From assembly GCA_030062745.1 (NCBI GenBank), contig CP099850.1, positions 7,378,001 through 7,442,000 of the forward strand: a stretch of 64,000 bases of DNA. Direction: 5' to 3'. The notes beneath the pieces were generated by a model. It had not been told where the DNA came from. It worked only from the letters and a program-made list of their open reading frames with translations, and did not search any database. The position numbers were made by a program, and so were the translations under genes. Positions 1 through 64,000 of the stretch are shown here, piece after piece (positions within the stretch are counted from its first letter, which is position 1; each line of letters opens with the position of its first letter). The DNA is from Capitulum mitella. Its lineage: Eukaryota; Arthropoda; Thecostraca; Pollicipedomorpha; Pollicipedidae.

Positions 1-1690
1 CAAAACCAGTTTTGTTTCTGGATCCAGTGCAACAGTGTAACTCTTGGCATTTGCAACTGAAGAATAATATGTAAAAGAGAAGCAGCTCACTCTCCTGAAT
101 TATACGTTATACACACATGCCTACGTAACGCATACCGACTGATGGTTTTAAAACAAACGATGTAACTGGCGTTATTTCACCTCAAGCTGCTCCGAAGAGA
201 TTGCAGGGGATTTTGGAGCTGTTTCAGAAATGGCAAATAACTTGATTATTTTCATGTAAAGCATATACTGTGATCATTTTTGCAAAATGCCGAAAGCAAG
301 TAAGTGACAACGAAGGCGGCAAATGTTTGATATCTCCAAATGTTTGATAAGAAGGCCAAGAGAGCAAAGAAGACGTTTTCTCAGTGCATAAGTTATGTCG
401 ATACGAAACGCCCATTACATGCGCATTGTTCAGTTAAGGAAGAAAAGGTGCGCGCGCTCGTTTTGTTTCAGTGCGCTTTCCTAATCAGTAAGACGCCTTG
501 TGCGCGCAAGGTGAGTAAGGTCTGGTACTGCATTTCTCTTCACATTAGGAAATGCGTTTGTTGGCGCACTGAATTTGCCTTGTTGTGCACCGCTATTCAA
601 ACGGCAATTCATATGTTCAAGGATTTTGCACCTCAAGAACTGCAAGTTTAAATGCCGCGCGAACACATGATATTATCCACTGCCATTTTTGAGCAATTCA
701 AAAACGCCGTTAGAAAAAAAAACGAGCAAGAACAAAAACACCACTCCCGAAATAATTTTGACGAGAAAGTTCACAAGTCGGCGCCGACCCTGTATGGATG
801 TAAAAGCAACCTCTTAAGGTGACCTGAGTTACCTCTTGGTGAAAACTGTCCGAATGAATACAATGCATGAATGAATGAAATTCAGCCAGACAAGTGACTT
901 GGAAATGATAAGTCTACAACAAGCGTTACGACCGGGCTAGGCTGAGCTTGGTCTATTCGGCCGCTGGAGAATGACCGAAAATTACTGAGGGTCTGAGTAG
1001 GACTTCAGACTGCAAGTCTGAAGCATTGCAACCATGGCCATTGACCTAAATACGACGCGCGAGAGATGTAAACCCTCCCATCCCCCCTCCCGCAGAATCT
1101 CCAGTCATGCCTGTACCAGTGCCATTCACCATACCAAGGACGCGGACGAAAGTAACACTTTTAATGGACATTCCTCATTATGATCCCGTTTCCATCATCT
1201 TTGCTCGTGAGGTTATGCAGGTGCTGGAAAGTACTGGAAAGAAGTTTCATTGTCACATATTTGTTTGTGAACCGAGGCAAATATGTCTCAACTGTTGTAT
1301 TGCTGGCCAATTTTTTCAACAAAAAAAAAAATTATCGTCGCACTTCCAATAATTGCCTTAACCCTCGCAAAGGTGAATACCCGAGACCCTTCGCCTTCGT
1401 AAAGGAAGGGGGGGGGGGGGTAGAAACTTGTCCTTCACAACTAACTTACTTTTGAACTCAGTATTTTTTCAGTGTTTTTGATCCGAATATTTTGCTATAG
1501 TGCTTTGGAATCAGAGTCCGTGCTAAGCAATGCTTATTGCACAAGCTCTGATCCTTACACACAGTCCCGTAATTCTAGGTCAACGGCATAATTCTGAGGC
1601 GAAAATTTAACGTGTCGACATGAACCTCAGTGTTGCGCAATAGCCATTGTCCCCCTCTATAGGTCAGCTGCCAAGTGACCTGCAGGAAAA
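1..1690. other. no gene recognised
   Basis: Only short open frames occur here and none resembles a known domain. A 13-base G run lies at 1408-1420 and an A run near 1320-1331. I see no RNA gene, long repeat or promoter-like arrangement. Confidence 0.6.
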
Positions 1691-1695
1691 ATAGT

Positions 1696-1775
1696 GAGCG
1701 TCGAGGCGACTCGAATCCACCTTGCCAAGGTGGGGAGCGGCGACAGGTGCTCCACCAACAGAGCTCCCGATACCC
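1696..1775 (-). repeat. tRNA-derived SINE head
   Basis: Read on the minus strand, 1747-1768 gives GGGAGCTCTGTTGGTGGAGC, which matches the D-arm and internal A box of a tRNA (usual form AGCTCAGTTGGTAGAGC). About 40 bases on, 1705-1721 gives GGTGGATTCGAGTCGCC, a T-arm/B-box sequence around TTCGAGT whose five-base stem needs two wobble pairs. Acceptor pairing is not evident, so this is not a functional tRNA gene. A tRNA-derived SINE promoter is the best reading; a tRNA pseudogene is the alternative. The SINE body would run toward lower coordinates (about 1560-1690), but I did not find its end. Confidence 0.6.
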
Positions 1776-2382
1776 AACAGTTGACAAAACTAACGCAGTT
1801 AATATGAAGACATCAATGGGACAGCTGCCTCTGGAAGGATGTTGCTGTAGCCTTGCTGATAACATCCCGCTGTGGCTACAGTATTCAAGATCATTTGAGT
1901 GCAATGTTCCCAGACATGCAAAGCAACTGGTTTTCCGTTTTCACTAATACGTATATGTATAAGTGCAATAAACAAACAGAAATTATAGTCTAGTAGACAA
2001 TGGTATCAAAAGACCTGTTGTTCCTCTTCCGCATATCATTTGCTTCGCATTACGTGTTGGTTTATAATTCATTGGCCATGAGGTGTTCCTCCAGTGCCAG
2101 TAAATGGTCGGCGGGAAGTGCCTGAAATTTGCTATAGCTGACCTACATTCCCTCCGCCTTTTTCATATGTGCATTGTTATTATGTTACGCCAGGCCACCA
2201 GACCGTAACTTCGTCCTCGAGAGCGTTTCCAAACAAGTTGTGACCGTGTCATGTCCGATCACCAAGTTAGGACCTCATTTTCAGGGCTTGCAACTCATTT
2301 TTTGTCAGGTCTGCCCCACATTTTAGGTTCTTCCTCAAGAGTCTGAGAAATAATGGAGTAAATTTTCGATATAGGACTGTCG

Positions 2383-2385
<3 letters not shown>

Positions 2386-2421
<36 letters not shown>
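2386..2421. repeat. (TA)n microsatellite
   Basis: An uninterrupted 36-base alternation of T and A, with ordinary sequence on both sides. Confidence 0.98.
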
Positions 2422-2427
<6 letters not shown>

Positions 2428-3399
2428 ACAATATAATGTCAGGATTTGAAAGATTAGTGACTTTTGCAATGTCACGTCAGGCCGCTAGTCTTACATGTCT
2501 TCAAAATGGCTTTGAGGCGTTTATAAGATAATTTCGGTCACTGTTTTTAGTGATGACAATGACTTTTGCCTTTTTCAATAGCCAAAACTCTAATCTGTGA
2601 TAATCAACGATCGTTTTCGGCACTCGTAGCGCAATGAAGGCTGACACTGATGCCTGACCTTTTACGGATCTGGAGAAAAACAGTCACTGAGTACAGCGAT
2701 TGACCTAGTTTGAAGGTTGCTTCAAAGGCATGGCGCGCCCGCCGAAACATTACGAAACTATTACGATGACAGTGGAGATGGCAGACAATGGGGTACTGCT
2801 ATATTTTATTGCGGTTTGAGTGAGAACTGGAATGAGAAATGTGGTACACGACTGTCTGTTTCGGCGCTCTGTCTTGATTAGGAGAAAAATGACATGGGGT
2901 GGAAAGCACCTCCCGTCATCGGGTACAGATGAAAATCCTTGGCCCTGCGAAGGCGTAAGGTTTTAAACGTGGTCCTTAAATCTATGTATCTATGTATTTA
3001 TGTATTTACAATATGTATCGATAAGTTGTGAATTTTATCTTTTGTTACGCATCTCTATGCCATTCTACCGATGAATCGATAAGAAATCGTGCTCAAGCTG
3101 TGTCCTACGCGTTTCTTTTTTGCGAGGCTGCACCTTTATCCTATGGCACCATTTGGAAATTAAGTGACGCAGCCTCTGCACTCTTTGATATATTATCGAT
3201 GTCAAAAGGTCACCTTTTGATTAGCTGGGCTGGAGTGCCTTCAAGTGGACAGCGTCCGGATTAGAAATAAAAGTGCTTGCTAAACAGAGCTTCCTGGGTG
3301 GACATTGCCCCGCTGCCCACATGTCATAAAATACGAACTAACGACTTCCATGGAGCAAACCACATGTATCCAGAGAATTTCCATCATGCCATAACTGTT
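2422..3399. other. no gene recognised
   Basis: Short open frames only, with no domain resemblance. A short run of TATGTATTTA-like units lies near 2983-3015. Confidence 0.6.
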
Positions 3400-3520
3400 C
3401 ATGGTATAGCCATCTCGTGACCGACAGACGCTGTCGGTCCCTGTTCAAATATTGGCCCACATTCTGGGTCTCGAACCCATAGCCTGCCGGACACCCATTC
3501 ATTTTTCTGTACAGCCTCGA
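3400..3520 (-). repeat. SINE-like fragment with B box and hairpin
   Basis: On the minus strand 3464-3482 contains GGGTTCGAGACCCAG. This is a perfect match to the pol III B box (GGTTCGANNCC), and it forms a T-arm-like stem (TGGG/CCCA) around TTCGAGA. Just downstream on the same strand is a perfect 9-base inverted repeat with a 3-base loop (3419-3427 and 3431-3439). No A box is evident upstream, so this is probably a 5'-truncated tRNA-derived SINE. Confidence 0.5.
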
Positions 3521-4450
3521 CATTTGCAAACATATATGTAAACAAAAAGAGCCGATGGCAATCTCTCCTTTCTTTCTTGGAAAAAACCATGACGTCATGT
3601 GTTTTATCGCATGCTCGCGTGCCACGTGTCAAGTCAAGAAGCTTCCCAAATGAAACAGTGAAGTGCCGGGGGAATCTCGTCGTGCACAACAGATGCATAT
3701 CTCCCCAGCTGGATGGCCTATAAGGAACGGTGACCGGTACCATGTTGAATTCAGAAGACACTTGAAGCTGCGAAGTGCGCTGGACGGTGGGCTGATTACC
3801 CCGAGACGTCCAGCGCGGACTGTTTAAAGTCTTGCTGGGTCGAACATCTCGCCATGCCGAGTAAGCCAACCTATCTGCTCCCCGGGAGGGCGCCGACGAG
3901 TCTTCCGGGTCTGGTCCCGTGGACTCAGGGCTGATCTCATCAGCGACCCTGCTGTCGCAGGAGCATTCACCCGCGCGTCAGACATGCATATCCTGGAGGT
4001 CCAGCCGCATTTCAATAGCTGTAGCATGACATGCCAGCTAGCCTCTCCTCGGGCCACCATTCTTATGTGTCGAGAGCAATATTCTGTTGCTGCATAATAC
4101 AAGCGCACGGCGTGCAACCGCTGATGTAGTCTGCACTGCAGACTGTACACAGACAATGACTAGATCCCATCTTGTCGAGAACCTTAGAGAGGCAGATGTC
4201 TGTAATACCTACAACTAAGCCATCCCTGGAAGCGTAGACGCCACGTCCCCCACAGACCACCCCACAGATCCGAGATGGGATGTGCACTTGCTGTTCAGCC
4301 AGTCACAGTCTTTAAAACTCGTTGCTCAGTAAACTGTACTGAATCTAGCAGTCATCGGCGGTTGTGGTCACGGCCTGCACGTGACACGTTTCCGTCCCGA
4401 TTCTGCTCCAACGCGCAGCGTCTCTAGCGCCTCCATGCGTGGGAACGCCT
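3521..4450. other. no gene recognised
   Basis: Mid-GC sequence with overlapping short open frames on the minus strand that resemble no protein I know. Confidence 0.55.
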
Positions 4451-4760
4451 AAAAGCAGCATAAAGTGTTCAAAGCCGTCGCAGTGGGCTGCTCGAGCTGC
4501 ACCCGGACGCCGCTCGGTCGACCCGCGGCAGCCCGAGCTTCAGTCAGAGTAGCTCGGACCGCTCCGCAGGGAGGCGGCCCTCCCAGGCGTCGACGAGCGG
4601 CGAGAACAGACGTCGTCACGTTGAGACAGCGATCCAGGAGAGGGGCTCGGGTCGGGTGCCGTCTTTTCCGCGGCAGGCTGCAGCTAACGTGGGACCACTC
4701 GGAACACCGGTAACGGTCGGACCTGCAGTCTAGGGGGAGTCAGCCAGGCGCGAGCAGGGG
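4450..4760. other. GC-rich, CpG-rich block
   Basis: A sharply bounded block dense in CpG. The 82-codon plus-strand frame at 4465-4713 is rich in Arg, Ala and Gly and has no recognisable domain, which is what GC-rich DNA gives by chance. The block could be a CpG island or an exon of an unknown gene; the sequence alone does not decide. Confidence 0.55.
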
Positions 4761-4910
4761 CAGTCTATGATGGCGCGTCGGTCAACACCTTGGCTCGGAC
4801 ATCAGACGAAGGTGACCATGGAGAAGAGCCGGCAGGGAGGGGAAGGGAGGACATGTAATCGGTTGGGAGAAGTTTGATGCATTTTACTATAAAACAAAGC
4901 ACTTTTTTGT

Positions 4911-6122
4911 TTAACCCTATGCCCGTAGGGTTCGACGGTATGGCCGATTCCTGTCGGGGGGAGGGGTGGATTCGGCTCCCCACCGAGATCTCGAGAACTA
5001 CCCATACGATTTCACTGCAACAACAGCAGTCGGTTTGTCTGATGTAAACTACATTTTCAGAAAAAGCAAATTTCAAAGTTTTCAAAAGGTTGGATACAGG
5101 GAGCAAAAAAAATCAAAATGGTGATATTTTTGGACTTGTTATAACTCTGTTGTTTGTAGACCGATTTTGATGAAATTGGCACGAATCAAGAGATTTGGAT
5201 GGGACTTTTACCATTGGTCCAAACATTTGAAGTTTTAAAAGATTCATAGGCGTTCACAAGGTTTCATCAGTGGGACGGTTTGTCTTTTCAACAAATGAAA
5301 TAGCAAAAAAGTTAAAAACATTTTTTTTAGATTTCTAGTCTTGTTATGCTGAAGAAGTACAAATCGTATTGCATTATTCTGATAATGTTAGCAAATGCGG
5401 TGACAGGGTCTTGAAAAAGGGGCACTGTCATTGTCACATGTTTATCAGGTCAACTTACGACTTTCACCTGAAATGACCTCCAGTGACCGTAGAGTCACAT
5501 GGAATGAATGATCTTAAGTGCGTTTCATACTGTTTAAAATGTTTCCAGACATTTAAATTTGCTCTGTTTCTGAAATTCCCTTTTACGGCTTTTGTGATGT
5601 AGGGTACGCGCACTAACATTTTAGGTCATAGCTCCGTGACCCGACTTGATATGAACCTGAAACTTAGTACACAAGTAGAAGGCACCCTTCGACGTCATAT
5701 GTACTCCTGGTTTGGCATTTGGAAAAATAACGCCAAAACTATTACTGTGAAACCAAGTTTTAAATTTTGACGACCTAAACTTGCGAAATGGCCTTAGATT
5801 AACAAAACTATATTTGCATGCTTGCCCAATTATAGACTTATACACGCACATAAGGTTTTAAGTGCTATCTTAAAAATTCTGTTTTTGTCAGCCGTTTTTC
5901 TTTTACCCTCAACAAAGCCAAAAATGACGTTAGGTGCCTCCCAAAAACGTTCTCTGGCTCCGCCCCTAAGTAACGTAGAATTACGAAATCTTGTTATACT
6001 AAGTGCAAAAGTGGGTAGGAAAAGGGACGAAGTTTCATGAGACTGCTCCAAAAACCCTGGACTTGGCAAGCAAAAAGCCAGAGGGGGCGGATTCAGCCTC
6101 CCCCTGCCAGTAATATGGTTAA
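4911..6122 (-). mobile_element. TTAA-flanked piggyBac-like element, copy A
   Basis: It begins TTAACCCTATGCCCG (4911) and ends with a decayed terminus running into TTAA (6119-6122). It is about 1.21 kb long and runs opposite to copies B, D and E: its left end matches their right ends (the GACGGTATGGCCGATTCC and GAGATCTCGAGAACTACC segments) and its right end holds the reverse complement of their left ends (CAAGCAAAAAGCC, GGCGGATTC). Inside are the shared AGGTCA/TGACCT cluster (about 5450-5500) and the segment GGTCATAGCTCCGTGACC (5623-5640). There is no transposase frame. TTAA targets and a terminus starting CCCT are hallmarks of the piggyBac superfamily; that assignment is inference. Confidence 0.85.
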
Positions 6123-7750
6123 CGAAACCATGCAAATTTGTGCGCAGCATTTTCCAAGCTAGACATTAGTTCTGGTCATGGGTGCATGCTTTCGAATGGA
6201 GGCACGACGCATCGGGCTGTTCTGTTACCACAGGTTCTCGTGAGGTGAAATGATTCTTTCTGTGGGATTGGCGCAGAGAGCAGTATGGTCACTGGTAATT
6301 ATTAACAGTCGATGTTTGAAGAGGCAAGGGAAACGTGTTGATCCAGGCTTTCTACAGGAAGCATGAGTTGAGTTCCGAAACGTTTCGGGATGTTCGGTCG
6401 CCGCAGAACATAATTTTGTGCTCCGAAGTATTGCTTGATTATCAACGATTACGCAATACAATGCGGAATTGCTGGACAAGTTCCAAGAACGAGCAGCGAG
6501 GTTAAAGGTTGTTACGATTGTTTTCATGAGAGCTCTTTCTCAAATTACCATAAACTCGGTCTGACACCACGTGGATATGATTTTCCGGCATTTTCTGACA
6601 TGATGTGCCAATGCAACCGCTCAAAACACCCCGGATGGGTAAAACGTTCAAGAATTCATCACAGGCGCATACGTCACGTCGTCATGAAACATTTGGCGCA
6701 TGTCTTTTTGCATCATCATTGCGAAGCTTACTTAAATTTCTCCCTCGTTTCCTGCGGCATAGTGAAAACGTACGAGATTTTTTTTGGAGGGGGAGGGAGG
6801 AAGGATATCAAGAGCTGGATGACATTCTGCATTTACACACACAGCTGGCACATTACAGGTAAAACCAGTCATTTTTTTAACAAGTGCAATGTATGAGTCT
6901 GGTGATCCAAGCCTGAACAACGAATGCATGGGTCCATTGCCCCAAGCGTGCACAACGACATCAGCTTAACTTGCATTCATTTGCAGGCGATTTTACGCTT
7001 GATGCATCTGATAAACCGCTTGCTGTCAGAACTCGGCGCTGGGCTGGGTACAACCGAAACCAAAATGTCCGCCGCCCGAGATGGCATGTTTTCCAAGGTT
7101 CCAGGATCACCTTAATTCTAAACCCTGCCATGTCGCTGGAGTGAAGCCAAGGTGGAAGGGGACCATGGCCTCTTTTGGTCTTGAACATTTAAGTCGGAAC
7201 CGCCTGGGGTGTCAAATAGGGTACCGCTCGATTTTTCGTCACTAATTTCTGAACCATAAGAGCCAGCCCGACCAAACTTCCAGTAGCTATTAATCAATCA
7301 GTTTTATATATTTTGACATCAAATCCATTTCCATGTGAAGTCAGGTCATGGAGATATGACGTCAAACGCGGACCCTTGCAAGCATCTTTTCGCCTCTTCG
7401 GGCGGTGGCGGAACATGCTTCGTTTTTTTTTCTCGAAAATATTCGCGATTATAATGCACGGATTATTTGGTTGTGCATAGGACATGATCCCCAAAAGGAT
7501 ATAAAGCCGTGACACGCCAGCATTAGAGGTCATGCTAGGACACATGCATGATGACAGCTGAACTGATCTGCATTGCGGGTGGCAGAAGTGGTTGCCGCTG
7601 ACCTTCCCCGTCGTTCAAGCCAGACAAGCGAAGCTATATTCGACTCTTAGCAAGGTTCACCAAAGGCGACGTGAGGTTATGTCAGTACACGTCATAGGTT
7701 GACGTCAAAACAAAATAAACTACACCATTGTCCGTGGAAGATCGTTCAGT
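6123..7750. other. no gene recognised
   Basis: No domain resemblance. A purine-rich stretch lies at about 6788-6807. Around 7230-7390 there is wording like that inside the TTAA elements (GTCAGGTCATGGAGATATGAC), which may be an old related repeat, but no termini are visible. Confidence 0.5.
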
Positions 7751-8130
7751 CGCAGCAGGGAGCAATTATTGTTCCTAGTCAGAAAATGAAGGATGACTAT
7801 CTGTTCTGACTTGGCTTGACCTTGACCCGATAATGGGCAGACAGAGCAGATTTCAGTCGTCATTTCAGTTTTGTACCTGACGCAGTTACGAATCCCAGCG
7901 AGTAATCATTGTTCTTTGTCAGGAAGAGAAATAGAACCTTATCTGACCTGACCTAGAATGACCTTGTCTGGATGGAGAGCAGATAATGCAAAAATGACTA
8001 TCAGATTTCACTTCCGTCTTTTTTTGTCATGTCGATCAAAACGGCTGCGATTAAGTATCGATCTTTGGCATGTTAATGTAAGACCAATATTTCACCTGAC
8101 CTAGGCTGACCTTGACCTCGCGGTTTTGAA
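7751..8130. repeat. diverged ~130-bp tandem duplication
   Basis: Unit 1 begins at 7751 and unit 2 at 7881, both starting CGCAG. Matching landmarks (ATTGTTC, GACCTGACC/GACTTGGCTTGACC, the AGAGCAGAT segment and a following ATTTCA) recur at a spacing of 130. A third, weaker unit may follow, since GACCTGACCTAGG recurs near 8096. TGACCT half-sites recur in each unit. Confidence 0.65.
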
Positions 8131-9137
8131 CATTTTGGCATGCTTTTGATGCGGACGACCGTGAAGTTTCGTTTGATACCCAGCTGGAGGCCCTGAAACT
8201 AGTATTGCTGATGATATGATGTGCGAACCAGTGCCAGTTTTTCGTCGTATTATGCATTTTACGTGTTCTGTGACGTCACCGGTCACGTGACCAAGGCTAA
8301 CATAATATCTGTTGGTTGGTGGTAGACCGGTTCAGATCCGACGGTAAGATGCTGAGATAACAGGGTGTGCCTTTTTGACACCCCCAAGCGGTCGTGGGTA
8401 TAAAAACGCCAGGCGGTGCCGGGTTAAGGTTTCTTTGAACATCAAAACAATAAAAAGAAAAAGAAACACACAGGATATATCTAACAAATAGGCGTAAGCA
8501 AGCATGCGAGATGGCTGAGGCTATTGAGAAATTCCAGCGGAGTAAATTAAGCTGAGAGTGAATTTTGGAATGACTAGGCATTCAGAGACAGGTCATAGGC
8601 TGCTCCGAAAACAAAACTCTAGATCACGAGATTCTAACACCACCATTTCTACTTGAAATCAGTGTTCGGACTGTTTACGTTTTACGGCGTTTGTGGAATC
8701 AATGGTTGGGTCTGAAGGGACGTAATCCGATGTTTTCGAGTGGTAAGCAGTAAACTGGCCTTGGATTTGGCACGGGCTATGTAAACCACGCCTGCCAGGT
8801 CACATGTGATGATTATCATGAAACGGAATGAGCGAAAAATATTTACATTTTGTGTCGACTGTGCCAGTCATGAAATAGATAGCTGGTTCACGCAACCACG
8901 TGCAAAGCGCTCCGGCAACATTCGATATATGTTTATATGTTGGTTCGCTCTTCCAGTTACCTACTTAATTTTAGACTTTACTAACGGCTCTCATTCGCGA
9001 TATTGCAGTTTTTATCAAAACATATACATTCGTGGTTTTCGGTTTCACAGCAGTGCCAAACTGAGCAGTTTTTTTTGTTTTATCAGTGGTAAACGCCGGT
9101 AACATGACTGAAGATGAAGCTGAAGCTGCTGAAGTCG
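8131..9137. other. no gene recognised; one TATA-like site
   Basis: GGTATAAAAACGC at about 8397-8409 is a good TATA-box match, but no initiator, first exon or reading frame follows it. The rest is anonymous. Confidence 0.5.
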
Positions 9138-9139
9138 CC

Positions 9140-9415
9140 GCGGCCGTGGCCTAGTGGATCAGGAGCCGGACAACAGAGTCCGGTGCGTGGTAGGCGCTGG
9201 ATTCAACGAGCAACCACAGGGCGGCCATGTCGTGGAGTTGCATGGTACGACAAAGATCCCGTAGCACCCCTTGATTCGGCGCAAGTGGCAAAATTACTAC
9301 ATATTTTGGAATACCTGGGTGGCGGGGTCATGGTCCGGAAACAAGTTCGGTCGGCGTGGTGTGGACGCCGATTCTAACGCCACGCACATCACCACGTTCG
9401 GACTAAATAAAAGAA
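9140..9415 (+). repeat. tRNA-derived SINE (head 9140-9212)
   Basis: TGGCCTAGTGG at 9147-9157 is a textbook A box. An anticodon-arm-like stem follows (CCGGAC 9166-9171 pairing with GTCCGG 9178-9183). GCTGGATTCAACGAGC at about 9196-9211 is a B-box/T-arm-like segment. The acceptor stem does not pair, so this is not a working tRNA. The 200 bases after it end near an A-rich ACTAAATAAAAG segment (about 9403-9414), where a SINE tail could be. The head is well supported; the 3' boundary is a guess. Confidence 0.6.
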
Positions 9416-9659
9416 GGTGAGTGTTTGGGCTCAAGCGTTGGTTAGAGACCAACACTACGGCATTTTCGGTGAGAAGTCTCTTCCGATATACTTCTGCCGT
9501 TTATGATGTTGACGGGCAATCATGCTACAACTAAGAGTACTTAAGAATATTAGCAGTCCGGAACTACCCCTAAATGCCTGATAACCGTGAGGGAACGTCA
9601 CTGGGCAGTAAGGGCAGACCACTAAGCTGCTGAGGATCCGCAGAGATCTGGTCTGTTCC

Positions 9660-10470
9660 AGGACCGGAAGACGGTCCCTAGGTTCGCCACCCTCTCCACG
9701 TCACCGCTCACGAGGAGAGATTCCCTCGCCGGCTCGGCGGGCCGACGGGGTGCTCGGCAAGCCTCCGCGACGCTTCGTTCGCTGCCCGCAGCCGACTCCC
9801 CGCCGCCCCATGCTGAGACTTATGCAAATCCGGCCCGGGCCCGGACGCCGGCGGGCTGTATCGGATCACCGTGCGACCCGGACTACAATTAGACGAACAT
9901 GCCTGCATAAAATCGGCTACCCCTCGCCGTAATCTGTTTGCGTTATGAAGACGTAAATCATCGCGCGCTCTCCGGAGCAGGTGAGGACGATGCAGCACGC
10001 TCGGCGCCGACTATAAACACCCTGCAGGTGACTGTCGCAGCGGGGTGCGCGCACAACCCTTCCCGCCAAATCGTCGCTCGCGCTCGTCCTTTTGTCGGCG
10101 CCGGCGGCGGCGGCGGCGGCGGCCGGCGGGCGCATGAGACTCTGGTGACGGAGGAAGCGGCGGAGGCAGCGGCGGAGGGCCGGGTAGGACCGGCCGCATC
10201 CCCCAGCGAGCTCCGCGTCCGCGTGACTCAGAGCCGCGCTGCGAGCTGACGGACATCTGGGACAGGCTGCAGCCGCTTGATTGGCCCAGCCTTCGGGTCT
10301 GCAGGCGGTGCCGTGCACGTGGAAGCCCCATTCGGATGTGCACAGGCCGGCCCAGTTAAAGTCGGCTCCGGAGACGGCAGGGGCGCCGAGTTTCCGCGCG
10401 CCGTAGGACAGCTAATGCTGGGGTCGGTCTTGGGACTTTCTTCCGGTGCGGCTTCGTTGGAATGGATTTC
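9660..10470. other. CpG-rich block with CGG repeat
   Basis: GC-rich and CpG-rich throughout, with a (CGG)n tract at about 10098-10122. Open frames run in several phases on both strands at once (Ala, Arg, Gly and Pro runs), the usual result of stop-codon depletion in GC-rich DNA, so I call no gene. It could be a CpG-island promoter. Confidence 0.6.
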
Positions 10471-10839
10471 GGGATGCTTCACACGTGGTGACGTGCCGGA
10501 ATTTATTGCATTGCATTAATGAATGAGGCCCGTAGAGTGCACGGTGTGGGAAGCTTTCTCGCTCATTCTCAGAGAGAATACAACTGAGATTTAAGGACAT
10601 CCACAAATAGAGCCTACCACGACTTGAGCAAATGGCGTGGTTGTATAAGGCGTAGTTTTATAACAATATGGTATAACAATGGCGTAGTTGTAAAAACGCA
10701 ATGCGGAAATTCGTTAGGGCCGAAAGTACATGCAGTTATATTGCTGCGCTTACCCGCATTGCGACCTCGGCACAGAAGTGAAGTACGACACTATAACCAC
10801 TGATTGCCTCCTTTATTAGACGTGCTACGAACCACGGTT

Positions 10840-11170
10840 CCTCTTCCATACGTCAGCACACGTGCAGCCCGGGTGACAGCGTCCGGCCCGCGGCACAGCG
10901 GCCGGTCGGCCCGGCCGGCCGGCCGGCGCCGGCTGCGGGAAAATGATGTAACGTCTGGCTGATTGTCGTCGGTTTTCGGCGATCGGCCCGGTCGGCGGAC
11001 CGGCTCGGCGGGCCAGAACCGGCCCCGCCGGCCGGCGGCGGCGGCGAGCCGCCCGGCCGGGATCCGGGGCGCACACGGAAACGGCGGCCGGCTGCACGGC
11101 GGCGCCGGCCCGGGGACGAGCGGTCACGTGGTCTGGGCGGCGCTCCGGTCTTACGGACAGGGCAGGAAAG
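10840..11170. other. CpG-rich block with GGCCGG palindromes
   Basis: Very GC-rich, with nested GGCCGGCC/GCCGGC palindromes at 10905-10931. Overlapping open frames exist on both strands and none shows a domain. Confidence 0.6.
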
Positions 11171-11182
11171 GCTGCATCGAAA

Positions 11183-11272
11183 TATGGAGAGGAAAGCAAA
11201 GGAAGACAGTGAGGAAGGGAGGGAGATGGAGTTGGAGAGAGAGAGAGAGGGGGGAGGAGATGCAGAGAAATG
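11183..11272 (+). repeat. purine-rich tract
   Basis: About 90 bases made almost wholly of A and G, including a (GA)n run near 11235-11250. It borders the CpG-rich block on its right side. Confidence 0.85.
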
Positions 11273-12300
11273 AATTGACCTCACGCAATGACGAGATCGC
11301 GTTTGCCAGTAAACTAAGGAGGTAAGTAAAAGCTTGATGAAAGTATCAGAATGCCTGGTGGTAGCAGCTGAAGCTTAACGCAGACATATATGTTTTGTGG
11401 ACCTTATCGCACCTTGAAAGTAGGAACATGTATTTATAACTATGCGTGAACATGACTGGTGGTCCGATGTTTGGTCCGATTTGGTGCCACGCGATGTTTA
11501 TTAGCACGTAATGATTTTGCCGATTTTGGTTTCAAGGGAGCCTGAAAACATGAGTATAAAGTTACCAAAGATCGCAAGCTTAGTAGGTTCATGTCGTCAT
11601 CACGTTCTTTTGGTAGGAAAACATTAAGATGTCCCGCAAAGTAGCATGAATGGTGGTCTGGCCATTTTTTGGTATGGGCGCTCCCCTTGTAATACCGTAT
11701 ATTTTTCTTCGCCACCTTTCGTCAGTTGCTCATGAGTGCTCCAGCCCCAGTGTTAACCTTGCACGCTGTTCGAACTTGCCTCACTGTCCCTTACGATGTT
11801 CATTGGGTAGGTAATGTACATACCATTCCAGAAACGGACTGATAATGCCTTAAAATTTCGTTGGTTACTACTCTTTTTGTCACCTTGCCAAACACTTTTG
11901 TGCAAAAGCACTTGCGCTCGTTTTCCTCAGTTCAATGACGAAGTCAGCAAAATTTAGTCTTGCCGTGGACGGCAATATGCTGTCTAAATGTAAAATGCAA
12001 CGAGGGCCGGAGCTGCTTAGAAAAGCATAGAAACGGCACAAATGTGTACAATTCTTCCAGAAAGCACGTAAGCCATATTTGTCTAAAACGACCCCAGGTG
12101 CTGGATAATAAACCTTGTGGCCAAGCACTGTGTGCTCTCATTTTGAGCCAAACTGTTGGATATTCAGAATTATTATTTCCTTGGATTTTACACACCAGGA
12201 TTCGAACAACGCTAAATTCGGAATGGACGCGCAGACATTCAAGAATCATTATTGCCAGCCAAGTAATTTTTACGTTACAACCTCATTAAAGCCGTGATAT
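11273..12300. other. no gene recognised
   Basis: Short frames only. On the minus strand 12192-12206 reads GTTCGAATCCTGG, a B-box-like sequence without an A box; I do not call a tRNA or SINE from it. Confidence 0.55.
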
Positions 12301-12700
12301 TTAGTGGATTCTTGAGGGAGAGACCATTGGGTCATGACCCTTCCCTTGGGTGCCGAATGCACCTCTGTAGGGAATGGTGATTGCTGCCTAATCAGGCGCC
12401 GAAGGTGTGCTATTGGCCGGCATTGACACGCTCTGGCGGCCCCTTATGCATGTAACATATGGTCCAGGACTTCCTTGGTAACTTCAGGGCGCCCCGAGAC
12501 ATAAAAGGGCGACGCCCAGATCCAGAATGCGACCACGTACCTGCGAGGGGGCCTCACGGATTATCCCTCACCTTATGAGGGTGTGCCTTGTAGCCATGGA
12601 GTAACGCCATGCAGCGGTATTGAACCTGAGTGATCTGAGTTCTGCTAGATTACGCTTATTCTGATATCCATGCCTTGGGATATGTGTATGTGTATGTAGT
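12301..12700 (+). other. possible LTR-like or promoter segment
   Basis: ACATAAAAGGGCGACGCC at about 12500-12517 is a TATA-like box in a mid-GC context, of the kind seen in U3/R regions of gypsy or BEL LTRs. I found no TG...CA boundaries, no target duplication, no primer-binding site and no gag or pol frame beside it. A solo LTR is a guess. Confidence 0.2.
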
Positions 12701-12859
12701 AACAACGCAAGTCCAGATCACGAAACAAAGCTATGTGAGGCCTCGAGTCAAATGCGATATACTCAAAACATTGGGTGCAAAAGAAGACCACTCATTCACA
12801 GCAGACTAAACACTACAGTCAGACGGCCAAACTCCAGAAAACGCACGAGCAGTAAATAC

Positions 12860-14045
12860 AAGCATCAGTCACATGGCGTCTTTTCAATTCGGCTTTAAAA
12901 TGTGTCAGGTCCAAGTGCCGCAAACTTTGGGCAAGGAGTTGAAATCGGTCACTGCATAATGTAAGAGTATTTGTCTCCCCGACTTGGTCCTGGTGGCCAG
13001 CACACAAAGTTAATAGCCATGCCTAATAGTATGATGATGAATGTTCCCTCTGAAAATCATTCATACCAGTTCAGGCTGCGATGTTGTTAAAATATTTTTC
13101 AAAGTCGTCACGGAATGACGCAGAAACATGTTCCTGGCAGGCAGCCAGTCGAGACTATTTCAAATGGCTCTGAAGTGCTGGAATTTTGTTCGGCCTGACA
13201 TCACGCGGGCAGCATGGTTCAGGATGCCTCGGAGCCTTTTTGTTTTGGTAGTATTACTTGCTCCATCAGTACTAAGCAATACCTAATGACGGAAAGCACC
13301 AGGTCATGAACCAGTTTCACCAGGACTGGCTGGGGAAGACTGTGCTTGCTACCATTAAGCTCAGCCAGCAAACCGGTGTATCTTCGCGTCACCTTGCCAG
13401 AGCGCGCAGGAAGACATGAACTGGTCAGATTGGACACCGAGGCTCTTTACAGTGGAAGAGCCAGTGATGTCGGTGCTGCAGAACTTAAAATGAATGGGAG
13501 ACTGGTTCTGAAGACTGAGAGTTCCGAGCGTGATGAAGTAGGTTTCTTTTGCATTGACTCTCAGTCTGTTTTTCCCGAGCCAGTTGGACAGGAGCGAAAA
13601 GTGACGTTCCATGGTGTTGGCCATCGCACCGAAATCGCTGGGTCTCCCGGAAACCAAGGTCTGAGCGTCTTCCGCATATTGAACTGTACTGGTGGCATGG
13701 TCGACGTAAAGCGGCAAATCATCGGCGTAAATCCAGAAAAGCAGGGGTGCGAGCACCGGTCTCTGATAGGTGCCGATCGAGTTCAAAGGAGCCTGGAGAC
13801 TACCTGACCTCTGGTTGCGGCACGCAACTGAACTTGTTGGCAGTAGTTCGTCATACAGGCTGCGAACCAACGCACATCGTTGTACAACTTAAGTTTCGCA
13901 AAAAAGAAGTCATGAAGTCAAGAGGTCAGTCAATGAGTATTATCACGTCGAAACGCTGTTCAGGAAGGCATACGAGAATGATTTCACGATGATCCATGGC
14001 ACTAAAAGCCTTGTCAAGAACGGTGAGCAAAGCTGTACCAGTGCG
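12860..14045 (-). pseudogene. non-LTR retrotransposon (LINE) reverse transcriptase relic
   Basis: The minus strand carries an eroded reverse transcriptase. From 5' to 3': TALLTVLDKAF and AMDH at about 13990-14030 (the AFDxVDH box with its Asp replaced by Ser); then the 13361-13870 frame with PVLAPLLFWIYADDLPL (residues 38-54, the PQGSVLGPLLF box), YAED (residues 65-68, the catalytic YADD with its first Asp changed to Glu), SNWLGKNRLRVNAKET (95-110) and VKSLGVQSDQFMS (141-153). A second frame at 13219-13437 continues with a LVHDLVLSVIRYC segment, and 12860-13007 gives a C-terminal RHLDLTHFKAELKRR segment. At least two frameshifts and several stops break it. Such boxes are typical of the CR1/Jockey group; the clade is not certain. 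Neither the endonuclease nor the 3' tail was recognised. Confidence 0.85.
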
Positions 14046-14599
14046 TTACCGATACATTAGGCCATTTTCAAAGCCATGTTCTGTGATTTTGCATTTTTGT
14101 GTACAATGTAACCCATTCTTTGTTCAACAAAAGGTCATAGTTTCTATTCAACCTGCCAAGAGATGTCCCTAAAGGTACCGTTACCTCTTGTGACCTTTCA
14201 AAGACCTAAAGAGGTCGATGACCTGGTCCGAACGTTTTGGGTATTCAAAACATTTTAATACGCGCACTGGAAGGGGCTCGTTTGTGCCCCCCCCCTCCAC
14301 CTGTTTTTTTAAAAATCTCGAGAACGGATCGGATCTGGTCGCTGATGCTTTTGGCATTTATGGCAATTGAATAATTCGTCTATGGACGCAAAAAAAGTCG
14401 AAAACTGGCCGGAAATTTCCGAAGGCTGAAACATTTGAAGTCAAACAAGCATAACGAAAATAACGGTTATCGCTGGCAAATGGGAACCCTGCGAAACGAC
14501 TAACGTTCTACATAAGATTATCGCTTGAACATAATCAGCCGACATCATTCGCGCTTAAGTTACGGATGTATCAAGACCAAAGCCAAAGTCAGTAAGGGC

Positions 14600-14875
14600 C
14601 AAGTTCATCAAAGGTCAAGGTCATCCAGCTTGTGAACTGGTCCAGATTTGCTTTGCAACATGTCGAGTTGCATGAAATATGCATTCAAAGACATTCAGAA
14701 AAACACGGTGCACTCAAAAACCGTGTGTGAACATTGATTCGCTTACATATACCATGGTCAGTGTAGGTCAAGGTAATCAAAGATCAAGGTTAGCTATTTT
14801 GTGACCTGGTCCAGATTTGCTTTATTGTGTCAGTTTGTATGAAATATGCATTCAGAATAAATGTTCAATATGTTC
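14600..14875. repeat. 169-bp tandem duplication
   Basis: The segment GGTCCAGATTTGCTTT starts at 14639 and again at 14808. Upstream AGGTCAAGGT and downstream GAAATATGCATTCA match at the same spacing of about 169. A more decayed relative (GATGACCTGGTCC) appears near 14217-14229. Confidence 0.75.
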
Positions 14876-15030
14876 GATTCAGTTCAATACAGTATCTTCA
14901 ATAAATAAAAATTCACTAATATATATATATATATATTTTTGCGTTTTGTAGAAGTCGTGTAATTGGGTTCATTATAACGAGAAAACTTTGGCAAAAGTAG
15001 TTGACGTAAAACTTTCTTCGGGTCAAAAAC

Positions 15031-15568
15031 TTAACCCTATTCCCGGCCGGGGGGACTGAGTTCGCCCCCTCGGGTTTTTTGCTTGCCAATTCCAGGATTT
15101 TTGACGTAGCTTCACGAAACTTGGTGACTTTTCATAGCTATCCTTTCTACGTGCCATGACAAAATTTCAAGGTTCTTTTTTGCTCAGGGGCGGAGCTAGG
15201 CGACGTTTTTGGGAGGCACCTCTGGCCATTTTGGCCATGTTGAGGGTAAAAGGAAAATGTCTGCCAAAAACAGATAGAACTTAAAACTTTATATGATGAA
15301 TAGCTAAATAGTTGGGTAATGTGCAGACATGATTTTGATTGTCGGAGTCACTTTACGAGTTCAGGTCAAGGTCAAAGCCAAAGTGTTTTTTTGCAATAAT
15401 TTTTGTGCCGTTTTTTCAAATGCCAAACCAGGAATATATATAACGTAAAAAGGTGCCCTCTACTTGTGTATCAAGCTTCAGCTTGATATCCTGCCGGATG
15501 TAGGGGCGAATCCGGCCCTCCCTGCCGGGAGTTGACCATACCGTCTAGCCCTCCGGGAATAGGGTTAA
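15031..15568 (+). mobile_element. TTAA-flanked element, copy B (internally deleted)
   Basis: It starts TTAACCCTATTCCCGG (15031) and ends CCGGGAATAGGGTTAA (15553-15568), a perfect 16-base terminal inverted repeat including the TTAA target. At 538 bases it is less than half the length of copies A, C and E. The left ~450 bases match the start of copy E, then jump near 15490 to the last ~80 bases of the family. It lacks the middle, including the DR1 site. It keeps a direct repeat of AGGTCA (15363-15374). Perfect ends suggest a recent insertion relative to its neighbours. Confidence 0.92.
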
Positions 15569-16114
15569 TCCAAGGTCAATGACCTCGCTCCACTTCTTTT
15601 GACCTTGTTTAGGTTACTAAACGCAAAAAGTTATTAAATGTACCGATGCTGGCTATTTTCACTGAAAATACGCGAAAACATGCGTTTAGCGCCCTTATTT
15701 ACACGCAAGCTACGCCAGCATCCCATGTTGCTCGAAATCTGATCTACAAAATATAAAATATGACGCCATAGGTCAATGACCTAACATAACCCCGACCTGA
15801 AATCCTCAGCCAAGACGCCAAATGAATGTAAATTTTCGTTTTTCACGTTTTAACGCTCAAACACTCATCCTTTTTCCCTTTCGTTCCAAAAGCCGTGAGG
15901 AATGGCCTATGCCGGCCGAGAAAGTAGTCGAAGTTTTTTGGGCAAAGTCTTTTGGGCCCCATTTGACCTTAAAGACATTGGCCTAGGGCCATGAAAATTG
16001 CACACGATGTAAATCTTTATAATCCTACCCTACCCATACCATTTGATGTCGCTAGCTCTTGCTGCTTCCGAGATCGGAGGGCTGCACTTTTGTGCCCCCT
16101 CCAGTGCGCATTAG

Positions 16115-16935
16115 CGAGAAACCCCTCCCACTGCGCATGTTAAACATGGTGGAGAAATGCGAATGGCAGGCACCATCTGTTTCGCCTTGAAGAGTGAGAA
16201 GGGGTAAGGACAGATCGCATCAATTTGAAACAACGTTTTGCGTTTACTTCATTATTTGCCACCGACCTGCCAACCACTCGAATTCCAATGCTAAACCTGA
16301 TCTAAGATGCGTCTTTGACCTGACTTCGGATCATCATTGGCTTCAAAATTAATCTTGATGTGCCAGGAGCATGATGAAAGCATTATGGATGCTTACCAGC
16401 TTAGGGCATTTATCTGAAAACTGAATCTGAAAACTATATCTGAAAACTATCACGGCAGCTCAGTTCTGATCTTCTTTCTGGTTGCTCTTCGCTAGTCTTT
16501 CTTACCGCTTTCGCTTGAGGCTTGGAAATTGCGTTCCGGGCAAGATGCGTTGAAACCCGAGCTGAATAGATAATTTGAGTGTTTTGTTTATAAAAAAAAC
16601 ATCCGGGACTTCGGCGGATTTTGACGCATGCAAGCAGACTCACTGTCATTCTGGGTTTTGCGCACTAGTGAGACGGTTGGCCGTGACTTGGTTATATGGT
16701 AAGTCGTAGTTAATTATCTTTTTTCGTGCTTTGCGACATATTACCAGAGTACATTGGAACTAATCTTGCCGAGAGTGAAAGCCGCTTGTTTGCCGCCACG
16801 CGAGTGTCAAATATGTATCCACTTCTCTTGTTAATTCCAACACTTTTGGCTAAGTTTCCATTGCGGTACACCGTATTGCTTTAAATGATGCGCTTTTCAA
16901 ACAATTCTCAGACATTCTGATTTAGGATCTTCCGG
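16115..16935. other. no gene recognised
   Basis: ACTGCGCATG near 16131-16140 echoes the right end of the preceding element, as if a second, decayed end lay there. Nothing else is recognisable. Confidence 0.55.
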
Positions 16936-16939
16936 TTTA

Positions 16940-17260
16940 GTTAAGCGCAGTGTCGGCGTTGAGCGAGCGGGCGTTGGTCGGCCTGAAGCTGCTGCCCTCC
17001 CCCCCCTCCCCACACTGAAGCGTCATTGCTGGCTGTTCCTGCTCACGGGCGACTCCGTGGGGGAACTTGGCGTCGACGTGGACGACTTCCGTCGCCCAGG
17101 AGCCCGCCATCGGCTGCTGGAGGCACGGCTCGGCGCCGCCCTTGGCGGCAGAGCTGCGAGGGCGGCTGGCTGCAGGGCGACGGCGGCGGCGACACCGAGC
17201 ATGTCCTAGCGCCGCCGCCGCTGCCGGATCCCTTTGTCGTGGACGCTGTAGATGACCTTG
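16940..17260. other. GC-rich block
   Basis: CpG-rich, with GGCGGCGGCG-type runs near 17180-17225 and frames open in several phases. I recognise no domain and no defensible start. Confidence 0.55.
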
Positions 17261-17479
17261 TATTTGCAGACGATGTAGGGCTCCTTGTGGAGTGCTTTTC
17301 TTTGAAAACATACAGATGCATCGCTTTTAAGCAGGGCTTTGGCGTTTTTTGCCCAAAATGAGATGAGTGAAATGAACAGAATATGGATTACGTGAGAATG
17401 TCTGATTAACATTTAGACCTATTCCCATTCTCTGTCGAAGCTGGTAAACGAAATCAAAAGCATCCATCAATGTCCTAGA

Positions 17480-17830
17480 ACCCATTGTGCAAGCTCATTG
17501 GAGAACCATTATCGGTCTTTGAGACCAAAGTCTGATTGCAGTGGTTGCAGTTGAGGTCACGGCTGAAAATCGGCATTATCTGATCCTAAAAACTGGTTTT
17601 AAAAACACCGTTATCCCATGTAACCAAAAAGTGGACCTAAAACCCGTGGTCTTTTTCCCCGTGGAGAAATAAAACCGAAAATTGGTCTTTGAGACCAAGA
17701 AGAGTTCTCGCTTTCTTCCCAGTGTGCCTCAGTATATTTTCCTATGGAGAAATAAGGCCGGACATTGATCTCTGAGACGCAGAAACGTCCTCACTTTTTC
17801 GCAGTGAACCGCAACTGCTTTACGATTTTT
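17480..17830. repeat. ~83-bp diverged tandem array
   Basis: TGGAGAAATAA occurs at 17662 and 17745, and TTGGAGAACC at 17499 fits two periods upstream. The partly palindromic GGTCTTTGAGACC lies at 17514-17526 and 17685-17697, with GATCTCTGAGACG near 17768. Some four units are present, diverged, with indels. Confidence 0.6.
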
Positions 17831-20559
17831 TGAAACGTCACTTTTATGTACATATCTCCATAGAAACGTGAGCAATGGAACCAATGACGTCCTTTTGTCT
17901 TCCTTGTTACTCTGTCTCCTGCGCTCAGCTAAAAGCTTCCTTAGAATTTTTTCGTTATATTGGGACAAAAACGAAGCAAACTTCGCGTGCTTTTTCCTCG
18001 TTACTTTCGACAAGGGGTACTCCATGCTGTCATTAAGAAAACTTGACATCATGGTAGTCAGACGAGGGTATGACTTACACCAGAACCTAAAAAGTCAATA
18101 AAGTCTTGTTTTACAGGGTTTTATCCCAAGAGAACGACGAGTTAGTATTAGTCGCGAACGACTCCAACATGTGCGTCATTATCAATTAACAAATGTATTG
18201 CCAAGGCTTGACCAAGATTTGGGCGTTGCGCACATGTGACGGAGCGAATAATGAGCGAGCTATTTTAAGTCATGGTTTAGGTAGGCATCAATATCCTGAT
18301 TACGCAACAATGTTCACAGTCAGGTGAGACCATGGGAAGCTGATCCGTTTAGCACGGATTTCATTCATATTATTGTTGACTGGCTCTCTTTTCCTGGTTT
18401 CATGGCAACGCACTGTTATCAGAAAACGCATTTTAAGTCGTCGCTCAACTACCGCTTAACTGATTACAATAGACATGAATTTAGGTGTTATGCGTAATAA
18501 CACAATCCTTAGCTTTTGCCATTTATTGCCACTGAATTGGAAACGGCCGAAGATCAGGCAGTCGTCAGCCAGACAACAAGCATCGACATTGACAAGCAAC
18601 GGCTGCAACCATTTTCGCAACAGGATCTATTAGAAACCAATGCAAGACGTGCCGCGGACACTGCGAAAAAGTAACCTTGTTTCCGTTAAAATTTTAGAAT
18701 TTTTGATCCATTATTAAATCTTTCTGTTTGCAACAACATCAGCTGGTAACCCAAGTAACGCTAAAAATTAAAATGCTAAGAAACCCGGCAAGGCAGATAT
18801 TACCATTGCTACACGCCTGGTGCCGTCCAGCCCGTCAACCCCGTTTAACACGACACAGCGCTGATCCGCCACCTGCCCAGAAGACTTGAGAACTACCATG
18901 TGGCAGGATGCACATGTCGGCGGATTTCGTCAGCTAATTGACTTGCAGCCTGCGAGATGTTCGGCACATGGCTTATGGCCATTATGATTGACAGCCTTTA
19001 TGCCCAAAATGTGCGAGGCAAAGAAAACACCGGAAGCCTTTGCTTTTGCATACCTTTGTGAGAATACGGACAGATAGCACATCGACGTCAGGGGAGCTAC
19101 TTTCCCATAGGCTTAGCATATCGACATAAGGAAACCTTGCCGGCTGTCTCGGGTAATTCCCCTTTGACGAATGCATTTTCACCGTGGAGACTGATAGCAA
19201 CGCATGGTGTCAAGCTCTTCAACAGATGTTTTGCCCATTTCCTCGGTATATCCACAGACTTCTCTGAAAGTAGCCTGGAAAGCGCTGGGTGTTTTATTTT
19301 TTGGTCACGGATGCCAATTTTAGTCAGCGGTAACGAAAAACTAAATATTGAAAGATGCATTTCCTAATTTGCAGATTTGTATGTTAAATATCAATCAGGA
19401 TCATTACCATTTTTTTAATGCCACAGCAGAAATCCTGGATGGGTTTTTCGAAGTCTTAATGTCACAGGCATCCTTGTCATGTTGTCAAAGTATAAGATTT
19501 TCTATACGATTTCGCTAAATTAATTGCTTTCGGTACAAGTCCCAGTTCCACTACGAAGTTTTATTCCGTACATGTCACGGTTTATCAATGTCGTTTCTAA
19601 AGCTAAATCGTTTTTTTGCTCCTTTCGTTTTTTTGATGCTTGTATATTTTGCGCTAGAAATAAAAACAAAAGCAAATCTGTTACACCCAAATTCAAAAGT
19701 ATTTCCTGTAGTACGAGTTTTGACTATAATAAATGACATAGGCAATACGCAGAGGCACACTCAGGGTTTTGTTTTGGGGACTCGGAGGCATGATAGCGGG
19801 CCCCTCCTGCCTCCATCTGAAGCCCTCGGATTTCAGTCACTCTTTCAGTCACTATTTTTGGTCCAGTCATATACTTCACCACAATATTTCATCTCACGAG
19901 TCACGATTATTGCGGTGTACTGGGTATGGGCAGTACCTCACAATCAAATGACTGTGGAGATGGTATCCCACGTACCCGATGATGGCGCCGCCCGTGAGGT
20001 ATCATCGTTTTTTTTTTATTTATCAGCGTTCGTCTTTCTAAAACAGTTCTGACCCTGCAACATTCTGTAAACAGTCGCATCAGAATGGCTAATTGCTGGA
20101 CCACACTTGGACCTGTGAGACATAATGTCTATTCAAGATCGTCAGTTGCAGATACGGATTTTGGCATAGTGACAATGACCACCTATATTTTCGGAGCAGA
20201 AGTGGTTGCCATTTCATGTGATGTTTCGCCTCATTCGGGTTTCCAGGGCAAAACCAGGATGAACCCTGTAATCCTTACGCATATTGTCCTTGATATCTCG
20301 TTTGTTGTTTGAGACCCGTGCGGATTAGTTCGATTCTGCACAGGTTCTAAATGACATACGTGTTATGATGATCTGATAGCGTGATGCTCAGTTTTATTCC
20401 AAAGGTTTAACACCATCAGTTACAGCTAAAACGTTTTTCCCATGCCAGTTTTCTGAAGGCTTTGGTCGCGCGAGGATTCAAGCGATTGAAGCACCGGCTG
20501 ACCATCACTACCTGACACAGAGCACTGGCTGACAGTCGCAGTCGCGGAGCAGTCGGCCG
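17831..20559. other. no gene recognised
   Basis: The longest frame (19588-20052, 154 codons) begins with hydrophobic residues but has no recognisable family features or supporting context. No repeats or RNA genes were noticed. Confidence 0.5.
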
Positions 20560-20840
20560 ATTGTCCTGCCAGTTCACAAACAATCAGACGTTTGCGCCGA
20601 CTGTTGATTCGGGGCGCGCGCGGATTTGCCGGTAAATTTCAGACTGGTCCTCGCAGGAATACCGATGAGGCGGGCTGCCGGCCGGGTGACCGCCAGCTGG
20701 CGGCAGGCGGTGCCGCACACGACGCCGGCGCCGGTGCGTTTGGGCAGCTGCCGTCGTGAGCAGCTGGTCAGAATCTTTGTCCCCGGAACCGGGCCGTCCT
20801 GCCGCCGCACTGTTCCGCGCCGTGTCTCGCTGTTTTTTTT
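20560..20840. other. GC-rich block
   Basis: CpG-rich, with Arg/Ala-rich open frames on both strands, and no recognised domain. It runs directly into a GATC-rich cluster. Confidence 0.5.
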
Positions 20841-20880
20841 TTGCGAGTGGTTTGCAGACATGTGCCAAAATCGCAAAAAA

Positions 20881-20991
20881 GATCCCGAGATCGGATCCCT
20901 AAGATCTGGACCCGGAATCTTCTGAGATCCGGGATCTTCTTTTAAATTTCGCCGAAAGATCTCCTGGGATCTTGGATCTTTTTCTGAGATC
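20881..20991. repeat. GATC-dense cluster
   Basis: Ten GATC tetramers lie in 111 bases (20881, 20889, 20894, 20903, 20926, 20933, 20958, 20968, 20975 and 20988). Many sit in GGATCTT or GAGATCC contexts, so the stretch looks like a diverged short tandem repeat. In one minus-strand frame it gives two related peptides (EKDPRSQEI and KEDPGSQKI), which also argues for duplication. Confidence 0.8.
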
Positions 20992-22834
20992 AAGGCACAT
21001 GTCTGGTGATTCACTTTGATAAGAATGAATCGATGTAATGGCCCAGCAATGCGCGCAGCACGTTTTGCTCGAAAGTTTACCACGACCACCCTGCCACGAG
21101 GCGAAAATGAGAGTTTGTAACCTCCAGCCGAAGACTTCAATTATTTCCTCGGCCACGTAATGTTATGGGCTCGAACATGTCACTCAGCCCCGTTTGTTAG
21201 CTGACAGGCAAAGGTATGGCTGCGAGCTCATTGGCCCCAGTGTCACGGGGTTCTGACTCCCTCCTAATCATTTTGCCAGCAATCACGCTATGTTTTCATG
21301 CTCAGTACTGAAAATGTTTGAATCTTGCCAGCGATGCGCCTAAATTGGCAGCATAATGAATCGCACAGATTCACTGGACAAGACTTAGTCAAAGCCCGGT
21401 TCAGGACGCTTCCAACACGTCTCCCGAATGGTCGAGCGCCGCCATGTTCAGGCAAACATGTGTCATGATTATGCCGAGTCAGGAGATATGGGTTTGTTTA
21501 CAGCATGGGACTGGCGAACTGGCCGTCGGACGAAGCGAATTGCCATGCTGGGGGTGCCACGGCTAAAACATCACGCGGGCCAGAAGAGACATGCTGTGAT
21601 CGTGCTCGGCAAAAGCAATGCATACATTTAGACCGGCTAGACGCAAGATTACTTGACATAGACTGGACATCTGGCCAACGTCGTGGTGCCAGTCCAACAA
21701 CCGGGGTTCTGCCCTACAAGGCGGACATGAATCCAAATGAGGTTCATCGGTGATTTCCATTGTACAAGGTCAGCCGGCGTGATCCTCGATCATTCATACA
21801 TCGCAGACAAGAGTTTCCATCGTAACATTGATTCAAGAAAATCGAGCTACGTTATGCAGGTGGCATTTCTGCAAATGTGTTGTTACTTCTCCAGTAGGGC
21901 TGAACCGGGAGAAGTGGGACGCCCAATGTCGCCTTTCACCTTCTGTTTCAGGCAGAGTTTCTTTTTTATAGCAATCTTACCTTTTTAGATGTCATTGTCT
22001 TGCCTGACCAAACCACTATGAGGATACTGAGCTTTATAATGGTAGGAAAGATATTGGCTAATTTTTTGAAAGCGCGAAAAAAACGTGTTTCCAAAAGGAG
22101 AGATGGAACAGATCGGGGAGAAATGGGACACGACGTGGGGAGAATTGGGACTTGTAAGGCAGGCATGAGACAGCAGATTATGTAAGACCTTTTATGGGCA
22201 TACGTGTTCCAATATGTCCTACTGTAAATAAGAAACAAAAATGAGTAATAAATAGTCCTTTTATCGACACCAGTGATTTCTCACCTGAAACAGCTGTAAT
22301 TCCGGCTCATTCAAGAGACCGTTTTCACTGGATATACTGAGTCATAGGGGTCCAATATGCTTATTTATATAAATTGTTTAAAAACAGTAAACAAATATTG
22401 TCATTTATCTGCCTCAGCGGATATTGCCACCATTCTACATATGATCACTCTAGCTCTCTAAGAGTTGAAAATAGACAAACGTTAAATATTAAAGAAAAAT
22501 AGACAATTTGAGCAGTAAATAGATATGTAACTACGTCGCAACTTCCTTGTCATTCATGTTTGACATCGTAAAAGAGCTGTGCAAGCCAGTGCCAAAAATA
22601 CTAAAAAATATCCCCGAAAATCTTGGTGAAAAGTTTCGGAAACAATCATTTCATACTCTTCATTGCAATACAGCTTTTGCTCAAGCTCATTGTCGTATAC
22701 TTTGGATTGTTGTTGTCGCTGCTCATCGTTGTGTTAATATTGCAGAGTTGCTCATCGTTGTGTTAATACTGAGAAATATAACAGGCAGCCTCATGACAGA
22801 CAATGTCTTTTCGTGCTTCAGAGCACCGAGCGTT
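20992..22834. other. no gene recognised; GGGAGAANTGGGAC motifs
   Basis: The motif GGGAGAARTGGGAC or a close variant occurs at 21907-21920, 22116-22129 and 22138-22151, to the left of the pogo-type pseudogene. Near-copies recur to its right at 25199. Otherwise anonymous and AT-rich. Confidence 0.5.
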
Positions 22835-24639
22835 CTACGGTTGCAGACAAAGCATGCACATAAACTCATCTTCTTCATCGAGGCCGGCACACCCTTCATG
22901 ATCCCATTGCTTGCATTTCATGCACTGCACCCATCTTTTTCCACGCACTCAATAGCCGTCGTCATTGTACAGGCACACAGTTACACTGCTGCCATCATAC
23001 ATGAAGACTAGAGACTTGCTCACTTTCTTTCGTCCCTTTCCATCTTTCCTTCTTGATTTCTTTACTCTGGTTCCTTTTGCATTGCCTTTTTGCGGCGTCC
23101 TTCGCTCTCAGCACGCATGCGCTCAAGCTCAGGGATGGATGTGACAAACATAGTTTTATCACGTTTTCTTCCTCGCAGGCTTTTGGGTGATTCTTTTGGG
23201 TACGGCCTGGTCACAGCTGGTGAGACGAAACGTTTAGATGTGCGCCGCTGGGCGGCCGCCGCTGAGATGTCCCGCTGGGCAGCGTCCCCTAAGATGCCGG
23301 GCTGGGCGGCTGCCGCTGAGGTGTCCGGCTGGGCAGGGTCCCCTGAGATGCTGGCGGCCGCCGCTGAGGTGTCCGGCTGGGCAGGGTCCCCTGAGATGCT
23401 GGCGGCCGCCGCTGAGGTGCTCAGCTGGTTACTTGCACCATGCTCAACACTGCCGGTGATGTCTGAAGGCAGGAAATCTTCGTCCTTAAGGACATTCTAG
23501 TCGAGCTGCCAGATTCCGGTGGGCTTGAATCCGGATGTGATGTTCTGTGGTGCGTCGTGTTCCATCATGCTTGGCCCACCAACTGTCCGATTTGATGCAG
23601 TGGAACAGTTTTTCCTGGGTTGGACGGCGTCCATGACGTCATTGCCGAACTGAAGAAAGCATTGAGGGTGCCAAGACGGTGCTGAACACCGTCTTGTCCA
23701 GTGGCTGGGTTTTGTGGTGGGTGTGTGGTGGCATCGTTATGCGTACGCCGGACTTTTCGGCCTCGTCCAGGGCGGGTATAGAAAGGTGACCATGGTTGTC
23801 CATGATCACCATGTATGGGTTCTCCAGTGACACTCCTGTGTCTTCACGATTCCAGTGACACTTGATGGCCTGAAGGAAATTGCCGCTGGTCATCCATACC
23901 TGTTGAAAGACGAGGCCGAGTGACACCATGGACGTTCTTGTCACCAGGGTCTCTCACTGTGTTTTCCTAGAGAAAACAAATGCCGGTCACAACGGCGGAC
24001 CCGTCGCCGCGCATCATCACTAGCTAGCTCCGTTCACGTGGGGTGACTTGGTCAGCAGTCTTAACACTCCTTCAGTACGACCTTTGGTCACCCCTGCATA
24101 GTGGTGCATACCGTTCCACCGACATTACAGATCCTGATGCCATGTTCACCGGTTTGAAGGAGCAAGAGCTCCAAGTTGTCGAAAAATTTGGCCACATTGT
24201 GCCAGGTGAAGACCATAACCCTTGCAAGTGACGCTGATTCCGGCTGCGTCATGGCAAGGATTGGACTTGGGTTCGTAAATCCACTAAACCAATTTTTGGC
24301 GACCTGGTAGACAAGTTTCTGCAGCGTGCTTGATTCTAGGGCATGATGTTAGGCCATTTGTTTCCCTAGGATATTGAAACATCGAATGATGTATTCAGCG
24401 ATCATGGTCTCTTCTTCATCAGAGAATATCTCTTGGTGGTCATAGCGTGTCCCCAGCTTGCCCTGTCCGTTTTGGATGTACTTCCGTACCCAGTGTGGCA
24501 GTAAACTTCTGGGGACTCCATGCTGTTGTGATGTTTTGCGTACCGATTTCTTATTCTCGACCTCTTCATGAACGGCAGGAAAAATTCGATCATGGGTGAT
24601 ATGTGTTTGTTCTGTTTGCCTTGCATATGTAAACGACAT
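22835..24639 (-). pseudogene. pogo/jerky-type DDE transposase pseudogene with PHD-like finger
   Basis: Minus strand, 5' to 3'. The 24349-24639 frame has NKKSVRKTSQQHGVPRSLL (residues about 29-47), an HTH_psq-type DNA-binding segment, then KLGTRYDHQEIFSDEEETM and AEYIIRC. Next, over 24043-24330, come broken frames with ESASLARVM, FFDNLELLLLQTGE and NVGGTV, where the family has NVDETG, so the first catalytic Asp is lost. The 23639-23944 frame holds MDNHGHLSIPALDEA (second Asp, residue 49) and PPHTHHKTQPLDKTVF (third Asp, residue 83), the DDE_1 core. After a low-complexity linker, a basic KKSRRKDGKGRKK stretch and WVQCMKCKQWDHEGCAG...CMLC (22835-23040) form a C-terminal PHD-like zinc finger with one in-frame stop before it. 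Several frameshifts and stops make it dead. Domain order is that of Tc1/mariner-superfamily pogo elements. Termini were not located. Confidence 0.85.
23250..23425. repeat. 48-bp minisatellite in transposase linker
   Basis: A 48-base unit containing GGCGGCCGCCGCTGAGGTG and TCCGGCTGGGCAGGGTCCCC repeats about three times, with shorter variants at the left end. Since 48 is a multiple of three, the array would have kept the transposase frame, giving HLSGGRQ-type repeats on the minus strand. It sits between the DDE core and the zinc finger. Confidence 0.85.
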
Positions 24640-26699
24640 TTCCTCTTCGTCGAATAGGTAGCACAGACCAGGATTTCCTCAGGACCGTAAGAAGATCGGT
24701 CTGGAAAGAATGGTAAGCTATGAATTAGTGCCCAAGTGGTAGACCCAAACCCTACCAAAATTGCATGGGCTGTATGTACTGTACTGAACTGTCCTGTATG
24801 GTGAGCTTTGCCCATACGTATATGTATCTGCTATGTCCATGCTTGCAATGCGTTTCAGCATCGCAGTCACGAGAATGACATTGATTTATGGAACAATACA
24901 GGGAGCACATACTCTCTCATGTTAAGCCCAGGGGCCGTATGCTCCTATGTTAAACATGCGGAGTCCAACAGACAAGGGGGAGGGGCGGCGGAATCTCCGT
25001 CGATTTGGGGGGGGGGAGCGAGGTAAGTTTATTTTCTGGTCAGTTCTTTTCATGCAACGCTATGGGATTAATGCCACATTTCTCCCGGAGTTGAGAGAGG
25101 AGAGGGCAGTCATTTCCCCGCCTCCCCGTTGTCCCCGCCCATGAGGGTGGAGCAGACCCCAAGTGAACCAAATCAACACGTATGATCAGAGGCACACAGG
25201 GAGAAATAGGACAGTGGAGGGAGACGTGGGCCGTGTACCAGCTCTCCCGCCTCCGTCAGATTAAGCAAACATGTCGGCCCTAGAAAAAAACGATGGCATT
25301 CACAAGGTGAGGAGGCACATGATGCAGTGAGCTGTATCCTGCCGAATGGTCCAATAAAACCTAGTAAAAGACGATGCAAACCTACTCGGGCTCTGTGCAA
25401 GGTCATGGAAAGAAACTTCGCTACGTCCTGCCTACCTGCCGATCCGCCGGTGTTAACGGAAAAGGAGCTGGGCAGCGTGACCTTTCTTAGAAACAATATT
25501 ATTGTAGGAAGAAACTCACACCTGGAAGCAATTGCAATGAAAAAAGGTGCCGTTTCGGTTCTTCAGCGCCCAGCTTCTCTCGGTGCTTCCCTATCTATGC
25601 ATATTTTTGTTATTTATTCGGATTACCAGCCTAGCAGTGTTTGCACAGTAGCAAGTAGCAGTTCTGTAAGTTGTTACGCGTAACTGAGAAGCCCCGTAGT
25701 AGCCAAAATGGAAGCTGGATCCCCTGCGACCAGTTCTGGTCATTTGAAAACTTGGACCATGAGCAGTCAGTGAGATTTAAAAGACAAAGGTTTAAAGGTT
25801 TACGTGCCACATTATTGGTGTCGGAGGACAGGGGAAATGGAAACGTGGGTGGGGCATAACGAGACAAGAAAACGGACGATCGAAGTTTCAAGTTTATGTT
25901 TGTTTTAACGAGCTTGTCGGGCTGGGCGGGTGCTACGTAACAAGCTAGGAACGGCAGATGTGTCGGGGCTCCGCCCTATGTGCAGCATTATGCACCACTG
26001 GCCCTGGCCGTCATCGCCGGAGCGAGGTCGTCATCGCGGCAAGGTTACCCGTGAGCCCCCGTCAGCTCCAGCACGAGCGGCTGCACCATCTCACCATGTA
26101 ACGTGACACTGGGGCCCGGGGTGTCTGGGAACAGTGACGTCGGCACTCAGCGTTGTGGTCTCATTCGGTACTCCGACGAACATCGAGGTCCAGGGTAGAT
26201 CGCCGTGGGCGGTGGCTGTTCAACCGGAACTGTGAGCATTTGAATCGTTTTCCATCTCGTTTAACGCACCGGGGGCGTGCCCATGTTTGCCTCTCGTCGC
26301 ACTGTTGCGAAGTTTCTCCCGCAAGGGAGTCGGGGTTCAGACACCTTTTCTCGATCCAGTCTGAGGGTATTCCGCACTACAAAAACCTGAGATGCTTTCT
26401 CTGCATCGCTGCATGTGTCGTCTCCGACTGCCCTACGGTTACCTAGCCGCAGCGCCGAGCGTTTAGCAGATACCATGCACATATCTGATGGTAATGCCGA
26501 CCACTTCTCTCCACTCCAACAGGCCCGTGGATATCTGAGGTGTTTCGCGGACCATGACCGTTTTATGGTCGGCCTCAGCCGGATAATGGCTCTGTTTGCT
26601 CCCTGGCGGAGAGGGAGGGCGCTGGAGGGAGTGAACTGCTCCGAATATAACCCTATCCGTCCATAAACGGCCCCGCGATACCGAGAGTGACTGCAAAGT
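24640..26699. other. no gene recognised
   Basis: GGGAGAAATAGGAC at 25199-25212 and GGGAGACGTGGGCC at 25219-25232 echo motifs left of the pogo pseudogene. A G run lies near 25009-25017. Frames here show no domain. Confidence 0.5.
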
Positions 26700-26940
26700 G
26701 CTCGCTAAGTGAGTCGAACCGGCAGGAGGACGGCCAAACTCGGCGCCGTTCGGCAGAGGGGAGCGGACGGCGCGCGGCTGCAGATCGCCCGGGGCGCTGG
26801 TCGGGTCGTGAGCCGGCCCGAGTGTCGGGGATTAGCCGGCGGCCGACCCGTTCTTGTTGACCCGGTGACGGCGGCACGCCGCAGCGTCGCAGCTGGCTTC
26901 GAGGGCCGCGGCTGGCGTTTGGCACGCGACAGCCGGTTTT
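26700..26940. other. GC-rich block
   Basis: A short CpG-rich block with open frames in three phases, and no recognised protein. Confidence 0.5.
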
Positions 26941-27034
26941 CCTTATGGTGAATGGATGAAAGAAACGGGCCTCGACGCTGGTAAAAAATGCGATTTCCGT
27001 AAGATCGCAAGCATACACACGCAAGCAGGCACAA

Positions 27035-27390
27035 CATATCCTTGTTTATATATAGCAGTGATGGTCATAATTATGTAGTTCCGGAGGGAAAAAGGCGTCA
27101 ATCGTCGCAAAAGCACCGTCTGCGTCGTCAGCCATTCAGGAAGGTAGTCCGTTAGGTAGACTTTAAGACTAACCTTTAAGACTAACTCGTTTATGCAAGT
27201 AGCCATATGCGATGTTATAATGTACAAACATGCATGGCAGCATTTTTTCTGCGTTGCTTTACATACTTCGTTTTTATATAGTAACGGCGGTCATAATTAT
27301 TTACTTCTGGGAAGAAAAAGCGTCAGACATCGCAAACACACGGGCTAGGTCGTCTGCCATTCAGGAAGGTAGTCCATTAGACCAGGCGCA
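27035..27390. repeat. direct duplication, offset 225
   Basis: Two ~115-120-base copies share GGTCATAATTAT and CATTCAGGAAGGTAGTCC in the same order (the latter near 27133 and 27358). The first copy is followed by a small tandem CTTTAAGACTAAC pair (about 27161-27186). Confidence 0.75.
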
Positions 27391-30300
27391 TGCGTGCAAA
27401 TCGGCGTTTGGTCGGCGTCTCGTGTGACTCACTGTCGATCGAAGCTGATCGGGCGGTGCCGGTGTCTGACCATGAGGCCTTTATCGGCCCCAAACTGATG
27501 CCATGCCACTTTGATTTATCCGATACAGGTCATTGGTGGACCATTTGCCTGCCGGCAATGTGTTTCATGGACTATTCATGCATAAAAACTGCAGGCAAAG
27601 ACGGCTAAATGTAGCCAATAATTCATTGATGGCATGCCGTTCGGTACGGGTGAAGGCCACAGAACGCTGGCAACAGCGTTGGAAGTCCTGGCCTCTGCTG
27701 GGTTAGAAATCAGCACCAGCGGCAGCGGGACGGAGCAAAAGGGGTGACATCGATCCAGAGGCGAGTCGTCTGTAGGTCAGATCTCTGCGGCGGAGACGAA
27801 ATGATCTGTTTTCAGGTGGCTAAAGAACGATGAAATTATGATACATGATACAATGATGCAACAATGGCCATGGGAGCAAACAGACCCCAAAAGTTTCTTA
27901 TCGTGCGTTGTTACTTAGCACACTGTATGGTAATGTTTAAAACAGAACATACCTTAAACAGTTTGAAATGAGGTCGGGAAATCGACAGCACACAGGATAG
28001 CTCATGGTCTATCTGATTTGTGATGTTTTTGACGACACTTCATGCCGTTTGAAAATTTTTCTCCATAACTGGGAAACAGCTTTGGTATTCTTACATTTCC
28101 GAAACGCTGCGAAAATGGAATCACCAACGCTGATTACACGTTTTAAAATAAACTTCTGATGATTTAATGACATACTCCTGCATGGTGCCCTCTCATCTCC
28201 CAACTAACTCCAGACGGTGGGCAGAATCTCCGTAATCCTCGCAAATCGTGTCTAACGTCAGATTTCTACGACTTTTATGAATATTTCAGTCAGTGATTCT
28301 GCCCATGAGGCAAGTGATGACCTAAGTAATGACGTCCTCGGGTGAAACATCATCGTAAACTCAAATGGAAAATGAATCACCTGGCCTTTCTATTTATATC
28401 GACCTGTTCAAATCGTCGACATGGACTGATGGTAGATATCAGCTCCATTTTTTTCCCCTTCGGATGGTAGCGTCCGAAAGTATCTTTGATATATTTCCAC
28501 ATTTCGAACACCTTCGCCTGTATACAGTTATAGTGAAAAAGATGGTGCAAGTGAAAGAACGGTGATGCTTTTAAACCACGTAACAACGACTTTTAATACC
28601 AGTAATTCGCCTTGTGGGCCGCATGAGGAAGGCCTACTTCGTTTCTGTGTGCATCATTACTTTCCCTTTATGCATTTTGCAGTACAAAAAGATACTTATC
28701 GATGTATTTCAGTGTTTGGCATCCAAAGAATTATAAGTTTAAACGTCACGCGCACCCTTGATTCTGTTCTGCCGCGACTGAGCTGTTCGAAATACGCATG
28801 GAAAATAAATTTAAGTGTGAAAGTATTATTTCCTGAATATATATTTAAAAGGAAGAGTTTGGAAGGTGACGCATCGCAAATACAACTGTATAAAATTCGA
28901 AGCATTGGCCTGTCTTCTGGTGAAAATTGTACCATTTGGTGCGCAGTGGTTGTGAGGATTTAGCCTCATAAACCGCTTTGGCCGGGTCTGGGGAGGTCGG
29001 GCCGCTCAGCTTGATTTGTTCTGCAAATTGACGTAAAGCCCGGTTTACACTTTGGCGTTTTTGACGCGTCGACGTTCGTCGCGCTTTGTAAATTGTCCTT
29101 GAGACTTGGACCTCGGCTTGGCTTGTAACCGGTACGATGCATTGTGGGCCACATGGTGAAGAATGTCGCGTTTATTTTTCTTTCAATTTGCGAATGCATT
29201 TCGCGATTTTGTTTGGAACATTCCTTCCTCTTTAATCATTTCACGACAGAAACTGACGTCTGTACTTTATTTGAGTAAAGTGCGCATATTTGTCTGTCGA
29301 CAAATATGTTCTGCGGTACACTGCCCGAACGAACTGGCGGGTTGACCGTGCTGCGCATCATTCGAAATGTCTCGCGCTACCAGCGCATCCGCTAATTTTC
29401 TGCGCGTTGCGGCCCGTCGTTGGCGCTTTTAGCCCATAGGAATGACACATAAAGTGGGAGTCACGAACAGAGTCAAACATCACTTCGGTTCCGGTGGGCT
29501 TCATCGGCCACCAGTCGGTCGGATCGGTCCGGGACACACCAACTTAGGACGAGAAATCTACTAGTAATGGTGTGGCACGTAACACGTTTCGAGGCGTGTA
29601 GATTGTGTCACGAGTAAGTGACACCAAGATGAAAGAGCCGTTTCTGAACGTTTTCGACGACTGAATGTGATGTTTGTGGTTCGAAATCCGAGGTCTGCAG
29701 CGACCCGGGAAGAACACCACGGTGTAGCTCATTGTTATCGCCTATCGCTTGTACCGAGAGCCAAGCGTCTCCGGCCCATGGTTTGAACGCCACGCCACTT
29801 GGAAGGGACCATGCACTCATCCTCGAGCATGTTATCGATTTCACTTCACCATCGCATAGGGGTCGTTGACTTTTTCCGTGAAAACCACACCAACATGAAG
29901 ACATTATTATACCCAATCCTTATTCGGAAAATCGTCGCATGGTACTTTATCTTCTGTAATCCATCTTTTTTTATAAAGTCGCGCATACTCAACGCGGTTT
30001 TTGTTTTTCGAAAATAATTCTTGCCGGCTGCAGTTGCTGACATAATTTAGAGCCAAATAACTGAGGGATGCACGTCTCGAAATATCGGACCCGTCTCGTA
30101 AAGACCGTCACGTTTTTTTCACAGTGGTTTTTGTTCCGGGACGTCGTGTCGGCAGCCCAAGGTCAGAGCGACTCGAAAATGATGTCGATTAGAGGGAAAA
30201 TGAACATCCAATCGTACATCATCATGCATGTGCGACAGCAGACAGCTCGTGTCACGTTCAGAGTGTCGATGACCGAAACAAATTTTTGGATTTTTTTGTT

Positions 30301-31160
30301 TTCGGCGTCAGACCTGGCTCCTCATTTAGCCTATCGTCGAAAGGAAACTTTAAAAGGCTTTGGCGTGTAGCACAGATTGTGCATTGTCGGTGGCACCCAG
30401 AATGCAGAAGTGCAGAAGAGAAAACTCGTTGCTTTTATTTCTCAGAACTTGCGACTGAACCTAGAAGCCAGAGTGACTTGATATTGATATCACTGAAAAC
30501 TGCGAAATGCACAGTGACATAGAAACCTCGCTGAACGAAGTAAGCGGCGAGCCCAAGTTTATTGATCTACTCGTATTTCAGCATTTTTCATCCAGGTAAT
30601 TGCAAGCTTAAAAGTAAAATATCATGAACGGGCGTTGATGATATTTTTCTCTGTCATTGCTGCACGATTGAAAACACCCGTAGAAAAAGGTCTAAGTGTG
30701 AAGACATAACTGCCGTCATAGTTATGTACTCAAAAGAACTTGCAGTGCCAGTGGAAATACATACAATTTAAAGAACTGACCAACCTTCCTGTGAGAATGT
30801 CATGATTCGATGCTTAATGATTGTAAAGTTAGCCTCCAGAAAGGTCCGGCTCGGACCGGACCGGGCCGGACAGGCCACTCAGTTTTTTTTTTTTCTGGTA
30901 GAGGCTTGGTCATAATAAGCAGACAGCCTTTCGTCCTTGCCGACAATATCGTTAATCCTGTGGTGTGTCAGGACGTCAGCGCGCTCCTGGATTGAAATGA
31001 CTTCTGTTCAGGTGCGTTCGCAACGCAGTTAGCAATTTGTATACAGCTACTGGTGGGCTACCTTACGCATTATGAATCTATGCGTGAAAGCTTCTGGAAA
31101 GTGCTGAATTTTGGGTTAAAGCAGACATGCTTCAAGAGAAATTCTTCCGTTTGGTTTTCC
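27391..31160. other. no gene recognised
   Basis: Anonymous sequence. A GGACCGGACCGGGCCGGAC stretch and a T run lie near 30855-30894. A perfect 7-base hairpin GTGTCAC/GTGACAC lies near 29606-29625. No coding resemblance was found. Confidence 0.5.
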
Positions 31161-31165
31161 TTAAA

Positions 31166-31244
31166 GTGTCTTTTTAGACACCTTGAAGCAAAAAAGACAC
31201 TGTGACTTGTCGTGATTAAAAAGACACTGCAGAAGTGTCTTTTT
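31166..31244. repeat. cluster of inverted AAAAAGACAC repeats
   Basis: GTGTCT-TTTT-AGACAC lies at 31166-31181. AAAAAGACAC recurs at 31191-31200. A perfect 11-base inverted repeat AAAAAGACACT/AGTGTCTTTTT with a 5-base loop occupies 31218-31228 and 31234-31244. Four or five copies of one 10-base word in both orientations within 80 bases suggest the end of a DNA transposon or a structured RNA. Confidence 0.75.
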
Positions 31245-33859
31245 AGACAAAACGTCTTCGAAAAAAGGCCTGACACCTAGAGCTATCGTTACGAGCGACG
31301 CCATAGGCCTGCGATTCCCGATCTAGGGTAATTACCCCATTTGAAGTAATCTAGCCTTTCCGGTGGGTTAACGAGCTGGTGCTTCATGTTCAGTTTCAAG
31401 TTTCAAAGCTTCCAACATGGCATGCCTTTTAAAATTACTTGGTTTCACTTTTCGAGTCTCTAAATAATTCGGCATGACTAGTGCATAATTGAACAAGGTT
31501 AAACATCATATCTATTCGTGACTGCGGAGCAAATGAGAGAAAGGTGAATGCATATTTGTGCGAGCACCATATAAGCTCCTACAAAGGCAGGGTATTTTTC
31601 TTCTGACATTTTTCGCATGATTTCAGCATTTCTTAAACGATTGGTAGGATTTATTCTTATTTCTACGTACACAAGGAGTCTATTGCATTTTGCCATCATT
31701 TGGGAGGTATGACATGAGAAAGACTGGGTTATTTTTTACCTAACTGAAGCCACGAAATCGACGGTTTCTGACAATTTGAGTTTTTTGGGCTTGTCAATTA
31801 TTTACCTTGAACCATAATAGCGCGCAGACAACATCTCTCTACGGCCACTACGTTCGTGCAAGATTTTGTTGACATCGGTCAATAATCTGAGAAATTAGAG
31901 GAGGGAGGGAATCTGCCCCCCCCCCCTCTGGCTTAAGGCACTCTCTGACCTTTTCCGGTGCGGGTGGTAAGTTTCCACGATCATCAGTGTAACTGCTTGA
32001 ATTTACGCATACAGATTCGTCTTTGCCATTTTCAGACACGGGTGACGGGAAACGTAACAGAAAATTCGGATTCTGTCCCAAGAAATACGGCAAAGAAGGG
32101 ATAGAATGGCAGGGAATCATTGACCAGTTAAAGGTCGTTTATCTCAGTCCGCAGACTTCATGTTATATGCCTACATTAACATTAAATAATACGTTAATAT
32201 AATGAGCCAATTGTAAGCAAAATGCGGCAAGGTCTATAACATCAGATATCGCAAATGGGTAAAAAGGCATAAGTTCACTATGCATGCAGCACTGCATGCG
32301 TAAGAGCAGAATGCAAGTCTTAACAAAATCTGCTGAAATTCGGGCTTCCACTTCCCAGTAATGTGTCACTACAAATACGACGCATATGCGACAAATCACA
32401 TAATCATTCACAAAAAAACATATATGGCGTTTTTTCATGCATGGCTGACGTTAGGGCGCGCGATTTCAACGGCTCACGAGTCAACTATTCGATCTATGAA
32501 CTCTGTAATCTGACCTGTACTCTGTACCCTGAACTCTGAAGACAGTCATTCCTTGTACATAAGATGCATCCAAAAGCTATGACAATCTGTTAAAGCCGAA
32601 TTATCTAGGAAGCCGGCATATGATTACATTTGATCTCCGATGCGTAGGCCGCCGCTCCCGTTGGGCTGGCACCAAACATTTTTCCAGTCTGAGAGCCGAA
32701 TTTTAGTTGTCATGAATCTGCACCGTGCTTTTTTCGAAGACAGACAGAGTACAGTCTAGTCGCAGATCATCACGACACTAAATCACTAAATTTCATGTGT
32801 CTGATCTGTTTCCATTTCCTGGCATGGAACGTGACGCGTATCGTGTGCTGCGGGAATCAGAGTCCACCTAAAAACCGGACGCCGGAGACATGCGACGACG
32901 GGTTGAAGGCTATGATCAGACGCCGGTCATATTCTTGGACCAGCCGTCCACAGCGTAGGCATGCCACATCCGTCAGTATGTTGGCCGCTCGAATTACAGA
33001 CTCAGGAATCAGCAGACACAAAGGGCATCTGTCCGGCAACGAGCACGTGCTCATTGGATGAGAGGTCTGCTGAGTATTCGTGTTGGTGAGATTTTAATTT
33101 CTGCGTGGAATGGGAAAAATTCCTGCTGAGAGTACCAAGCCAACTTTGGCCTGATGCTGCTATGATACTCGGACACCTATGATATTTCACTAAATCCTCG
33201 ATCGGAAAGGGCAGTCTTTTTCAGCCAGTCAGTCACACAGTCAATAGTAGTCGCGTTGTACCACTTTTAGCATTTAAGAGCGAGTGCAATGCCAAGTTAT
33301 GCCATTATGTACATTACTTTGACTCAGATCGGCATGGCAGAATCACACATTTGAAGATGGGCACAGGTACTCTGAACGCAAATTGGAGACAACGGATCTC
33401 TCAGGACCAGGAAGGTGTAATACCGCAGTCATGAAGGGCTATGAATTTAGGAGAGGATACACTATGTCTCCAGATTGTCAGCTGGAGTCCTCAGGATCAG
33501 CTGGCAACTAACACAGAATCATGCCAACGGTCGAGTCGCATCCTTGGTAGCACAAAATCAACTTTCGTCACCTTTCGCCACGAAATGAGCTGTCATTTGG
33601 AATTGGTCAGTCGGGGTCAGGGGTGGGAGTCTATGCTTGAAGTTACGCTTAGCTTGATGCATGTTAATTACATTAATTAATGCGTGTTAATCTGATCCGG
33701 CAACATTTCGGATCAGATTAATAAAAAATGACTTTAAAAAACTGTGAAAGGAGAACTTTTGATCACGTTAACGTTTGAAAAACTACTGAAAGTAGACATT
33801 TCACTTTTTCAACGCAAAAAAATAGTCCTGCGTGTTCTGTAAAGGAAGCATAGTTTCGT
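31245..33859. other. no gene recognised; one strong palindrome
   Basis: A C run lies near 31914-31926. A perfect 13-base inverted repeat TTAATCTGATCCG/CGGATCAGATTAA with a 9-base loop lies at 33687-33699 and 33709-33721, just left of TTAA element copy C. An 8-base palindromic pair GCATGCAG/CTGCATGC is at 32282-32299. Confidence 0.6.
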
Positions 33860-35085
33860 TTAACCTCATTCTCGCACCCATGGCGGTAGCGTGCATTCCC
33901 GTGTGAGAAGGGGACTCGTTCGGCCGCCCTGAGCTCTCGGGAATTACCCGTCCTATTTCATCGCAACAAACGATAGCTGATTTGCCGTGACGTTACGTGG
34001 ATTCCTGTGAAGTCAAGTGTAAAAAATCTTGGAAGTGCGGTTACAAGATGGGGCAAAAGAGTCTGAAAGAGGGTATTTTTTTACTCGTCATAACGCCGCT
34101 GGACCGATTTTGCGCCGGTTTTCACGCATTTGGCATGAATCGAGAGCTAATCGACGACACTTTCCCCACAGGCCCATACGTTTGAAATTTTGAGAAAATT
34201 CGTATTCGGTCACAAGTTCTGGGAAACGGGAAAAATATGTTTTTTTTTAATCTGAATTAAGATACAAGTTCAAAATATTTTTAACTTTTACTAGTCATGC
34301 TATACTTAAGAAGCACAGATCATATCGCATTGTTGGTATGATGCTGACATAGGCGGCGCCAGAGAAATAAAAAGAGGTAACTGCCATAGTCGCATGTTCA
34401 TCAGGTCACCTGAAGCCCTTTGACCTTAACTGACCTCAAGTGACCTCAGAGTCACACGGAATACCCTTGAGTTCATTTCACATTATTTGAAAAATTTTCT
34501 CCACCCATGCAAATTGACCATATTTCTAAAAGTCAAGCTTATGGCCGTCGTGATACAGGGTATACGTGCGGATATTTTAGGTCATAGCTCCGTGGCCCTA
34601 CCTGATATAAACATAACATTCGAAGCGAAAGTAAACGGCACTGTGTTGAGGCACATATGATGCGGATTTTGCATTTTTAAAAGGAGTGTGAAAAACATTT
34701 CTTTGACCCTAAATTTGCATTTTTGGCTTAATCTTGTTACGTGGCCCCGACGAGTTATTTTGTATATTTGCGTAATTATTTACCAGTGCACGCATATAAA
34801 GTTTTAAGTTCCATATGAGAAACTTTGTTTTGCATATATTCATCTCTTTCCCTCAGCAAAGCCAAAAATGGGCTAAGGTGCCTCCCAAAAACTTGGCCGG
34901 GCTCCGGCCCTGGACAAAATAAATAAAAGTTTGGCATAATAAGTAGTACGAATGGTTGGGGAACCTGACCAAGTTTTTTCAAGCTGCTTCAAAGAACCTG
35001 AAAATAACGAGCATAAATCTGGAAAAGATGTCTGGACTGGCTGATTCTGAAGCCCCGCCTCCTTCCAGTGTGGGAATAGGGTTAA
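33860..35085 (-). mobile_element. TTAA-flanked piggyBac-like element, copy C
   Basis: It begins TTAACCTCATTCTCG (33860), a decayed form of the family terminus, and ends GGGAATAGGGTTAA (35072-35085). At 1,226 bases it is full length and lies in the same orientation as copy A. Shared landmarks are ATTTCATCGCAACAAACG (33955-33972), the TGACCTCAAGTGACCTCAG cluster near 34431-34450, GGTCATAGCTCCGTGGCC (34581-34598) and GGTGCCTCCCAAAAAC near 34877. The DR1 site is decayed. No transposase is present. Confidence 0.88.
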
Positions 35086-35339
35086 GTATGATACAAATGG
35101 TATAACAGAACACAAGAACTTAGTTTCGCAAAGCTTCATTAAAAGCGAACATGCGAAAACAAGGAAATGTGGCGTGATTCTGAGCATGCAGTTTCATGAA
35201 ACTCCAAAACTACCAAACTGCGAAATGCAATATACAGCGAATTTCCAGCACTTTTTGGGATTCAAAATGATTCTAATGAACTTGCTCGAAGGAGCAACAT
35301 CCTGAAACAAAATGCAAACTGGATGAGCGCCCTCCACCA

Positions 35340-35650
35340 GATCCCGAAGGCTGACCTGACGTCGCTCGGCGACGCGGCTGACGTCGTATGACGTCGCGCC
35401 TCCACCGTCCCCGCGTCCCATGGAGGCCCGATCCCGCCGGCGTTGATCCGTGCGGCCGACGCGGCCGTCCGGTTTGTTTACGTTAGCCTGGGGCGACGCG
35501 GCCCTGCCAGACGCCGCGCCGGCCGACGCCGGGGCGGCCCGCGCGTAAACGGGTCGCTTCGGCCGAGGTCGACTCGGCTTGGCTGGGGCCGACCGGCTCA
35601 CCGGGGCATCGCTGTGGCAGTTAGCGGTCACCGAGACGCCACTGCAGCGG
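35340..35650. other. CpG-rich block
   Basis: Dense in CpG, with open frames on both strands (the longest is minus 35194-35661, 155 codons, with no known domain). It could be a CpG island. Confidence 0.5.
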
Positions 35651-38115
35651 ACTGATGACACTGAGACGCCCGTGCAGCAGACAGAGGTCGCCGAGACACA
35701 GACGCAGGGACACCCGTGTAACGGCGGTCACAAACGTCCCAGTAGAATACAGGAGTCGTTGAAGGGGCGCCCCTGTAGCGGACAGGTAACTCCCCCACCC
35801 CCTGTTGTCACAAAAACAGCTCTGTAGCAGAGCCCATGCAGTGCAGAGTCCAAAGTTTGGCTAAAGCGGGACGACGGAAACTGGGCCGCAAGCGGACAAA
35901 GCCTTTTCTATTATGTAGCAGATACCAGTGGGAACTTTTCCATTGAATTAATGTGTCTTTTTCGAAATTTAATTTTTATCCTTTGAAAAGTTAGGCTCAA
36001 GGGACTTTCCTCGTAAAAAACGAATTTTACGAAAGTAATTATGTACCAACCTTGACCTTTGTATGACAATATGCCTGAAATGCCTCAGGTTTTTCGGGTG
36101 GTCATCGAAAATATACATACATCCATACATACAACTATTTCCTTTAGGCAGACAATGAACAATCGAGGCAAGCATTTTACACCAACTGCATTATCTGATG
36201 TTTCCAATATTTCATGGTTGAGGAAATGTTGCGGTGATGAGGACGATCACTGTTCTTGCATTAGACTTGAGTACAGGCCCACCAAAAATACCGGCCATTA
36301 AAAGACCACTTCTTTATTTACAGACAGGAGATATAAGAGTCATACGTGTCACGTGGCATATGTGTTCAGTCAACTGGTTTGAGATCATGACAAAGTCGGT
36401 TTTTGCAATGAAGCAGGAATAGTACAAAGAAAATGCCCATAATACTTTCATTAAAACGCCACTATTTTTTGCGTTCAAAATCCTCTCCAAAACATTATTT
36501 TAGAGAGCAGCAGTACCTTAGAGGATATCTGTTCTGCTTTCTCCTGTCCATTTTTCAATGTCTTTTTGAATACCTCAGGTCCATCGGTTTGGGGCCCCTT
36601 GGACCATTGCAATGCGTGGAACTGAACAGGACTCAAGGAAACATCGGCCATTTCTCCTTAACGGTATACCTGTAGGTGATGAATTTGACTCCTTTCCTTT
36701 GCTGTGCGAGCCGGATGAAGCAAGCCAAAGACGTACAAGACATGCTTGATGCATCTCAAATATTCTTCATCAATAAATTCAAGCAATGTTCACGATGGAG
36801 GGACTGTCATGTTTTGCAAGACAGTCTGTCTTTGACAAACACGAAATCATATGTTTTCCCATTGAGCTTCTGCTTGAGTGAGACATTTTACCATTGAGGA
36901 AACACATGCAGCCTTGTCCAGTCATAATCATTTCATGCTTGAACTACTGTTTAGTTCCAAAAATGTCTTTGTTTTCGCACACTGGACATGGACACGAATG
37001 CAGCTAATCTGGGGAGCTTATGTCTATTCCAATGCCACAACTATGCTGGAAAGCCCGGTGTACAGCTCCGCTTGAACCCCAAGGGCCTCAAAGCGGATTT
37101 CAATTTGATGATAAGGCCCTGAAATATGATTTTCACTCCAGCCGATCATACGAAGGAATGTTCACAAGCAACAGCCCGTAATAATGCGATTGCAACCTGG
37201 AGGTCTGAGCATCTACGGAGGTAACGGTAGTACAGATTTTATCAGAATTCTCATGTCATTTCAAAATCGGCACACTGATTTCACGAAAACAGAGACTTCG
37301 TGAGCGGTTGATCTCGATCATCTTTCACCCCCAATATACCCACTGCGCCTCATATTTCCTGATGCAGAGCTGCACGGCAGACAACGATTTCGCGGAAACG
37401 GCTTCCACTAGGCGTATCGCCTCATGCGATTAAGTACACACGTCAATTCCTTCCAAACCAGCGCTACCAACAGCCCAACCTTAGATCCCATCATAGCAGA
37501 CCATACTTTTGGAAGATGTTTCGGTAAAACAACGTTGGAACATGGAGCGGTATGGCTGGTATACAACGCTTATTTGCGGCAAAAAGGCTAGGAATAATTA
37601 TTCCCATTTAGTTTTCATCGTCGACGCGTTACGCATCTCGATATGTCGTGTACGTGCATTCCTCCTGCTATATCCAAGCCGTCGCGATACCGAACTTATT
37701 TAAATATTCTGAGGCGATAGAAAAGCATGATGAAATGTGTTCGGTAGTCCACAAGGCAATGATAAACGGCTGTCGGTGAGAAAATGACGCAGGCATTTTA
37801 CATGGCATACTCGAGACTTTTGCACTGAACAAACTTTCCCGAGTGCATCGCCACTCCCATGCTGCCGGGTTTCCGCAAACCGTACTTGGTTTCTGTTATT
37901 CTCCGCCCGCCACTATCTGAGCTCCCGCCATTCCTCGCGATTCCTCAAATGACGCCACCCAGAACAGTCTGTTGCACTGCGCCACGTGGTCATACTGACT
38001 GGCATGGCTAAAGGCATCCTTATTGAAAAGAGCGCCGCAAGCGTCACATGTTTGGGAGGAGAGGAGAATACCGAAGTTTTACCGCATATCGTTTCATTCA
38101 CTGTCCATGCTGTTT
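35651..38115. other. no gene recognised
   Basis: Imperfect repeats of GAGACGCC/GAGACACAGACG-like words occur near 35630-35710. Otherwise anonymous. Confidence 0.5.
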
Positions 38116-39160
38116 TCATCTCGCTAAGTTGTGGGGCCGCGTCCCCCGTGCGCACCCCTCCCCTCCGTTTGGTGGCGCCCATGCGTAGGCTATGTGCAGC
38201 AATTCTCCCTTACTCATTCCTCTAAAACGACGTCGTCGCCGAGTGGCCCCCGACCACCACCAGACCCCCCCCCCCCCGTATCTCCACCACACGGACGGGA
38301 TGATCTCATCCCACGGAAACAGACGCCACCCCTTCCGTCTGTGGTTTTCCGGCCGCCTCACCGACCCACCCGGCGGCGGCAGCAATATGACCCCGCACCG
38401 AGCCGCAGTCGCCGGCGGGCGCGCGGGCCGGCCGCGGCACCGCCTGGGGCGCCGGCGCCGGCAGCGGCGCGCCGCCCGCCCCACCTTGGCCAGCCGCCCT
38501 GGCGAGGATGGCTGGGCGGCTCTGCCGCGCCAAGGTCACCCCGCCTATTAGGGGCGGCCGAACCCCCGCCTGCCGGCGACCGCCGCGACCAGCCAGCGAG
38601 ACCCTCCGAGCGCCGCGACGGCCGCGGCGGCGGCGGCGGCGTCGCTCCCGACGTCCGCGAGCGACGCGTGCGGAGGCTGCGTCGAAACGTCTCTCCGGAC
38701 CGCCTAGAGGCGTGCGGAACAGGTCGCGGAGCGCAGCCGGTCAACCGGCGCCGCCTCCGGTCGGGCGGCCACCGGCGCCAGGCGGGGTCACGACCTGCCA
38801 TCGGTGTCGGCCGGCGTCCGCGCAGGCGCCGCCGGCGCCCGGCCGGCTGACGGCGGGTGCGGGGCGCGCCGTTTTTCGAGGGCTTTTTTGGCGGGCCGCA
38901 GGGCGCCGCGCGGGTCGGCACCGCGGTGCCGGAGCGCGGCCGGCCGCGGCTGCCGCGTTACGCGGCGCGGCGGTGCGCGGTTTTTGTGCCGTCTGCCGGT
39001 GTTTTCGGCCGCCGACGCGCCTTGTTTGTGTACAGGGCGCATGGAGATGAGCCGGAACGGGCGGAGAGAGAGACGGTGGTCTGGCGGCCGCCGCGCGCCC
39101 GCCGACCGGTTATGGTCCTGTTTGACGGCCGCCAGGCATGACCCTTCACTGAGTTTCTTC
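38116..39160. other. largest CpG-rich island
   Basis: About 1 kb of extremely GC-rich sequence with a C run at 38265-38277 and a (CGG)n tract near 38623-38641. Frames of 94-239 codons overlap in at least five of the six phases, all rich in Arg, Pro, Ala and Gly, which means stops are absent for compositional reasons. No domain, Kozak-supported start or splice pattern is convincing. A CpG-island promoter or exon of an unrecognised gene remains possible. Confidence 0.65.
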
Positions 39161-39611
39161 TCTCCCGTTGGTTTCTCCCGAAAGCGTTGCACCTGTGTGG
39201 GAAAGAAAGCGGGGGTTGTCAACGGACGCGGTGGGCCTCACGAGCGAAGGACGCAGTATTTGGTATCCGGAACTCTGCAAAGCGACAATTCATCCGCGAT
39301 GAGGCATCGCATCGGAATCAAGTGAAGCATCGGCCAGATGCAGACGTCTTTTCACTAGCCGAAGTATGCCACCTGTTACTTACGTAAGCTTTGTACACGG
39401 TACCTAAGACACTCCAGAGGTTGTAATATATTCACATCAGTGTCCAGACTATACCTACGTTATGACACTTTATCCCTGTCAGCCAATAATATTTTCCTCG
39501 GACCCTTTGGTTTGGTGTGGGTTTCCATCGCTCAGGATACGCGGTAGTTTTCAATGACGTAAATGCACCATTTTATTTCCTGTGGACATCAGTTTTTCAT
39601 TTGTTGCATAG
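39161..39611. other. no gene recognised
   Basis: The sequence returns from the GC-rich island to average composition. No feature was noticed. Confidence 0.5.
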
Positions 39612-39870
39612 CTATCCCCCTCTCTCTCTTTCTTTCCTTCCTTCTATCTTTGTCTTTGTCTGTCCGTACCTCTGTCTCTATCCTATCTTTACCTCCCTCT
39701 CTCTCTCTCCCTTTTCTCTGCGCTCTTCTCCCTTTCTTTTTATATTTGTCTTTCGTCTTTTGTTCTCCGTTTTGCCATCCTCAGTCTACCTTTCATTATT
39801 CTCTTTCTTTCGTCTCTCCCCGCCGTTATCGCGCTTTTTCTTTCCTTCACTTCACTTCTACTTCACTTCG
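39612..39870 (+). repeat. long polypyrimidine tract
   Basis: About 260 bases dominated by C and T, with CTCTCTCT runs at 39620-39630 and 39695-39707. Its apparent open frames (Ser/Leu/Phe-rich) are a product of composition. Confidence 0.9.
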
Positions 39871-41269
39871 TTTACCATCTGTTCAGGCACTCACCACTTC
39901 TGCTGCTGACTTTTTTGAGCAGTCACAATGAAGCACCAATTATTCTGGTGTTCCTAAATCGATCACATTTTCCAGCTTCCTTGTTCACCTTAAAGATGGG
40001 CCCATCGATCAGCAAGACACGTACTGACGTGTTCCAGGCGTATTATCCTCAAAACAGACCCTCACGAAAGGAGGGCGCAATTACCACACATAAAAAGTGT
40101 CTGCAAATATAGACAGTGTTCACATCCAGTAAAGCCCAGTTCATATGGATTTAACTGGACGCTTCCATAACGAAATAACGGCAGTATGCACCACAATGTA
40201 ATCATTTACGATTCAGCGCCATGCATTAACAAGGCTTGCCACACTTACAACCGATTTCACCCGAGATGTCCTGCGATAACCGGTAAGTTAACACAACATT
40301 TGTGGCCGATAAAATGCGCACCCAAAACCCAAGCCCGTTCCAGCAGGCCAAAATGCCCTATAAACGGGTAATTACCGGCCTCTCCATGGTACATAATTAT
40401 CAGACTGACATGACGTATTGGCCCAGTGACAGGGAGGAAAACGAAAACGCTGGTGGGGGCAATTTCGCCGAATTGGGAGAACCCTTCCGTCTCTTCCCAG
40501 GCGGAGGTGGCCATTCTCCCGCGCGGTCCACATACATCAGCGCGTCCGCCCATTATACGGCGCACACCCGAACCGCCCGGCCGGCCGGAAGGTGCCGCCT
40601 TCCGGCTGGACGCCTCCTGATCCGCCGCGGCCGGCAGCGGCTCGCCGAGTCGCGGAATGAAGGACAGGCAGGGAAGTGTGCCAGGAACATCAACTGCCCC
40701 GCAGCGGCAACGGCAGGGCGCGAGGCGGAAGCACAATGTGCGACTGGTAGGAAAGATGTTCGCCTGACAACCGGCGGTTTTTCCCGGTTTGGATGGGTCT
40801 TCACGAGGACTTGCGGTGAGGTCGATGCATGTGTCTCGAGCTCCATAGCCGCCTGATGGCTGTCATTCAGGCTCCCGCTTTGTGTTCAGCTGACCATTGT
40901 GTCCCTCTGTCTGTCCCTCTGTCACCGTCGGCCTGTCAGCGGCAGAGGTGGAACCGCCCTTTCGGTGTTGCCCATGCAACACCAGTAATACTGAAATTTG
41001 TCATGTCTATGGCAATACAAGGGGAAAATGAGCCTAAAATTACTCCCGGCGACGCCAGCAATATGGACGCAGTCCCACCCCTGGTGAACGGTGCATTGCG
41101 AAGTCCATACCCCGCGACCGACGGTTACCATTATGACGAAACAGGCGCCGGCGCACCACCGCCAACAATCGGACGAAATATCCAACGACAGCCAGCTTCG
41201 CATGCCAATGTCACAGCGGGAGGCATGCTTCGGACGGGCCACTGACCCGAGCGTGAAGCGCCAAGGCGG
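39871..41269. other. no gene recognised; GC-rich patch 40500-40740
   Basis: A GC-rich patch contains a perfect 9-base hairpin GCCGGAAGG/CCTTCCGGC (40584-40592 and 40598-40606). Open frames overlap on both strands and none is recognisable. Confidence 0.5.
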
Positions 41270-42300
41270 TGGGATCTCGGCGCCAGACCTGCCGGTCCAG
41301 GCTAGCCGTCTGCTCCGGAGCTGAGGTCACCGAGCACCTCCTCTCCCCAGCCGTCATCTATTGGTCTCGCCGACAGCCAGCTGACCGGCGCCGTTCCCGA
41401 CAGCCCCTGGAACGGCCGAACCAGACGTCGGACACACGTCGTCCCGGCGGGCCCAGGGACCGCCGACGGCACCGGCCGGCCGGCCGACGACGACGCGTCC
41501 TGAACGACCCCGTGGAGTCGTTCAGGACGTCAGCTGGACACGCGGCAACCCTGCAGAGTCGTTCAGGACGTCAGCTGGACACACGACGACCATGAGGAGT
41601 CATTTAGGACGTCAGCTGGACACGCGGCAAACCTGCGGAGTCGTTCAGGACGTCAGCTGGACACTCGACGACCCCGCGGAGTCGTTCAGGACGCCAGCTG
41701 GACACGCCACGACCCTGCAGAGTCGTTCAGGACGCCAGCTGGACACGCGGTGACCCTGCGGAGTCGTTCAGGACGTCAGCTGGACACTCGGCGACCCTCG
41801 CCATCCCAGCCACCGTTCAGAGGCGCCCGGGACACCAGATGGAGATCGCCGCCTCGCCGCTGGCAGTCGTCCGAGCGGCCCCGACCGCCGAGCGTCAGGT
41901 CACCGGCAGAGGCGGAACGGCTCCGGTTATTTACGCCCCCGTTAAGCGGCGCTCGGGCGGAGCCGGCCACGCCGCAACGGCCGTTAACGCCGGCGCGGCG
42001 GCGAGCGTGGCGCAAGCGGCGGACGCGGCGCGGCCGGGCGGCGCCCATTAACATCTGCGTTTGTCCAGGCCGGGAGGCCGGGCGGCCCTCTAATGACGCG
42101 TTTGCGCATTGTGCCTGCAACGTCCATCTGTAAATACGGGTAATAGACGCGATTTACGGGGGTGTCGGACGCCATCACGAGGTGAGAACGCGGCGTGCGT
42201 GCGGCCGTGGCCGGCGGCGGCGCGCAGCGGAAATGCCGCGACGTGCGCGGGACCGGGCTGGTGAACGGTCTTCAGACCTGACCGCTGGTCCGACTGGGTC
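41270..42300. other. CpG-rich island with minisatellite
   Basis: Very GC-rich and CpG-rich. The 41-bp minisatellite lies inside it. Frames such as plus 41750-42133 read through repeat units in shifting phase and show no domain. Confidence 0.6.
41516..41802 (+). repeat. 41-bp minisatellite, seven units
   Basis: Units start AGTCGTTCAGGACGTCAGCT (or a close variant) at 41516, 41557, 41598, 41639, 41680, 41721 and 41762, exactly 41 bases apart. The first ~25 bases are well conserved; the last third varies (CGCGGCAACCCTGC and similar). A period of 41 shifts frame at every unit, so the array is unlikely to be coding. Confidence 0.97.
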
Positions 42301-43381
42301 TGGTCCCGGAGCAAATGGTCCGATCTGATGATGGCAACTGGGCCAGGGGCTTGCGACGTCGGCGCACAGAATCAGAACCGAAGCGGCAAACTCTGCAGAC
42401 CGATGCCCAGTGCTGGAAAATCGGCAGCATGGCAGCGTGGCTGGAGGCGCAATGTTGTTGTTCGCTGTTATACGTTGCAGAACCAATCAGCTACAATCAG
42501 ACGCCGTCGGCATATTTTGCTCACAACCCTCTCTTCATCTCCTTTTTGATATTGATATGCTGAGAAATATTTGTCGGTCAGAATTATATCCAAAGTGACC
42601 ATATTCCGCGTTTCTCGTATCGTCTGAAAATACTGATGTTTGGAATAGCGCCATGCCAAGACGTCTCGAAAATATGTAAGCTAAGTGTCACACGTCCCCC
42701 TCCCCCTCCCCGAGACAAAACCTGGCGGGAGACACCGCACCAGTCCGGCAATCTGGCTGATACTGGCGACAACGCCTGTGTAAAGCCACTTCGTCTCCGA
42801 CGCCAGGTGACCCCAGATCTTGACATTAACTAAGATTAGATTGAAGCTATTAACGCATCTGACAGAAACCCTGCAGATGTATCAACGCGTCATCGGAGCG
42901 CTGGCTCGGGGAGGATTTAGCTGGAGACATGGTGCGCGATTTCTCAGCCGTGCCGATCCCGAGCACCAGCTTCCGGCCCTGGTCATCTCTGGCCCGGTCT
43001 CCGGCGCGGCCGTCGTCTGCAGCGCCGACCGCCGACCCCGCCGCCGTCCGGCGCTGGCCGCGGGACGGAAGCCTGGCCGCCTGCATGTCCGGAGCGCATC
43101 AGTTCGGTGACGTGAGCCGGTGCACTCCCTCACGGCCGGCCGGCGCCGTGCATCGCAATGACCCTGCCCCTGCGCCGCGGCCGAGCGGATCCGACCGGTA
43201 ACACATGACCCCGCCACAGAGAGTTTCGCATTCAAAGGCCGCACTGTCGCTGGGCACACGGCGTGCGGGAGGGAAGTGGAGAAATGTGGCTCGTATTTTC
43301 ACGGGCCATTGATCAAGTCCGGTGGCGGCCTGAGTCACATGCCAGCCATCTGTCGACGAGGAATGTAGTGCATTAGTTACG
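42301..43381. other. no gene recognised; GC-rich patch 42860-43200
   Basis: A CpG-rich patch carries overlapping frames on both strands without a recognisable protein. The remainder is anonymous. Confidence 0.5.
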
Positions 43382-44488
43382 TTAACCCTGTTCCTGTTCA
43401 AGGAGTGGCTAGGACTCCTTAAAGCCCCTCCGGTTTTTTGCCCGCCATTTCCAGGATTTTTGAAACGACTTCAGAAAATTGCTCCTGTTCCTATCTTTTC
43501 TTCCAAGGTTTTGGAAGGCACCTCTGGCCTTTTTGTTAAACGTAAACTCTTAAACGTAAAAGGAAATTGCTTGTCACAAATTGAGTTTTCATGACAAGTT
43601 TACAAAAATATTTCTGTTAACATGAGCCTATTTTACAAGGCCAAGTCAAGGCCCGAAATCAAAATTTGGTATTATGCATGGTTTTTGGCGCTAATTTTTC
43701 AAAACAAAGAACAGAAGATATGTAATTAGAACACAGCTCTCCCCTTCTGTTTTAAGTTTTAGGTTGATATCAGGTCAGGTCATGGAACTATAACCTGAAA
43801 TGTTCGTGCGCGTTCGCTGTATCACGACGATCATAGGAAGGAAACTGAGGAACAGAAATGATTTAAATGACTGGAACCATTTAAAAACACTATGGAATCC
43901 ACCAAGGCAATTTTGTGTGTCTTCCAGGTCATTTGAGGTCATCTGAGGTCAAAGGTCAAAGGCTGATTCGATGAAATGCGACCAAGACAGTTCCCCACTT
44001 TTCATGTCCCTGGAACCGCCCATGCTAACACTATGCAAACGATGTAACGCAATTGGTACTTTTTCAGCATAAAATGATGCGCACAAGCTAAAACGGTCTT
44101 TAACTGCTATGTTAGCTCGGCTTCTAAAAAAACTTCGCCCATTTTCAAACCCTGTGAACGTCGATGATTGTTTTACTCTAAGACACATGAACCAAGGCAA
44201 AAGTCCCATCGATTAACTTTCGATTTATGCCATTTGCATCCAAATCGGTCCATAACCTTCGGAGTTATAATAGTAAAGACTACCCCCTTTTTGTTTGTTT
44301 ATTCCCCTGCCGCTCACATTTCAAAAAATTTTCTGCAGAAATGTGATTCAAGTCATAGTGAATCGATTGCCGTTTTTTGCGATGAAATCGGACGGGGAGT
44401 TCCCGAGATCTCGGGGAGGGAGTCCAATAAGCCCACCTCCCCGACACGGGAACGCGTCCATGCGTTATCGATACGGGAATAGGGCTAA
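43382..44488 (+). mobile_element. TTAA-flanked piggyBac-like element, copy D
   Basis: It begins TTAACCCTGTTCC (43382) and ends CGGGAATAGGGCTAA (44474-44488), where the right target TTAA has become CTAA. It is about 1.1 kb long and in the same orientation as copies B and E. Shared segments include CATTTCCAGGATTTTTGA near 43446, GGCACCTCTGGCC near 43517, CAGGTCATGGAACTATAACC and ATGAAATCGGACGGGGAGTT near 44380. It holds a perfect DR1 site (43946-43958). No transposase frame was seen. Confidence 0.87.
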
Positions 44489-45069
44489 GTAGATGAAAAA
44501 TATGCGACTCAGAGAAGAAACTTTGACTGTAAGGCAGCGCATTAACCTTCAGCCTCAAAGCTCTACTTCGTTGCCCGCCCTCTTGTGGCGCCCCAAACGG
44601 TCCGCTGCTCAACACGTGGCAAACTTTCAGTGGCAGATCAGGCTACCGTGCCAGCCAGTCCGGACCCGCACACCTCCACTGGACCAGTCAGCGATCGTCA
44701 CGCAGTAGTGGTACGCCACCGCACCATTCGGCTTGTGCCGAGTATCGCTATAACCAGACGATGATCCCGGCCAGCGGCCGTGGGCAGGGCGGCGAAAGCA
44801 AAGGGCCGCTAAGTAGCTTTCACTTAGCTGACTGGCGACCGTAACTCGTAAGTGGTTAAGATGTGACTTAAAAGGTTTGAGCCGACTCCTGCGGTCTGGC
44901 GGCGCATAATTGTGGGTGCTTCAAGTGGTGCTAGGTACGAGCGCGCGGTTCGCCGACATAAGAGCTGTTTTTCACGATGAGAGGTGACAACCACTTCCTT
45001 GCAGTGCTTCACACCGGGTTTTGTTTCCAATGAATCGCTGTCAGCGATATAAAGTGTGCGGGTCCGTAC
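44489..45069. other. no gene recognised
   Basis: No domain resemblance and no repeat noticed. Confidence 0.5.
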
Positions 45070-45745
45070 ACAACAGCGCCCCAACCATTCTCCGTTCGGC
45101 CTTTTTTCAAAGTGCTATCGCGGGTAGAAGCCCGCACGTGTACCCGACGGTGCCGAAACACTGGCACGCCGCCACTCGGTCGCTCTCGGCACGCGGTCGC
45201 CGGCGTCGGTTTCGACGCGGCGCCGACCTCCCGCCGTCGGCGAGCGATGCGACGCCGGCCTCCCGCCGAGCAGCGCCGCCACCTGTCGGCAGTAAAAAGG
45301 CGCGAACCGGCGCAAAAACGGCGCGCCGCCTCGCCACGTGTTTCGCACCGCAGGCCACCTCCGCTGCGCAGATGTCGGCCTTCACGAGTACGTATTGCGG
45401 TTATCCAGCCATTGGTCGGAAATCCGGTTAAACGTCGTCGGTTCTTTTTCGAAACCTGTTTGGAACGCCACGTCAAATTGAGCGAGGGGTCTGATGCCTT
45501 TGCACGGGCTCTGGACGGGAAGCTGATGAGGTGAAGGCGAGAGAGGGGGAGGGGGGCACCACCAGCGGCGATCGCCGACTCTATCCGGCAGCTGCTCCGT
45601 CTCAGAGCCGTCCAGCGCCCGGCTGCAGCTGACGGCGCGGCAACCGCGGCAGCTGCCTTCCAGACGACCGGCGCCTCAGAGAACACGTCCTGATCCCAGG
45701 TAAGGTGACGCGGTCTGATCCCAGGTAAGGAGGTGACACGTCGCA
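45070..45745. other. CpG-rich block with duplicated donor-like site
   Basis: GC-rich, with the longest frame in the window on the minus strand (45009-45746, 245 codons; Arg/Ala-rich, no domain) opposite long plus-strand frames, so I treat them all as compositional. On the plus strand TGATCCCAGGTAAGG is duplicated at 45691-45705 and 45716-45730; each copy contains CAG|GTAAGG, a consensus 5' splice site. A plus-strand frame open from an acceptor-like CTCCGTCTCAG (near 45595-45605) to the first donor would encode about 31 residues, which is suggestive at most. Confidence 0.4.
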
Positions 45746-46604
45746 AGCATGTGAGGCGTCACAAGATGGAGACGCCAGTTCGCTGACGGCTAGGCGGTGG
45801 TTCTTCGAACTCACGTTACCTGGTGCTGTCGTCAAACGTGTAAAATTTATGAATCGAGGAGTAATCGAGGCAATGGGGTTTGTGGTCGAAGCGATCATCA
45901 GGCTTGATAAAAATTTATTTTCTGCCAACGACCAAAGTCAACACAGGCGAAATTGTCGCCAGCAGCGAAGCACAATATCATATCACTTCAAATGACAGTG
46001 AAGCTCATGCACAGTAGCGCAGTCAGGTTCTAGCTTGTCTTGGCGTCATAATCAAAAGTTTCTGTCATGGCCGCAATTTTGAATATCATTCTCACATGAC
46101 CAAAACGCTCAGCTATACACTGCTATCCAGTTAATAGCAGGAATAACTGCGGCCATAAAAATAAAGACACATTAGCTCCAGATTCTGATCATAATGGATT
46201 ATAAATTATCCGGATGACCGCAAAAGAAAAACTCACTGAGCATCTTACAGAATCCTTAACAGCCATGTAGTGCACATATGTAATGCTCTTAATGTTCAGT
46301 TTGATCAGGTTAAAGTGGTTAGCCTCCATATACAATGGCCGACAAGACCAGTACTTTCCCTACAATATGTTGTTAATGCTGAAATGAAGACTGCAACAGG
46401 CGCAAAACCAGGATTTTCCTCACCGAGGAACAAATGCCAAATGTTGTCATATGCCACTAGCCTTTCACAAAATTTGTAGGATAAGCAACAGTTTTAAGCA
46501 ATTAACCTCATATTTAACGCACAGAAAAACATATGATGGTTGCTTTTGTAGCATATATGTGATCACTATTCCGTATTCCTACGAAATCGTCAAATATCTA
46601 ATGT
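45746..46604. other. no gene recognised
   Basis: AT-rich and anonymous. Confidence 0.5.
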
Positions 46605-46700
46605 AGACCGCTTGGCTCAGGGGGAGGGCCATAGCCTCCATGACACTCCCCTTGGCTGCGTGTCTGCCTTGCAAGCAATGGGACATCACTCTGTAAAATC
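46605..46700 (+). repeat. possible tRNA-like SINE remnant
   Basis: TTGGCTCAGGGGGAGGGCC at 46612-46630 is a good A-box/D-arm match. GTCTGCCTTGCAAGCAA at 46663-46679 resembles an anticodon arm, and GGGACATCACTC follows where a B box would lie, but it lacks TTCGA. About 30 extra bases separate the two arms. Likely a decayed SINE, or chance. Confidence 0.3.
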
Positions 46701-48016
46701 AATTGTGGGTTTAACTGGAAGGTTTTTGGGGTTTCCTGCAAATCACTAGCCCTTCCCAAATCTTGTTGGAGCTCAGCCACTTTTGTGATTACTTGATATC
46801 TTACCTTTTGCCATTTTCTAATGATTTATGCCAATGATTTATCCTGGAAAAAACAGGAAGTAGTAGGGCATAATTTAAGCCAGCTGAAATGCAAACTCTG
46901 ATTATATGTATATATCTTTATATGTATATCTCATCACAGAACGACGTTGGCATAGACAGTGCCAATGATGGCAGCACCATTGTGGATTTTGTTTAAATCT
47001 GCTGGTTCAGCACAATCAGCTCAGGTCAGATCAGTTTGCCTCAGTCAGTTGTCATTAAAACAGGTCTGTAAAACGTGTGTTTTTTTTAAGGATGACACCA
47101 AAATCTCGAGACAACATCTGTCAAGGAACAAATGGGACGCACTGGATCATATAAGAAGTTTCATGTCAGCCTCCAAATTTTGGAGGACAACATATCTTAA
47201 AGTTTTTTGTCTAGCATCCATTTTTGATGTTGCAGACTCTTTTTCAAGAAAATTGCATTTTAGCTCATGGAAGAAATCAACTGGAGCATGAGAATGCCTC
47301 CTTTCATCTTCAGAATGCACACGCTAGTCACCAGTTGAATCAGCAGGCCACCAACCAACATTCATGTAAATATATAAACGTGTAAACAAAACAAAGATAA
47401 CGGTCTGGAATCCCGTCTCCAAACAATGGCACGGACGTGTTTTGGGCAGCCTGAATCCTGCTTTGAATGGGGCGACAAGTTGCTCCATTTAGGCCAACTT
47501 CCGCTAACCTAACCTACCCCCAAAACATGATTTCCTGATGGATGCAGACCAGAGGTAGCATGTGCTTGCCCAGAATCGGATGAGCTGCCCCGTTTCAGGA
47601 ATTCCTGCCCCAAAATTTCGAAAAGCTCCCCCAAGCTTCATTTGGTGCCCCAAACAGATTCTGCCGAGATCTGCCACGTTTTCCAAACTGGCCTGGAATT
47701 AACAGTTTGCAGATGAATGACCACCTCACTCTGACTGCACCTAGAACTATGCAGGTACCTTGGGGGGAGTATTAAAATATTTTATGTTCCTTTGGGAACA
47801 ACTGTCATTTCAGTGCTGACAAAAAACATTAATGAAACATATGCCACTGGAAAATATGTGGAACTGGTAGGTGTGCCCAAACAGTTGCAAAGTAAATATG
47901 ATATGCATTAGCGCTGAACAACCATTCTTTCCGCCAGGCTCAAATTCCTTGCACCAGGAGTGCCATCGCCCTCCAGCGCCGAACCCTCGGTGCCTGTTTA
48001 ATAGAGGAGGGCCGGG
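46701..48016. other. no gene recognised
   Basis: Short frames only, with nothing recognisable. Confidence 0.5.
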
Positions 48017-48085
48017 ATGCTTGCGCTTGCTGTGGCGCTTCAGCAGCCTTCTCTGCCCGTTGAGAGGACAGTCTGGATAACCACA
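48017..48085 (-). other. isolated C2H2-like motif in an open frame
   Basis: Inside a minus-strand frame (47810-48247, 145 codons) the residues CGYPDC, then PLNGQRRLLKR, then HSKRKH give C-x4-C-x11-H-x4-H, which fits a C2H2-type zinc finger. The surrounding residues are not recognisable and no second finger follows. It could be an exon or a transposon-borne finger fragment; a chance match is equally possible. Confidence 0.25.
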
Positions 48086-48590
48086 GGACATATTCTGCCT
48101 CGATCGGGTCACTTTGGCGTCTGTCCGTGAAAATCTCATGCCTGTCACTGGTGCAGACGAGATAATCGTGGTATCGCCAGACATCAGCAAGGTATGCACC
48201 TCATCATGAAACCATGAAACGACTGCCGCTTGCAAGCTGCAGGACATTGGAAGTCACCACGTGCCTTACATTAATCGCAGCGGTTGAAACGCGCTCCGGC
48301 GACCATATGATTTACCATATCAAGATTCCTTTTAGCATTTTCTACTCACCAGAATGACAAATCGAACTTCGAACATATAGTCGGACCGTGGAACAGCGGA
48401 TCCAATGACCTGGTGGGCCATTGGAAATACACTAATTTGTCGCCGACTTGTCAGCGAGGCCGCTGACCAACTAAAAATCATGCCACATTTTTTGTGGCCG
48501 AGTTGGAAGGAAACCAGAAAATCAAACCACGATGCCGAATGTGACAGCAAAGGGTTTTACGAAAAGGACAGGTAGCGTTGTATGATGAAA
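48086..48590. other. no gene recognised
   Basis: Anonymous sequence. Confidence 0.5.
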
Positions 48591-48710
48591 TGCATTGCCA
48601 TGAAAGCCTCATTTTAGCTTGTGCGATGTATAATGTACAATGTGATGGACTGCATTGCCATGAAAGCATAATTTTAATTTGTTTAATGTGTCCTGCAGCA
48701 TTTTGTTCTG
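48591..48710. repeat. 60-bp tandem duplication
   Basis: TGCATTGCCATGAAAGC starts at 48591 and 48651. ATTTTAGCTTGT and ATTTTAATTTGT follow at the same offset, giving two diverged 60-base units. Confidence 0.75.
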
Positions 48711-49219
48711 TTCGTCATGAACATTTTCAGTCAAAAGCCTTTGGCTCCAAGCGTGAAGTCAAAATACTCATTTTTGTCGCCGACTTTATCCATCAGATCG
48801 GCATGTCTTACTGCACCTGGCGATCATTGTCAAACGCCATTGTTTTTGCACAAATCCCGCGATTTTTGTTCCCGGAAATAATCGTTTGCAGGGAAGCGCA
48901 CTTGATTTTCATGGTGTAGTGGAAATCCAGACCTGAAATCAGACAACTGATCGCTGATCGCTGTATGGGCAAATTAATTCTCTGGAGGGCACAAAGACGC
49001 CTTTCACGCCACTTGGCCAGGAGGATCTCTCACCTGCTGATAATTGAGACACGTGCATTGGTGCTGAATCATGTTTTTTATGTAATGCCCGATAACGACA
49101 AATTCCGAAAATTGCCGGTAAATGTTCTGCCATCTGGAGAGTCTTTACCAAGAACGATAGGAAAAGAATTTTCACCTTGATACTTTAGATTTTCACCAAT
49201 GTGAAAGGTCATTATTATG

Positions 49220-49222
<3 letters not shown>
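48711..49222. other. no gene recognised
   Basis: Anonymous sequence between a small duplication and a microsatellite. Confidence 0.5.
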
Positions 49223-49223
<1 letters not shown>

Positions 49224-49266
<43 letters not shown>

Positions 49267-49273
49267 ATATATA
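49224..49273. repeat. (TA)n(TG)n microsatellite
   Basis: TA alternation to about 49258, a few TG units, then TATATATA again. Confidence 0.95.
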
Positions 49274-49327
49274 TGGTTGAAAGACATGTTCATACATTCA
49301 GTATTGTCACATATTTAGTTGTGAAGC

Positions 49328-51250
49328 AACGTTTCGTCCAGTCGTGGACATTGTCAAACTATTTATGTCAAATTGTAGCATTTCAAATGTAGCAAACATT
49401 TGAGTTAAATTTCAGATAAATGGCATACACTACAAGAAGACCGCAGTTCGATCCTGAAAATACGCTCCAATATAGGTCAACTAACTGAGGCCTAAACACA
49501 TCAGATGGCTGGCCTCAGGCCATGAAAAACATCACTCAGCGTGGCAGTCATGACGACTGTGGAGTGTTGGCGGTCTTTCTTGGATGAGAATAGCTGTCGA
49601 CACTCGTACACTCGTCTCCTGTCACGGTTTTGCGCGATGGTCATGATCACCGGGCCAGAGATGCGTCATGCCTTCAGTCAGCACGAACAACACCGAACTA
49701 ATGAATGCACTTCACGAAACTTCACGAACCGGCTCTACATGTAGATCGCTCGTTACCAATGACGAACATCGGCAAAAGAGCATTATCACTTTTTTAATCA
49801 CTTTTATTTAATTTTTATTATCACTTTAATTATCGCTTTTATTATCGCTATCACGTTTTTAATTTCCGCCCTGAGTTTAATTTCATACAAGTTTTTTATC
49901 AGATTTTTTTTTAACAAGCGTAACAAACATCACGATTCCTAACATTATGAACACGGAGAACACGGAGACGAACATTGTGCATGATGCAGCTACGACCAGA
50001 CATTGTCAGAACACTGTGCGCAAAAAAAACGTGCGAAACGGGCCATGGGCTACTTGCATGAAACCATCAAAAGAACATCGGAACTCTATTGTTCCCGTCC
50101 TCAGTCAAGCTTTGTTATGGACAACTAAACGGAGATTCAGTCAGGAGTTCTTGTTAGTTGCTTGGTTCATGCTGTTTTTCATGATTATATTTGAAGCCGT
50201 TTTATTCCGATAATATATTACAAGTTTCAATTTTGTGTCTCCAGTTAGCTTTATGTTTTTGGAAACCAGGTCATGAAGGATACGTCCATCAGGACGGTAA
50301 TCGGCACTCATCTGTATTTTTCATAAAACAGTTTTTTTACGCCGCACCTATCGATATTGTTTTCGTTATCGGTGTTCCTCCCAGAAGCGGCTTCGGTGTC
50401 ACTGTTGCTGGTACTGTCGCTGCCGTCGCGGCCACCGCCGCTGCTGCCGCTGCGTCCTACCACTGTTTTCTGCGGTAGGGCACAGAATGATGACGAATGA
50501 TGAAACACCAGCAACAGTGGCACCGAAACCACTTCTACAGTGGCACCGAAACCACTTCTGAGAGGGACACCGATAGTGGAAATAATGTCGACAGCGGCGG
50601 CGTAATAAACTTGTTTTATACAAAAACAGATCAGCGCCTGCCACTGTGTTATTGAAGGTATCCTTGAAGACCTGATCTTCAAAACGTTAAGTCCACCGGA
50701 AACATGAAACTAAAACTTGTCAGATACTTTAATAAAACGTTGCAAATCTCATAATCCAAAACAACATCAGCCAAGCGACGAGACCACAGTTGACCAATGT
50801 AGTTTGTGAAAATAAATGTCCTAAGGAGGCTGCAAACTTCTAACTAATGAAATCAATGGCAATGCTCATACCACTACAACCCTCTTGAGACGACTCGCTT
50901 GCAATTCAGCTTCGGGCGCACCTCACCAGCATCACCAAGACATGCATTTTTGGCGCAAATCATGGCAAGAATTGGTCCAGAATACCATGACCATCGCGCA
51001 AAACCGTGACAGGAGACGAGTGTACGGGTGTTGGCAGCTATTCTGATCCCAGAAAGACCGCCAACACTTCACAATCATCATGATAGGCCTCAGTTAGTTG
51101 ACCTATATTTGAGCGTATTTTCAGGATCGAGCTGCGGTCTTCTTGTAGCGCATGCGATTACTTTCGGATTCAGCTCAAATGCTTCTTACATTCTAAATGT
51201 TACAGTTTCACACAAACTGTTTGAACATGTACACGGTTGGACGAAACGTT
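49328..51250. repeat. large inverted repeat (foldback structure)
   Basis: The left arm (49328 to about 50415) and right arm (about 50514 to 51250) are reverse complements in several blocks in register. 49328-49340 pairs with 51238-51250 perfectly. 49430-49493 pairs with 51085-51148 with 2 differences in 64. 49563-49645 pairs with 50986-51068 with 5 differences in 83. The inner ~250 bases of each arm (about 50165-50415 against 50514-50780) match with more differences. Indels make the arms unequal: the left arm has ~50 extra bases near 49495-49550 and a longer unmatched stretch at about 49700-50120. The ~100-base spacer is GCC-rich. No protein is recognised. It could be a foldback-type transposon or an inverted duplication of an older element; a transcript would form long double-stranded RNA. 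Confidence 0.9.
50514..50559 (+). repeat. 23-bp perfect tandem duplication
   Basis: The 23-base word at 50514-50536, containing ACAGTGGCACCGAAACCAC, is repeated exactly at 50537-50559. It lies at the inner edge of the right arm of the large inverted repeat; the left arm has a single counterpart. Confidence 0.95.
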
Positions 51251-51414
51251 CCTTTAAAACTTGATGTATGACAGAGCTGGATGATATAATTTCTTACTCA
51301 TGGTTTGTAGGAAAAAGATCGGCATGAAAGCTTGAGCGCCTGGGAAAAGGCAATGCCAGGTATGTGGTCAGATTTAACGAAACACGCATCCAACCTCCCC
51401 CTCCCCATACATGT

Positions 51415-52631
51415 TTAACCCTATTCCCGGCAGGAGGGGGCGGAATCCGCCCACCCCCCTCGGGTTTTTAGCTTGCCAATTCCAGGCTTTTTAACGCAGC
51501 TTCACGAAACTTGGTCACTTTTCCTAACTATTCTTTCTCCGTGCCGTGACAAAATTTGAAAATTCTACTTTGCTTAGGGGCGGAGTCAGGCAACGTTTTT
51601 GGGAGGCACCTTATGCCATTTTTGGCCAAGTTAAGGGTAAAAGGAAAATGTCTGCCAAAAACAGAGTTTTTAAGATAGAACTTAAAACTTTATATGGATG
51701 TATAGCTAAATAGTTGGGCAATGTGCAGATAAAATTTTGTTCACCTGAGGTCATTTTAAAAGGTCAGGTCAAGGTCAAAATTCAAAATTTGTTTTTTCGC
51801 TATAATTTCGTCGTTTTTTCAAATGCCAAACCAGGAATATATATGACGTAGAAGGGTGCCTTCTACTTGTGTACCAAGTTTCAGCTTGATATCAGGTCGG
51901 GTCACGGAGCTATGGCCTAAAATGTCAGTGCGCGTACCCTATATCGCAATAGCCATAAAATGAAATTTTTCAAATAGACTGAATTCAAACGATTGAAAAC
52001 GTTTAAATATAATATTAAACGCATAGGAGACCATTCTAAGTGGCCCCAAGGTCACTGGAGGTCATTTAAGGTCAAAGGTCACAAGTTGATCTGAGAAACG
52101 TGTGACCATGACAGTTCCTCTTTTTCATGTCCCTGGCACCGCCTATGCTAACATTATACAAACATTGTAATGCGATTTGTACTTCTTTAGTATAACATGA
52201 CTAGCAGAAGCCAAAAAAGGGTGTTTGCCTCTTTTGTTCATCCAGTTGTTAGAAAACTAATCCTCCTATTTTTGAAACCCTGTGAACGCCCATGAATTTT
52301 CTCAAAATTTCAGATTTGTGTACCCATGGTAAAAGCCCTATCCATAATCTCTCGATTGATGCCAGTTTCATCAAAATCGGTCCATAAACAACGGAGTTAT
52401 AAGAAGTCCAAAAGTACCCCCCATTTTGACATTTTTTCCCCCCTGTATCCACAAATTTTAAAATTTTGACAATTTCTTTTTATAAAAATGTAGTTCACGT
52501 CACGGCAAATGGATTGCCGTTTGTTGCGATGAAATCGGACGAGTAGTTCTCGAGATCTCAGGGGGGGGGCCGAATCCGCCCCCCCCGCCGGGAATCGGCC
52601 ATACCGTCTAGCCCTCCGGGAATAGGGTTAA
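51415..52631 (+). mobile_element. TTAA-flanked piggyBac-like element, copy E (best preserved)
   Basis: It starts TTAACCCTATTCCCGG (51415-51430) and ends CCGGGAATAGGGTTAA (52616-52631), perfect 16-base inverted ends including the TTAA target. Both ends continue with a GC-rich palindromic segment (GGGGGCGGAATCCGCCC at left; the reverse complement at right reads GGCGGATTCGGCCCCC), separated at the right end by an extra ~28 bases with GGCTAGACGG. Length is 1,217. It contains DR0 (51766-51777) and DR1 (52069-52081) arrangements of AGGTCA. No transposase frame is present, so it would depend on a piggyBac-like enzyme encoded elsewhere (inference). Confidence 0.93.
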
Positions 52632-52634
52632 ATA

Positions 52635-52849
<215 letters not shown>

Positions 52850-52852
<3 letters not shown>

Positions 52853-55800
52853 CTCGCATTCACCGTAGCCTATTTTGGATCCTAATCACAAGTCTTTGAG
52901 TTTTGTACGCAACCCTGGACCAAGATCATAGAGCATTGTCGTTAGCCCTTGAAACAACGATCAGCCATTGCTCGTAAAGCTGTAGAAAAATAGCAAACCC
53001 CGTTTTACAATGGATCCCAGAAGGAAAAATAGACCCGGATGTCAGTGACTTTAGCTGCCAGACCAAGATCAATCACGTAGCCAAAGGGTAAATACGTATC
53101 AGAGTGTCATGCAAGGAACCACTTAAGGTCTGCAGGCCTGCTAGGCACGCTCGTCACAAAGTGCTTGTCTTAAGCCCGCGAGGCAGCGGGATATCGGCCG
53201 TCAAGGGCACCGGAGGCGACGACCGGTTTACCAGCTCTTTTGAAGCCACAGTTGCTTTCAGACATTCCAAGAGGGGTTGCGGCGAATTGGGGAGGCCTTT
53301 CTGGTGAAAGTAGCCGGACTACTGGAACGTGGCAGCCTTATGAGATTTTTCTTGGAAGCCGCACGGGTCTTTTTGCCGGTTCATCTGCTGGCGCTGAACG
53401 ATTGGCGGTCGCCCTCGGTAGCTGTCGTACCGGTTTGCAGGTAACCAGAAGTCATGAGCTCGTAAGTCTGCGGATACCGTTTTGCGGCGGGGGGGGGGGT
53501 TGGACTGGCCCTCTTGTAATATGGACCGGCTTATTGTTTAGCATCAGTTCAGTTCTGGAGCCATTTTGTCGTTTTATCAGAGCAAGTTCCACGAAAGTGC
53601 AATATGCTGTATATGATATGCCACGAATATGCATTGGACAATATGCTACAGACTGCAAACCATCGCTTACCGTTGTCTTCAGCTGCGTCCTAGTGAACTG
53701 CGGTTTCCATCTGCGTCCTGGCATATGCACAGACAGAGTATTTATGTATGTAGGGAGAACCCAAGCCCAAATCGAGGCACAAAAAATCTGAATTTTTTCC
53801 CACAGGTGCGGCAGCACTGAGCAAGTGTAGTCTTTAGGCACGACACCCAACGGGTCTCGGGTGGCAATGAATTGGCGTGTAGCCCACTAACTAGAAAACT
53901 AGAACTTTTAGTTTCCGACGGCTTACTTCGATGTGGCAACAAGTGCGATGGAATTACAACAACATTTTAGCGCTGACTGACGTTTAGAATTTTTGTTTGC
54001 TTACTCTTGATGGTCAGTTTTGACGTGGGGGTACACGCGGTGGACTTTCAAGGATTTCGAACGCAAAATGACATTGGTTGCTCAACATCTGCACCCAGAC
54101 TTGTTCTTTTCGAAATGCAGTGAAATTAAAGGGACTGTTCAACCTTTAATCAAGACTGGGACCAAGTCCAAATCATCTGTGCTGCTGAGGGCATTTTTCC
54201 GACCATTTCATCCATGTTTTGCCATATGCGCAGTATTGGATTTCAGGACCACTGGCATTTACAACATCAAAAAGGACAAGTAGTTCCGCCTCCTGCCTTT
54301 AAACATGTGAATCGAAATAGCCAAATTGTACTTTGTAATCTGATAGAGTGATTTCTGGAGTACCTTGTATTTCAAAGGTCTCCGTTTCTTCTTTATAAAT
54401 TTGGTCCGAATGGTTGTTGGAATGATGCTTTCGACCAAAGTCCGAGCTAAGCCGAGCTGGTTGCATTGGCTCTGACCCTAAACCGGACTTATAATGCCAG
54501 GAAGTGATTGGTTTTCTGGTGAAAGTATAACGTACCGCCAAGTGTGCGACACGACCTTCACCATGATCGTCTATTGCCTTGCTGCCAGCTGACCCGAGTG
54601 CTAAATATTGAGCGCCGAGACGACTCGAAGTCTTCTTCCCAGGACGGGTAGACTGACGCTAGTCTGTAAGCAACTGACCAAGAATTTCTCCTCATTTATT
54701 GCTTGGCACTAGTCAATCCACAATCAGCTGTTGCTCGTGGACACGAAGGTGCCCAGTTTAATAGACGTGGACAGAAGACGCGTTCTGCGTACTCATCAAT
54801 AAGTGCCGTCAGAATACAGATTGATTAGTTGCATTGTCGTGGTTCTAGGCATGCCTCAAAATGTGCAGCGCTGAAAACTTACTTGAAGACATTTTGTGGA
54901 ACCAAAGGAATCTCTTTCTGCAAAGCCGCCAAAGATCCATTGCTTCTGAACGTCAGATCATTAAAATTTGTAATCATATTGAAGGATTTATTTGTGTTAA
55001 CCACCAATCCTGTCGAAGAAACTTTTTCTGACACGCATCGGCCGCGAAATAGCGACATACCTATTCATTTTTTCGGTCTAACTATATTCCGTTGGCTGCA
55101 GCTTTCCTGAAAGCAGCTTTCCTTTCCAGCCCTCCAATGACAGAACGTTCCCAGAGACAAAAGAGGAAATGTTTGGAAATGCATGTGCTGTCAGCTGTTC
55201 GTGAACTGATAGCTTTGTCTTATTTTTTCCTTTATTGATGGTTTCCAGACTGTGGAAGCATTTCGTTTATTTTACCAAATGCCGAAATATCCCCGTTTGC
55301 ATTAGTCCGTGCATGTCGTATAGCATTTCGCCTCAATGGTTTTTGGTCTGGAAATATACATTCTTGGAAGATACCATGAAATTGCGGAAATCTTGCACGA
55401 AGCGAAGCCGAGGACTAGAATTTTTGTGAAACGTCAGAATCGGAGTGTTCCGTTTCCCTGGTAGAGTCCTAGAAGATATTTGCTGTATGTTTGATCTCAT
55501 CTGATTGAAGTGATATGTATTTTAGGTATAATGGCTTCTGGTAAGCCAAATTTCAATTTCTTGGATTACTTTTGTAGAGGATTCAAACTTCGTTGATGAC
55601 AATGACAGTCATAAAACATATGTAGACAACTTTCAGAACTAACAGAAGTAACAGTGACAAGGAAAAAGTATTGGTTTCACAAACTGAAAAGAGAAGTTGA
55701 AACGTAATTTGAAAGGAAGGAAACTTCATGAATTATCATCATCTGTTCATGATTAACATCATTATCTGTTATTTTGGCCACGGTGACTTGGACTCATTAA

Positions 55801-55860
55801 ATACGGATGTATTTAGATATGCCTACATGTGATGTGTAGGCCTGCAATGATAATATTGTC
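52850..55860. other. no gene recognised
   Basis: A G run of about 11 lies near 53489-53499. The 183-codon plus frame (53240-53791) and its minus-strand counterpart match no family I know. No repeat family member was recognised. Confidence 0.5.
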
Positions 55861-56002
55861 TTAACCCTATTCCCGGAGGGCTAGACGGTATGGTCGATTC
55901 CCGGCAGGGGGGTCGGATTTGCCCCCCCCCGAGATCTCTAGAACTACTCTTCCGATTTCATCGCAACAAACGGCAATCGATTTGCCGTGACGTGAACTAC
56001 AT
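55861..56002 (-). mobile_element. TTAA element, copy F (terminal fragment)
   Basis: It starts TTAACCCTATTCCCGG (55861-55876), followed by AGGGCTAGACGGTATGG, GAGATCTCTAGAACTAC and ATTTCATCGCAACAAACGG, as in the right end of the family read in reverse. Similarity stops shortly after GTGAACTACATT (near 56002). Only the last ~140 bases of the element remain; the other end is missing. Confidence 0.9.
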
Positions 56003-59000
56003 TGAACACTCCCTCCGCCCCTTTGGAGTTATTTCGCTAATAGGATCTATGCTAAAATATTTGTGTGCAAAAAATGATTTTATTTCTTTTGACTGAAATA
56101 GAAATCGTGAAGTGTTGGATCTCTTGAAAATTAGGAGATGCAAGAAACAAATCCAAGAAAACTGCTCGTGCAAAGTTTCTTGGATTGCATGATTACAAAT
56201 ATTTACGGTACTGAACATATCGGAAAACGTCTTTGACCACGGGCCAAAATGTTCCACCAAATCACGCGCAAACAGTTTTTCGGACAAAATGCGACTGGAA
56301 TTTCCAGAAATGTTTCAGACTGCAACTGTTGCCGTGCAAGGCTCCTGGGTACACGTGCAAGCTTTGTGACCACATAGAGTGTGGTTTGGTGATAAATGGC
56401 ATCGGTGATGGGAGAAACCGCAATTAATTATTAATCAAGGTTGAAAGATAGCCATATCTATAGTCTTTCCATGAGCTTCCAAACGTTGCAACCAAGAGCC
56501 AGCGTTCCTTGAGGTTTGCTTGCTACGGCTAGACTGAATATATGGCTTCTCGAGGTTTTCGTTCCCGATATCATAATCCAAGTACGGTGGGAGGAATGGC
56601 TTTGTTTTTTCTCTTTCTGTTCTGACACACAGCTGCATTTTGTAAAAATCCCACCACACTTCGCCCCATGGGATTGTCATTCCTAAACAACGGCTAAAGG
56701 CTCATTTTAAAGCTAGGCATGACTCTCCAGGCTAACGTCCGAGGGCATTTTCGATTTTCACCACCGTAGCGTTTCCGGAGGGTCGAGGTTGCGTCCAGGC
56801 TGACTGCAGTGTTGTCATTGCTACATGTGGCCCATAAGGACGTTTTTCTACGTAATCTAGTGCACAGCAAGGCCTCTAAGTATGCGATTAGATTGGGTAG
56901 CCCGCGATTTTTTTTCTGAAAGGCGCCCAAACATGCAAGTGCTACAAGGCCATTGCCAGTGAACAACGGTGTTGTGTGATATATCAGGGGTCTCCAAAAG
57001 CTTACTGGCGTCTGAGAAGCTACCTGGGATTTTGACTGTCCTAGTCGCTTCCCGCTTTCAGGTTAAATTGTCCATTATGTGGCTTTCAAACGACGTTATC
57101 CATGTCGAATCGTTCACGTCAATTTTACATTGCAAGCCCGGCCACGTAAAAGCTGCAGGAAGTGTTGGAAAGCTCTTTTCACCATGCGGTCGAAATATGA
57201 AGAAAAGGGGTGGGTAGATAGTACGTTAGAGGCAAAGGGAAAAACGAGGCCTAGAAAAACTTGTCTTTTGTACAGCCATATCCCGGAAACCAGGACCGTC
57301 CTGTTTCCATGTGGTCCACTTCCGAAGAATTTACGTTTTATAAACCATGCATTTTTGCCTTGAAAATGACGGTTCGTCGTAACTCCTTGCCTTCTCATGA
57401 GGCATACGTCCGTGTTAACCATATCAACCCAGTATCTTTCGAACTCATTGAAATGCAAAATTACGTAGTATTTGACTCCACATGGGGTCAATTTTTCATC
57501 CCTTGGTGCAATTTTTAAGTCATAATGGCCGCTAAATCAGCCATTTTCCTACAACTGGAACCAAATTCGTTCGCATGCGTGATTCGATTACATGTACGAA
57601 TACATATAATACGGTATGGTATTAAGCAGAAAAAATATTGAACGAAGGCATATTTTCGACAAAGCAAATAACGAGGGGCGTAAATCTCGAATGGGGAAAT
57701 ACGGAATGCCAGATATCGACCTTAAAATTGATGTAGAAAAACAATTATTCCGCCGAACAGAGCATGAAATGGAAAAAGACATTGAAGGGTTTAACAGAAG
57801 TAGCGAGGAAGCATCGATGGCAACCGGCAATATGCCAAATTACAGATGACTGAATGACAGAATATCTGGTCAGGTGTCAATAACGCAACAGATAAATATT
57901 TAAGCGAAAAATATACCAAGACATCTAGTAGCGCAACACGGTGGGCGGGCGCACTGACTTCTGCCAAAAGTCGTACGGGCACATGCCAGCAGGAGCGTCG
58001 TGAAAGCTGCCCAGGGTGTACAAGTAACTCCTTTAATGTTTTAGCTAGAATCCCCCGAAATGAATATTCCGGTTGTTTCAAGGGGCTGCTGAAATGAACC
58101 GACCAAACAAACATTCTGACAGAAGCCCAAAAACCTGTTTACTTGGCAACACCAGCATTCTGGGGCGCAGCAGAAAGTCTAGAGCGACACGTGAGCGTGT
58201 CGAAAAAGCCCGCTTTCCTCCCCGCAGTCATGGCCATAGCCTTCAGCCCCTGGCTAAAGACAGGACGAAACGCTCGGCCTGCCCGACCGCCCAGCACATC
58301 CCATTGCCGTATCAGGAGCCTCGGAGGAGACAGGACCAGGAAGACTAGGACGTAATGATCTCAAGGGCTGCAAGAGGCTTAAGTGCTGCCTAAGTGACTT
58401 TCAGCAGTCTGATCAGATTTTCACCCATACGAGTTTTGCACCCGGAACCAAGTTTTCCCGAGACTGTATGGTATATTGTCGCGTCTTACGACGTCCATGC
58501 GAGGGAAATGCTTGCTTCGAGAAACTGGGCTATGAGGCAAAGAAACAGCATTCTGAAATCATCAGCAAAATTTATGTTGTATTTTTTTTACAATTTTCCA
58601 TATCAATGGATAAAACGGCGCAAAAATGTAACAGATGACGTCCGAATGGTGTCTCCCGCGTCGTTAACCTCTGGTTCACAATGCGCTGATCCTAAGACCA
58701 CGAATGGAAGCGTGTGCGCCGCTGCGTAATAGGGGTTGCTGGTAAACTGAAGCTATTGATGACGTCATTTGAAGACTTCCCTCACCCACGCTTGTTTATA
58801 CATCGTCGGTAAGATCAGGTTTTCTTAGCCTTGCGTTGTACTTGTGTCAGGGCCGCGGATAAGGGATTTCGAAGAGGGGGTGGCAGTTACAGGAAAATAG
58901 CCGTTCATAGCGTCCACTTTTGCGCATTTTGCTACATTTTCTGACAAATAAAAGTCGCCGTTACTTTTAGTCAAGATATTGATACTAAAATGAATTAATA

Positions 59001-62000
59001 TTTGTAACGGCGTGGCTTCTAAGAATTGGCGCGGTGAAGCCTCACGATTTTTTCATTCGGAGTTCAGTCATACTATGTGACCCTTTTACTTTTAGTTTAA
59101 ATATTTTCAGTAAACTTTATTACCTGAATATAGTACGGAAAAATGCGACAACTAATGTGAACGATGCCCTGTGGCGATGAACAAAAACTGGCTGCCATAT
59201 TGGGACACTGTTCATACCGCATCAAGGAACATCATGGGAAACTTCAAAAGTAGGAAGAAATACATATTTCCAATTGACTAGCAACAAAAAAAACATTGAA
59301 CGCAAGTAATGTATGTAAATAACAGTTCTTATAATTTTTGCTGTTTTCGCGGGGGAGACAAATGCCGTTCAATTGGGGGCAATTTCCCTCACGGGGCAAC
59401 TTTCCCCCCATTTGACATATTATCCGAGGCTGTGGTTTGTGTTAGGACCAGGCGCATGAGCTCAGGATACCATATCCACCAAGGCCAAAAGTGAATTACG
59501 GATATGACGGGTGCCCCTTCGAAGGTATGCGAAAAATTTCGGAAGAAATAGTCAACAAGCATGATGCTGGAGGGAGATGGCAAGCATGGACATTGCAAAA
59601 GGGTGGGTAACAAATAATTGGAAAGTTAAGTTTGGCTTGCACTGGAAATGACTTCATTTTCTGTTGTTTGTTAAAGGGAAGGCAAAAATGTCTGTTATTG
59701 ACGTCTGTGCTGATGTTATTGCTATGCATAGTTCTTTGCGGCAGCTAGCTGATTATGACAAAAAAAATTGAGGTGAAAAAATGAATGGGTATGTAGGTGG
59801 CTATACAGCTTACTATCACCCACAAACTCATTCTTGGTTGCATTTTGTGGATGTTAAAAACGTGTTATCCTTTGGTTAGATCAATTAGATATCCCTGGAA
59901 TTCCCTGGGGTTGAGGAAACCGATGGAGCTGAGGGGACAGGTTGTGGGTCCGAAAGCGGCAGTTGGGAGACAGTCCAATACGTTTTTAAACTTCTGGTTG
60001 TGCAGCTGGACCTCTTGGTGTGGGCACAAATATCCTGGAATTCTGTTAATTAGTTTGCGGGATTCGAATCCTGGGCGTCAAAAAAACACTTCCTCTTTTC
60101 CCAAGTCTTTTGAGGAAAAACTGTGACTGCTGTTGCCAGGAATCTTCCACCTAGTATCATGAAATAGATAGGGCTAGAAAATGTTTTCCCGGCGTCTCGG
60201 ATACAAGAATTTGAATTTTTGTCTGGGGAAATTTTTTTAATGTAACTAATGTTGGTTTACACAAACACTTAACTTCAGTTTATGGGAATGGTTTAGTGGA
60301 CAGTTGAAAGCTTCTTGGCTACTTTGTACTACGACTACTACTACTACTTTCTCTCATGTTAATTAAGGCATGCTAATACGTGCGGTACTTACTTGTTTGT
60401 TCTGTCTTCCTTTCGTAGCAGTGAATGCCGCAGTTTGTATTATTCTCTTTGGTTAACAGGTTTGATTGCCCCGTGAGTTAACGTACGTTACTCTGCGTCG
60501 CTGTGCTTTGGGGCGGGAGCACCCCTGGCCACCTGATAAAAGATGGTGGGCAGAAAAAAAAACACTGTAGAGCATACCTGCGGTCTTCGGCTGCGGCCGC
60601 CGCGGATTACCGCGTCTGTCAACAACAGTCACAATTTGAGAAGAACAAACGGGAAACTTGCGAACAACTGGGACTTCAGTTCCGTCCGTGATCGTGACAG
60701 ACGTAAGTCTTGGCCACCTCACCGCCAGGTTCGTGTCCTGATGTAATCTCAGTCTTTTGAGATATTTAGCTGTCTCATGTTGTTCTTCTCCATATTTTGT
60801 GATGCAAAAGTTGGCCATTCTGTACCCGCCCATGTACCATGCCCGTCCCTGATACGATGCAGAGTACAACCTCGCGATGTTCTGTCACTCAACATTTTGC
60901 TGTTTTGGTGTTAATCGATGTCCGTATTTCTGCAGTTCTGTATCTTGCGTCCGCCATTTGTTCATCCAGTATTTTTTCCCGGAATACTTTTTTCATTTCG
61001 ATAAATATCGCTATTCGATATTTATCCATATTCGATTTTTTTCCTTCAAAGTTTTTCCCGTATGATGTTCAACTCGGTGGACGTTTTACTTTTGACGTTT
61101 TTTCAATATTTTTGCATTTGATGTTCCACGGGACGACATTTTGTGGGGTAGCCCTAGCTCCGAAAACAAACGCGGGCTAGAATGGTGCTTGTGAAATACA
61201 TATATTAGTCACGCACTGCATCAAAGAAATGTGATCATTTTGCACAATGTCTAGACCTAGCCTTTTATTGACTTTTCCCGTAATTGTTCTAACCGTAAGT
61301 TGGGTTTATTGGTCATGACGCGTAGTGTAGATGTCTTCCGCCTTTTCCTTGAAAGTACCGTTCGTTCGTTCGTTGTCTTGTCTTTGGCATTATTGATTTT
61401 TCCTGCAATTGCTCTTATGCTGCATATGGAAGTTCATTGGTCCTGGCGCGGAGTGTACATGTCTGCAGTCGTTTGCTTGCATTAGCAGTGTTCCGTATCC
61501 CTTTGCATCTCACGATGCCATCATTTCAAGAGATCCCTATCTCTCACGAAACCGCATCTACCCTCATATCCAATCACATACTGCTTTGCAGACGCTAATG
61601 ACTCGGGAAGCTAGGAACACCCATAGCAGCATAGATTCGTCTCGATACCCGCCGATGAAAGCAAATTTACCTTCGGAAAGATGGTGGGCTGCTTGGTACA
61701 TACTGGAGGAGAAGTGTCGGTGACGATCCTGTCGGGAAATTATCATCCCTGTTCGTGACGTGGTCGTAACACCTACCCAAGGCACAGAGTTCGTAGAATG
61801 AGCAGACTGTATAAGCCCATATGTACCGTAATGCACCAGAAACCTAAAATGGTACCTGCGCATTATCCCGGTGTTCCCAACGTTCCAAGAAACGCAGCCA
61901 ATAAAGCACTGCAGCAACGCATTCACATATGTGGTGGGCTTAGCCAGACTGGGGTTCATCCCTCCGAGTTTGCTGAAGTTAGCTTCATGGCTGTAGCGTT

Positions 62001-64000
62001 AAATGAAAAAAGGCGGGGTAATGCAAAACTCGATTAAGTCTTGCACAGTTATTGGGGCCGGCTTTGTGATGGAATTAGATCATGTTAAATAGTGCTGCTG
62101 TGCGGTGTTCTTCGCTTCATGTTGCATGCGGTTATTATATGCATTATACATATCATCACATTATTATTTCGTCCACGTTTGTCTTCAGATCAGTGCATTA
62201 ACGACATGCTCCAACGGACTTGGCTCCCCTTCTGCAAAATGTTTTTCTTACATGTACATCTTATTCTTATTCTTATGTACATCTGTGACATAAACCGTAC
62301 CTAAAGGTCAAGAAGGCTATCTGAAGAAAAATGCAATGCCACTTTTGAACTAACGGAGGTCGGAACATTGGGTTGCTGTGGTGTAAACGATGTTATGACT
62401 CATGACGTGAACAATCGGGAAAAAGGAATAGGCAAAAGCGCATAGTTTAAAAAGGCCGGTTCAGCGTAACGAACCACCCTAAAAAGTTTTCCCCCAGGGG
62501 CTACACGGAGATATATGCTGATTTTTGCGAGGTTTCATTTTTTACAGTAGTGTAGAGGGTAGGTGCTACTGGAATACCAGGTTGGAAGAACCGCTCCCTG
62601 GAGTCAAAATTTCTTAGACGAGGCCCTGCAAAATGCTGAAGGTCATGTTAAGAACTTGGAGTGCCCCACTTGAGGGACTTTAGCTCCCGGTCTTTCGCAG
62701 ATGACAATGGCCCCAATCTGCAAAATACTTTGTCCCTGTCATAAAATCAAGGCCTAGGGAGCTCCCATGTACGGAGCTCCGGGACCTACCTCCTTTCAGG
62801 AAAGGTCCATAGACCTTTTGGTCCCACTTTTGAGTGCGCCTCTAGGCCGAGCGATGTGCAATTTTCCAAGGGGCTGCGGCACTCGTGTACGGAAGCGCAC
62901 GCGATGGGAGGTCGCTATGTCCCCGGTATAAATTATATTTGCTTATCATAGTGTAAGGCATTGCCGATTATCAACGACCTTGAAATAGATGTGCGCGTAG
63001 CGCGTTGCGGAGGCGACAAAAGCCTACCAGGTCTGCGCCGCTGTTTGTCTTTACACGACTTATGAGGCGTCGTGCCCCGTCCGCTCGCACAGATAGGAGC
63101 AAAATATTAGTCGTGGCCTCAGGGTAGGGCCTGTTCCTGCACGATGAACGGAAGTCTGAATGTCAGTCGAAATGGGCTCGTAGCTTTGAACAAACTTGTG
63201 CTCTGATTCCGAGTTATCCCTTTCGCCGCGTCATCCGTCTATTGACCTTTTCACAGGTCATTCCATCTGACAAGGGCGGATATAGAAAGGGAAGGCTATA
63301 CGAACAGTTCTCCCATTTGCTGCTCAAGTGGCCGTTCTGCGAAAAGTGTAAACGGTCAATAAAATGTCCGCTAAATGCTGTTAAGAACGCCAACGAAAAC
63401 GACTGCTTAAAACACAGTGCATGAGAGAACTTGCGTAACATTAACTTCCCCTCCTGTATGCACCCACGCTGAAGGGGCTGGCCTGCCGGAGGGCCGGTTG
63501 ACAAGTGGCGTGGTGAAGGGGGATAACTCAGAATCAGAACATAGGTCTGCTTGTGACATCCCAGCTGATTCAAAACGGGCATCCAGCGACAGAGTGTGGA
63601 CGTGCGTCAACGACATGCCAGCGGCAGACTGTGGCTCCCAGGTTTGAAAGCCGAATATGCGCGATGCATGGGTAAACCTTCCAAAATAATGTTTTCTAGC
63701 ACCATTGTGTCGACCATGCCGGATGGTTTGTTGCATAGACCCCAACTCTGCATCCAATGAAGCAGTTCCAGGGAATGTCTAAATTAGACGCTCACGTTGT
63801 GGGGAAAGTTTAACGTGCGGCCAAGGGTGCCAACAGCCGTCTAGTTATCTGTATGATCCTTCTCTGGTCAACCGCCAGCTGATACGCAGGCCGAATAGCG
63901 GAGCGCCGAAGTGACAGGTGCTCGTTCTGCAAAGACGGGGAGACTGACACCTTACCGTTTGAGCTGCCGATCTTTGGCGTTTCATGACGTGTGCACCTAA
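56003..64000. other. no gene recognised; small palindromes only
   Basis: No coding region is recognisable. A perfect 11-base hairpin GATAAATATCG/CGATATTTATC with a 5-base loop lies at 61000-61010 and 61016-61026. CGACACG/CGTGTCG is near 58184-58201. GCGGGATTCGAATCCTGG near 60056-60073 is a B-box-like sequence with no A box upstream. A short (ACT)n run lies near 60335-60350. Confidence 0.55.

What the first reader, a model, noticed from the sequence alone, without database searches (positions are those of the whole stretch)
49328..51250. ~1.9 kb foldback structure with closely matching arms
Widely spaced blocks are reverse complements (62/64 and 78/83 identical by eye), so about 0.7-1.1 kb per arm folds on itself around a ~100-base GCC-rich spacer. 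No known element was recognised. Similarity this high between arms implies a recent inverted duplication, gene conversion between arms or a foldback transposon. A transcript would be long double-stranded RNA, a possible small-RNA source.
Basis: partly seen in the sequence, partly recalled or inferred. Interest (0 to 1): 0.75.

Follow-up and report, generated by a model that had tools for sequence, protein, structure and literature searches.

The report
Old back-to-back retrotransposon remnants, partly re-matched
The hairpin-like stretch is the decayed tail ends of two copies of a known type of jumping element (a Penelope-like retrotransposon) lying back to back, with one short patch kept nearly identical probably by copying between the two halves; it is an ordinary relic, not a new kind of element.

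Summary
The foldback is real (about 49299-51384) but neither recent nor unknown. Both arms are remnants of the C-terminal linker and GIY-YIG endonuclease of a Penelope-like element (PLE), head to head, 3' ends outward. PLE endonuclease profile matches: 6e-15 (left arm), 2e-10 and 2.5e-4 (right arm). A related open frame of 809 aa in the same genome has RVT_1 (4e-13) and GIY-YIG (2e-6). Head-to-head is the usual layout here: of 25 neighbouring endonuclease matches within 12 kb, 20 are '-+', none '+-' (150 of 737 candidates scored). Fetched pairs range from 99.9% to about 70% arm identity. This copy's inner arms are 71.7% identical, no closer than to copies elsewhere (70-74%), so the pair is old. 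One tract (49435-49644 with 50987-51143) is 93% identical against 72% just outside (0 of 10,000 permutations) and shares a 2-nt insertion that five other copies lack, which fits gene conversion between arms. The left arm also carries 508 nt of another repeat. Head-to-head PLEs are published (PMC3846280).

The parts
49221..49275 (.). TA-rich microsatellite just outside the left arm (strict (TA)n run 49224-49257)
   Evidence: read directly; (TA)n arrays lie within 80 nt of both outer ends in 8 of 15 other PLE loci, at one end in 2, at neither in 5
49299..49646 (-). left outer arm: PLE endonuclease C-terminus and 3' untranslated/terminal-repeat part, 3' end outward
   Evidence: 72% inverted match to 50986-51273; pieces match L009, L010, L011, L019 at 66-80%
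49435..49644 (-). left side of the high-identity (gene conversion) tract
   Evidence: 151/162 identical to the right arm (columns 49432-49646) against 99/137 just outside; segment test 0 of 10000
49495..49547 (-). 53 nt present in the left arm and missing from the right; the other copies aligned have sequence there
   Evidence: alignments
49647..50154 (.). internal piece of an unrelated ~1.1 kb dispersed repeat ('F2'), standing where the left arm lacks the counterpart of 50783-50985
   Evidence: matches 8 loci on 6 contigs, 65-79% in pieces of 90 nt or more, ending exactly at 50154 in 7 of 8 (L018 stops at 50063); in those 7 the repeat continues beyond the window's match
50155..50412 (-). left inner arm: PLE linker upstream of the endonuclease
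   Evidence: EN profile E 6e-15 on 50144-50320 minus
50413..50506 (.). centre / head-to-head junction, GCC-rich
   Evidence: folding of 50440-50500 has z-score only -1.72
50507..50782 (+). right inner arm: PLE linker
   Evidence: 67% inverted match to the left inner arm, 71.7% in a trimmed alignment; EN profile E 2.5e-4 on 50736-50840 plus
50783..50985 (+). right arm, endonuclease core coding remnant, absent from the left arm
   Evidence: EN profile E 2e-10 on 50825-51043; tblastn of the 809-aa relative, residues 730-781 on 50870-51025
50986..51384 (+). right outer arm: endonuclease C-terminus, 3' UTR/terminal repeat; homology to L010, L011, L019 ends at 51382-51384
50987..51143 (+). right side of the high-identity tract

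Best explanation
This is an old head-to-head pair of 5'-truncated Penelope-like element (PLE) copies. Shown: both arms carry linker/endonuclease coding remnants read outward, the same layout is common for PLEs in this genome, and the arms have diverged to family background except in one tract. Inferred: the pair arose when PLE protein cut an AT-rich site and reverse transcription gave two cDNAs with 3' ends outward (extension on both strands, or self-priming of one cDNA), whose 5'-truncated ends were joined. Inferred: long afterwards one arm was repaired using the other as template (the ~160-nt tract), and repair then joined or switched to a piece of an unrelated repeat (508 nt), whose junction lies exactly where the tract ends. 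No function is likely; it is a decayed relic that could at most give patches of double-stranded RNA if transcribed. The confidence below is for identity, layout and age; origin in one insertion event alone I put at about 0.7.
For: EN profile built from PLE proteins hits the left arm (50144-50320 minus, 6e-15) and the right arm (50825-51043 plus, 2e-10; 50736-50840 plus, 2.5e-4); the next match elsewhere in the window is E 0.57, and the RT profile has nothing better than E 2. An open 809-aa frame on C1 has RVT_1 at 4.3e-13 and GIY-YIG at 2.2e-6, above the curated cut-off, when its last 172 residues are scanned; tblastn places its residues 646-694 and 730-781 on the left and right arm. Orientation of neighbouring EN matches: 20 '-+', 4 '--', 1 '++', 0 '+-' within 12 kb (150 of 737 candidates scored; the C12 pairs at 17.11 and 17.20 Mb may be one pair duplicated). 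Inverted arms in 14 fetched loci run from 99.9% (L051) to 69-75% (L019, L009, L010). Of the four other loci of this subfamily, L009, L010 and L019 are head-to-head and L011 is a single arm. Tract. Published parallels: head-to-head PLE pairs (PMC3846280, passages); cleavage and extension of both target strands and AT-rich preference (PMC11167929, passages).
Against: Pfam found nothing near a curated cut-off in six pieces (two from the window's right arm, four from relatives; no left-arm piece was scanned); a PDB search and a protein database search with the L011 piece found nothing useful. With Pfam at E 0.01 the whole 809-aa frame showed RVT_1 only. No RT part in this copy, no clear target-site duplication in 11 fetched loci, no hammerhead ribozyme. 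The terminal-repeat signature (N-terminal codons again) is weakly seen in L009 and L011 (E 2.4e-5, 3.8e-4), not in this copy. The left outer end (49299) is shorter than the right (51384). The arms are not each other's closest relatives in the core, so one insertion event is not proven. The direction of conversion is unknown, and the 53-nt difference inside the tract needs a separate deletion.
Confidence: 0.9

Rival explanations
1. Two independent PLE insertions landed next to each other in opposite orientation, one in or near the other, and look like a pair (same element type, different origin of the layout).
For: Inner arms are 71.7% identical, no closer than to other copies (70-74%); just outside the tract the left arm is slightly nearer to C8 and C2b (76%) than to the right arm (72%).
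Against: Homology between the arms reaches about the same point at the centre, and the head-to-head layout recurs: 20 of 25 neighbouring pairs, 0 of 25 tail-to-tail; young pairs have nearly identical arms.
Confidence: 0.25
2. Recent inverted duplication of one locus, the two blocks being its best-preserved part.
For: Blocks of 78/83 and 61/64 identity and a shared 2-nt insertion.
Against: Identity drops from 93% to 72% at a sharp point (Fisher p 1.3e-6; segment test 0 of 10000); the 20 other pairs of the seven aligned sequences are 65-79% identical in the tract, so it is not specially conserved.
Confidence: 0.03
3. A foldback-type DNA transposon (Foldback/Galileo-like).
For: Long inverted arms around a short centre.
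Against: Arms carry PLE endonuclease remnants; one relative is a single arm (L011) and outer ends are unequal. No dedicated transposase search was made.
Confidence: 0.02
4. Assembly artefact (false inverted join).
For: None found; reads were not available.
Against: Outside the tract the arms differ at about 28% of aligned positions and have different insertions and flanks; a false join would give near-identical arms.
Confidence: 0.02

Closest known systems
Head-to-head inverted Penelope elements of Adineta vaga (PMC3846280, passages seen)
   Same: PLE copies joined head to head with 3' ends outward, 5' truncation, terminal repeats holding the first codons of the ORF (the last seen in relatives of this copy)
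   Different: Different host; this copy is far more decayed, lacks RT, carries a foreign repeat piece and a high-identity tract
Canonical RT plus GIY-YIG Penelope/Poseidon elements (e.g. Poseidon of Anolis, PMC11167929, passages seen)
   Same: A relative in this genome encodes RT and GIY-YIG in one frame; AT-rich surroundings; the published enzyme extends both target strands
   Different: No hammerhead ribozyme reached the Rfam gathering score in the window or in 16 loci
Foldback / Galileo DNA transposons (recalled, not from a call)
   Same: Long inverted arms
   Different: Arms are retroelement coding remnants with unequal outer ends; one relative is a single arm

Membership tests
Penelope-like elements (PLE) | GIY-YIG endonuclease domain of PLE type at the C-terminus | tested here: met
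   PLE EN profile 6e-15 and 2e-10 on the two arms (the left-arm match covers profile positions 17-72, the linker part; the right-arm one 95-151); the related 809-aa frame has GIY-YIG 2.2e-6. Pfam on two right-arm pieces: nothing near cut-off
Penelope-like elements (PLE) | Reverse transcriptase upstream in the same ORF | tested here: not met
   Absent from this truncated copy (RT profile, nothing better than E 2); met in relatives L051 and L052 (RVT_1 4e-13, 2e-12). The locus is therefore called a remnant of a PLE, not an element
Penelope-like elements (PLE) | Pseudo-LTR that repeats the start of the ORF downstream of the stop | tested here: inconclusive
   Met in young relatives (residues 1 to about 50 again after the stop in L051, L053, L055, L056), weak in subfamily copies L009 and L011; not detected in this copy
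Penelope-like elements (PLE) | Head-to-head or tandem arrangement with 5' truncation | tested here: met
Penelope-like elements (PLE) | Hammerhead ribozyme motif (in some PLEs) | tested here: not met
   none at gathering score in the window or 16 loci; none up to E 5 in 49200-51450
Penelope-like elements (PLE) | Target-site duplication | tested here: inconclusive
   candidates in 11 fetched loci were TA runs or no longer than in random pairs; the window copy itself was not scored
Foldback DNA transposons | Inverted termini that define the element ends, with target-site duplication | tested here: not met
   outer ends are unequal (left homology stops at 49299, right goes on to 51384) and one relative, L011, is a single arm; duplication not scored for this copy
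Foldback DNA transposons | Transposase in some family members | not tested
   no dedicated transposase search was made; the coding remnants found are PLE endonuclease

The most novel reading that the evidence does not exclude
In this genome Penelope-like elements insert mainly as head-to-head dimers next to (TA)n arrays, because the enzyme primes on both strands of one AT-rich break. The dimers then persist as foldbacks whose arms keep exchanging sequence by patchy gene conversion, of which this locus would be a very old example.
Probability: 0.3. Interest if true: 0.4.

Novelty: new member of a known kind. Interest (0 to 1): 0.18.

Why it matters
It shows that a striking foldback can be ordinary retroelement debris. 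For PLE specialists the genome is a useful test bed: a graded series of head-to-head pairs from 99.9% to about 70% arm identity, a one-sided orientation bias (20 '-+', 0 '+-') and a link to (TA)n arrays bear on how PLE inverted pairs form (self-priming or priming on both strands).

Tried and rejected
Pfam on six translated pieces, a PDB sequence search and a protein database search with the L011 piece gave nothing useful; the identification came from the same-genome protein search, open relatives, and profiles built from the 120 PLE proteins returned (those under 900 aa plus L051 were aligned; 80, 92 and 93 rows for the N-terminal, EN and RT profiles). Rfam on the window: none at gathering score; the sub-threshold MIR834 match at the centre (27 bits, cut-off 200) was rejected as a hairpin coincidence. 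tRNA search: none. Target-site duplications: inconclusive. Centre hairpin: z -1.72, 15 of 200 shuffles as good, so no palindrome-at-junction claim is made. Constraint as the cause of the identical blocks was rejected because the 20 other pairs of the seven aligned sequences are 65-79% identical in the same columns. A first count of (TA)n arrays past the EN match ignored strand and was replaced. In the segment test 5 of 7 aligned sequences were used; C2a_R and C2a_L were dropped because they end before the outer part. One search was a script that failed on a file name. PMC10294476 was looked into (one passage) and not used.

Full report
Observation. The window is part of a 477-Mb, 16-contig genome with no name given; I take it for an animal's (inference). 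The foldback at 49.3-51.4 kb is real. Gapped self-comparison pairs 49305-49645 with 50986-51273 (72%) and 50157-50470 with 50470-50779 (67%). The best inverted score of the stretch is 217 bits, against at most 35.6 in 100 dinucleotide shuffles; of 23 other window stretches tested one scored 206 and the rest at most 44.6. I did not look into the 206; self-complementary (TA)n arrays near 52.7 kb are a possible cause. The arms are interrupted: 49647-50154 and 49495-49547 have no partner on the right, and 50783-50985 none on the left.

Copies. A DNA search of the own genome found 33 matching places; apart from the locus itself they are 65-80% alike, with one 36-nt match at 92%. After fetching them, two repeat families separate. 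The first is the arm family, on C2 (two loci, L009 and L010), C8 (L011) and C10 (L019). L009, L010 and L019 carry it as inverted pairs with the same ends outward; L011 is a single arm. The second, called F2 here, matches only 49647-50154. It has copies on C1, C2, C5, C7, C12 and C14 (eight loci). In seven of the eight the match reaches exactly 50154 and the repeat goes on beyond it (L018 stops at 50063), and in L012, L015 and L017 it also extends on the other side, so the window holds an internal piece.

Identity of the arms. Read outward, frames of the relatives looked to me like the C-terminal endonuclease of Penelope-like elements (recalled). Pfam on six pieces, two of them from the window's right arm, found nothing near a cut-off. 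A six-frame search of the genome with one piece of L011 gave 150 scored matches out of 737 candidates. Some lie in long open frames. One, of 809 aa on C1, has RVT_1 at 4.3e-13 and, when its last 172 residues are scanned, GIY-YIG at 2.2e-6, above the Pfam cut-off; 1424 of 7988 scored database proteins match it. A profile from its relatives hits the window at 50144-50320 minus (6e-15), 50825-51043 plus (2e-10) and 50736-50840 plus (2.5e-4). The left-arm match covers the linker part of the profile; the left outer arm itself reaches only E 4.2 there, and is placed by its DNA match to the right arm and to the other copies. The next window match has E 0.57, and the RT profile finds nothing better than E 2. 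Both arms are therefore linker and endonuclease remnants of a PLE, without RT.

Layout. Of 25 neighbouring EN matches within 12 kb, 20 are '-+' (head to head), 4 '--', 1 '++' and 0 '+-'. Two of the '-+' pairs (C12 at 17.11 and 17.20 Mb) may be copies of one duplication. The best inverted matches in the fetched loci form a series: 99.9% (L051), 99.8% (L061), 98.9% (L056), 98.2% (L055), 97.1% (L054), 96.0% (L053), 84-87% (L057, L058), 90% and 77% (two blocks of L062), 80-83% (L063, L064), and for the subfamily of the window 74% (L009), 75% over 92 nt (L010) and 69% over 183 nt (L019, which also has short pieces at 82 and 88%). Downstream of the stop several young copies repeat the first 50 or so codons, the pseudo-LTR of PLEs; weak traces are seen in L009 and L011 but not in the window. 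By tblastn the two copies of a pair start at different residues in L053 (365 and 569), L055 (359 and 559) and L057 (689 and 273) and at the same one, 488, in L056; this does not decide between self-priming and priming on both strands.

Surroundings. (TA)n arrays of at least six units lie within 80 nt of both outer ends in L051, L053-L058 and L061 (8 of 15 loci), at one end in L009 and L062, at neither in L010, L011, L019, L063 and L064. The window copy has one at its left end. Background is 1.4% of window positions and 0.7% of 33,008 bases of eight other loci. Arrays are self-complementary and so can themselves lengthen the inverted match. Of the 30 loci fetched with the EN match (some lie in the same pairs), 15 have an array 150-600 nt past it, against 2 and 3 in two control stretches. 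I cannot say whether the arrays are target or part of the element. A published PLE enzyme prefers AT-rich DNA and extends both strands (PMC11167929, passages seen).

Age and the high-identity tract. The inner arms are 180/251 identical (71.7%); against the three other copies aligned, the left one is 70.0-73.6% and the right one 70.6-72.0% identical: the arms are no closer to each other than to copies elsewhere. In one tract, 49435-49644 with 50987-51143, the arms are 151/162 identical (columns 49432-49646), against 99/137 just outward (Fisher p 1.3e-6). A GENECONV-like segment test gives 0 of 10,000 permutations for this pair; the other nine pairs of the five sequences used give 792 to 7834 of 10,000. 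The 20 other pairs of the seven aligned sequences are 65-79% identical in the tract, so constraint does not explain it. Both arms share a 2-nt insertion that five of five other aligned sequences lack. I read this as gene conversion between arms. The tract ends at the junction with the F2 piece (49646/49647), which suggests one repair event that copied the other arm and then took up foreign filler; this last step is inference. The 53 nt missing from the right arm must have been lost after conversion, or the left arm kept them through it.

Mechanism and rivals. Most likely: an ancient head-to-head PLE insertion, then decay, then an arm-to-arm repair event. The main rival is two separate PLE insertions in opposite orientation (about 25%); it changes the origin of the layout, not the identity of the arms. 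A recent duplication, a foldback DNA transposon and an assembly artefact are each at or below 3%. Double-stranded RNA from a transcript is possible only in patches (longest perfect stretch 41 nt); no RNA data were available.

Known or new. PMC3846280 (passages seen) reports inverted-repeat PLEs, most often head to head, and proposes self-priming. PMC8969392 (passages seen) describes 5' truncation and pseudo-LTRs. A search for papers with Penelope, head-to-head, retrotransposon, inverted and reverse transcriptase returned two papers; in the listings of two searches on PLEs and microsatellites (five papers) I saw no title on (TA)n-flanked head-to-head pairs, but the library lacks most subscription papers. 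The locus is a new, decayed member of a known kind; the genome-wide pattern is of modest interest.

Noticed in passing
window 51415-52632: A ~1.2 kb dispersed repeat just beyond the right arm; inverted relatives lie in the window at 4910-6122 (78%) and 33924-35003 (67%), and 15031-15490 matches part of the first of these.
   Followed up: no
window 52487-52631 and 55861-56003: A second inverted pair of about 145 nt at 93% identity, 3.2 kb apart; 55861-56003 also matches 15503-15568 and 44340-44489.
   Followed up: no
window 49647-50154; L012, L015, L016, L017, L020: An unnamed ~1.1 kb dispersed repeat (F2) with copies on at least six contigs; its kind was not worked out.
   Followed up: partly
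L061 (G000:C7:11304000-11313999): Three EN matches in tandem at 2652-bp spacing followed by a head-to-head copy, and a tRNA match at 269-341 minus.
   Followed up: no
G000 C12:17114262-17116140 and 17203344-17205227: Two head-to-head PLE pairs with nearly the same spacing 89 kb apart, perhaps one pair copied by a segmental duplication.
   Followed up: no
window 52687-52744 and 52785-52848: Two long (TA)n arrays close together.
   Followed up: no
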